Assembly (NCBI GenBank): GCA_913058495.1
Contig: CAJXQC010000028.1
Coordinates: 1 to 35,662 of the forward strand
DNA length: 35,662 bases
Direction of reading: 5' to 3'
From: an uncultured Balneola sp.
GTDB taxonomy: Bacteria; Bacteroidota; Rhodothermia; Balneolales; Balneolaceae
Shown: positions 1-35,662 of the stretch, piece after piece
Layout: every line of letters begins with the position of its first letter
Position numbering within the stretch: position 1 is the stretch's first letter
Position numbers and translations under genes: made by a program
The notes under the pieces: generated by a model
Told to the model about the DNA's origin: nothing
Seen by the model: the letters and a program-made list of their open reading frames with translations, nothing else
Databases searched by the model: none

Positions 1-35
1 TTTTGTACCGACAAAAGTACCAAAAACTCCCGACA

Positions 36-183
36 AGAATTATTGGCGCGAACTCGATTACATCGACTAATCATTACAAAAGGTCTTCGTTCATATGATG
101 CATATTCACGAATCATCCAGAGTGTAATGATTACTCCTACGGAGCCGTCGATTTCATTCCGTTCTTGCTCCGCCAATAATTCT
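36..183. repeat. Degenerate dispersed repeat with 13-bp terminal inverted repeats
   Basis: A perfect 13-bp inverted repeat (AGAATTATTGGCG at 36-48, its complement at 171-183) bounds about 148 bp. The interior holds a 16-mer, AAAGGTCTTCGTTCAT (79-94), that recurs in reverse complement at 35616-35631 near the other end of the window. Weaker similarity extends over roughly 100 bp around both copies. No credible gene lies in 1-241: the one short plus-strand frame (43-231) runs through this repeat. It looks like a non-coding MITE- or REP-like family member, but the family is not identified. Confidence 0.45.
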
Positions 184-241
184 AAGTTCGGTGTAGTTGG
201 AAGCTTTTTCTTAAATTGTCAGACCCAGTAGATTTTCTGCA

Positions 242-1552
242 TCAAACAACCGAAATTCTAACTTTCTTAGTTTTAAGCTTTTTATTGTCGATGAGTTTGA
301 GAACCTGATCCACTTTATCAGCTTTAACCGCTGCAAATGCCGATTCCTGCTTTAGTTCTATATCGCCCAATTCCCCTTTTTTGAGTTTTCCTTCTTTAAA
401 GAAAAAACCAGCGATATCTCCTTTGGAAATTTTGTCTCTACGTCCGCCTGAGATATAAAGCGTTTTCCATTCTGTCTTTGTTGGCGGATTGGAAACCGAT
501 AACTCTTCAACTCCATCCGATTGGATAAAGTCAGGAAGATCTTCATCGCTCCATTTTAAAACATAGGCTACGCCATCATTATGCATTCTGGCTGTTCTAC
601 CATTTCTGTGAGTGAATTCTTCAGCTTTGAGAGGAAGATGGTAATGAATGATAAAATCCATTTCGGGAACATCAATTCCCCGAGCTGCAAGATCAGTAGC
701 GATCAATAAACGATGTGTCCCATTTCTGAATTTGATCAATGCATTTTCTCGATCGTTTTGTTCAAGCCCGCCGTAGAAACAACCATGCGGAATATTATGA
801 TGATTTAAAAAATCACTTACTCTTTGAATCGAATCCTTAAAATTACAGAAAACAAGTCCCCGTTTATCGCCAAGCTGATTCAGTAAAGCAACCAGTGTAT
901 CCAGTTTATCCTTTTCGGGAGAAATAACTGTTTTGATAGAAAGATCAGGTTTATCTATATCCAAAAAATTAACAACTTCTTCATCTTTCAGATCTACAAA
1001 ATCCGGAATTTCAATTCCTTTGGTAGCAGAGGTAAGGATCTTCTTATTAATGCTTGGTAAGGCATCAATGATCTCTGTCATATCAGCTTCAAATCCAATC
1101 TCTAACGACTTATCGAACTCATCCAGCACCAATGATTTGATATCAGTTACTTCAAAAGTCTCACGGCGTAAATGATCGGAGATTCTTCCCGGCGTCCCTA
1201 TCAAAATAGCAGGAGGGGTTTCCAGTTCGGATCTGTCCTTGGAAAAAGATTGACCACCATAAAAAGCGTTGATCTTAAAACCTGTTCCCATTTCGCGAGC
1301 GACTTGTTCGATCTGAATAGCAAGTTCTCTGGAAGGAACCAGGATAAGGGCTTGAATCTGTTCACATTCAGGATCCAGTTCTTCGATGATCGGCAATAAG
1401 AAAGCGAGTGTTTTACCCGTTCCCGTAGGGGAGAGCAGAACCACGTTAGCATTTGTATGAATAGCGAACTTCGCTGTTTTCTGCATTTCATTGAGTTCTT
1501 TAATACTCAGTTTATCCAGAATAGCGCGTTGATTTTTTATAGAAGATGACAT
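242..1552 (-). CDS. DEAD-box ATP-dependent RNA helicase with DbpA-like RNA-binding C-terminus
   Basis: 436 aa. This is a two-lobe superfamily 2 helicase that remodels RNA or ribonucleoprotein using ATP. Visible motifs in order: Q-motif-like region with NEMQ (21-24), Walker A SPTGTGKT (41-48), Ia PSRELA (73-78), GG (99-100), TPGR (120-123), motif II written DEFD instead of DEAD (144-147), motif III SAT (175-177), then in lobe 2 ATDLAARGID and the arginine-finger motif HRNGRTAR. The last ~75 residues (LYISGGRRDKISKGDIAGFF...) match the DbpA-type RRM, which in E. coli DbpA binds 23S rRNA hairpin 92. A ribosome-assembly role is therefore likely but inferred. It lies 92 bp downstream of the DUF6090 array on the same strand and may have its own promoter. 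Confidence 0.93.
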   Translation of the reverse strand: MSSSIKNQRAILDKLSIKELNEMQKTAKFAIHTNANVVLLSPTGTGKTLAFLLPIIEELDPECEQIQALILVPSRELAIQIEQVAREMGTGFKINAFYGGQSFSKDRSELETPPAILIGTPGRISDHLRRETFEVTDIKSLVLDEFDKSLEIGFEADMTEIIDALPSINKKILTSATKGIEIPDFVDLKDEEVVNFLDIDKPDLSIKTVISPEKDKLDTLVALLNQLGDKRGLVFCNFKDSIQRVSDFLNHHNIPHGCFYGGLEQNDRENALIKFRNGTHRLLIATDLAARGIDVPEMDFIIHYHLPLKAEEFTHRNGRTARMHNDGVAYVLKWSDEDLPDFIQSDGVEELSVSNPPTKTEWKTLYISGGRRDKISKGDIAGFFFKEGKLKKGELGDIELKQESAFAAVKADKVDQVLKLIDNKKLKTKKVRISVV

Positions 1553-1644
1553 GCCTGTAAACTACGGCTTTTAGGGACGGGAAATGAGAGTAAAACTGAG
1601 ATTCTGCTTTAAGAGATTAATTTATCAGAAGCATGCCATAAGTT

Positions 1645-2385
1645 TTAAATTTTTCGGCTCAGTTCTTCAAGCATCAATAGACCCTGATCATATGTATCAA
1701 TTTGCTTTCTAATCTGATAGAGCCGGGCAAAAATGTAAGCCTCCATCTTTCTATCAGATAAAAAATATTCAATATCAAAAGAAATAGGAGGTCTTTGGTC
1801 ATCTTTATAGAGAGGAACAAACATATCATTTGTATTACCTTTTCCCCAAATTTGGCTGTACTTATCAAATACAAAAGTCTCATATTGATGTATAAACCGA
1901 TTAGATATCTCTTCTCTTTCTTGAATTGCTTCTGTCGATAGATAATATTTGGATATAGAGTTCTGAATATCTGAATTAAGTGCATCTAAACTTCCCGAAG
2001 AAATTAATAGATCAATACCGTTGGTTCGGGGTTTAAAATTGAATTCCAGGAGTAGTTGTGCAATATTGCCGGCAATTGAATCATTAGGTTCGGTTTTTAA
2101 TTGAATAATGTCCGACATGTTCAAGGCCATACGTTCTCTGTCATAGGCGTTATGTATGAGATCTTGAAGTTGTTCTTTATCATCTTCGAGATTTTGCTTT
2201 AGTATTTTTAGATGATACTGAGCAGTTTGTGATTGATTGTTTTTCTCATTCCAGTTATTGACCTGAAGCGCCAACAAAATCCCGATCATTACCAAAGCAA
2301 TTTCTCCAACAGCGTAGAAGAGATAGGTACGAACTTTATTCTGTTCCATAAGTTTTTTTCGTATTTGTCTAAAAAATCTCAGCAT
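1645..2385 (-). CDS. DUF6090-type membrane-anchored protein, array copy 10 (last)
   Basis: 246 aa. Basic amphipathic start MLRFFRQIRKKLMEQNKVR, one membrane helix at about residues 21-42 (YLFYAVGEIALVMIGILLAL), then the family signature QVNNWNE at 41-47. The remainder is a predominantly helical, divergent soluble part with a degenerate central family motif (LLISSGSLDALNSDI, about 126-140). The function of DUF6090 proteins is unknown. Topology is inferred: the positive N-terminus suggests it stays inside, leaving the variable part outside the membrane. The start overlaps the end of the repeat flanking the GxxExxY gene. It is the last gene of the array in transcription order. Confidence 0.9.
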   Translation of the reverse strand: MLRFFRQIRKKLMEQNKVRTYLFYAVGEIALVMIGILLALQVNNWNEKNNQSQTAQYHLKILKQNLEDDKEQLQDLIHNAYDRERMALNMSDIIQLKTEPNDSIAGNIAQLLLEFNFKPRTNGIDLLISSGSLDALNSDIQNSISKYYLSTEAIQEREEISNRFIHQYETFVFDKYSQIWGKGNTNDMFVPLYKDDQRPPISFDIEYFLSDRKMEAYIFARLYQIRKQIDTYDQGLLMLEELSRKI

Positions 2386-2868
2386 AAGAATCGCGGATTT
2401 TAAGGATTAGATGATTTCACGGATTTATCTTGAGTCAAAACCAAGCGCTTAAAGGTCATACTTTTTGAACCAAAATTAATGAGTAAGCCAACTTCTAATT
2501 TATAGGCCTTTAAATAATTTAAAGCTTGAGCAATGTGTACATCTTCCAGTTCAATTACAGCTTTAATCTCCACCAGTACTTTGTTTTCAACTACAAAATC
2601 AGCTCTTCTTGTTCCAATTGGTTTTGGAAGATCTTTATAGTAGATCTGCTGTTCAATTTCTCGCTGAAAACTTAATCCTGCTTTTTGAAACTCATGAGAC
2701 AATGCTCTTTGATAAATTATTTCTTGAAACCCATTTCCTAAGAATGAGTGGACATCAAAAGACGCTCCTATAATTTTCTTTGTTATATCCTGATATTTCA
2801 AATCCGCGCTCATCCGAAAATCTAATTAATCCATGGTTCAAAAGTTGATATGAGGAAAAAACGAAACA
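2386..2868 (-). repeat. GxxExxY-bearing form of the array spacer repeat
   Basis: The junction between array copies 9 and 10. In coding direction it begins with a relic DUF6090 start: the stop of copy 9 overlaps ATG as TAATG at 2869-2867, and the relic reads MFRFFLISTFEPWIN and stops (2822-2869). Repeat sequence TTGAACCATGGATTAATTAG follows, then the GxxExxY gene (2400-2813), then the other repeat end AATCCTTAAAATCCGCGATT and the ATG of copy 10. The two ends match the ends of the six short spacers elsewhere in the array (for example TTTGAACCGCTGATTAAA and AATCCTTCAAATCTGCGGTT at 4550-4676). This makes it the long, gene-carrying version of that repeat. Confidence 0.7.
2400..2813 (-). CDS. GxxExxY protein (PD-(D/E)XK nuclease-like fold)
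   Basis: 137 aa. The family name motif is at 28-34 (GFQEIIY) inside GNGFQEIIY. A PD-(D/E)XK-like core follows: D72 in RRADFVV and the E82-x-K84 pair in VEIKAV. Family members are small, common in Bacteroidota and often embedded in intergenic repeats. Nuclease activity is presumed from the fold and I know of no established function. The start codon lies just inside one repeat arm, and the C-terminal tail DKSVKSSNP is encoded by the other arm. That tail is nearly the same as the DKSAKSLNP translated from the array's short spacer frames. It is the only non-DUF6090 protein gene inside the array. Confidence 0.85.
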   Translation of the reverse strand: MSADLKYQDITKKIIGASFDVHSFLGNGFQEIIYQRALSHEFQKAGLSFQREIEQQIYYKDLPKPIGTRRADFVVENKVLVEIKAVIELEDVHIAQALNYLKAYKLEVGLLINFGSKSMTFKRLVLTQDKSVKSSNP

Positions 2869-3615
2869 TTAATTTGAATTATTTAGAAGAGTTAAAAGAT
2901 CTTCAGTCTCTAATTTTAGTTCTTCTGTGATTTCTATTCCTACCTCATTCACAGCTTTCATTGTATTTAGAAAAGTGTAAAACTTTCGGCGAGCATTTAC
3001 CCAGTTTACGTTGTTCCATATATCGTTTTCAACAGCGGAGTTTATCTGAATTTTAAATTCGGGGAAGTAGAAAGGAACCTCAGCGATAAAATCTTCACTT
3101 AAATTATATTTCAGTTGAAGATTATCAGTTATCATAACCCGATAAACTTTTTGAAGTGAATTCAGGTCCAGTAATCTAAACTGGATGATTTCGTCCAACA
3201 GGTCAACTCTGCCGGTATTTTGAAGAGTCAGAAATGTATTGTTGTTCAGATTAGCATTCTCAAAAGTCTGAATAATATCAAGATTGGTTTTGATGAGCTC
3301 ATTAAAATCGGAATTGGTTAAAGAAGGCTCAGATAGTATTTCTTCCAGACTGTCAATTTGAGATAACTGAAAAGACAGATCTTCTATTTGATACTCAAAA
3401 TTTTCAATATCCAATATTAGATCTTCTTTTAAAGCAGTTAAGTAGGATTCTGCTAGATCAGCTTTTTTTCTTTCTTCATTCCAGTTATTAACCTGAAGAG
3501 CGAGTAAGATCCCGACCATTACCAGTGCAATTTCACCTAAAGCATAAAGGAGGTATTTTCGAACGTTATTTTGTTCCATAAGTTTTTGTCGTATTTGTCT
3601 AAAAAATCTCAGCAT
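2869..3615 (-). CDS. DUF6090-type membrane-anchored protein, array copy 9
   Basis: 248 aa from the ATG at 3615. A longer open frame extends upstream to 3744, but its extra 43 residues are spacer repeat, and the family start MLRFFRQIRQKLMEQNNVRK fixes the true start. Anchor helix about 21-42 (YLLYALGEIALVMVGILLAL), then QVNNWNE. The soluble part is rich in Leu, Ile and Glu and probably helical. The central motif is degenerate (NTFLTLQNTGRVDLLDEII). Its stop codon overlaps the relic start of the next junction (TAATG). Confidence 0.9.
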   Translation of the reverse strand: MLRFFRQIRQKLMEQNNVRKYLLYALGEIALVMVGILLALQVNNWNEERKKADLAESYLTALKEDLILDIENFEYQIEDLSFQLSQIDSLEEILSEPSLTNSDFNELIKTNLDIIQTFENANLNNNTFLTLQNTGRVDLLDEIIQFRLLDLNSLQKVYRVMITDNLQLKYNLSEDFIAEVPFYFPEFKIQINSAVENDIWNNVNWVNARRKFYTFLNTMKAVNEVGIEITEELKLETEDLLTLLNNSN

Positions 3616-3826
3616 AGGAATCGCGGATTTGTAGGAGTGAGGGATGGCGCGGAGTTGTGGTTTGTCACTTCGAGCGAAGGGGAGACATCTAAAGATCCTT
3701 GAACTACCATCAACATCTTTAGATGTCTCGCAGTAGCTCGACATGACAAATAAGAGAAAGTCCGAGTTAATCCTGTAGTCAGTTTAATCAGCGGTTCAAA
3801 TAGTATTTGACGGCAGAAGTGAAGCA
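3616..3826 (-). repeat. Array spacer repeat with open 72-codon bridging frame and nested palindrome
   Basis: In coding direction the stop of copy 8 overlaps an ATG (TAATG, 3827). From it a 72-aa frame (3609-3827) reads MLHFCRQILFEPLIKLTT..., passes through the spacer without a stop and ends in ATGCTGA over the start of copy 9. The first 8 residues are a copy of the DUF6090 start; the rest is repeat-encoded. Nested inside is an 88-bp palindromic element (3662-3749) with imperfect TTGTCA...TGACAA ends and a perfect 14-bp inner inverted repeat (AGACATCTAAAGAT at 3683-3696 with its complement at 3715-3728). Translation of the short frame is possible but unproven. Confidence 0.7.
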
Positions 3827-4549
3827 TTAATTTCCAGCTTCTATGAGTTCTATAGTTTCGTCGATATGCCCTAAAAGTTTTTCATAAATCACTATGTATT
3901 GAATAGTAACTGAATTAACCAATGCTACCAAGTTTTTGTAATCTACATCGTACATCAGGTTAATTACAGCTTCTTCATTATATTTATTACCTCTCATCCA
4001 AGCATTAAATTCAACCAGCATCTGTCTATCTATAAAATACCCAACAACATTTTCATTCCAGAGGTCATCGGCAGTTGATTGTACCGAAGTGGACTTTTCA
4101 TATTCATTTTTAATGTGCCGTAGCTTAAGTGATAGTTCATTTTTATCGCTGATTAACTGCTCTGAACCTAATTCTTGTTGCAGAACTGGTAAATCTAATG
4201 TTACGGAAGCAGAACTGATCAACCTGAAAATGCGACTCGGGTTTGTTTTGAGTGAATCCGTATAAGATTCTGAATTCAAATATTGATTTGACCAGTTTAA
4301 AAACATTTTGTTTACCACCAGCGACTCTTCTACCTCGACTTTGGCTTCTTCCAACTCAACAACTAGCTTTTGAATAGTAGTCTCAGAAACCTGATCTGCT
4401 TTTCGCTCCTCATTCCAGTTATTGACTTGAAGAGCCAGCAGAATCCCGATCATTACTAGTGCTATTTCACCAATCGCATATAGGAGATAAGTACGAACTT
4501 TATTCTGTTCCATAAGTTTTTTTCGGATTTGTCTAAAAAATCTCAGCAT
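3827..4549 (-). CDS. DUF6090-type membrane-anchored protein, array copy 8
   Basis: 240 aa. Start MLRFFRQIRKKLMEQNKVRT and anchor helix YLLYAIGEIALVMIGILLAL are almost identical to copy 10, then QVNNWNEERKADQ. Beyond residue ~55 it shares little with copy 10. The central family motif is barely recognisable (LQQELGSEQLISDKNELSLKLRHI), and the C-terminus ends in a helical stretch (KLLGHIDETIELIEAGN). The near-identity of anchors against divergent soluble parts is clearest in this pair. Confidence 0.9.
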   Translation of the reverse strand: MLRFFRQIRKKLMEQNKVRTYLLYAIGEIALVMIGILLALQVNNWNEERKADQVSETTIQKLVVELEEAKVEVEESLVVNKMFLNWSNQYLNSESYTDSLKTNPSRIFRLISSASVTLDLPVLQQELGSEQLISDKNELSLKLRHIKNEYEKSTSVQSTADDLWNENVVGYFIDRQMLVEFNAWMRGNKYNEEAVINLMYDVDYKNLVALVNSVTIQYIVIYEKLLGHIDETIELIEAGN

Positions 4550-4676
4550 AGGAACCGCAGATTTGAAGGATTTAGGGATTTCGCTGATTTGACACGAATT
4601 AGCATCTGTGTTAATCCTGTAATCAGTTTAATCAGCGGTTCAAATGGTATTTGGCGGAAGAAGCGAAGCATTTTGG
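4550..4676 (-). repeat. Array spacer repeat, basic short form, with open 42-codon frame
   Basis: This copy has no nested palindrome. An ATG lies 5 nt after the stop of copy 7 (ATG at 4671-4669). The frame (4543-4671, 42 aa) reads MLRFFRQIPFEPLIKLITGL, continues TQMLIRVKSAKSLNPSNLRFLC, and its TGA overlaps the next start as ATGCTGA (4549-4543). The DNA between the two MLRFFRQI codings is a short repeat with similar outer segments (TTTGAACCGCTGATTAAA near one end, CAAATCTGCGGTTC near the other). The tail KSAKSLNP corresponds in frame to the C-terminus of the GxxExxY protein at 2400-2813. Confidence 0.75.
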
Positions 4677-5495
4677 TTATTTTGATCCGTATTCTTTACG
4701 CAATAGTTGAATGATCTGTGTTGCCATTTTTTTAGCATTAGGGAATTCATTTTCAGCTCTGATTCTCATTCCAAAGCTTAAGGGGATGGCATGATTAACG
4801 GCAATTTTAAGTTCATTCAGGTTATCCGTTAAAAGCTCCAGATCATTACTCCTGTAGTTTTGATAATCCTCAAGAGTATTGAAATCAGGTATTCCATCTA
4901 CCGGCATATTATACCAATTAGGCAATAAATCGGCTGATTGAGGGTAATTGGAGTCGATTACTTTCCGAATTGCACTACCAAATGTTTTTGCCGATTCATC
5001 ATCATAGATCAGATCTTTATCCAGATGATTAGTTAAAGCTTCATAGCGATTCAGCAGGCTAAGAAGGCTGTCGTTCTCTACATAGCGAAGAGCACCGGAG
5101 CTCTTTAATTCTTCAAAAGTAGAGCGACTCCAGGCAATGGCTCTGTAAGAATTTCTGCTGGAAAGCAAATAAACATCAATATTACTAGCTTCATTTATGC
5201 TTTGTAAGTCTCTGCTGTAGGTGATCAAACTATCAAGTAACAAATAAGCAGCTTTTGTTTGATGAATACCTATATCCAATGCCGTAATATCATTTTCCAG
5301 ATCATGTATCATAGCGCTTGCAAAGGAATCTAATTCCTTGGATAATCTTCTTTGCTCGTTCCAGTTATTCACCTGAAGAGCAAGCAGAATCCCTATCATT
5401 ACCAACAGAATTTCTCCTAAGGCATACCAAATGTATTTTCGCATATTTTCTTGCTCTATGAGTTTTTTTCGGATGGTTCGGAAGAATTTTAGCAT
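4677..5495 (-). CDS. DUF6090-type membrane-anchored protein, array copy 7
   Basis: 272 aa. It belongs to the MLKFFRTIR start class (MLKFFRTIRKKLIEQENMRK), with anchor YIWYALGEILLVMIGILLAL and QVNNWNEQRR. The central family motif is well kept: STFEELKSSGALRYVENDSLLSLLNRYEAL. The extra length lies in the last third (DLLPNWYNMPVDGIPDF...). No repeat spacer precedes it: the stop of copy 6 is 11 nt upstream. Copies 6 and 7 form an MLRFF/MLKFF pair like copies 4 and 5. Confidence 0.92.
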   Translation of the reverse strand: MLKFFRTIRKKLIEQENMRKYIWYALGEILLVMIGILLALQVNNWNEQRRLSKELDSFASAMIHDLENDITALDIGIHQTKAAYLLLDSLITYSRDLQSINEASNIDVYLLSSRNSYRAIAWSRSTFEELKSSGALRYVENDSLLSLLNRYEALTNHLDKDLIYDDESAKTFGSAIRKVIDSNYPQSADLLPNWYNMPVDGIPDFNTLEDYQNYRSNDLELLTDNLNELKIAVNHAIPLSFGMRIRAENEFPNAKKMATQIIQLLRKEYGSK

Positions 5496-5506
5496 ATTAT
5501 TTAATC

Positions 5507-6256
5507 TTAATGGTTAGTCAATTCTTCATTTATCATGCCTAGCAACTGCTCCATTTGCGTTCTGTTCTGCGCTAAGGGTACTTTACTATATCTTGTGGCA
5601 TTAAAAGATTCGCTCAGGATATCTGCAAAAATAGGCGAGTCAAGAAAATCAAAATTCTCTACAATCAACGTTTTTTCCAAAGCCTGACCACTTCTTTCAA
5701 CCTGTATATCGAATAGCAGATCAAAATACCTGAACTTTGCATCGATTGAACCCCTGATTATCTCATTGATCCATGCATCTGCTGATGGAAGCGAAAAACT
5801 GTACAGTTTTGCGATTTCATTTCTCAACGAGTCGTTTGAGATTTTATCAAGACCACTAGATTTTAAGGCCTCGTAAGGTCCTTCATTATATGCTATATAA
5901 ACTCCGAAGCCCCAAACAGAATCTAGGTGGTGACGTACACTGTCTATCTCGAGGCTTCTTCTGTCATCCATATTTGAGGCATCCGTTAGGTAGAATATTG
6001 ATTCTTCCAAGTTCGAGATCATGTCTTCTAATAGCCTGAAGTTGCCAATATCGTTTACTAATGCCACGCTAAGCTCAATTAGCATCCGGTGCTCATAGAT
6101 TTTTTCTTTCCGGTTTTCATTCCAATTGTTTACCTGCAATGCCAACAGGATCCCAATCATCACCAGTAGAATTTCACCTAAAGCATACCACAGGTATTTA
6201 CGAACATTTTCCTGCTTAATGAGTTTCTTTCGTATTTGTCTAAAAAATCTCAGCAT
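5507..6256 (-). CDS. DUF6090-type membrane-anchored protein, array copy 6
   Basis: 249 aa. Start MLRFFRQIRKKLIKQENVRK, anchor YLWYALGEILLVMIGILLAL, then QVNNWNENRKEKIYEHRML. Central motif GPYEALKSSGLDKISNDSLRNEIAKLYSF. It belongs to the same subfamily as copy 4: both share GPYEALK, the LYxF ending and a later 'PxF...L' segment (DSPIFADILSE here, KNPDFLTTLND in copy 4). It is preceded by a repeat spacer and followed 11 nt later by copy 7. Confidence 0.92.
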   Translation of the reverse strand: MLRFFRQIRKKLIKQENVRKYLWYALGEILLVMIGILLALQVNNWNENRKEKIYEHRMLIELSVALVNDIGNFRLLEDMISNLEESIFYLTDASNMDDRRSLEIDSVRHHLDSVWGFGVYIAYNEGPYEALKSSGLDKISNDSLRNEIAKLYSFSLPSADAWINEIIRGSIDAKFRYFDLLFDIQVERSGQALEKTLIVENFDFLDSPIFADILSESFNATRYSKVPLAQNRTQMEQLLGMINEELTNH

Positions 6257-6410
6257 AGGAAGGGAGGATTTTTAGGATTTAGGGATGGCACGGTTTTGTA
6301 GTTTATACATAAAATCCGTACTAATCCAAACATCTGGTAAATCCAAAACTTCGCCAAGGCTTCGGTTTGCAGGAGCGGATCAAAAGGTATTTTTCGGAAA
6401 AAGTGGAGCA
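6257..6410 (-). repeat. Array spacer repeat with divergent interior and open 53-codon frame
   Basis: The stop of copy 5 overlaps an ATG (TAATG, 6411). The frame (6250-6411, 53 aa) starts MLHFFRKIPFDPLLQTEALA, runs through without stops to VPSLNPKNPPFLC and ends in ATGCTGA at the start of copy 6. The end next to copy 6 (AGGAAGGGAGGATTTTTAGG, plus strand) is identical to the matching end of the spacer at 10115-10346, so those two ends may be recently duplicated or converted. The interior differs from the other spacers (a CGCCAAGGCTTCGG-type stretch around 6351-6364). Confidence 0.65.
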
Positions 6411-7181
6411 TTATTTGGTAATCCTATTTAATTCCTTTTTCAGCGTTTCTTTAAGTTCCCTGGCAACATTTAATCGTCCATCATAGGTTTCATATGTTCT
6501 AACTTTACTTTGCACGATATAAGGCAGCCATGAAACAAATTCGTCCCTTTCTATAAATCTGGCATATACTGCCTCAGCATCTTCACTAGTAAATTCAATT
6601 TTTTCTCTAAAACTTCCCATTGTAATTTGTTGCTTAGCATCTAAAATCCCTACTCTGTAATCCAGATATTTTAGCTGTAAATCTTCGGTAATAAACCGAT
6701 ACTGATTCCTATTTTCTGCATTGGTATAATACACTGAAATGGCATTACGCACTTCTTCATTTCGGATCAATGATAATTTTCCGGATGATTTTATCTCTTC
6801 AAAAGTTTGATTTGAAATAACAGGCGTAGATGTATATCCGGCATATTCTATACTTTCAATAAAGTAGCTGGGGTTCTCAGCTATCAGTGATTTATCTTTG
6901 CTGGCATTTATTAAAAATAGAGCTCGTTCTTTTCGGTACTCGTCGGTAGTAATCGCTCTGGAAATATTCTCGATATCGGTATTCACTTCTGTAATCAGCC
7001 TATCTAAATACCTGATCTCTGTTTTTAAATCTTTTTGAGTTTCATTCCAATTGTTAATCTGAAGTGCAATTAGAATCCCGATGACCAATAGAAAGATTTC
7101 GCCCAAGGCATACCAGAAATATTTACGCATATTTTCCTGCTTAATGAGTTTTTGGCGGATGGTTCGGAAGAATTTTAGCAT
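6411..7181 (-). CDS. DUF6090-type membrane-anchored protein, array copy 5
   Basis: 256 aa. MLKFFRTIRQKLIKQENMRK start class, anchor YFWYALGEIFLLVIGILIAL, QINNWNETQKDLKTEIRYL. Central motif QTFEEIKSSGKLSLIRNEEVRNAISVYYTN. The end is Lys/Glu-rich and helical (ARELKETLKKELNRITK). It starts directly after the stop of copy 4 with no spacer (TAA then ATG). Its own TAA overlaps the ATG of the next bridging frame. Confidence 0.92.
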   Translation of the reverse strand: MLKFFRTIRQKLIKQENMRKYFWYALGEIFLLVIGILIALQINNWNETQKDLKTEIRYLDRLITEVNTDIENISRAITTDEYRKERALFLINASKDKSLIAENPSYFIESIEYAGYTSTPVISNQTFEEIKSSGKLSLIRNEEVRNAISVYYTNAENRNQYRFITEDLQLKYLDYRVGILDAKQQITMGSFREKIEFTSEDAEAVYARFIERDEFVSWLPYIVQSKVRTYETYDGRLNVARELKETLKKELNRITK

Positions 7182-7928
7182 TTAGTTCAATTCCTTGTTT
7201 AAACTTTCCTTCAAACTTTTCATATCACTTATTAGTGAATTGATAATTGCTCGTTCAGTTTCACTTCGGTCACTCATATCATTCAGCGTTGTTAAGAAAT
7301 CAGGATTTTTAAATAAATCAGATGGGAATTTTGAGACTATTCTTTGTTCACCTTCAATAACTACAATAAGTGGTTCTTCGAGAAAAGATTTAAGCCTTTC
7401 TCTTTGTCGTACATAATCAGCGGTAAAGAACTCTATAAGGCTTCTCGTTCTGGGCTCACTAAAATCATACAAATAGATTAGCTTGTTTCTAAGATCTTCT
7501 GAACGAACTACATTTAAACCCTCGGCTTTCAACGCTTCGTATGGCCCTCTGTTTGCCTGAAATACGATGCCTGTCATTAATTGATACCATCTGCCTTCAT
7601 TGCTTTTCCTAATGTAAAGCGAATCAATAAAATCCACTTTCATCGATGCTTTCTTTTTCATTTCTACAATAGAAGAATCCATTTTTGTTAATCTTAGGGT
7701 TAGCCCGTCCAGATAATTAATATCCTTTTCAAGTGCGCTATTGATTTCGCCAAGCATTTGGATTTCATATTCGCGATCTACCCGGTTCTCATTCCAATTG
7801 TTAACCTGTAAGGCAATCAATATGCCTATCACTACCAAAAGAATTTCTCCTAAAGCATACCATACATATTTTCGGATATTTTCTTGCACGATAAGTTTTT
7901 GGCGAATTTGTCGGAAGAATCTCAGCAT
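7182..7928 (-). CDS. DUF6090-type membrane-anchored protein, array copy 4
   Basis: 248 aa. Start MLRFFRQIRQKLIVQENIRK, anchor YVWYALGEILLVVIGILIAL, QVNNWNENRVDREYEIQML. Central motif GPYEALKAEGLNVVRSEDLRNKLIYLYDF places it with copy 6. Ends in a coiled-coil-like MKSLKESLNKELN. It is preceded by a short repeat spacer and abuts copy 5, so copies 4+5 and 6+7 look like the products of an old two-gene duplication. Confidence 0.92.
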   Translation of the reverse strand: MLRFFRQIRQKLIVQENIRKYVWYALGEILLVVIGILIALQVNNWNENRVDREYEIQMLGEINSALEKDINYLDGLTLRLTKMDSSIVEMKKKASMKVDFIDSLYIRKSNEGRWYQLMTGIVFQANRGPYEALKAEGLNVVRSEDLRNKLIYLYDFSEPRTRSLIEFFTADYVRQRERLKSFLEEPLIVVIEGEQRIVSKFPSDLFKNPDFLTTLNDMSDRSETERAIINSLISDMKSLKESLNKELN

Positions 7929-8053
7929 GGGAAACGCGGATTTGTAGGATTCAGGGATTTCGCTGATTTGTCAGGAACTAAAATCCGTGATAATCCTGAA
8001 ATCATTTTAATCAGCGGTTCAAATGGTATTTGGCGGAAGAAACGTAGCATAGT
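7929..8053 (-). repeat. Array spacer repeat, basic short form, with open 42-codon frame
   Basis: Sister of the spacer at 4550-4676. The ATG (8050-8048) sits 3 nt after the stop of copy 3. The frame (7922-8050, 42 aa) reads MLRFFRQIPFEPLIKMISGL, then SRILVPDKSAKSLNPTNPRFPC, and ends in ATGCTGA over the start of copy 4. The stretch DKSAKSLNP aligns residue for residue with the GxxExxY C-terminus DKSVKSSNP. The first eight codons encode the DUF6090 start with TTC/CGC codons, unlike some full genes of the array that use AGA/TTT. Confidence 0.75.
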
Positions 8054-8827
8054 TTACCGGGTTTTTAATTCTTCATTAATAGCCTGTTCCAAATCAACCA
8101 ACCTTGCAATTAATCTATGGCTTTGCACCATTCTATTTATCCTGTTATATAATGATTTATGTAATAAAACTTGTACTTCCTTATCATTTAATAATTCATC
8201 ATATTGGCGCATTCCCAGCTTATAAGTAGTTAACTCAACTCCGGTTTCTTCATCTTTAAACCGAACAATTTCTGAGGTGTCAACAGCTACGTACTTTACA
8301 ATATGAGGCGTTAAATCAATGGTCGGGTTATCAAATTTTTCAAATTCTCTGCCTTGTTTTACCATTAGATCAGTATAGTGTCCAAATGTCCTAATAATTA
8401 ATTGTCGCAGGTCTTCATTTTCGATGATGTCAACTCCTGCTGCATTTAGTTCTTCGTACCCAACCATGCGTGGTGAAAACTGCAAGCTATTGCTGGTTAA
8501 ACGTATGTGATGGGATAATGAATCATAGGTAGGGCGTTTTTGGATAAAATGCTCTAACACTCGTTTTGTGTTGTTTACGAATGTTTGTTCAGCATTTCTA
8601 TCATTGGCTAAATCTTGTTTATTGACTTTGATATCTTCTAAAAGCTCTTCCAGAATACCCACTTCTTTTATTCTGTTTTTACGGTATTCATTCCAGTTGT
8701 TGATCTGCAGGGCTATTAAAATCCCAATCACAACCAAAAGGATTTCACCAAGCGCATAAAGAAGATATTTTCTGGTTTTATCAGACATAAGCAAGTTTTT
8801 TCGTATTTGGCGGAAGAATCTAAGCAT
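8054..8827 (-). CDS. DUF6090-type membrane-anchored protein, array copy 3
   Basis: 257 aa. MLRFFRQIRKNLLMSDKTRK start, anchor YLLYALGEILLVVIGILIAL, QINNWNEYRKNRIKEVGIL. Central motif GYEELNAAGVDIIENEDLRQLIIRTFGH. The first ~45 residues after the anchor resemble a coiled coil (EVGILEELLEDIKVNKQDLAN). The start codon overlaps the end of the preceding bridging frame in a slightly different register (ATGCTTAG rather than ATGCTGA). Confidence 0.92.
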   Translation of the reverse strand: MLRFFRQIRKNLLMSDKTRKYLLYALGEILLVVIGILIALQINNWNEYRKNRIKEVGILEELLEDIKVNKQDLANDRNAEQTFVNNTKRVLEHFIQKRPTYDSLSHHIRLTSNSLQFSPRMVGYEELNAAGVDIIENEDLRQLIIRTFGHYTDLMVKQGREFEKFDNPTIDLTPHIVKYVAVDTSEIVRFKDEETGVELTTYKLGMRQYDELLNDKEVQVLLHKSLYNRINRMVQSHRLIARLVDLEQAINEELKTR

Positions 8828-9043
8828 GGGTTTTGAACCGCAGATTTTTGGGATTAAGGGATGGCACTGATATATATCTTGTCACTTTGAGCGGTAGCGA
8901 GAAGTCTAAAGATCTCGAATCCCTAAGCATGATTTTTAGATATCTCACATTCGTTCGATATGACAAACGATTAAAAATCTGTGTTAATCCTAAAATCAGT
9001 TTAATCAGCGGTTCAAATGGTATTTGACAGAAGAAGCGTAGCA
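8828..9043 (-). repeat. Array spacer repeat with nested palindrome and open 74-codon frame
   Basis: The stop of copy 2 overlaps an ATG (TAATG, 9044). The frame (8820-9044, 74 aa) begins MLRFFCQIPFEPLIKLILGL and ends KNLRFKTHA; its TAG overlaps the start of copy 3. An 88-bp element (8879-8966) of the same family as 3662-3749 is nested inside, with TTGTCA...TGACAA ends and a more decayed inner stem. It has the same length as the 3662-3749 copy but is clearly diverged from it. Confidence 0.65.
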
Positions 9044-10114
9044 TTATGGATCGATCACCACAATTTTATCCCAACTTACGGCATACTGCCGCTCACAGGT
9101 ATTATTAGTGCCCACTTGCAGAAATGGAAAATCCCTGCTCGTTGCGGTTAAAATGTACTCTCTAGGTTCTAAGGTGCTGATCACATAATTTTCATTTGTT
9201 ACCGGATTATGATGGTAGAGCTGTACAGGCTCTGTAGTGTTATTATAAACCGGATACCAGAGATAAAACGTGCCGAAACTCTCATCCAACGTTTTTACAA
9301 TTTCGTCACTACATGGTACTTCTTTTGCTCTTTCATAGCCGACTTCTTCCATTTGTTCAAAAATTGAGGCCATACTCTTTTCCTTGATCAGTTTCTGAAA
9401 TTCTATCCAGACAGATATCTGGTATTTTATGAATATCTCATACTGTTGTAAGAACGACTCATTGGATTCCTGGTAACTACGCAAATGATTCCTGAAGCGG
9501 GTGTTGGAATGAAAGAATTCGATTCGTTGCTTAAAACTTTCTTCATCCGTTTTATACATCCATTCTTCAGCTCTAAGGTAGCGTAGGTTTTCACGTTGCA
9601 TACTCTTTAACTCTTCCAATTCTGAATTCATCATTTTAAAGGCAGCATCCAGCCTGCGCGTATAAAAAAGAATACGATTGAATTTTTCGGGAAACTGACG
9701 TTCGTTCTCCAAAATCGTATTTATATTTTCATTAAAGAACCAACCGGAAAAATCAGTAGTTAACATTGGATTGATGATCAGGTCTCGGGGTTCTACCATT
9801 CGCGACTTGTCCAACAGATCAGGCTTAAGAGTTTTGTTGAAGATGTGATAGTGAACTGAGTCGAGCTGTATTGCAGGAGCCAGATGATGAGCCAGGTCTC
9901 TTAACGTATTACTCTCTATCGCATTTGCAAAGTCCGTCATGACTCTTATCGCTTCTTCTTCTTGCTTTCGTTGCTCGTTCCAGTTGTTGATTTGCAAGGC
10001 CAGAAGAATCCCGATCATTACTAACAGAATCTCCCCTAAAGCATACCAAATGTATTTGCGCATATTTTCCTGCGTAATGAGTTTTTGGCGGATTTGTCTA
10101 AAAAATCTCAGCAT
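9044..10114 (-). CDS. DUF6090-type membrane-anchored protein with extra C-terminal domain, array copy 2
   Basis: 356 aa, about 100 residues longer than its neighbours. Standard start MLRFFRQIRQKLITQENMRK, anchor YIWYALGEILLVMIGILLAL and QINNWNEQRKQEEEAIRVM. A helical middle section follows. The last ~90 residues change character to a beta-rich, Pro/Tyr/Asn-containing module (FGTFYLWYPVYNNTTEPVQL ... YVISTLEPREYILTATSRDF) with Cys near each end. The pattern 'NNTTEPVQLY...STLEPREYILT' recalls VHL-type beta domains, a weak resemblance judged by eye. It is the outlier of the array. Confidence 0.88.
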   Translation of the reverse strand: MLRFFRQIRQKLITQENMRKYIWYALGEILLVMIGILLALQINNWNEQRKQEEEAIRVMTDFANAIESNTLRDLAHHLAPAIQLDSVHYHIFNKTLKPDLLDKSRMVEPRDLIINPMLTTDFSGWFFNENINTILENERQFPEKFNRILFYTRRLDAAFKMMNSELEELKSMQRENLRYLRAEEWMYKTDEESFKQRIEFFHSNTRFRNHLRSYQESNESFLQQYEIFIKYQISVWIEFQKLIKEKSMASIFEQMEEVGYERAKEVPCSDEIVKTLDESFGTFYLWYPVYNNTTEPVQLYHHNPVTNENYVISTLEPREYILTATSRDFPFLQVGTNNTCERQYAVSWDKIVVIDP

Positions 10115-10346
10115 AGGAAGGGAGGATTTTTAGGATTTAGGAATGGTACGGTTTCGTGGCTTATCACTTCTGCCGAAGGCATCACTTTGTGAGAGGGTAG
10201 CGAGAAGTCTAAAGATCCTTGAACTACCATCAAAAGCTTTAGATGTCTCGCAGTAGCTCGACATGACAAATAAGAGAAAATCCATATTAATCCAGTAATC
10301 AGTTTAATCAGCGGTTCAAACATTATTTGGCGGAAGAATCGGAGCA
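10115..10346 (-). repeat. Array spacer repeat with enlarged nested palindrome and open 79-codon frame
   Basis: The stop of copy 1 overlaps an ATG (TAATG, 10347). The frame (10108-10347, 79 aa) reads MLRFFRQIMFEPLIKLITGL and ends VPFLNPKNPPFLC, with its TGA inside ATGCTGA over the start of copy 2. The nested element (10161-10268) matches 3662-3749 closely over its right half (CTTTAGATGTCTCGCAGTAG) and has about 20 bp extra on the left. This is the longest of the bridging frames and still has no internal stop. Confidence 0.68.
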
Positions 10347-11141
10347 TTAGTTATTCTTCTCCAAAGATTTGTTAATTTCATTTACAATTAGCTCAGAAAG
10401 TTTGAACTGTTCTTTTAATGGCTCAAATCCTCCACGAATAGCTGACATAAAAAACCCCAGTTCTCCCATCAATTCTTCATTGTTGGTTAACTTGTTCAAT
10501 ATTTCACCGGCTTTTTCTTCGGTAATAACCGGATCACATTTGTGTAATACTTGAATGTCACCGACAGTCTCATGGCATTCATCCCACATGTAATCCAGAA
10601 TAGAGAAAGGTATCTGCATTCGGGCCATTTTACGGTACGGTGGGTTTATACCAATAGTACTCTGGTATCTGGACGTTCCACCTCCGTAGTAATATCCCAG
10701 CCGGTCTCTTAAGACTGAATTATTAAGTATAGACAACTCACCGGCACTTTTTAATTCTTCATAGGTTGCACTTTCGATAATAATGGGCCAGATTTGACTG
10801 GCATGGAAGGCATCTACCAGTAGTTCCCAGTTTGTGTATTTAAGATCATTCATACCATCTGAATAGTCTAATACTTTTATCCCACTCTTGAGAACCAGAT
10901 CATAAAATTCGATATTTGATTTATAAAATTCTATATCAGTATTTAAATCTCTTAGCAAAAGATTCAGATATACTTGTTCTCTGTTTTTCTTTAATCTCTC
11001 TTCATTCCAGTTATTAACCTGAAGCGCTAAGAGAATACCAATCATTACTAGAGCAATTTCACCAATAGCATATAAGAGGTATTTGCTGAATTTGCTTTCA
11101 GAAAGGAGAGCCTGACGTACCCGTCGAAAAAACTTAAACAT
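10347..11141 (-). CDS. DUF6090-type membrane-anchored protein, array copy 1 (first)
   Basis: 264 aa. Its N-terminus, MFKFFRRVRQALLSESKFSK, differs from the other nine and resembles the second cluster at 27627-29140 (RQKLLSESKFSK). Anchor YLLYAIGEIALVMIGILLAL, QVNNWNEERLKKNREQVYL. Central motif ATYEELKSAGELSILNNSVLRDRLGYYYGG. Contains two Cys (WDECHETVGD, LHKCDPV). No repeat spacer precedes it and 86 bp separate it from the PepSY gene, so the array promoter probably lies at 11142-11227. I found no promoter motif there that I would defend. Confidence 0.92.
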   Translation of the reverse strand: MFKFFRRVRQALLSESKFSKYLLYAIGEIALVMIGILLALQVNNWNEERLKKNREQVYLNLLLRDLNTDIEFYKSNIEFYDLVLKSGIKVLDYSDGMNDLKYTNWELLVDAFHASQIWPIIIESATYEELKSAGELSILNNSVLRDRLGYYYGGGTSRYQSTIGINPPYRKMARMQIPFSILDYMWDECHETVGDIQVLHKCDPVITEEKAGEILNKLTNNEELMGELGFFMSAIRGGFEPLKEQFKLSELIVNEINKSLEKNN

Positions 11142-11227
11142 ATCCCAAAACCCCCGTAGTTATTAACAGAGGAAATTGGTTAAAACAGAGGTTATTTCAA
11201 AATTCTAAAAATCTTTGATGAACAAGC

Positions 11228-11770
11228 TTACTCGTGCTTACTTTTCAGTTCATCCATACGCTTTCTGTTCTTTCGCTTTTGGAGGTAGGGAATGAAGAAC
11301 ATATAAATTCCGGTGATCCATAGAACGGTTACAATGATACCGGAAGGGAGGAAGATCCAAAGCTTGGCTGAATCATGAAACCAGGAACCATCATGAAGAG
11401 CTTCAATAATTCCGGAACGGCGAAATTCAACTTGCAATACATCACCTGTTTTGGTGTCGATCTGAATTTCCCAGTTATTTACTCCTCGTACTTTTACTAC
11501 TCCTTTATCCGGGCGAACATCCAGGCGATCTATATCTGACCATTTTGTAATACCGGCTTTATCCACTTCAGCAGAAATTTCAAGAATTTCATCAAAAGTA
11601 ATTTCAAGATCTGTAGAGATTCCTTCCTGCGTTGGAGGTTGAATCCATGCAAACTCCTTTTTGACCTGAAGAAAAAGCCCTGTAATTAAAACGATCAGAA
11701 AGGGAAGTGCTATTATAATTGCTCCCCATCTGTGTATTTTCCTATTATCCCGACGTGCGTGCCAACTCAT
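11228..11770 (-). CDS. PepSY-domain membrane protein
   Basis: 180 aa. Cytosolic HARRDNRKIHRWG start, membrane helix about 17-35, a periplasmic PepSY-like domain about 55-115 (FDEILEISAEV ... WEIQIDTKTGDVLQVEFRR), the conserved EALHDGSWFHD segment at 123-133, then a second helix about 138-160 and a basic tail. Such two-helix PepSY proteins occur with iron or reductase systems or as stand-alone membrane proteins; the role here is unknown. It lies 27 nt after the amidohydrolase stop, so co-transcription is likely. Confidence 0.85.
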   Translation of the reverse strand: MSWHARRDNRKIHRWGAIIIALPFLIVLITGLFLQVKKEFAWIQPPTQEGISTDLEITFDEILEISAEVDKAGITKWSDIDRLDVRPDKGVVKVRGVNNWEIQIDTKTGDVLQVEFRRSGIIEALHDGSWFHDSAKLWIFLPSGIIVTVLWITGIYMFFIPYLQKRKNRKRMDELKSKHE

Positions 11771-11797
11771 ATTTTACTTTCTGTCTCTGATGATGAT

Positions 11798-13381
11798 TTA
11801 GTACTTAACGCCCGGTTGGGTGATCTCAAAATTTTCTTTCTCTTTGGCAGAGTTTACTATTTCCTCTACATCTTTTAATAACTGTTTGGCATCGTATACA
11901 ATTCCGTCTTTTACAGTGTAAACAACTCCGCCTTGGCGTTTAACATTATTCTCATTGTCAACCAATATGGCACCTGTTCCATACAATACCTTAAGATTCG
12001 CCATTGGGTTAGCATCAACAATTACCATATCGGCAAGTTTCCCAACCTCAATTGTTCCAAGCTCGTCATCCATTCCTAACACTTCTGCCGCTTTAAGTGA
12101 AGCTGATTGAAATATTTCTAAAGGATGAAAACCCGCTTCTCTCATCATTTCCATTTCCTGTATATAAGCGAATCCATACAGTTTATAAATATAACCGGCA
12201 TCCGAGCCTAAAGTTACTCTTCCTCCACGGTTTTTATACTCGTTCACAAACTCCATCCATAAACGGAAGTTGTTTTTCCATTCTACTTCCTGTTCAGTTC
12301 CCCAATCTAACCAATAAGAACCGTGTGAAATTCTGCTTGGCTCATAAAATCTCCAAAGAGAAGGCAGTGTGTATTTTTCGTGCCATTCTGCTCTGCGTTG
12401 AGCCATCAGATCCCTACTGGCTTCATAGATCGTCATTGTAGGATTTAATGTAAAATCCAGATCCAACAGTTCATTCATCACCGAGTTCCATTTTTCAGAG
12501 TAAGGCTCAGCGGCTTGTTTCCAAAGCTTACCAGCTTCTTCAAAACGGTGTTGTTCATTGTTGTAGTTATAATCCAAAGGGTAATCCTGAATGATCCGGT
12601 CTTCGAAAAGTGCTTCAGGTAAACCGTACCAATGTGTCATACTTGTTAAACCAAGCCTGGCTGAAGTAAGTACGTTGTTATAAACCACTCTGGTTTGTGC
12701 GTGATGAGTCATTGTTTCCAGACCGAGTTTATTGGCTTCATCAATAGCAGCAGCATATACTTTCTGTGATGCACCAAAGAACTTAATTCCATCGGCTCCT
12801 GCTTTGTGAATCATTTGAACCCAACTACGAGCCTGTTTTTCTGTAATAATCTGTTCTGAAGCTCCTTGCCCAAAAGATATGTAAGCTGAGATCCTTGGAG
12901 CTGTAATTTCATTTTGCTCACTTCTCGCTTTGTGACGCAGTGTCCAATCCATTCCGTTTCCAGAGCCCGGTTCGCGGATCGTTGTGATACCGTGTGCCAT
13001 CCAAAGTTTATACACATATTCAGGAGTTGTTCCCTGAGCTCCACCTCCGGTATGAGCATGCATATCTATGAATCCGGGAAGTAGGTACATTCCTTCTGCA
13101 TCAATGACCTTATCATTCGCTCCTGCTTTAGGGCGTCTGTTTTCATTAATTGGTAATCCCGGGTAACCAACTGTTCGTATACTTGCAATTCGATTTCCTT
13201 CCACTACAATATCGACAGGTCCGGTTGCAGGAGATCCCGTTCCGTCAATCATATACACACCTCTGATGATCAAGCGGTCAAATGGTCCTTCGCCATCAGT
13301 TCGGTCAGGAGCATTGCTCATTTGAGCAAATACAGGGAACGAAATGAATACAAACAGAAGTAATTGGAATATTTTTTTCAT
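11798..13381 (-). CDS. Secreted amidohydrolase family protein
   Basis: 527 aa with signal peptide MKKIFQLLLFVFISFPVFAQ (cut after ~20). Metal-dependent amidohydrolase with a TIM barrel: metal-binding H108-x-H110 in GFIDMHAH, candidate bridging K200 in DGIKFFG, His226/227 (MTHHAQ), His250 (MTHWYG) and D394 in GSDAG, which together resemble the usual HxH/K/H/H/D set. The end of the fold is GMDDELGTIEVGKLADMVIVDANP, typical of imidazolonepropionase/dipeptidase-like members. The substrate cannot be told from sequence; export suggests a periplasmic or outer-membrane peptide or cyclic amide. Confidence 0.9.
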   Translation of the reverse strand: MKKIFQLLLFVFISFPVFAQMSNAPDRTDGEGPFDRLIIRGVYMIDGTGSPATGPVDIVVEGNRIASIRTVGYPGLPINENRRPKAGANDKVIDAEGMYLLPGFIDMHAHTGGGAQGTTPEYVYKLWMAHGITTIREPGSGNGMDWTLRHKARSEQNEITAPRISAYISFGQGASEQIITEKQARSWVQMIHKAGADGIKFFGASQKVYAAAIDEANKLGLETMTHHAQTRVVYNNVLTSARLGLTSMTHWYGLPEALFEDRIIQDYPLDYNYNNEQHRFEEAGKLWKQAAEPYSEKWNSVMNELLDLDFTLNPTMTIYEASRDLMAQRRAEWHEKYTLPSLWRFYEPSRISHGSYWLDWGTEQEVEWKNNFRLWMEFVNEYKNRGGRVTLGSDAGYIYKLYGFAYIQEMEMMREAGFHPLEIFQSASLKAAEVLGMDDELGTIEVGKLADMVIVDANPMANLKVLYGTGAILVDNENNVKRQGGVVYTVKDGIVYDAKQLLKDVEEIVNSAKEKENFEITQPGVKY

Positions 13382-13474
13382 CTGGAATAATTAGGTATTG
13401 AAACTTGTAGTTAAGTAAAACAGATATCAATACTGAATCTAAGTAAATCAGAAGATAGCGGTAGTAAAAGTTGG

Positions 13475-13933
13475 TTACAGAAGTAAAGCACCTTCATGTT
13501 TTAATAGCCATTCCTTTCGCTCCATACCTCCGGCATATCCTACTAATTTATTATCAGAGCCAATTACACGGTGGCAAGGAATCACTACTGCTATTGGGTT
13601 TTTACCATTTGCAGAACCTACTGCTTGCGAAAAGTTTTTGTCGCCAAGATGGGTGGCTATCTTTCCGTATGAAGTAGTTGTTCCATGAGGTATGTTATTT
13701 AATTGTGTCCATACTTTTTGTTCGAAATCGGTTCCGTCAGGCAATAGAGTGAGATCAAAGCGGTCTCTTTTAGCTTCAAAATATTCTTTAAGCTGTGTTT
13801 TCGCCGATTCAGTATGGATGTCAGGATCTTCTGGACCGTCAAAATCCATAAACTTAATGGAGGTAATTCCATTACCATTCGAAAGTATTCTGAGGTGACC
13901 AATTGGAGTTTCTAAATAGCTGACAAAAGTCAT
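13475..13933 (-). CDS. ogt: Methylated-DNA--protein-cysteine S-methyltransferase
   Basis: 152 aa, single-domain Ogt/AGT type without an Ada regulatory domain. It directly transfers alkyl groups from O6-alkylguanine to its active cysteine. The active site is C120 in VIPCHRVIG, followed by the lid segment NKLVGYAGGMERKEWLLKHEG. The helix-turn-helix part includes IPHGTTTSYGKIATHLG (81-97) and the arginine-finger region is altered (SANGKNPIAVV). The start is 2 nt after the stop of the upstream lipoprotein gene, so the two are probably co-transcribed. Confidence 0.95.
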   Translation of the reverse strand: MTFVSYLETPIGHLRILSNGNGITSIKFMDFDGPEDPDIHTESAKTQLKEYFEAKRDRFDLTLLPDGTDFEQKVWTQLNNIPHGTTTSYGKIATHLGDKNFSQAVGSANGKNPIAVVIPCHRVIGSDNKLVGYAGGMERKEWLLKHEGALLL

Positions 13934-13935
13934 GT

Positions 13936-14796
13936 TTAATTATTAAAAATATTGACGTTTCCTGAACGATCGAAATTATAGGATGAAGTTTTGAAAAATG
14001 GAAGGGGTGATTCTATTTCAGTACTACCCGAAAGCGTATATTCCATAGGTTGATCGCTCGTTATCAAATTATAAGCACTTCTTCCCAACTGAATAAAGTT
14101 TAGTGATACAGGAACCATTATTGTGCCTGAGTTTTTTTCTTTTATGACAATTGGGTTTAAAGATTTTCCAGAAATTGATTTAAGCCCGTTTATGGATATG
14201 GAATAGTCAGTATCTTTTAAAGAAATTCCAAAAGCATTTGGGTTTTCAATGTTGAGAACCAATTCAAGATCAGCATTGGTGAAAGAAATATTCTTAACTG
14301 ATAATCGGGAAGCAGATATTGTTGGTTTTTTTATAACCGGAAATGTCCCTAATTTTTCCAAAGGGATTTCAGTGAAACCCAAAACCGGTAAGTCTACTCC
14401 GATCACAGATTTTAATTCATAGTTAGTTTCATCTTTATCCCGGATATCTGAAAAGGTTTTGAAAAGATCTTCGTAAGTAAACCGTACCGGGATCTGTACA
14501 ATACTTTTATTGTTAGATAAAATTGTTGTACCTAACGATTGGTTTCCGTTTACAAAAGTCCTATCGGATATCAGAAAATCATAGTTATAGGAAGCCAGAT
14601 TTATGGAAACCGCGTTGGGATTATCAACCTCGACATCGAAAGTAAGCTCAAGATCCGTTAGTGAAGCATCAGAAATTTTAGCATCAGTTACAGAAAGTTT
14701 GGGTTTTTGAACAGATGCCAAATCTTTTAAAGCAGAGCAACTTGCTATAAATAGTACGAATAAAGCAAGGAGAGGTGTTTTTTTATATAATTTCAT
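13936..14796 (-). CDS. LEA type 2 family lipoprotein
   Basis: 286 aa. Lipoprotein signal with lipobox IASC (Cys20). Two tandem WHy/LEA-2-like beta domains: the first around 33-150 (LTDLELTFDVEVDNPNAVSI...), the second around 158-270 (FTNADLELVLNIENPNAFGI...), each with the typical 'D.EL...ENPNA..I' signature. Such proteins are stress- or envelope-associated, but no specific role can be assigned. Likely outer-membrane or periplasmic. Co-directional with ogt, 2 nt apart. Confidence 0.88.
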   Translation of the reverse strand: MKLYKKTPLLALFVLFIASCSALKDLASVQKPKLSVTDAKISDASLTDLELTFDVEVDNPNAVSINLASYNYDFLISDRTFVNGNQSLGTTILSNNKSIVQIPVRFTYEDLFKTFSDIRDKDETNYELKSVIGVDLPVLGFTEIPLEKLGTFPVIKKPTISASRLSVKNISFTNADLELVLNIENPNAFGISLKDTDYSISINGLKSISGKSLNPIVIKEKNSGTIMVPVSLNFIQLGRSAYNLITSDQPMEYTLSGSTEIESPLPFFKTSSYNFDRSGNVNIFNN

Positions 14797-14953
14797 GGTC
14801 GGAAATTACAGCGTTTAATTAAGGAAAAAAATTTTCTAAAAATAATGTAACAAAGTGTGACGAGGTTTCTCTTGTATTCGCTTAAGGGGAACAGATTATG
14901 CGTATGAACCCGCAGATCAACATCACAACCCTTTTTTGAAACCTAAAAACAAA

Positions 14954-14977
14954 GTCTCAATTTTGAAAAATTGAGGC
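14954..14977 (-). terminator. Rho-independent terminator of the TonB receptor operon
   Basis: A 10-bp stem (GTCTCAATTT / AAATTGAGGC, one G-T pair) with a TGAA loop lies 8 nt beyond the stop of the TonB receptor gene. In the minus direction it is followed by TTTGTTTTT. In the plus direction it is followed by six T, so it could work both ways. The region 14797-14953 between it and the LEA gene holds no other feature that I can see. Confidence 0.75.
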
Positions 14978-14985
14978 TTTTTTAT

Positions 14986-17256
14986 TTAAAAGTAGATTCT
15001 GTATAAAATCGTAAAGTTTCTGCCGGGTTCCGGTCTCAGATCTTTAATTCTGGAGAGGTGATTGTAGTATTCCTCGTTCAGAAGGTTATTAAGATTTAAG
15101 GAAACAGTATGAAGAAGTTTTTTAGTGTTAAATCTGTATTGAGCAAATAAATCAGTTAAAAAATAAGATTCTGTAGGATTTTCGAATTCCCCTGTTCTGT
15201 CCTGTTTCGCTGCATATTTGAATCTGGTACCTGCTTCAAATCCATCTTTTGAATATTTAATGGAAGCTTTGGCTTTAAATGGGGGTATTTGGGGGAGGGG
15301 ACGATTACCGGGATTATTTCCATTAGCATCAACTGTATCTTGCCTGCCTATGGTGAAGCTGGCTGAAACATCAAAAACCCAATTTTGTAAGAATTGATAT
15401 TCCAGTGAGCTTTCAAATCCATATAACTGCGCTTCAGTACCAACAAATTGATAGTTTTGTAGATCAGGACGTTGTACATTTTGCGATCCGGTATTTCTAG
15501 CATACAAGTAGTTGTCAAAGCCATTATGAAACAAAGCTCCATTTATTTTAAAACGAGATGTCTGATATCCCAAAAAGATCTCTTTAGCCCACGCTCGTTC
15601 CGGTTCAAGGTCTGGATTACCAACTTCAAATGAATATGAAGCCAGATGAGGACCTTCTGAATAAAGTTCTTCAAGCGACGGAGCTCTGAATGATCTTAAA
15701 ATGGTGGAACCGATTGAGTATCCTTTACCTAGGTCAAAAATTAGTGTGATGGAACCTGAAAGTGCTAAAAAGTCTCTGTCTTTATAAAAAGTTGAATCAA
15801 TAGATCCATTTCTTGCTCCGGTTGGGTAAAATAGATTTCGGTTTGGAGTAGAGGCTTGTACATAGTCTAGTCGTGTCCCAGCTTCTATATGTAGTAATCC
15901 AAAATCAGCTTCTTCAATTGCATATGCTCCAATCGAAAACCTATTTGAAGGAGGGGTATTGGCTCCAAAAACTGAGTAATCCTCAAACTCAGAAGAAAGT
16001 CCAATAGATCCGGAACTAAAAACAGAAATCTCGTTGTGTTTAGCTCTTAGATTCAAGTTAGTAGTTAGTAAATCAAATTCTGTACCCACAACTGCTTGAC
16101 CTTGACTATCATTGCCTTCAATTTCCTTATGATTATAATCCTTAAAGGAAGCATCTAATTCAACTACTTTTAAAATTTTATTAGATCTTATAATATCAGT
16201 ACGAATATCATACTGATATTTTCTGACTTCAATATCTACTCCATTTTGGTGTCCATTTGGATCAGGTGGGATTCCATAGTTGCTAAAATAAATACTAGAT
16301 GATGCTCCCGCATATCCCCAAGGACGAATATAACTTACTCCAAGAGAATTATTTGTGGTTTCATAATATGTATTTTTTATTTCTCCAAGAGGCGTTTGAG
16401 TATTCAATCCATAACGACCATTTAAGTCAGCTTGAATTGCAAAAGAACCAACAGGAACTGAAACATTCAATGCTGTTGAAGCACTTGTATTAACAGTTTG
16501 CCCAGTTAATGAAACAGAACCTGTAATCTGTTGAGGAAGCGTAGTTTGAACCTGATTTTTTACAACATTAATAACTCCGCCTATGGCGTTTGCTCCGTAT
16601 GCAAGCGCAGCAGGACCACGAGCAACTTCAATCTCTGTTGCAGATGCTGGATCAATGGTAACAGAATGATCAGCAGATTGTGCAGATACATCTCCGGAGT
16701 TGATGCCATCTTGCAGGATCATAACTCTTTCGTCTCCTAAACCACGAATTACAGGCCTGCCGGGCGCGGCTCCATTTGATCTCTCATCAAAACCTGGGAG
16801 ATTACTTAAGGTTGATGATAAGGTAGCTCCGAGGTTTCTTCTGAGATCTGAACCGAAAATATTTTTGGAAGCGTGTTCTAATCCTGATCCTGTAAGTTCT
16901 TCGGATTTACCTACGACTTCTATAGCCTCAGAGCTCAACACAGAAACTTTGAGTCTAATATTAAGTTTTAGATCAGCGTTTTCAAACGTTATTTTTTGAG
17001 ACTGTGTTCTGTAGCCAATCCTGTGAGCGGTAAGTGTGTACGTTCCGCCGGGTATATTTTTGATGTCAAATTCTCCATCCACAGTTGAAACCGCTGTTCT
17101 GTTCAGTTCTTCAAGATGAAGATAAGCGAATGGAATTGTTTCACCGGATTCATCATCAAAAATGGTTCCTGAAATAGAAAAAGTTGAACTCTGCCCTAAT
17201 GATGGAATAGAAGCCATCATCAGGAATAGAGTTATTAAAATAGAAAACTTATTCAT
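14986..17256 (-). CDS. TonB-dependent outer-membrane receptor, probable metal uptake
   Basis: 756 aa. Signal peptide to about residue 22 (MASIPSLGQ), a carboxypeptidase-like regulatory domain about 25-110 (ISGTIFDDESGETIPFAYLH), a plug domain about 125-240 (RPVIRGLGDERVMILQDGIN ... GPAALAYGANAIGGVINVVK) and a 22-strand-type barrel ending in aromatic YRIYF. The plug contains SAQSADHSVTIDPASATEIE, a pattern like the 'SPDHA' segment of ZnuD zinc receptors. With its two upstream partners this suggests a transition-metal substrate (zinc or copper). The substrate is inference, but receptor identity is firm. The start codon directly follows the stop of the lipoprotein gene. Confidence 0.93.
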   Translation of the reverse strand: MNKFSILITLFLMMASIPSLGQSSTFSISGTIFDDESGETIPFAYLHLEELNRTAVSTVDGEFDIKNIPGGTYTLTAHRIGYRTQSQKITFENADLKLNIRLKVSVLSSEAIEVVGKSEELTGSGLEHASKNIFGSDLRRNLGATLSSTLSNLPGFDERSNGAAPGRPVIRGLGDERVMILQDGINSGDVSAQSADHSVTIDPASATEIEVARGPAALAYGANAIGGVINVVKNQVQTTLPQQITGSVSLTGQTVNTSASTALNVSVPVGSFAIQADLNGRYGLNTQTPLGEIKNTYYETTNNSLGVSYIRPWGYAGASSSIYFSNYGIPPDPNGHQNGVDIEVRKYQYDIRTDIIRSNKILKVVELDASFKDYNHKEIEGNDSQGQAVVGTEFDLLTTNLNLRAKHNEISVFSSGSIGLSSEFEDYSVFGANTPPSNRFSIGAYAIEEADFGLLHIEAGTRLDYVQASTPNRNLFYPTGARNGSIDSTFYKDRDFLALSGSITLIFDLGKGYSIGSTILRSFRAPSLEELYSEGPHLASYSFEVGNPDLEPERAWAKEIFLGYQTSRFKINGALFHNGFDNYLYARNTGSQNVQRPDLQNYQFVGTEAQLYGFESSLEYQFLQNWVFDVSASFTIGRQDTVDANGNNPGNRPLPQIPPFKAKASIKYSKDGFEAGTRFKYAAKQDRTGEFENPTESYFLTDLFAQYRFNTKKLLHTVSLNLNNLLNEEYYNHLSRIKDLRPEPGRNFTILYRIYF

Positions 17257-17727
17257 TTAATTTGAAGAAGTTACTTCAAGAGGTAACCCTGAAGCAGTGA
17301 ACTCTGGACTACCAACATGATTCATAACTATTTGGAAAGTAGCTGCACCAGTATCCTGAGCTTGTACATCGAATCCAAAAGGTGCAGATTCGGAATTGAC
17401 ATTCGAAAAAATGATAATGGGTGAGGTTGATGAAACATCGATAGAATGTTCGTCCGGTTCAGGAGTAAATTCAACTCCATTTTCATCAACAAAAAGAACA
17501 GTAAAAGAAGTAGTTGTTCCTTGATTTACCGTTAATGTTCCGGTAGTAGTGTTTGTTTCATTATTACGTTCAACTACAGTTTGGCCATTTTGCTTAACTC
17601 TAATTGCAATCGGTTCTTGTTCTTCTTCCTCTTCTGAGCTTGTTGAATTACTGCAAGCAGCAAATAATCCGGTTACTAATAATAGAAATAGTGCAGACTT
17701 AGCTGCATAAATAAATAATTTTTTCAT
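17257..17727 (-). CDS. Lipoprotein of the TonB receptor operon
   Basis: 156 aa. Lipobox LFAAC (Cys25), then a low-complexity acidic linker (SSEEEEEQEPIAIRV) and a beta-rich domain (TVNQGTTTSFTVLFVDENGV). This looks like the small surface or periplasmic lipoproteins that accompany TonB receptors. No family is recognised with certainty. It lies between the small His/Cys protein and the receptor, directly abutting the latter, so a part in substrate capture is the natural guess. Confidence 0.82.
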   Translation of the reverse strand: MKKLFIYAAKSALFLLLVTGLFAACSNSTSSEEEEEQEPIAIRVKQNGQTVVERNNETNTTTGTLTVNQGTTTSFTVLFVDENGVEFTPEPDEHSIDVSSTSPIIIFSNVNSESAPFGFDVQAQDTGAATFQIVMNHVGSPEFTASGLPLEVTSSN

Positions 17728-17793
17728 AGCTTAAAAAATTGTTTTGATAATATGTAAAAAAAGATCCGATATCTGCGGACCAACAGTTCCTGG

Positions 17794-18099
17794 TTAAGCT
17801 ATAAAAGGAGGAGAGCGACCTAATTTTGTAGGCGAAAAGCTTTTTAAAGTTTGTTCGTTGTTGTAGTAAATCGTTACATCGAAGGATATGAAAGCATCAA
17901 ATCCTACTTTTTCGATAAAAAAAGCATCTGAAACAAGTGTGGAAACGGGGCAGTTTACCTCGTATTCAATAATATGTGCTTCTTCAGCGTGATCTAAGCA
18001 TTCCAATCCCTCACTATGGTAATGTACCATAGAGGTAAACAAACCCAACACAGCAAAAAATGCGACAGGTATGAAATAAAAAGATCGTTTGTTAATCAT
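17794..18099 (-). CDS. Small exported His/Cys-containing protein, DUF2946-like ending
   Basis: 101 aa. One N-terminal hydrophobic segment (FYFIPVAFFAVLGLFTSMV, about 7-25) serving as signal or anchor. Next comes a potential metal-binding stretch HYHSEGLECLDHAEEAHIIE plus another Cys (NCPV), then the C-terminal GRSPPFIA. Small proteins ending in R(A/S/G)PP beside metal-uptake or efflux genes are common, DUF2946 being the named example. I cannot assign it formally. First gene of the receptor operon, 66 nt before the lipoprotein gene. Confidence 0.72.
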   Translation of the reverse strand: MINKRSFYFIPVAFFAVLGLFTSMVHYHSEGLECLDHAEEAHIIEYEVNCPVSTLVSDAFFIEKVGFDAFISFDVTIYYNNEQTLKSFSPTKLGRSPPFIA

Positions 18100-18215
18100 A
18101 AAAGCAAATGTTCAATGCTGAGTTATAATTTACAGTTTCGTGAAGTATAATTCTATGTGAATGGTATCTTTATTGTACATTATTACAACTTGATACATAA
18201 CTAACACGGTTCTAT
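18100..18215. promoter_or_regulatory. Divergent intergenic region between receptor operon and oxidoreductase
   Basis: 116 bp, AT-rich, between divergently read genes, so it must hold promoters for both directions. I could not fix -33/-7 elements or a metal-regulator box (Fur/Zur) by eye. Confidence 0.5.
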
Positions 18216-20036
18216 ATGACAGAGTTTCTTGAAATGACTAAGGATTGGTTTCTTGGTCTTGGTGAACAGTACGGAGTTAATCCTTTGATTTTTGGGTCCA
18301 TATATGTTGGAGCGATTCCGTTTTTTACAGTTTCCTTAGGATGGTTAGTAAAGAACTATCGGAAGGGTAAATCTATTGTAGTTCCGGCACTAAGCACCAC
18401 ATTCTTTTTTATATCGGCGTATTTATATCTGATAATTGCCGGAAAGAATGTTCCATGGTGGGTGTATGGAGTAGTAGTACTTTTGGTAGCAGGTGGTGCT
18501 TATTCTACAATTCAGAAAATTAGAAAAAGGGTTGATGATACCGATGGTGAGTCTACAGGAAATTTTGAATTTGACAGCGTTGTAATAGGTGGCGGAGCTG
18601 CAGGATTGACCGCTTCAGGTATTTGTGCAAATTTCGGAGCTAAAACTATGATGATAGAGCGACACCGTTTAGGAGGAGATTGTACCTGGACAGGCTGTGT
18701 TCCCAGTAAAGTTCTTTTAAAGGCCGGTAAAGTAGCTCAGCAAGTACGGGATGCGGGCAAATATGGACTGATAGATGCAGAGCCGGTGATTGATTTCAAA
18801 AAAGTAATTACACATGTGGATGAAGTTAGGAAAGAGGTTTATGAAGATGCAGATCGTCCGGAAATTTTTGAAGAAATGGGGATTGAGGTAGTTGAAGGAG
18901 AAGCAAGCTTTTTAAATGCTCATACAATAGAAATTAAATTACCCAATGGAGAAAAAAGAAAAGTGACTTCCCGATTCTTCTTCATTGCTGCCGGAGGAAG
19001 TGCTTTTGTGCCGCCAATTGATGGAATTGAATCTGTTGAATATTTAACCAATGACAGTTTGTTTGAGGTGGAAGATTTGCCCGAAGAATTACTCATTATT
19101 GGTGGTGGACCTATTGGAACAGAAATGAGCCAGGCATTCACTAATCTGGGCAGCAAGGTCACTGTTATAGATATGGCTGATAAAATTATGATGAATGATG
19201 ATCCGGAACTAACGGATATCCTGTTTGAGGAACTAAAAAGACAAGGAGTACACTACGAAATGGGTGCTTCTGTAAAGTCAGTATCCCAAAACGACGGAAG
19301 AGTTTCTGTACATATTGAAATTGACGGGAAAGAGAAAACCCTTACCGGAGACAAATTGTTGATGGCTACGGGGCGTAAACCAAATCTGGCTGGATTAGGT
19401 CTGGAGGAGGCCGGTATTGAGTACACTAAGAAAGGGATCACTATAAATAACTCATGCAGAACAAATAAGAAAAATATTTATGCCATTGGTGATATAGCTG
19501 GTAAATATCAGTTTACACACATGAGTGAACACATGGCTAAAGTAGCTACTTCCAGAGCAATGCTTAAAATTCCGATGAAAATGGACTTGAAACATATAAC
19601 CTGGGCTACCTTTACATCACCTGAAGTTGCACATGTCGGGGCTACTGAAAAGGAACTGAATGAAAGAGGGGAGAAATTTGAAATTTATCGTTTTCCATAT
19701 TCAAAGATAGACAGAGCCGTAACAGAAAGTGAAAGTGTAGGAATGATTAAGATTTTTGGCAAGAAATTTTCAGGAAAAATATTGGGAGCTTCCGTAGTTG
19801 GTGCTCATGCAGGTGAATTTATTTCAGAGTACGCTGTTGCTATGAAAAATGGAGTCTCACTCAGAAATATAGCCGATACTATTCATCCGTATCCAAGCTG
19901 GGGATTGGGAGCCAGGCGTGCTGCCGATCAGTGGTACATTAGAAACCAAAGCGCCGGAACAGTAAAATGGATCAAACGAATATTTGGTTATAAAGGAGAA
20001 ATCCCTGATTACAGTGACGAAGACAGAGTGGTTTAG
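18216..20036 (+). CDS. Membrane-anchored FAD/NAD(P)-dependent disulfide oxidoreductase (MerA/Lpd-like)
   Basis: 606 aa. An N-terminal ~105-residue extension carries three hydrophobic segments (about 24-45, 55-75, 81-97). The flavin disulfide reductase core follows: FAD site GGGAAG at 125-130, redox-active C156 and C161 in GGDCTWTGCVPSK, NAD(P) site GGGPIG at 294-299, a second FAD motif in IYAIGDIAG, and a C-terminal IHPYPSWGLG in the dimerisation domain. The C-terminal Cys pair of mercuric reductases is absent (ends DYSDEDRVV), so mercury reduction is unlikely. A role in quinone, thiol or metal redox at the membrane is possible. It reads away from the metal-type receptor operon and converges on the ammonium transporter gene. 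Confidence 0.9.
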   Translation: MTEFLEMTKDWFLGLGEQYGVNPLIFGSIYVGAIPFFTVSLGWLVKNYRKGKSIVVPALSTTFFFISAYLYLIIAGKNVPWWVYGVVVLLVAGGAYSTIQKIRKRVDDTDGESTGNFEFDSVVIGGGAAGLTASGICANFGAKTMMIERHRLGGDCTWTGCVPSKVLLKAGKVAQQVRDAGKYGLIDAEPVIDFKKVITHVDEVRKEVYEDADRPEIFEEMGIEVVEGEASFLNAHTIEIKLPNGEKRKVTSRFFFIAAGGSAFVPPIDGIESVEYLTNDSLFEVEDLPEELLIIGGGPIGTEMSQAFTNLGSKVTVIDMADKIMMNDDPELTDILFEELKRQGVHYEMGASVKSVSQNDGRVSVHIEIDGKEKTLTGDKLLMATGRKPNLAGLGLEEAGIEYTKKGITINNSCRTNKKNIYAIGDIAGKYQFTHMSEHMAKVATSRAMLKIPMKMDLKHITWATFTSPEVAHVGATEKELNERGEKFEIYRFPYSKIDRAVTESESVGMIKIFGKKFSGKILGASVVGAHAGEFISEYAVAMKNGVSLRNIADTIHPYPSWGLGARRAADQWYIRNQSAGTVKWIKRIFGYKGEIPDYSDEDRVV

Positions 20037-20047
20037 AGAATCCTGGC

Positions 20048-21382
20048 TCAATTAAATGCTGTTGAATCAGATTGTGAAACTACTTGGCTATCTCCGATTA
20101 TGATATGGTGTTCGCCATGATAACCAATATCCATGCCTTCCAACTCAAGTTTTTCTTCAATTCTTCCACCACTAGTGAGCACTGAACTTAATTTCCAGGT
20201 TACATATGTTGCTACACCGGAATAGGCAATTGTGATAAGAACAGCCTTAGCTTGAACTAATAATTGACCGGGATTTCCATATAATAATCCGGCGCTGTTA
20301 TTAATTTCGGGATTAGCAAATATTCCTGTAGCCAAAGCACCAAAAATTCCAACCAAACCGTGAATACCAAATGCATCTAAGGTATCATCATGATTCATCA
20401 TTGATTTAAGATGAACCACACCCCAATAACCTACTATACCGGATAATAAACCAATAGCCAGTGCACCGGTTACATCTACATAACCAGAAGCAGGTGTAAT
20501 GCCAACCAACCCGGATATTGCACCGGAAGCCATTCCAATCAAGGTGGGCTTCTTAACAATAAACCATTCTATAGTTAACCAGGCCAACGCGCCTGCACAA
20601 GCAGCAATATTTGTTACCAAGAGGGCATTAGCAGCAATACCATCAGCTGCTAACTGGCTTCCACCATTAAAGCCAAACCATCCAAACCAAAGCAGTGCCG
20701 ATCCCAGAATCATAAACTTGATCGAAGAAGGTTTTCGAACTTCTTCAAGGCTGTGTTCTTTCCTTTTACCAACCAGATATGATAATACTAAACCCGCAAC
20801 CCCTGCATTTACATGTATTACTGTTCCACCGGCAAAGTCCATTTCTCCTGATTCACTCAAAAATCCTCCGCCCCAAACCCAGTGCGCAACAGGGGCATAA
20901 ACAATGATAACCCAAAGAATTGAAAATATGCCCCAAGTTGAAAAACGAACTCTTTCAATAATTGATCCACTTACGATTGCAACAGCTATGGCCGCAAAAG
21001 TGCCCTGAAATACTACAAAAAGTAAGGTTGGGATAGATCCACTTATATCTGTAACGGTTATTCCTTGAAGCAGGAAATTATCAAAACCTCCTATAAATGC
21101 ATTTCCTTCTGAAAAAGCCAAAGAGTAACCTATGATTACCCAAACAAGTGTTCCGGTACAAAAAGCCATATAGCTCATGCCTATTGTATTGAGAACATGT
21201 TTGTTTTGAGTGAGTCCGCCATAAAATAATGCCAATCCGGCTGGAGTCATAAGCATGACTAAAGCTGTAGCCATCAGTACCCAAGCTGTATCACCGGCAT
21301 TGATAGTTGCTAACTCATCCTGAGCAAATAAGGAATTGGAAGAAAGGAAAATAAGGATTGTTGTTGCGTAAAGGCGCTTCAT
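20048..21382 (-). CDS. amt: Ammonium transporter (Amt family)
   Basis: 444 aa. Signal peptide-like start (MKRLYATTILIFLSSNSLFA) and about eleven membrane helices. Family signatures: GDTAWVLMATALVMLMTPAG, AHWVWGGGFL, and the twin histidines in GGTVIHVNAG and DAFGIHGLVG. The cytosolic tail KLELEGMDIGYHGEHHI resembles the usual PII-interacting end. Conducts NH4+/NH3 in the inner membrane. No glnK/PII gene is adjacent, which is unusual because the pair is normally linked. Confidence 0.97.
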   Translation of the reverse strand: MKRLYATTILIFLSSNSLFAQDELATINAGDTAWVLMATALVMLMTPAGLALFYGGLTQNKHVLNTIGMSYMAFCTGTLVWVIIGYSLAFSEGNAFIGGFDNFLLQGITVTDISGSIPTLLFVVFQGTFAAIAVAIVSGSIIERVRFSTWGIFSILWVIIVYAPVAHWVWGGGFLSESGEMDFAGGTVIHVNAGVAGLVLSYLVGKRKEHSLEEVRKPSSIKFMILGSALLWFGWFGFNGGSQLAADGIAANALLVTNIAACAGALAWLTIEWFIVKKPTLIGMASGAISGLVGITPASGYVDVTGALAIGLLSGIVGYWGVVHLKSMMNHDDTLDAFGIHGLVGIFGALATGIFANPEINNSAGLLYGNPGQLLVQAKAVLITIAYSGVATYVTWKLSSVLTSGGRIEEKLELEGMDIGYHGEHHIIIGDSQVVSQSDSTAFN

Positions 21383-21433
21383 ATATGCTAAACAATTCAG
21401 TTATAAATTTTAATTACTGAATTATAATTAATC

Positions 21434-21489
21434 ATAAACCTAAAATCATTACGCAAAATATAAATTTATACAAATAAAATTAGGTTTAT
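21434..21489. promoter_or_regulatory. Inverted repeat upstream of amt, possible operator
   Basis: A perfect 10-bp inverted repeat (ATAAACCTAA at 21434-21443, TTAGGTTTAT at 21480-21489) lies 52-107 bp upstream of the amt start in an otherwise AT-rich region. The spacing (36 bp) suits two half-sites or a looping regulator rather than one dimer. Regulator unknown. The rest of 21383-21644 shows no gene. Confidence 0.35.
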
Positions 21490-21644
21490 TCATGAAAGCG
21501 CTTTTCTAATTAATCATCAAGGCATTTGAAACAATAATTTTCGATTCAAGCCAATGAGATAGCAAAAAAGGGGCATGCTTTTTTTGAAAATTAAGAATGG
21601 TTTCGTAGAAATTTGAGAGTAGAGAGCAGGTAATCAGAAGGGGT

Positions 21645-23228
21645 TTATTCAATAACAGGTAAACTTTCAAAATAAGCAGCATTTGATCCCATGGGTGCGT
21701 CGGAAGATTTCGTTTTAGGTCTTTCAATAATAATATGAGATGTATTACTTATACGGCCTTCATGATCACTTAAGGAGATGAATAAAGTAAGTTCGTTTTT
21801 TGATCCAAAATTGAAACACCCAACGGTTTTCGTTCTCCCGTTTACTTTTTTCTTTCCATTCTTGATTGGCATTAACCAAAAACCTGTTTTCCCGGAAGGG
21901 CTGAATTCCCAATCAATCTTAATTTTGGAACCTTTGCCTAGCCCAAACGGGGCGTAAAAACCTGTACCAAATGTGATTCTGAACTCTCCTGCTCTGCATC
22001 CGGAATTCCCAATGCTATACGTTGCCTTTTTAACACTTAGAAAACATGGAACTATATCTGAGTTTTCAATACAAATAGTTTTAGATTCAGTGTAGTTGCT
22101 AAAGGTATCAAGTTCATCATAGAAAGAGTCATCATTATACAAGGGTGACTCGTCATCCAGAGAAATGATCAATGTTTGAACGAAATAAACAAAGCTGTTA
22201 AAATTATCGCTGTTTAGATCACTACCAGATAATTGTTCAAGCAAGTGCTTAGTAAAAAGCTTCATCTCTTTTTTAAAGTGACTTCGTACATGATTTAAAG
22301 CTTCGGGCTTTGTGGGATTTTGAGGAAGATTTGTATTGAGAATAGAAATTTCAGTGATGTTATTATTTTCGTAATTCTTTGTGTCCAGACCGAATATTGT
22401 ATATGATTTTAAGATGAGATCACGGGAGAGTTTTTGAAACCTCTTTTTTAAAGCAACCGAATCGGAATCAATTGAAAGATTATAGGCGCCATTTCGAGTC
22501 TTAAAAGCAGGATTGGTTTCCTTAGTGCTCTGGTTTTCAATATTCAAAGGAAGGCCTGTATACAACGAATTTGAAATGGATTTGGTGATTGAACTTTGAA
22601 AGTTGATACTAAATGGAAGTTTCGTATTACTGTTCAAAGTAAACACGTTTGAATTAGTTGTTTCATGCTCAAAGCTTAATGACTGAGTATCTTTTGCAAC
22701 TAAAAAATCTTTGGTTAAGTGGGCGGCTATTTTGCTTAGCAAAGAAAGGGTAAGTTCGTCATGTATAAAAGTCTTGTTCTTTTTGGACAAATATTCCAAT
22801 CGTTTAACCAACGAATTAAATTCCGAATATTTTTCCAGTCCGGATATCTTATTTGAGCCATCATAATTAATGAAGGGTAGAATTACAGCAGAAACGAGAG
22901 TTATAGCAGTCTCTTTATACCCGAATACATAAAATTTTTCCTTGTTTAAGAATGATGCAAAAACGGGGTTTCTCTGCTTATTAACGGCAAATACAAGGTT
23001 AGTGAAATCACCTTTCGTGATTAATGCTTTGTGGCTTTTGGCCAAAGAAAAATGAGTTAAAGAAGAGTAGCCTGCTATAGATTCTCTTTCAGGATAAGAG
23101 ACTTCTGAAGAGAAATCTGTACTGTATTTTTCGGTCTGCTGATAACTTATATCAGTATTTGGGCCTGTTATATTTTGACATCCCAAAAGAGCCAGAAGCA
23201 ATATGAAATAAGAGTGGTTTTTCAGCAT
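21645..23228 (-). CDS. Large lipoprotein of unknown function
   Basis: 527 aa. Lipobox LLGC (Cys17) after a short hydrophobic signal. The body is Ser/Asn/Lys-rich with a helical middle and a beta-rich C-terminal ~150 residues (RAGEFRITFGTGFYAPFGLG, ELTLFISLSDHEGRISNTSH) that looks like an Ig/fibronectin-type fold. No family recognised. Likely exposed at the cell surface or in the periplasm. First of a block of accessory-looking genes (21645-25432) with skewed, AT-rich composition. Confidence 0.78.
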   Translation of the reverse strand: MLKNHSYFILLLALLGCQNITGPNTDISYQQTEKYSTDFSSEVSYPERESIAGYSSLTHFSLAKSHKALITKGDFTNLVFAVNKQRNPVFASFLNKEKFYVFGYKETAITLVSAVILPFINYDGSNKISGLEKYSEFNSLVKRLEYLSKKNKTFIHDELTLSLLSKIAAHLTKDFLVAKDTQSLSFEHETTNSNVFTLNSNTKLPFSINFQSSITKSISNSLYTGLPLNIENQSTKETNPAFKTRNGAYNLSIDSDSVALKKRFQKLSRDLILKSYTIFGLDTKNYENNNITEISILNTNLPQNPTKPEALNHVRSHFKKEMKLFTKHLLEQLSGSDLNSDNFNSFVYFVQTLIISLDDESPLYNDDSFYDELDTFSNYTESKTICIENSDIVPCFLSVKKATYSIGNSGCRAGEFRITFGTGFYAPFGLGKGSKIKIDWEFSPSGKTGFWLMPIKNGKKKVNGRTKTVGCFNFGSKNELTLFISLSDHEGRISNTSHIIIERPKTKSSDAPMGSNAAYFESLPVIE

Positions 23229-23241
23229 AATTAAACCTTAA

Positions 23242-23265
23242 AGAAAATTAATATTATAATTTTCT
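23242..23265. promoter_or_regulatory. AT-only inverted repeat between accessory genes
   Basis: Perfect 9-bp arms (AGAAAATTA / TAATTTTCT) around a 6-nt centre, 14 bp upstream of the lipoprotein start at 23228 and 64 bp after the stop of the gene at 23329. It could be an operator or a weak terminator; the stem is almost entirely A-T. Confidence 0.25.
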
Positions 23266-23328
23266 AATAAACTTATCGGTCTGCTCTCTTACTTCTTAAG
23301 TTTCAACTAAATTGACGTCGTAGAATTA

Positions 23329-24921
23329 TTATTTGAGGATTTCATTAATCAATTCCAGATCAGATAGAAGGGTGGGATCAGAAGAATTATACTTTAAGCC
23401 ATCCAGAATAAGCTCTTTTGCTTTTTGGTAGTTACTTCTTCGAACCTGCTGCATGGCAAATTCATGAAAAACTGTAGCTGAAAATGATCTCAAATAGATA
23501 TTTTCGGGCTGTATGGAATAAGCCAGTTTTAACTCAGGAAGAATCTTATTTTCGTTTTCAATAGTCATGGGAATCGAAACCAATGCATCTAAGATAACTT
23601 GCACACGCGCTTCGTTTATCACCGGATATCCTTCGGGATACTTTTCAACTAGTTCATCAATAGTGGCACGGGCAGATTCAAAAAGTCCTGTTTGGGAAAG
23701 CTTTGTGGCATAATTGCTAGTTACTGAAACGTAGTAGGTATTGAGTCTGCTGTTTTCCGGAGACAATTCTAGTGCTTTCTCAATATTTTTTTTTGCTTCC
23801 AGGGTTTCACCTTTCAGGGATGAGTTTTGAGCAAATACCGTATACATATATATATAGTATTCATTTAATTTTTCGTCTATGAATGTGTCCCGCAAAACAT
23901 TGTTTTCAACTCTGGTTAACAGTTCATCTACCAGTTCAAAATTCTCCTCGAATTTTAAAAGATCTTCAATTAATTCTCCCAAATGATTTACTAATGTGTA
24001 GGTTAGAATAGAGTCGTTTTTTGTAGAAAGGGTGAGACTGGATATTAAAGAGTATTTTTTTGAAGCATCCAGTGTAAAATTGAGCTGGGAAATGGTTACA
24101 ATATATTTGAAGGCTTCTGAAAATGTTTGATTTTGATACAGTTTAACAGCTTTGTTCATCTGGTTATAAGCATCATAGTATTCATTTTTAAGTGCTTTTA
24201 TTAACGCATCATTATGATATTGAACACCAAGCAATTGTTTTTTTGATATAGGTTTTGTCTTAGCAATATATTCCTGATAAAGCTGTTCAGACCCTTTTTC
24301 TGCCAATTCATCACGTGAAATCAACTTGCTATCAACAAGAGTCTGAATGAGTGTTTCTGTATTAGAATTGAAGTCGAATCCGTCTTTTGGTGCTGTTAAT
24401 TCAATGATTAGTTCTTCATTATCCGCAATAACAGAAGCGTAAACATGTGCCGGTGTTTCGTAAATCCGGAATGGGATATTAAATTCTTCAGCCATACTCA
24501 CAAAAAAAGAAGTTGCTGTTACGCAGTTATAGATCTTACCGGTAACTAAGTCTGTTGTAAGTGCGTTAAGTTCGTAGCGTAAAAAAACTTCTTCATGTAA
24601 ATATTTAAAGATGATCTCAGCTCTTTTCTCGTTAGAATCACGATTCTGAATTATATTGGAAAGCGCGTTTTTATGATAGGAGTAAAAAACTTCTATTAAA
24701 GCTTGGTTATTCACAGAGTAAGAAAACTGCATAAAAGAAGTAGAAGATTCAGCTTTTGAGTTTTCCCACTTTGTAATCAGCTCTTTTTCATCTTGTGATA
24801 CAAATTGAAGAGAGGGCTGAGCGTTTAATAAACTTAATACGCTAAGTATAGACAGAATGACAATATGAGAAATCAGTACTCTCAATTTAATAGGCCTTAA
24901 ATTTTTCGTTAAGTATTCCAT
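23329..24921 (-). CDS. Transglutaminase-like protein with TPR repeats
   Basis: 530 aa. N-terminal membrane or signal segment (LISHIVILSILSVLSLLNA, 16-34). Transglutaminase/SirB1-like core: candidate nucleophile C133 in IYNCVTATSFF, His159 in TPAHVYASV and an acidic partner near E175/D180 (ELTAPKD). The rest (about 215-530) is helical and TPR-like (AKKNIEKALELSPENSRLNT, ELKLAYSIQPENIYLRSF, AKELILDGLKYNSSDPTLLS). The combination suggests an envelope cysteine peptidase or peptide-binding scaffold. The start overlaps the upstream lipoprotein gene by 35 nt, a longer overlap than usual, but no later Met gives a signal sequence. Confidence 0.82.
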   Translation of the reverse strand: MEYLTKNLRPIKLRVLISHIVILSILSVLSLLNAQPSLQFVSQDEKELITKWENSKAESSTSFMQFSYSVNNQALIEVFYSYHKNALSNIIQNRDSNEKRAEIIFKYLHEEVFLRYELNALTTDLVTGKIYNCVTATSFFVSMAEEFNIPFRIYETPAHVYASVIADNEELIIELTAPKDGFDFNSNTETLIQTLVDSKLISRDELAEKGSEQLYQEYIAKTKPISKKQLLGVQYHNDALIKALKNEYYDAYNQMNKAVKLYQNQTFSEAFKYIVTISQLNFTLDASKKYSLISSLTLSTKNDSILTYTLVNHLGELIEDLLKFEENFELVDELLTRVENNVLRDTFIDEKLNEYYIYMYTVFAQNSSLKGETLEAKKNIEKALELSPENSRLNTYYVSVTSNYATKLSQTGLFESARATIDELVEKYPEGYPVINEARVQVILDALVSIPMTIENENKILPELKLAYSIQPENIYLRSFSATVFHEFAMQQVRRSNYQKAKELILDGLKYNSSDPTLLSDLELINEILK

Positions 24922-25432
24922 CTTCTATCATTTGGGAAACTAGGGTTTTAGCAATTTCTTTACCTTTTTGTTCTCGGATATATATTTTTGCATCCCAATA
25001 AATCAAAGGATCGGAAACTTTATAGAGCCTGATATTGACAATATCCAATTCTATATCACATTCTACAGCTCCTGATACTGAAACTAATTGGCAATCTTTC
25101 CAAGTATTAGTGCTTGTTTTATATTCTTTCGCTTTTTTTATACCTCCGTCTTCAATTATTATCAAATAGCGAATTTTTTTACTCAAGGCTTCATTGTGAA
25201 GAGAATCGATATTACTAGTATTGATATCACTGATGATCGAGTTCTTGTCATTTTTTCTAAAAGATTTATGAAGAAACTCTGCAATAGATTTTTTAGTAAG
25301 GTTATGAGCTATAAATATGCTTTCTATATCCCCAACAGAGGGTTGAGTATTTTTAGAAGTGATTTTAATTGAAGAAGAACAGTTAATTAAAACCAGTATA
25401 ATTATTATGGAAATGGATTTACGGGTTGCCAT
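24887..25432 (-). CDS. Lipoprotein of unknown function
   Basis: 181 aa. Lipobox LINC (Cys18). The mature part contains 'SKKIRYLIIIEDGGIKKAKE' and 'ECDIELDIVNIRLYKVSDPL', giving an alternating alpha/beta look like small envelope lipoproteins that assemble beneath other proteins. No family recognised. It is translationally overlapped by the transglutaminase-like gene, so the two very probably act together. Confidence 0.78.
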   Translation of the reverse strand: MATRKSISIIIILVLINCSSSIKITSKNTQPSVGDIESIFIAHNLTKKSIAEFLHKSFRKNDKNSIISDINTSNIDSLHNEALSKKIRYLIIIEDGGIKKAKEYKTSTNTWKDCQLVSVSGAVECDIELDIVNIRLYKVSDPLIYWDAKIYIREQKGKEIAKTLVSQMIEDGILNEKFKAY

Positions 25433-25445
25433 AAAATTATAAGTT

Positions 25446-26153
25446 TTAGCTATTCTGGATTTCCTCGAGTTTACTTAAAGCTCGTTCTTTTAAATTATTA
25501 AATTGATCCTGTGGAATATGTCCCGTTGAATATTGGTGATATAACCAAACGATATAGGTCGCCATCACATCTTCATAACAATAATGCTCGATCAGATCCA
25601 ATTCACCTCGTTCAAACATCGCCAGCACCTGATTTCCTTCTCCGGTTTGTTTAAAAGGAATGCCGATCAATTGACCAAGATGTTTTAGTTTTGGCCAGGA
25701 ACTTGCTCCATAATTACTGAATTCATCCACCAGATCTATGTTATGCTTGCTGTACCGATAGCGGATATCGTAATCATTGAGACGAACAGGCATCTGTAAG
25801 CCGTGTTTCATTGCTCTGTAAATCAGAACCGGGATATCAAAACCTTTTCCGTTGTGATGGATGAGCCCGAAATCTTTGAATGTGCCGATGGCATCAAAGA
25901 TCTGCTGCAGACCTTCTTTTTCATCTTCGCCGTTCCATGAAACTTTCTGTTTGGGCTGACCGGTATTTTCGATCCACAAACCTACCCATGAAACCATTCG
26001 ATGATACATAGGAGGGAGGAAACCCGATTTATTTCTGGCCAGTTCTTCAGAAGCTATTTCCAGAAGTGTTTCCTGATCTGAATCCTGATCATTCAGGACA
26101 GTTCTTATAAAACTGAAATCGGGAATAGTTTCTATATCAAAAATGAAATACAT
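25446..26153 (-). CDS. Predicted 3'-5' exonuclease, PolB-like family
   Basis: 235 aa. DEDDy-type exonuclease: Exo I FDIETIP (D6, E8), Exo II HHNGKGFDIPVL (N101, D106), Exo III Y191CYED195 in HYCYEDVMATY. The overall length and the WPKLKHLGQLIGIPFK region fit the stand-alone 'PolB-type exonuclease' family (PF10108). No polymerase domain is present. Likely involved in DNA or RNA end processing. It lies 13 nt upstream of the lipoprotein gene and may share its transcript. Confidence 0.9.
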   Translation of the reverse strand: MYFIFDIETIPDFSFIRTVLNDQDSDQETLLEIASEELARNKSGFLPPMYHRMVSWVGLWIENTGQPKQKVSWNGEDEKEGLQQIFDAIGTFKDFGLIHHNGKGFDIPVLIYRAMKHGLQMPVRLNDYDIRYRYSKHNIDLVDEFSNYGASSWPKLKHLGQLIGIPFKQTGEGNQVLAMFERGELDLIEHYCYEDVMATYIVWLYHQYSTGHIPQDQFNNLKERALSKLEEIQNS

Positions 26154-26282
26154 CGCTTAAAGTCTTTTAAACGAGTATAGCTAATGGAAGGTAAAATTGC
26201 TTGAGGGATTTTGAGTAGCAGCTTTATTATTTGGATACATAGGCGAATAAACCGTTCTGCGATAATAGGCTTCGACAAAAGT

Positions 26283-26660
26283 TTATATTCTGACTATATA
26301 AGAAGTGATCGATCTTACTTTAGCGCCTTTTGCACTTGTAAATTCATAGAAATCCGAAAAGGCGTATTCCTTTCCATTCTGCATTTTAATAATCCCATTT
26401 GCAGCTCCTTCCTTACCATGAGTTAAGATCCGGTCAAGTATTAATTCCGAAACTTTTTCTGACTTTAGAGTTTCTAATTTTCTGCTGAATTGTTCTTTTC
26501 CAGAAATCTTTTGGTCACCCATGATATCCCACTCAATATCATCTGAAACAATATCTGTAAGGAAGTCACTATTAGCTTTTGCAAAAGCAATATTCAGTTG
26601 TTTCAGCAACTCCTTTTTTGGTGCATTTCCACAATCAGGCTTAACAGTGATCTTTGTCAT
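26283..26660 (-). CDS. NTF2-like (SnoaL-type) protein
   Basis: 125 aa. The pattern 'LLKQLNIAFAKANSDFLTDIVSDDIEWDIMGDQKISGKEQF' followed by beta strands (ANGIIKMQNGKEYAFSDFYEF, VRSITSYIVRI) is the SnoaL/NTF2 cone fold, usually a small enzyme or ligand-binding protein. Function open. The 129 bp downstream to the exonuclease gene hold nothing identifiable. Confidence 0.85.
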   Translation of the reverse strand: MTKITVKPDCGNAPKKELLKQLNIAFAKANSDFLTDIVSDDIEWDIMGDQKISGKEQFSRKLETLKSEKVSELILDRILTHGKEGAANGIIKMQNGKEYAFSDFYEFTSAKGAKVRSITSYIVRI

Positions 26661-26672
26661 TAAATTGATTTT

Positions 26673-26870
26673 CTATTTTTGTGTATTAATCTCTTTCTTA
26701 CTTTTTCTATTACTCATCAGGAAATAAATAACTATAGAAAGAAGAACAAGACCAACTGCAATAATGTTGGATAGTATTCCTGCATCTGAATCAAATCCGG
26801 TATGAGCAAATACTGATCTTGTCAGAAACATAGTCATCAGTGAACAAATTAGTTTTTTGCTATTCCTCAT
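26673..26870 (-). CDS. Small membrane protein
   Basis: 65 aa. Signal-like start (LICSLMTMFLTRSVFA) followed by HTGFDSDAG, a second hydrophobic segment (ILSNIIAVGLVLLSIVIYFLM) and a basic tail. Overlaps the HXXEE gene by 11 nt and precedes the NTF2-like gene by 12 nt, which supports it being real. No family recognised. Confidence 0.6.
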   Translation of the reverse strand: MRNSKKLICSLMTMFLTRSVFAHTGFDSDAGILSNIIAVGLVLLSIVIYFLMSNRKSKKEINTQK

Positions 26871-27420
26871 CCCTTAACCGTTTTGTTTCTTTGAGAGTTA
26901 TCATGAGTCCATACCAGGCAGGTATTAATGGTAATGCAGCGGTAACAACGCCGGCTGTATATCTCCATTCCCCATACAAAATGAACGGAAATATAAAATG
27001 AGTTAGTTCAGCAATAGTCATTGCAACAAAGAAAAAAGCCAGGAAATAATAGCCTAAAGCCCATTCTTTAATAATAAATATCGCTCCTGATATCCACATT
27101 ACTGGCCCAAAAAAAGCGGCAAATGTGAGTAAGCTCTGTTGTGTGACTTCTTGTCCGCTTAGTTGTGAGGCAATTTCTTCAAATCCGAAAATATATTCTT
27201 CATAAACATGAATGATAAAAAAGATGACCGTGAGCAGGTAAGCAACAATCACTTTTGAAGTATCAAAACGATATTTGTATCCGGTTTTCAGATACAAGAG
27301 AAAACCACCGGCGCTTGCACCACCGATCACAATGGGGCCTATTTTTCCTACAAAGAAATAGGTGAACAGAGACAAGCCAATCACAAAAAGACCGGGACCG
27401 ATTATATCCATGTGTTTCAT
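26860..27420 (-). CDS. HXXEE-domain membrane protein
   Basis: 186 aa, about five to six membrane helices. Contains the family motif H71-V-Y-E-E75 (IIHVYEEYIFGF) and the later E138...H141 (IAELTHFIFPF) that complete the presumed metal-binding set of HXXEE proteins. Biochemical role unknown. First gene of a three-gene run with the small membrane protein and the NTF2-like protein. Confidence 0.88.
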   Translation of the reverse strand: MKHMDIIGPGLFVIGLSLFTYFFVGKIGPIVIGGASAGGFLLYLKTGYKYRFDTSKVIVAYLLTVIFFIIHVYEEYIFGFEEIASQLSGQEVTQQSLLTFAAFFGPVMWISGAIFIIKEWALGYYFLAFFFVAMTIAELTHFIFPFILYGEWRYTAGVVTAALPLIPAWYGLMITLKETKRLRDEE

Positions 27421-27496
27421 AGCAGCTCCTGTTTGATCTCACAACATACTAAAAAGCAGTTATTTGGCAAAGAAAACAGTTCTGGATAAGTTCCGG

Positions 27497-27592
27497 TTAG
27501 AATTTATATGTTCCGTATGGACTAAACACCGGAAGAAATAAAAACTTACTGTATTGGATTTCAGAAAGGAGTTTTTGGAAGAATTTTAGCAT
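27497..27592 (-). pseudogene. Truncated remnant of a third DUF6090 gene
   Basis: From the ATG at 27592 the frame reads MLKFFQKLLSEIQYSKFLFL, then PVFSPYGTYKF and a stop. The first ~16 residues correspond to the neighbours' MLKFFRKIRQKLLSESKFSKY with a small deletion. After that the sequence becomes the repeat at 27498-27544. It is a broken 5' end, not a functional gene. Confidence 0.65.
27498..27544 (-). repeat. REP-like repeat, downstream copy flanking the DUF6090 pair
   Basis: 47 bp in the same orientation as, and about 41/47 identical to, 29147-29194. The core TTCCGTATGGA is a decayed form of the palindrome GTCCCTACGGGAC. Confidence 0.6.
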
Positions 27593-27626
27593 GGAATGCA
27601 GAATATCGAACCTTTAATTTTCTAAC

Positions 27627-28388
27627 TTAATTATTAGCGTTCAAATATTCATTGATTGTTTTAATGAGTTGCTCTGCCGTTAAAATTGCATCTTTTGACA
27701 ACTCAATTTCACTACCGGCTCGTAACCTTCTCCCGATAAGTGAATTTTCAAAAACGGTACTTTCTTTTAATATCTTGGTATTATCAAGTAATGGATTCCG
27801 TTTTTTCGGATAGGGATTTGAGTTTTGTAAGAGCGAACCAAACTCCATATTGTTATACGTAAAGACTTCCATATGATTTTTGACGAATTGATTGTTCTGG
27901 CTGATAATGTTTGAAATTTTGCCAACCAAAGCATAGTAATTATAAATTTCTTGGGTTAAATCTTGATTCTCAATCCACTGAAAATGAGATCCCGATTCCA
28001 TTGAATTGAATGCTGTAGCAGTTGGTAAAAATGTTCTTTCTGTAGCTACATCAAAAATGCTATCGGCAAAAGCCGACAGAGGCATGTTTTCATATTTAGA
28101 TAATGAAATAATACGAAAAGAAAAGTCAACAGCCTCTAACACAGACTCATTATAGTTTATTTGCGTATTTAGGTTTCGTATATCCTCTTGAAGGTTTATT
28201 CTTAATGAGGTCAGAGATGCATTTAATATAGCTTGCTCTTTTTTTGCTTCATTCCAATTATTAATCTGTAAAGCAATCAAAATTCCTATTACAACCAATA
28301 CAATCTCACCAACCGCATATATGAGATATTTACTGAACTTACTTTCAGACAACAATTTCTGACGGATTTTTCTAAAGAATTTTAGCAT
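27627..28388 (-). CDS. DUF6090-type membrane-anchored protein, second cluster, gene B
   Basis: 253 aa from the ATG at 28388. A TTG three bases upstream could extend it by one residue, but the family start MLKFFRKIRQKLLSESKFSK argues for the ATG. Anchor YLIYAVGEIVLVVIGILIAL, QINNWNEAKKEQAIL. Central motif TAFNSMESGSHFQWIENQDL and then YNYYALVG. The stop of gene A overlaps the start as TGATG, a clear sign of translational coupling. Confidence 0.93.
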   Translation of the reverse strand: MLKFFRKIRQKLLSESKFSKYLIYAVGEIVLVVIGILIALQINNWNEAKKEQAILNASLTSLRINLQEDIRNLNTQINYNESVLEAVDFSFRIISLSKYENMPLSAFADSIFDVATERTFLPTATAFNSMESGSHFQWIENQDLTQEIYNYYALVGKISNIISQNNQFVKNHMEVFTYNNMEFGSLLQNSNPYPKKRNPLLDNTKILKESTVFENSLIGRRLRAGSEIELSKDAILTAEQLIKTINEYLNANN

Positions 28389-29140
28389 CAATTATTTGAT
28401 AAAGTTTCAGTTTCTTTGATTATGCGATGTATAATCGGTACGAGACTCTCCAAAGAATTAAGATAGTTCTTTAAATCCCAGGCTTGATTATCTACCACGT
28501 TCTCAAATTCTAAATCATGAAACAATTTGTGATGGCTATTATATAATTTAGATTTCTTTTCCCATGCCAAAAAACTATAATGATCGATATTCTTCATAGA
28601 AGCATTTTTTGTTAAATAGGGCAGGTACAATGTTTGATTGATCTCATCTAAAGTTTCATATCCTTCACGGCTACCTTCCATCAATACCGACCACTCGTAA
28701 ATATAAAGTCGAAGTGAATCTGAACGAATGAGATTCAATCTGCCCGATGAATTTAAATCTGAGATAACAGATTGGCTTGGAGTATATTCGGTATAATCCA
28801 AACTATTGGCTATTAGGCTATCCAAGTTGTGTTGTCCTAACACCTCAGCAGGTTCTCCAATTAGTGACATAATATTTCGGGTAGACTCATATATTTTTTC
28901 ATGATGAGCAATATATATATTGAGTACTTCCCGGTTCTTGGTGAACTCTACATGCAGGTTTTGAATGATCTGCTTTTCTTCGTTTCTCTTTTCAACTTCA
29001 TTATTCCAATTATTGATCTGTAAGGCAATCAAAATTCCTATTACAACCAATACGATTTCACCAACCGCATAGATCAGATATTTACTGAACTTACTTTCAG
29101 AGAGAAGCTTTTGGCGGATTTTTCGGAAGAATTTTAGCAT
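28388..29140 (-). CDS. DUF6090-type membrane-anchored protein, second cluster, gene A
   Basis: 250 aa. Its first 42 residues are identical to those of gene B (MLKFFRKIRQKLLSESKFSK, YLIYAVGEIVLVVIGILIAL), after which the two diverge strongly. Central motif SVISDLNSSGRLNLIRSDSLRLYIYEWSVL. It is preceded by the REP-like repeat at 29147-29194. It shows the same plan as the large array 17 kb away: a conserved anchor and a divergent soluble domain. Confidence 0.93.
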   Translation of the reverse strand: MLKFFRKIRQKLLSESKFSKYLIYAVGEIVLVVIGILIALQINNWNNEVEKRNEEKQIIQNLHVEFTKNREVLNIYIAHHEKIYESTRNIMSLIGEPAEVLGQHNLDSLIANSLDYTEYTPSQSVISDLNSSGRLNLIRSDSLRLYIYEWSVLMEGSREGYETLDEINQTLYLPYLTKNASMKNIDHYSFLAWEKKSKLYNSHHKLFHDLEFENVVDNQAWDLKNYLNSLESLVPIIHRIIKETETLSNN

Positions 29141-29146
29141 AGTTCA

Positions 29147-29194
29147 TAGAATTTAAATGTCCCGTAGGGACTATACACTGGTAGAAATAAAAAA
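29147..29194 (-). repeat. REP-like repeat, upstream copy flanking the DUF6090 pair
   Basis: 48 bp ending 6 bp before the start of gene A. Contains the perfect palindrome GTCCCTACGGGAC (29159-29171 on the plus strand). A direct copy lies at 27498-27544 beyond gene B. The rest of 29141-29409 shows no gene. Confidence 0.6.
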
Positions 29195-29409
29195 GCCCCC
29201 AAGCACCAGTTGCCTTTAGGTACCTTATATAATTATCCAATAGGTTTGAAGATATATTTTTTATCGTAATCCACATCAAATTTATTTAGGAACTCAAGAT
29301 ATTCTTCCTGAAAAGTTTTGTTTTTGTGATGTTGTTCCTAGTTTTGAATGTATTTGATAACCTAGGGAGTTGAGATATTGAAGGGGTAGGAGTCCTGTTT
29401 ACATAGGAG

Positions 29410-29658
29410 CTATTGTAATTTCCTTTTTTCCAATTCTGCTTTCAGCGCTTCATATTTCTTAGGCTTCTTCAGGAATACATAGATTAGAAATAGTGGAAGT
29501 AAGGTGATAAATCCCCAGGCACTTGCAGCAACACTGTAAATGATTATCCCAACTAAAAACCCAATAAAAAAAGCATCTATAATGGGTGATGGCTTATTAC
29601 TTTTTGCTGCTTCCAGCAATTCTGTGTCGGTTAATTGTGATAGTTTTTCAATATTCAT
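29410..29658 (-). CDS. Small two-helix membrane protein
   Basis: 82 aa. Soluble start (MNIEKLSQLTDTELLEAAKS), two adjacent hydrophobic stretches about 27-62 (AFFIGFLVGIIIYSVAA, FITLLPLFLIYVFL) and a basic tail KKPKKYEALKAELEKRKL. Resembles unnamed inner-membrane proteins common in Bacteroidota. Follows the 173-aa membrane gene by 37 nt. Confidence 0.72.
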   Translation of the reverse strand: MNIEKLSQLTDTELLEAAKSNKPSPIIDAFFIGFLVGIIIYSVAASAWGFITLLPLFLIYVFLKKPKKYEALKAELEKRKLQ

Positions 29659-29695
29659 TTGTTGTTCAATTCTTAATGATTTTCTTTTCTGATTC

Positions 29696-30217
29696 TCAAT
29701 TTAAATCATTAATTGTTTTCTTACCTACTAATTCTAACTTTTCACTATAAGCATCGATCCTGGCTTTGGCTGTGCCGTCAATCAAAAGAATAACCACTAA
29801 CATGGCAATGGTTGTGATGGCGCTTGCTCGCCAAACCGGTTTGTCTATGAAAACGATCATCAAAGCAGCAACCACAATAATAAATGGGATCGCTTTGAAA
29901 ACGATGGTTTGATATTCCTTTAACGTACTTTCAACACGTGCGATCTCGGATTCTACAAAAGATGTAGCGTCCTTATAATAAGCGGCTTCAAATTGTGTAA
30001 TTCTTGATTTATTGGTGAAAAATAAACCAAGACCAATGATCAATAGTAATGATCCGGCAACCAGAGTGGGAATGATATACGCTTTTGCCATATCAGTTTT
30101 AGCGAGCTGCCAAAATCCTATGCTTGCCAATACAAACAGGATTCCGAAAACAATGAAAAATGACGTTGAAAAAACTTCGGCTTTTGCCCAGTCTGTTGCT
30201 GTTCTTAGTATATCCAT
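29696..30217 (-). CDS. Membrane protein of unknown function
   Basis: 173 aa with about four hydrophobic segments (VFSTSFFIVFGILFVLASI, AYIIPTLVAGSLLLIIGLGL, AIPFIIVVAALMIVFI, AITTIAMLVVILLI) and a central soluble helix (EAAYYKDATSFVESEIARVE). No family recognised. It starts 4 nt after the stop of the AraC regulator gene, so it is probably part of the same transcript. Confidence 0.8.
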   Translation of the reverse strand: MDILRTATDWAKAEVFSTSFFIVFGILFVLASIGFWQLAKTDMAKAYIIPTLVAGSLLLIIGLGLFFTNKSRITQFEAAYYKDATSFVESEIARVESTLKEYQTIVFKAIPFIIVVAALMIVFIDKPVWRASAITTIAMLVVILLIDGTAKARIDAYSEKLELVGKKTINDLN

Positions 30218-30221
30218 GATC

Positions 30222-31133
30222 TTAATTTAAAGTGTATTTTTCTCTGTATGCTGATGGACTAATGCCTTCTTTCTTTTTAAATAACCGCGAAAAATAGGGC
30301 GGATATTCGAAGCCTAGTTCATAGGCCACTTCAGAGATGGTTTTATTTGGGTTCAACAGAATATTCTTAGCCTCATCGATCAAATACAATTGCAGATGTT
30401 CAGTTGAAGTTTTGCCAGTTTCCTTTTTGAGTGTATCGCTTAAGTAACGTTGTGAAACCGACAGCTGATCAGCGATTTGTTCAATACCGGGAATTCCATG
30501 TTCTTCAAAATATCCCGATTCAAAATATGTAGTTAAATACCGATTAAACTGCTCCAAAAGATCATTTGACAATTCTTTTCGGTTTAAAAACTGCCTTTCA
30601 TAAAAGCGGTTGGCGTATTTCAACAGCGTGCTTAGTTGCGAAATGATGATGTCTTTGCTGAACTCATCCTGATTGTTCTGATATTCTATATCAATATTTT
30701 CTACAATTGATTCGATCTGTTTTTCTTCTTTTGGTGAGAGGTGCAGGGCTTCATTTGCTGAATAAGAAAAGAAATTAAATTTCTTGATCTGATGCGCTAA
30801 CTCTGTGCCTTTCAAAAAATCTTCGTGGAAGTTGATCGAAAATCCTTTTTGATCGTAAACTACACTCTCATCCCATTGTAATACTTGCCTTGGAGCTAAG
30901 AAGATCAATGCACCGTTTGTGAAATCGTATTTTGTGCGACCATAGTTTAAGTCTCCTTTTACGATCTTCTTTAGGCTAATGGAATAGCAATCATTTGTTA
31001 TAGGAGGTGAGCTCTCTTTCGGGCATGGCAAGAAACCATCTCCAATAGCAGAAAACACACTCAACATCGGATGCTCCGGACCCGGAAGTTCCAGATAATC
31101 TAAGTAAGCCGATAAAGTTTTAAAGTGCTGCAT
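30222..31133 (-). CDS. AraC-family transcriptional regulator
   Basis: 303 aa. Cupin-like sensor half (about 1-170) and an AraC DNA-binding domain with two helix-turn-helix units near the C-terminus: IEQIADQLSVSQRYLSDTLK and KTISEVAYELGFEYPPYFSR, closing with LFKKKEGISPSAYREKY. It lies 9 nt downstream of the SDR gene, which it most likely controls. The palindrome at 32155-32179 upstream of that gene is a candidate binding site. Confidence 0.94.
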   Translation of the reverse strand: MQHFKTLSAYLDYLELPGPEHPMLSVFSAIGDGFLPCPKESSPPITNDCYSISLKKIVKGDLNYGRTKYDFTNGALIFLAPRQVLQWDESVVYDQKGFSINFHEDFLKGTELAHQIKKFNFFSYSANEALHLSPKEEKQIESIVENIDIEYQNNQDEFSKDIIISQLSTLLKYANRFYERQFLNRKELSNDLLEQFNRYLTTYFESGYFEEHGIPGIEQIADQLSVSQRYLSDTLKKETGKTSTEHLQLYLIDEAKNILLNPNKTISEVAYELGFEYPPYFSRLFKKKEGISPSAYREKYTLN

Positions 31134-31142
31134 ATCGCTAAT

Positions 31143-32093
31143 TTAAAAGTTCCATTTTAAGTTCGTTGCTTTTTCTGAAACTTCCCACAACTTTTCCGCA
31201 ACAACCTTGTCTTTGGCGTGTGCTTCCAGTTTATGTGCTCCAACAGGTCCTTTAAAGTTGTTAAATCCTGTAGGACCATAGAATTCTTTTTGATCCAGAT
31301 CTTTCTCAGTAGCACACATTAACATTGGGTAAGCACCTTTTTCAGCTGATTGTGTCAATGGAGAAAACTTCATCAGGTTAAAGATCATGCGCATCATAAA
31401 ACTACCACTGGTATCGATCAGTGAGGTTCTGGATGAACCCGGGTGACAAGCATATACTTTAACTTCAGTTTTGCCTGCGCTTTCCAATTTATCCTGTAAT
31501 TCATAAACCGACATGATCTGAGCTAATTTGCTCTGGCTATAGGCATCATTTGGAGTGTAATCTTTATTCCAGTTCATATCGTCAAATTTGATGGTTTTCA
31601 GTCCCATATTATAGCCCATACTTCCCACAGTTACGATACGTCCTTTGGATTCTTCAACCAGTGGAAAGAGCAGACCTTGTAGCGTGAAATGACCGTAGTG
31701 GTTCACACCAAGCTGACTTTCAAACCCATCAACGGTAAGTTTCTGATTGGGAACCTGAGCAATAGCAGCGTTACAAATCAATGCGTCGATACGGGTAACT
31801 TTTTCAAGTACTTCTTGAGCAGCTTTCCGTACAGATTTCTGTTCAGCTAGATCCATTTGGATAAATGAGACATCAATTTGATTGCCCAGCTCTTTCTTAA
31901 AAGTGGAAATAACATTTTCTGATTTTTTGGGATTGCGATTCAACATCACCACTTTTGCTCCCTTGGACAGAAGTATCCTTGCAGCTTCAAATCCTGTGCC
32001 GCTTGAGGTACCTGTTATAACGAATATTTTACCTGTAAGAGATCCGATTCTATCGGGAGTCCAGCCTTGTTTGCCAAATTGATTTGTTTTCAT
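31143..32093 (-). CDS. Short-chain dehydrogenase/reductase
   Basis: 316 aa, longer than the classical ~250-residue form and close to the retinol-dehydrogenase/protochlorophyllide-reductase-like branch. NAD(P)-binding TGTSSGTG (27-34), NAA at 108-110, catalytic S158 (VTVGSMGY) and Y185-x3-K189 (AYSQSKL). R52/N53 after the second strand (MLNRNP) suggest NADP preference. Substrate unknown. First gene of an operon with the AraC regulator and two membrane proteins. Confidence 0.94.
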   Translation of the reverse strand: MKTNQFGKQGWTPDRIGSLTGKIFVITGTSSGTGFEAARILLSKGAKVVMLNRNPKKSENVISTFKKELGNQIDVSFIQMDLAEQKSVRKAAQEVLEKVTRIDALICNAAIAQVPNQKLTVDGFESQLGVNHYGHFTLQGLLFPLVEESKGRIVTVGSMGYNMGLKTIKFDDMNWNKDYTPNDAYSQSKLAQIMSVYELQDKLESAGKTEVKVYACHPGSSRTSLIDTSGSFMMRMIFNLMKFSPLTQSAEKGAYPMLMCATEKDLDQKEFYGPTGFNNFKGPVGAHKLEAHAKDKVVAEKLWEVSEKATNLKWNF

Positions 32094-32154
32094 CTTTGTT
32101 TTGTTTGTTTTAAAAGAACAAGACTAAGATCGACATACAACTACTTTAAAGCCT

Positions 32155-32179
32155 TATACACATTTTCGTATTGTGTATA
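32155..32179. promoter_or_regulatory. Palindrome upstream of the SDR/AraC operon
   Basis: Perfect 8-bp arms TATACACA / TGTGTATA around 9 nt, 62 bp upstream of the SDR start. It is well placed to be an operator or promoter-proximal site. Assignment to the AraC regulator encoded two genes away is inference. Confidence 0.45.
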
Positions 32180-32236
32180 CTTTTTGGTTTGGTCTAATAA
32201 AATTGCTGATCCTGTATAAATATGTTTGATCCAATT

Positions 32237-32671
32237 TTACTCTTCGTAAATGTCGAATTTTGCTGAAAACGATTTCATTAATTCCTCGTTAGAAAAATCA
32301 TCCTGAGTCATTGTAGAAAGTTGTTCGAGGAAAACATCAAACTGACCATTTTTGAATATGGTGAGCATTTTTCCGCCTTCACTGCATTTAGCTTCATGCC
32401 ACACATTAGGATCAACGTTGATGGTATCGCCGGGTTTTAGCAGAATTGTTTCATCATCGAAAATCAATTCCATTTCACCTTCAAGCATGTAAAACACTTC
32501 TGTCATGATCTTGTGGTGGTGTCTTTTTAAATGGAATCCGGGTTTAAGAGTGTCTTCAATAAGGCACAATTCACTATTAGTGTCTTTGGATGAAACTTTG
32601 ATAAAACAGTGATCTTGAGAATAATCGTAATTTTCTCCCTGACCATTTGGTATATAGTGTTTTGACTCCAT
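32237..32671 (-). CDS. Cupin-domain protein
   Basis: 144 aa, cytosolic single-domain cupin. Metal-binding residues visible: H51-H53 (LKRHHHK), E58 (TEVFYMLEGEMEL) and H92 (VDPNVWHEAKC). Motif 1 G(X)5HXH(X)3,4E(X)6G is satisfied. Enzymatic or sensor role unknown. Confidence 0.9.
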   Translation of the reverse strand: MESKHYIPNGQGENYDYSQDHCFIKVSSKDTNSELCLIEDTLKPGFHLKRHHHKIMTEVFYMLEGEMELIFDDETILLKPGDTINVDPNVWHEAKCSEGGKMLTIFKNGQFDVFLEQLSTMTQDDFSNEELMKSFSAKFDIYEE

Positions 32672-32737
32672 AGTTAGGCTACTTTAATTGAGTGAAATTT
32701 TTAGTGTATTTGGAGTTGATTCGTTTATGAATTACTA

Positions 32738-33133
32738 CTACTTGAAAGTTTGCTTCTTTATAAGTTCGCCCGCTTCATTGTAAACTTTCCAAGTACCCTT
32801 CTTTTTACCGTGCTCAAAGCGACCTTCGTCCCAGAGTTGTCCGTTAGCATGGTAACGTTTCCATTCACCGTGTTTCTGTTCTTCATCATCGAAGCCGCCT
32901 GTCGCCCGCGGTTCACCATTTTTGAAGAACCATTTCCATTGACCAACGACCTTTCCGTTTTTATAGCTGCCAGTGGATTGCATCTGTCCATTATTCAGAA
33001 AATATGTCCACTGTCCGGATTTTTTACCATTGTCGAATTCACCCTTACAAGAAATACTCCCGTTCTTAAAGTAAGTCTGAAAAGGGCCATTCTTAGGATT
33101 TCCGTTTTCATCCATTCCTGAAATGTCTTTCAT
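32738..33133 (-). CDS. MORN/YwqK-type repeat protein
   Basis: 131 aa built from about five 23-residue repeats of the form G-x-W/F-x-x-Y/F-x-x-N-G-x-x-x-x-x-G-x-F/Y-x-x-G-K (for example SGQWTYFLNNGQMQSTGSYK, VGQWKWFFKNGEPRATGGF). This matches the 'toxin-antitoxin system YwqK family antitoxin' annotation commonly used for such repeats, but no toxin gene is adjacent and the role remains open. No signal peptide. Confidence 0.88.
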   Translation of the reverse strand: MKDISGMDENGNPKNGPFQTYFKNGSISCKGEFDNGKKSGQWTYFLNNGQMQSTGSYKNGKVVGQWKWFFKNGEPRATGGFDDEEQKHGEWKRYHANGQLWDEGRFEHGKKKGTWKVYNEAGELIKKQTFK

Positions 33134-33206
33134 CGGCTTTTTCTCCTGGTTGGGTTAGTAGGCGAGAACAAGCAATTACTTATAGCCATTGTTGTACGTT
33201 CGTATT

Positions 33207-33662
33207 TTATTCTTTCATTTCCACTCTAATCAGTCGAATTGTTATAGTGTCACTCAAATTTTCTACAGAATGAGGTGCTTCTGGTTTTTTATACATTGTC
33301 AAAGGGAAAGTAAGTGGTTCTGGTATTTTGCGAGAATCCATAATTACATTTCCTTCTCCATCACGGTCAATAAAATCTCCAGCTTCCATAATATAAAGTA
33401 CACTCGGCCATTGATGATGATGAACAGCTTCTAATTCATTTGGCGCAATTGTTACTTCCAGAACTCTTACTTTGTCATTTTCCAACAAAATTTTATGGTT
33501 TTTCGGTGCAGAAACTACAGCATCTTGTTCTTTAGGCCAATCCGCTGGATTTCCTGTTTTGTATAAAAGTTTTTGTTCTTCATTTATTTGTCCGAGAACT
33601 GAAGTAGTTGAAAATACCGTAAGGCAAATCAGAGTAATTAGAACTTTAAAAGTTGATTTCAT
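33207..33662 (-). CDS. Exported cupin-domain protein
   Basis: 151 aa. Signal peptide MKSTFKVLITLICLTVFSTT with cleavage near VLGQ (24-25). Cupin fold with H81-H83 (AVHHHQWPSVLYIMEAGDF) and H131 (PEAPHSVEN). Periplasmic, function unknown. The 277 bp between it and the divergent dCTP deaminase gene hold the promoters of both but no gene. Confidence 0.88.
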   Translation of the reverse strand: MKSTFKVLITLICLTVFSTTSVLGQINEEQKLLYKTGNPADWPKEQDAVVSAPKNHKILLENDKVRVLEVTIAPNELEAVHHHQWPSVLYIMEAGDFIDRDGEGNVIMDSRKIPEPLTFPLTMYKKPEAPHSVENLSDTITIRLIRVEMKE

Positions 33663-33939
33663 AATTGGTCATTTTTAGTTTTTAATGCTTACTCTAATCG
33701 GTTTTCAGCTATCCCGTTTTTCTTTGTTACAGTCGTTTGTAATATGACGCACAACAACAGAGTAAAGTGAATTCCATTCCCTTTATCCCTATTTCATTTC
33801 ATGTTTAAGTTTTATTCGGATCAGTTTAAACAATTTTTGTTAATTAGTGAAAATCCCAATCGAAGATTTAAACATATAATTCCAGTTTGCCTAAAGTATC
33901 AGCCTTATTATCTTACAGGAAATTGTAACAGCACAGGCG

Positions 33940-35145
33940 ATGTCAAACAGCTCTAAAGAAGTACACTTACATACCAAAGGAATTCTACCGGTTCAAAAGT
34001 TAAAGATCCTTCGTGATCTCGAAATTCTTGATTCACATCCGGATTACCCGATCAACGACAATCAGTTTCAGCCAAACTCTTTAGATCTTCGTCTGGGCGA
34101 AGTAGCATATCGGGTTAGATGCAGTTTTCTTCCCGAGAACGAAACGGTAGAACAGAAGATCGAGAAACTGGAGCAGTATTCATTTTCCATCAAAGACGGA
34201 GCGGTGCTGGAAGAAAATTGCGTGTACATCATTCCGTTACTGGAACGATTGAATCTTCCTAAATCTCATTACTCCACTCAAAATGGAGTTTCTGATAATT
34301 CAGAAGAAGTAAAATTGTTTTCACCGGAAAATTTATCCGCTAAAGCGAATCCGAAAAGTTCTACCGGAAGACTGGATGTATTTACCAGAGTGATCACTGA
34401 CTATTCGCACAGATTTGAAGAAATTGCTCCGGGCTATCAGGGACAATTATATCTGGAAGTAGTTCCGAAATCATTTTCCATAAAAGTGAGAACAGGTCAG
34501 CGTTTAAATCAGTTAAGAGTTCGCCATGGTTTTGAGATCGTACCTGATCAGGACTTGTTGAGAATTCATGCTTCTGATCCATTACTGTTTGATGAAAACA
34601 TCAAGCCGGTAAGTATGCAGCAGATCAAAGTGAACAAAGGATTGTTCATGAGTGTGCAATTAAAAGGAAAGAAAGGGGAGATCATAGGCTATAAAGCCAA
34701 GAAGCACAATAATTTCATCGATCTGGAAAATATCGGTCACTATGATGTAGATGAATTCTGGGAGCCGATCTACGCTACTTCGGAGTCGACTTTTATTCTG
34801 GAGCCGGAAGCATTTTATATTTTCGCATCAAAAGAACGTATTCGTGTCCCTGCGAAATTAGCGTGTGAAATGATGGCTTATGATACAGGTTCAGGAGAAC
34901 TCAGGACACATTACGCCGGTTTTTTTGATTCCGGATTTGGTGGTTCCGTGGACGACAAAGGAGCCAGAGCCGTATTGGAAGTTCGTTCTCATGATGTGCC
35001 GTTCATGATCGAAGACGGTCAGACATTATTCAGCATGCAGTTTGAGCCGAATACCGAACTTCCCGAGTTTATTTACGGCGAAGAAATCGACAGTAATTAC
35101 CAAGGACAAGGCTTAAAGCTTGGAAAGCATTTTAAACAAGTATGA
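33940..35145 (+). CDS. dcd: 2'-deoxycytidine 5'-triphosphate deaminase, long two-domain form
   Basis: 401 aa, about twice the size of classical Dcd, built of two dUTPase/Dcd-like halves. Signatures: QPNSLDLRLGEVAYRVR in the N-terminal half, KSSTGRLDVFTRVITDYS near residue 140, and CEMMAYDTGSGELRTHYAGF followed by FDSGFGG in the C-terminal half. Converts dCTP to dUTP for dTTP synthesis. It ends in a 4-nt ATGA overlap with the next gene. Confidence 0.93.
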   Translation: MSNSSKEVHLHTKGILPVQKLKILRDLEILDSHPDYPINDNQFQPNSLDLRLGEVAYRVRCSFLPENETVEQKIEKLEQYSFSIKDGAVLEENCVYIIPLLERLNLPKSHYSTQNGVSDNSEEVKLFSPENLSAKANPKSSTGRLDVFTRVITDYSHRFEEIAPGYQGQLYLEVVPKSFSIKVRTGQRLNQLRVRHGFEIVPDQDLLRIHASDPLLFDENIKPVSMQQIKVNKGLFMSVQLKGKKGEIIGYKAKKHNNFIDLENIGHYDVDEFWEPIYATSESTFILEPEAFYIFASKERIRVPAKLACEMMAYDTGSGELRTHYAGFFDSGFGGSVDDKGARAVLEVRSHDVPFMIEDGQTLFSMQFEPNTELPEFIYGEEIDSNYQGQGLKLGKHFKQV

Positions 35146-35360
35146 GTGATTTCTTAGTAAATCGATGTATTTGTCATGAGCAGAGTTTTGAAGAGATCAA
35201 AGAATACGCCAAAGAGAAAGGTTACACAGATTTAGAAGATCTTCAGATCGATAATTATTGCAGCAATGGTTGCCGAATTTGTGCTCCCTATGTGGAAATG
35301 GTTCTGGAAACCGGAGAAACAGCTTTTGAACCCGGCGCTTATTATAAGAGAAAGAAATAG
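35142..35360 (+). CDS. BFD-like [2Fe-2S]-binding protein
   Basis: 72 aa. Cysteines C9-x-C11 (NRCICHEQ) and C44-x2-C47 (SNGCRICAPYVE), with an extra C40, form the BFD/bacterioferritin-associated ferredoxin pattern that ligates a [2Fe-2S] cluster. The ATGA overlap with the dCTP deaminase gene points to coupled translation. A functional link between the two is not known to me. Confidence 0.85.
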   Translation: MSDFLVNRCICHEQSFEEIKEYAKEKGYTDLEDLQIDNYCSNGCRICAPYVEMVLETGETAFEPGAYYKRKK

Positions 35361-35662
35361 ATCTTAATTGCTTGTATCTATTTTCGAGGGATAACGTTTC
35401 AACCTTGTAGGTGTTAGATAATTCCGTGCTAGTTTTCCTATGACTTTACGGATAGGGTCATCCTTGTAGATGTCAGGTAATTCGTTAACAGTTTAGCGTG
35501 ATAAATCAAGAAAAACTCGCCCTTAGTATTTAAGACGGATAAGAGAGCGTGACCCGGATGCGTCTGCGAAGCAGGAATAATCCTTTCAGGTGAAGAGTGT
35601 AGTAATATTCTCAGAATGAACGAAGACCTTTAGGATTATTCAGCGCAGGATCAGTGAACCCG
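35361..35662. repeat. Non-coding repeat region at the right end
   Basis: 302 bp without a credible gene. Two imperfect direct copies of a 25-mer (35403-35427 and 35462-35486, 20/25 identical, period 59 bp) begin CCTTGTAG. From about 35521 to 35645 the sequence resembles the reverse complement of the repeat at the left end (36-183), including the 16-mer ATGAACGAAGACCTTT at 35616-35631. Confidence 0.5.

Follow-up and report, generated by a model that had tools for sequence, protein, structure and literature searches.

Short open frames bridge the spacers of a DUF6090 paralog array in Balneolaceae and are apparently kept open irrespective of the peptide they encode

Ten DUF6090 paralogs from a member of the Balneolaceae form an array in which six intergenic spacers carry a short open frame that leads from the stop codon of one gene to the start codon of the next. 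Comparison with relatives suggests that selection apparently acts on the openness of these frames, and that the encoded peptide does not seem to matter. The array lies in a window of 35,662 nucleotides, by which we mean the whole stretch of DNA analysed, and all genes concerned are on its minus strand. It consists of the following genes, eight of which pass the curated cut-off of the DUF6090 profile (PF19578) in a profile search, the other two scoring just under it:

10347-11141, minus strand: DUF6090 paralog, first of the array
9044-10114, minus strand: DUF6090 paralog, entered from bridging frame 1
8054-8827, minus strand: DUF6090 paralog, entered from bridging frame 2
7182-7928, minus strand: DUF6090 paralog, entered from bridging frame 3
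6411-7181, minus strand: DUF6090 paralog, gap 0 behind 7182-7928
5507-6256, minus strand: DUF6090 paralog
4677-5495, minus strand: DUF6090 paralog, 11 nt past the stop of 5507-6256
3827-4549, minus strand: DUF6090 paralog, profile score under the cut-off
2869-3615, minus strand: DUF6090 paralog, profile score under the cut-off
1645-2385, minus strand: DUF6090 paralog, last of the array

A search of the literature for the name DUF6090 gave no match. At two of the nine junctions the paralogs follow each other directly, with a gap of 0 nt at 7181/7182 and of 11 nt at 5495/5507, and a third, at 2386-2868, houses a further gene that is described below. The bridging frames and the palindrome nested in the last of them are:

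10108-10347, minus strand: bridging frame 1, 79 codons, TAATG start, end ATGCTGA, nested palindrome
8820-9044, minus strand: bridging frame 2, 74 codons, TAATG start, end ATGCTTAG, nested palindrome
7922-8050, minus strand: bridging frame 3, 42 codons, start 3 nt past the upstream stop, end ATGCTGA
6250-6411, minus strand: bridging frame 4, 53 codons, TAATG start, end ATGCTGA, extra 30-nt insert
4543-4671, minus strand: bridging frame 5, 42 codons, start 5 nt past the upstream stop, end ATGCTGA
3609-3827, minus strand: bridging frame 6, 72 codons, TAATG start, end ATGCTGA, nested palindrome
3661-3750, minus strand: nested palindrome, arms 3661-3696 and 3715-3750

An initial annotation of this DNA had described six such frames of 42-79 codons, and a check of the open reading frames found all of them where it had placed them. 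Its account of their ends is equally accurate: four start at a TAATG (3827, 6411, 9044 and 10347) and the others 3 nt (8050) and 5 nt (4671) past the upstream stop, while all end over the next ATG, five as ATGCTGA and one (8820-9044) with the different sequence listed above. The steps at their starts are thus -1, +3 or +5 nt and the overlaps at their ends 7 or 8 nt, which places all six within the range of about -8 to +10 nt that has been taken as predictive of termination-reinitiation (PMC10666635). Each spacer is made up of a copied gene start (MLRFFRQI) and an imperfect palindrome, and the frames stay open, as the annotation had also noted, even in the three of six spacers where a palindrome of some 90-110 nt is nested. 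That such openness would be improbable by chance is borne out by shuffles of the six window spacers that keep their dinucleotides, which are bridged in just 0.6-6.6% of cases per spacer. The six spacers are, however, copies of one another and therefore do not represent six independent events; given this common ancestry, we turned to their relatives.

In the genus, of which five species were compared, a bridge occurs in 23 of the 24 spacers that measure 20-500 nt, compared with 1.74 expected from dinucleotide shuffles. A bridge is here a frame that starts -8 to +12 nt from the stop and ends -12 to +20 nt from the next start, limits that were fixed only after the 29 aligned spacers had been viewed. 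The bridge analysis as a whole took in 18 loci, and two of the 23 bridged genus spacers are just 55 nt long, a length at which 33% of shuffles are bridged. Among the other same-strand spacers of the window, which served as a control, one of 13 is bridged. Bridges are likewise present in genomes G032 (two of three spacers), G030 (one of one) and G101 (one of one), with 0.03-0.04 expected per genome. By the same limits, the large DUF6090 array of G014 has five of 21 spacers bridged (1.65 expected), and G017 (0/4), G106 (0/1), G007 (0/1) and G018 (0/1) have none, so that bridging is no rule of DUF6090 arrays. Some insertions of different origin are bridged as well: G002 and G004 each carry an insertion of some 0.8 kb with an IS200-type transposase (PF01797), which three ORFs span, their steps being +5, 0, -4 and -1 nt in G002 and -1, 0, -4 and -1 nt in G004, and further bridged repeats of other origin occur in G030 and G032.

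The annotation had named frameshifted or stop-containing spacers in related strains as evidence against its reading. Among the 29 aligned spacers, six deviate. Four of these end short of the next start, by 12 nt (G001_3386), 19 nt (G017_5974 and G017_3049a) and 20 nt (G106_1835); G032_5131 has a shift close to its start and a later in-frame ATG; and G005_8355 has lost one nucleotide, yet its frame extends 17 nt beyond the next start. The frame ends of a few relatives, at +12, +19, +19, +20 and -17 nt, hence lie outside the -8 to +10 nt range. It had also suggested testing whether indels come in multiples of three: judging the alignment by eye, the larger ones (3, 21, 30 and about 90 nt) seem to, whereas four or more of the small ones do not. 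Overlapping stops are not significantly enriched at the gene starts that follow a bridge (18/20 versus 21/27 distinct starts, p=0.44). Covariation of the incoming frame with the stop at the next gene start, striking at first sight, was rejected as evidence, as the early-stop test was non-significant and confounded by the stops of directly coupled genes.

Selection on the frame was assessed from private substitutions, using parsimony on a FastTree topology from a single alignment of spacers that are related by descent. In the genus, the spacer frame gained one new stop where 7.6 were expected (P=0.0035, or about 0.02 after sixfold correction, since the deficit concerns one of six frames); all 29 spacers together gained three against 13.2 expected, with 0 of 2000 permutations as low, and the species beyond the reach of the initial annotation three against 10.2 (P=0.005). 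The deficit is non-significant for the spacers outside the genus only (2 versus 5.6, P=0.07) and for the genus without G000 and without the 5' tag (1 versus 3.2, P=0.16). In the +1 and +2 frames, new stops are at expectation, as are net new stops in the three reverse frames. The peptide, by contrast, changes at a neutral level in the genus, with 40 synonymous changes against 44.6 expected and 113 nonsynonymous against 114.8; in all 29 spacers, nonsynonymous changes are somewhat low (205 versus 222.5, P=0.01), and codon-position bias is non-significant (P=0.69 in the genus, P=0.13 in all 29). The +1 frame shows an unexplained synonymous deficit and deviates from expectation more than the spacer frame does. 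Since stops are avoided in the spacer frame only and the peptide changes neutrally, it appears to be the frame that is kept and not the peptide.

We consider a ribosome hand-over the probable reason for this, though with some reserve. A ribosome that finishes one paralog would restart immediately in the spacer frame at the TAATG, translate through the repeat along the stop-free frame, terminate where this frame overlaps the following start codon (ATGCTGA) and begin again from it; the spacer peptide would be a by-product, and selection would keep the frame free of stops. This presupposes that paralogs and spacers are co-transcribed, that the frames are translated and that reinitiation takes place at both ends, and it predicts that expression downstream would drop upon loss of a bridge. 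In the six gene pairs tested in PMC10666635, coupling was gone at a distance of 22-23 nt in Haloferax, and in E. coli a distance of 38 nt reduced it by 80-100%; spacers of 110-230 nt would accordingly be expected to break it if they were not bridged. The annotation's proposal that the frames keep ribosomes loaded along the operon gains support of an evolutionary kind, from stop avoidance in species that it had not seen, from the bridged unrelated insertions and from the junction distances. Overall, the evidence supports either termination-reinitiation hand-over or protection from polarity, and disfavours small proteins.

The openness might instead be a matter of descent, if one ancestral repeat that happened to be open spread along the array by copying, and too little time has passed since for its copies to collect stops. 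The spacers are indeed homologous and restricted to the Balneolaceae at the sensitivity used, with matches in 13 of 92 genomes of the family (E up to 1e-4) and in eight of 394 genomes of the phylum (E up to 1e-6), all eight being Balneolaceae; moreover, several short spacers have an open reverse frame, too. Yet their private changes would have sufficed for the 7.6 and 13.2 stops expected above, the other frames do acquire stops at the expected rate, and some bridged spacers are of different origin. The nested repeat, furthermore, is open in the spacer frame in 11 of 11 copies inside arrays and in two of 12 places outside, a comparison that is supportive only, as the copies in arrays are more closely related and for the most part free of gaps. 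We therefore regard simple descent as unlikely.

Still less likely, in our view, is that the open frames guard against Rho-dependent termination or keep a hairpin melted, with reinitiation not being the point. Translation across the spacer would yield an identical stop deficit, and with a palindrome nested in half of the six spacers, the stretch 3612-3756 folds as RNA at -46.8 kcal/mol (z -5.96). However, two of the five stretches folded are weak (z -0.71 and -1.91), one of them despite its nested palindrome, and such protection alone leaves unexplained why 23 of 24 genus frames are placed within the limits given above at both ends; the two effects may also combine. Small membrane-associated proteins that begin like DUF6090 are a very improbable purpose of the frames, although the annotation had alternatively suggested small proteins with such a start: the N-terminus MLRFFRQI...FEPLI is common to spacers of several genera and nonsynonymous changes are slightly low overall, but resemblance to DUF6090 is limited to the first eight or so residues, nested repeats account for much of the body of the long spacers, Pfam and NCBIfam scans of two of the six frames gave no family match, DUF6090 included, and neither the neutral genus ratio nor the codon positions point to a selected peptide.

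The array holds a seventh spacer, at 2386-2868, which is absent from the initial annotation, as is the gene within it:

2400-2813, minus strand: GxxExxY gene (TIGR04256 / PF13366 PDDEXK_3), between two DUF6090 paralogs, from profile search
2822-2869, minus strand: 15-codon tag frame (MFRFFLISTFEPWIN), TAATG start, TAG end 8 nt before GxxExxY

It has no single open frame and forms a two-ORF relay with steps of -1, +8 and +14 nt. The GxxExxY (PD-(D/E)XK) gene, which scores 133.2 bits against TIGR04256 (cut-off 35 bits), is enclosed by arms resembling the spacer palindrome, and its 3' end enters the right arm. Such genes lie within or adjoin DUF6090 arrays in G000, G004, G005, G034 and G017. One downstream gene is found in three settings, behind a bridge in G001, behind a GxxExxY spacer in G000 and at a direct junction in G002, where the upstream gene is another one. 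The spacers resemble what would be left of palindromic repeat elements such as those that surround GxxExxY genes, with a copied DUF6090 gene start ahead of each. A repeat dispersed genome-wide is ruled out here, as all ten spacer matches (E < 0.01) are inside the array. Of 28 other GxxExxY loci among the matches listed, 14 have direct repeats and nine have inverted repeats above the level of shuffles, three of the 31 listed loci being left out because the script detected no ORF. Inspection of nine of the loci with direct repeats showed mostly the repeat itself in tandem, so that target-site duplication is no more than a candidate origin of the copied gene start. Tentatively, and with the odds rather against it, one may picture a family of palindromic mobile elements with a link to the GxxExxY nuclease, which would insert at gene starts, flank themselves with target copies that restore the start and have their through-frame kept open by selection, so that paralog arrays could gather inserts without polarity.

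If the hand-over is real, it would exemplify in nature, with a signature that can be measured, selection on the openness of a frame rather than on its peptide, and it would mislead to annotate such frames either as genes for small proteins or as spacers that do not code. It would also hint at how operons put up with repeat insertions, and would tie GxxExxY, a little-studied nuclease-like family whose name a literature search found in two papers, to repeats at gene boundaries.

Topic searches of the literature gave no comparable bridging system for Balneolaceae. The closest known case are the mycobacterial interspersed repetitive units (MIRUs; Supply et al. 1997, as reviewed in PMC12548453), which the review portrays in similar terms, as a repeat at the start codon with an internal ORF that overlaps the start of the next gene. 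Both traits recur here, in a match by description only; the spacing given for MIRUs is -4 nt, compared with the 7-8 nt overlap of the six window frames, and their host is mycobacterial. Unlike MIRUs as described there, the present spacers pair a palindrome with a copy of the target gene's 5' end, include several kinds of nested repeat, have one gene family as their usual site and carry GxxExxY in some copies. The GxxExxY gene itself adjoins DUF6090 arrays, yet the bridging spacers are without it. In-frame MITEs, among them Rickettsia palindromic elements and ERIC (PMC2229807), are likewise short palindromic repeats that contain contiguous open frames, but those described there are fused in frame inside a protein, whereas the spacer frames are intergenic and end at the next start. 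With termination-reinitiation coupling (PMC10666635), finally, the frames share stops and starts that overlap or lie within about 10 nt; such coupling normally joins two genes that each make a product, whereas here the link would be a repeat-derived frame whose peptide looks unconstrained.

Ten DUF6090 paralogs, eight of which pass the Pfam cut-off, stand in tandem on the minus strand of the window from 11141 to 1645. Six of the spacers between them carry open frames, whose coordinates, lengths and start and end forms, as given in the initial annotation, agree with the ORF lists and the sequence:

10108-10347, minus strand, spacer frame
8820-9044, minus strand, spacer frame
7922-8050, minus strand, spacer frame
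6250-6411, minus strand, spacer frame
4543-4671, minus strand, spacer frame
3609-3827, minus strand, spacer frame

The spacers share a common order of parts:

Parts of a spacer, in gene sense
Copied gene start ('tag'), at the 5' end: approximately ATGCTNCGCTTCTTCCGNCAAATA, encoding MLRFFRQI
Left arm, after the copied gene start: TTTGAACCGCTGATTAAACTGATT...
Variable middle
Right arm, after the variable middle: ...AATCCGCGGTTC
Start of the next gene, after the right arm: mostly ATGCTGAGATTTTTTAGACAAAT

Three of the six spacers hold a further, nested palindrome (about 90-110 nt) in the middle, and one spacer contains an insert of 30 nt. At 2386-2868, a GxxExxY gene (133 bits) lies between similar arms and is preceded by a 15-codon tag frame, with steps of -1, +8 and +14 nt; two further junctions in the array are free of inserts. 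With 4535-4680 as the query, ten matches were obtained in the genome at E < 0.01, every one inside the DUF6090 array.

Since the spacer copies in the window share kinship, we examined relatives. In 18 loci from 14 genomes, genes were located by one script and spacers of 20-500 nt were considered, leaving out longer ones, including those with transposases. By a rule whose limits were chosen only after the spacers had been inspected (ORF start -8 to +12 nt from the upstream stop, ORF end -12 to +20 nt from the next start), 23 of 24 spacers in the genus (the window's own genome, G000, and G001, G002, G004 and G005) are bridged, against 1.74 expected. The only exception is the GxxExxY spacer; two of the bridged 23 measure 55 nt, a length at which chance bridging is 33%. 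Among same-strand control spacers in the window outside the array (27-555 nt, genes hand-picked from ORF lists), the same rule finds one in 13. In further relatives the counts vary:

Bridged spacers outside the genus, by genome
G032: 2/3
G030: 1/1
G101: 1/1
G014: 5/21 (1.65 expected)
G017: 0/4
G106: 0/1
G007: 0/1
G018: 0/1
G020: zero spacers of 20-500 nt, genes mostly overlapping or nearly so

Some inserts of other origin are also bridged. One is an IS200-type transposase gene (PF01797) lying between two paralogs in G002 and G004, at what appears to be an identical site, and therefore taken as one event; the G002 copy scanned is over the NF033573 cut-off and under that of the REP-associated type. 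In both genomes, a broken DUF6090 start precedes the transposase and stays open for 61 and 67 codons up to its start, while a frame of 47 codons overlaps the transposase stop and itself meets the next paralog as TAATG (steps of +5, 0, -4, -1 in G002 and -1, 0, -4, -1 in G004). Likewise, G030 and G032 have different palindromes, of the GTCATTCCTGC type, which are bridged in 1/1 and 2/3 spacers.

For a test of stop avoidance, we aligned 29 spacers of the common make-up from ten genomes, 21 of them from the genus. The alignment omits spacers built differently (the 55-nt and transposase ones, that of G030 and two from G032), the spacers of G000 and G034 that hold GxxExxY, copies outside arrays, two terminal copies (G004, G005) that have lost the gene downstream, and a third G106 copy, which stops 12 nt short of a broken gene. 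Parsimony on a FastTree tree served to infer the changes private to single spacers, and every such change was randomly relocated to a same-base site.

New stops in the spacer frame
Genus: 1 vs 7.6 expected (P=0.0035)
All 29 spacers: 3 vs 13.2 expected
Species not seen by the initial annotation: 3 vs 10.2 expected (P=0.005)
All 29, tag excluded: 3 vs 10.0 expected (P=0.008), deficit still present
Outside the genus alone: 2 vs 5.6 expected (P=0.07), weaker subset
Genus without G000: 1 vs 4.7 expected (P=0.04), weaker subset
Genus without G000 and without the 5' tag: 1 vs 3.2 expected (P=0.16)

Stop gain in the +1 and +2 frames, and net new stops in the three reverse frames, are at expectation. 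By contrast with the avoided stops, no constraint on the encoded peptide was seen among private changes in the genus (synonymous 40 vs 44.6, nonsynonymous 113 vs 114.8 expected); over all 29 spacers, nonsynonymous changes are slightly low (205 vs 222.5 expected, P=0.01). Codon positions show no significant bias (58, 60, 66 in the genus; 112, 111, 137 in all 29). In the +1 frame, synonymous changes are below expectation (genus 23 vs 38.3).

The bridges are not all exact. In 4/29 aligned spacers the frame ends 12, 19, 19 and 20 nt short of the next start; spacer G005_8355 has lost one base, and its frame overruns the next start by 17 nt. G032_5131 has a frameshift near its start, followed by a new in-frame ATG; when it is taken from this later ATG, every one of the 29 frames comes to within 20 nt of the next start or passes it.

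Of three tag-plus-palindrome copies outside arrays (loci L053, L104, L105), two are closed and one is open. The nested palindrome leaves the spacer frame open at 11/11 places inside arrays and at 2/12 outside (matches of at least 67 nt, better orientation, gapless reading; shorter matches uncounted), a contrast that is supportive only, because copies inside arrays are more closely related to each other. The copy at L053 (1350-1550, G005) lies between unrelated genes with no DUF6090 array around it; its frame is closed, and it has an apparent decayed second start.

GxxExxY genes, whose products might mobilise these repeats, are present in 58 of 89 Balneolaceae genomes, and lie within DUF6090 arrays or at their margins in G000, G004, G005, G034 and G017. 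At L114 (150-900, G103), two tandem units each comprise a decayed DUF6090 start, an arm, a shortened GxxExxY gene and an arm; a third decayed start follows, so that the repeat unit is found without an intact downstream gene. At six other loci (L172, L174, L175, L177, L183, L184), the family's GxxExxY genes lie amid direct repeats of about 110-220 nt containing imperfect palindromes, with arms that vary by locus.

DUF6090 genes also occur elsewhere. The window has a second pair on the minus strand within 27480-29400, made up of 28388-29140 and 27627-28388, which share 1 nt (TGATG). On its flanks are GTCCCTACGGGAC-like repeat ends and an apparent transposase tail; a DUF6090 start fragment near 27590 leads into such a repeat end. 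G014 has 47 DUF6090 matches, and many of those listed fall within one stretch of about 55 kb; there (L089, L090, L091; contig C2, 76000-132000), the proteins closely resemble one another over their first 50 residues and diverge after them, as if a membrane anchor had been retained while the rest diversified.

For six gene pairs, the passages of PMC10666635 give a complete loss of reinitiation at 22-23 nt (Haloferax) and a drop of 80-100% at 38 nt (E. coli). A repeat of 110-230 nt with no bridge should thus, by expectation, uncouple the paralogs and leave its hairpin untranslated; a frame from one stop to the next start would avert both. Among five stretches folded as RNA, 3612-3756 gave a z of -5.96 and two were weak. 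A drifting peptide with avoided stops matches the prediction of such a bridge, and, judging from sequence, translated bridging is most likely the mechanism. In the relevant passages of a 2025 review (PMC12548453), mycobacterial MIRUs are described as repeats, apparently mobile, that have start codons as their insertion sites and carry an ORF coupled to the gene at the site. The spacer bridges described here would work alike, but both the phylum and the element are different; as host and spacing differ, and the likeness is drawn from the review's description, we do not class them as MIRUs.
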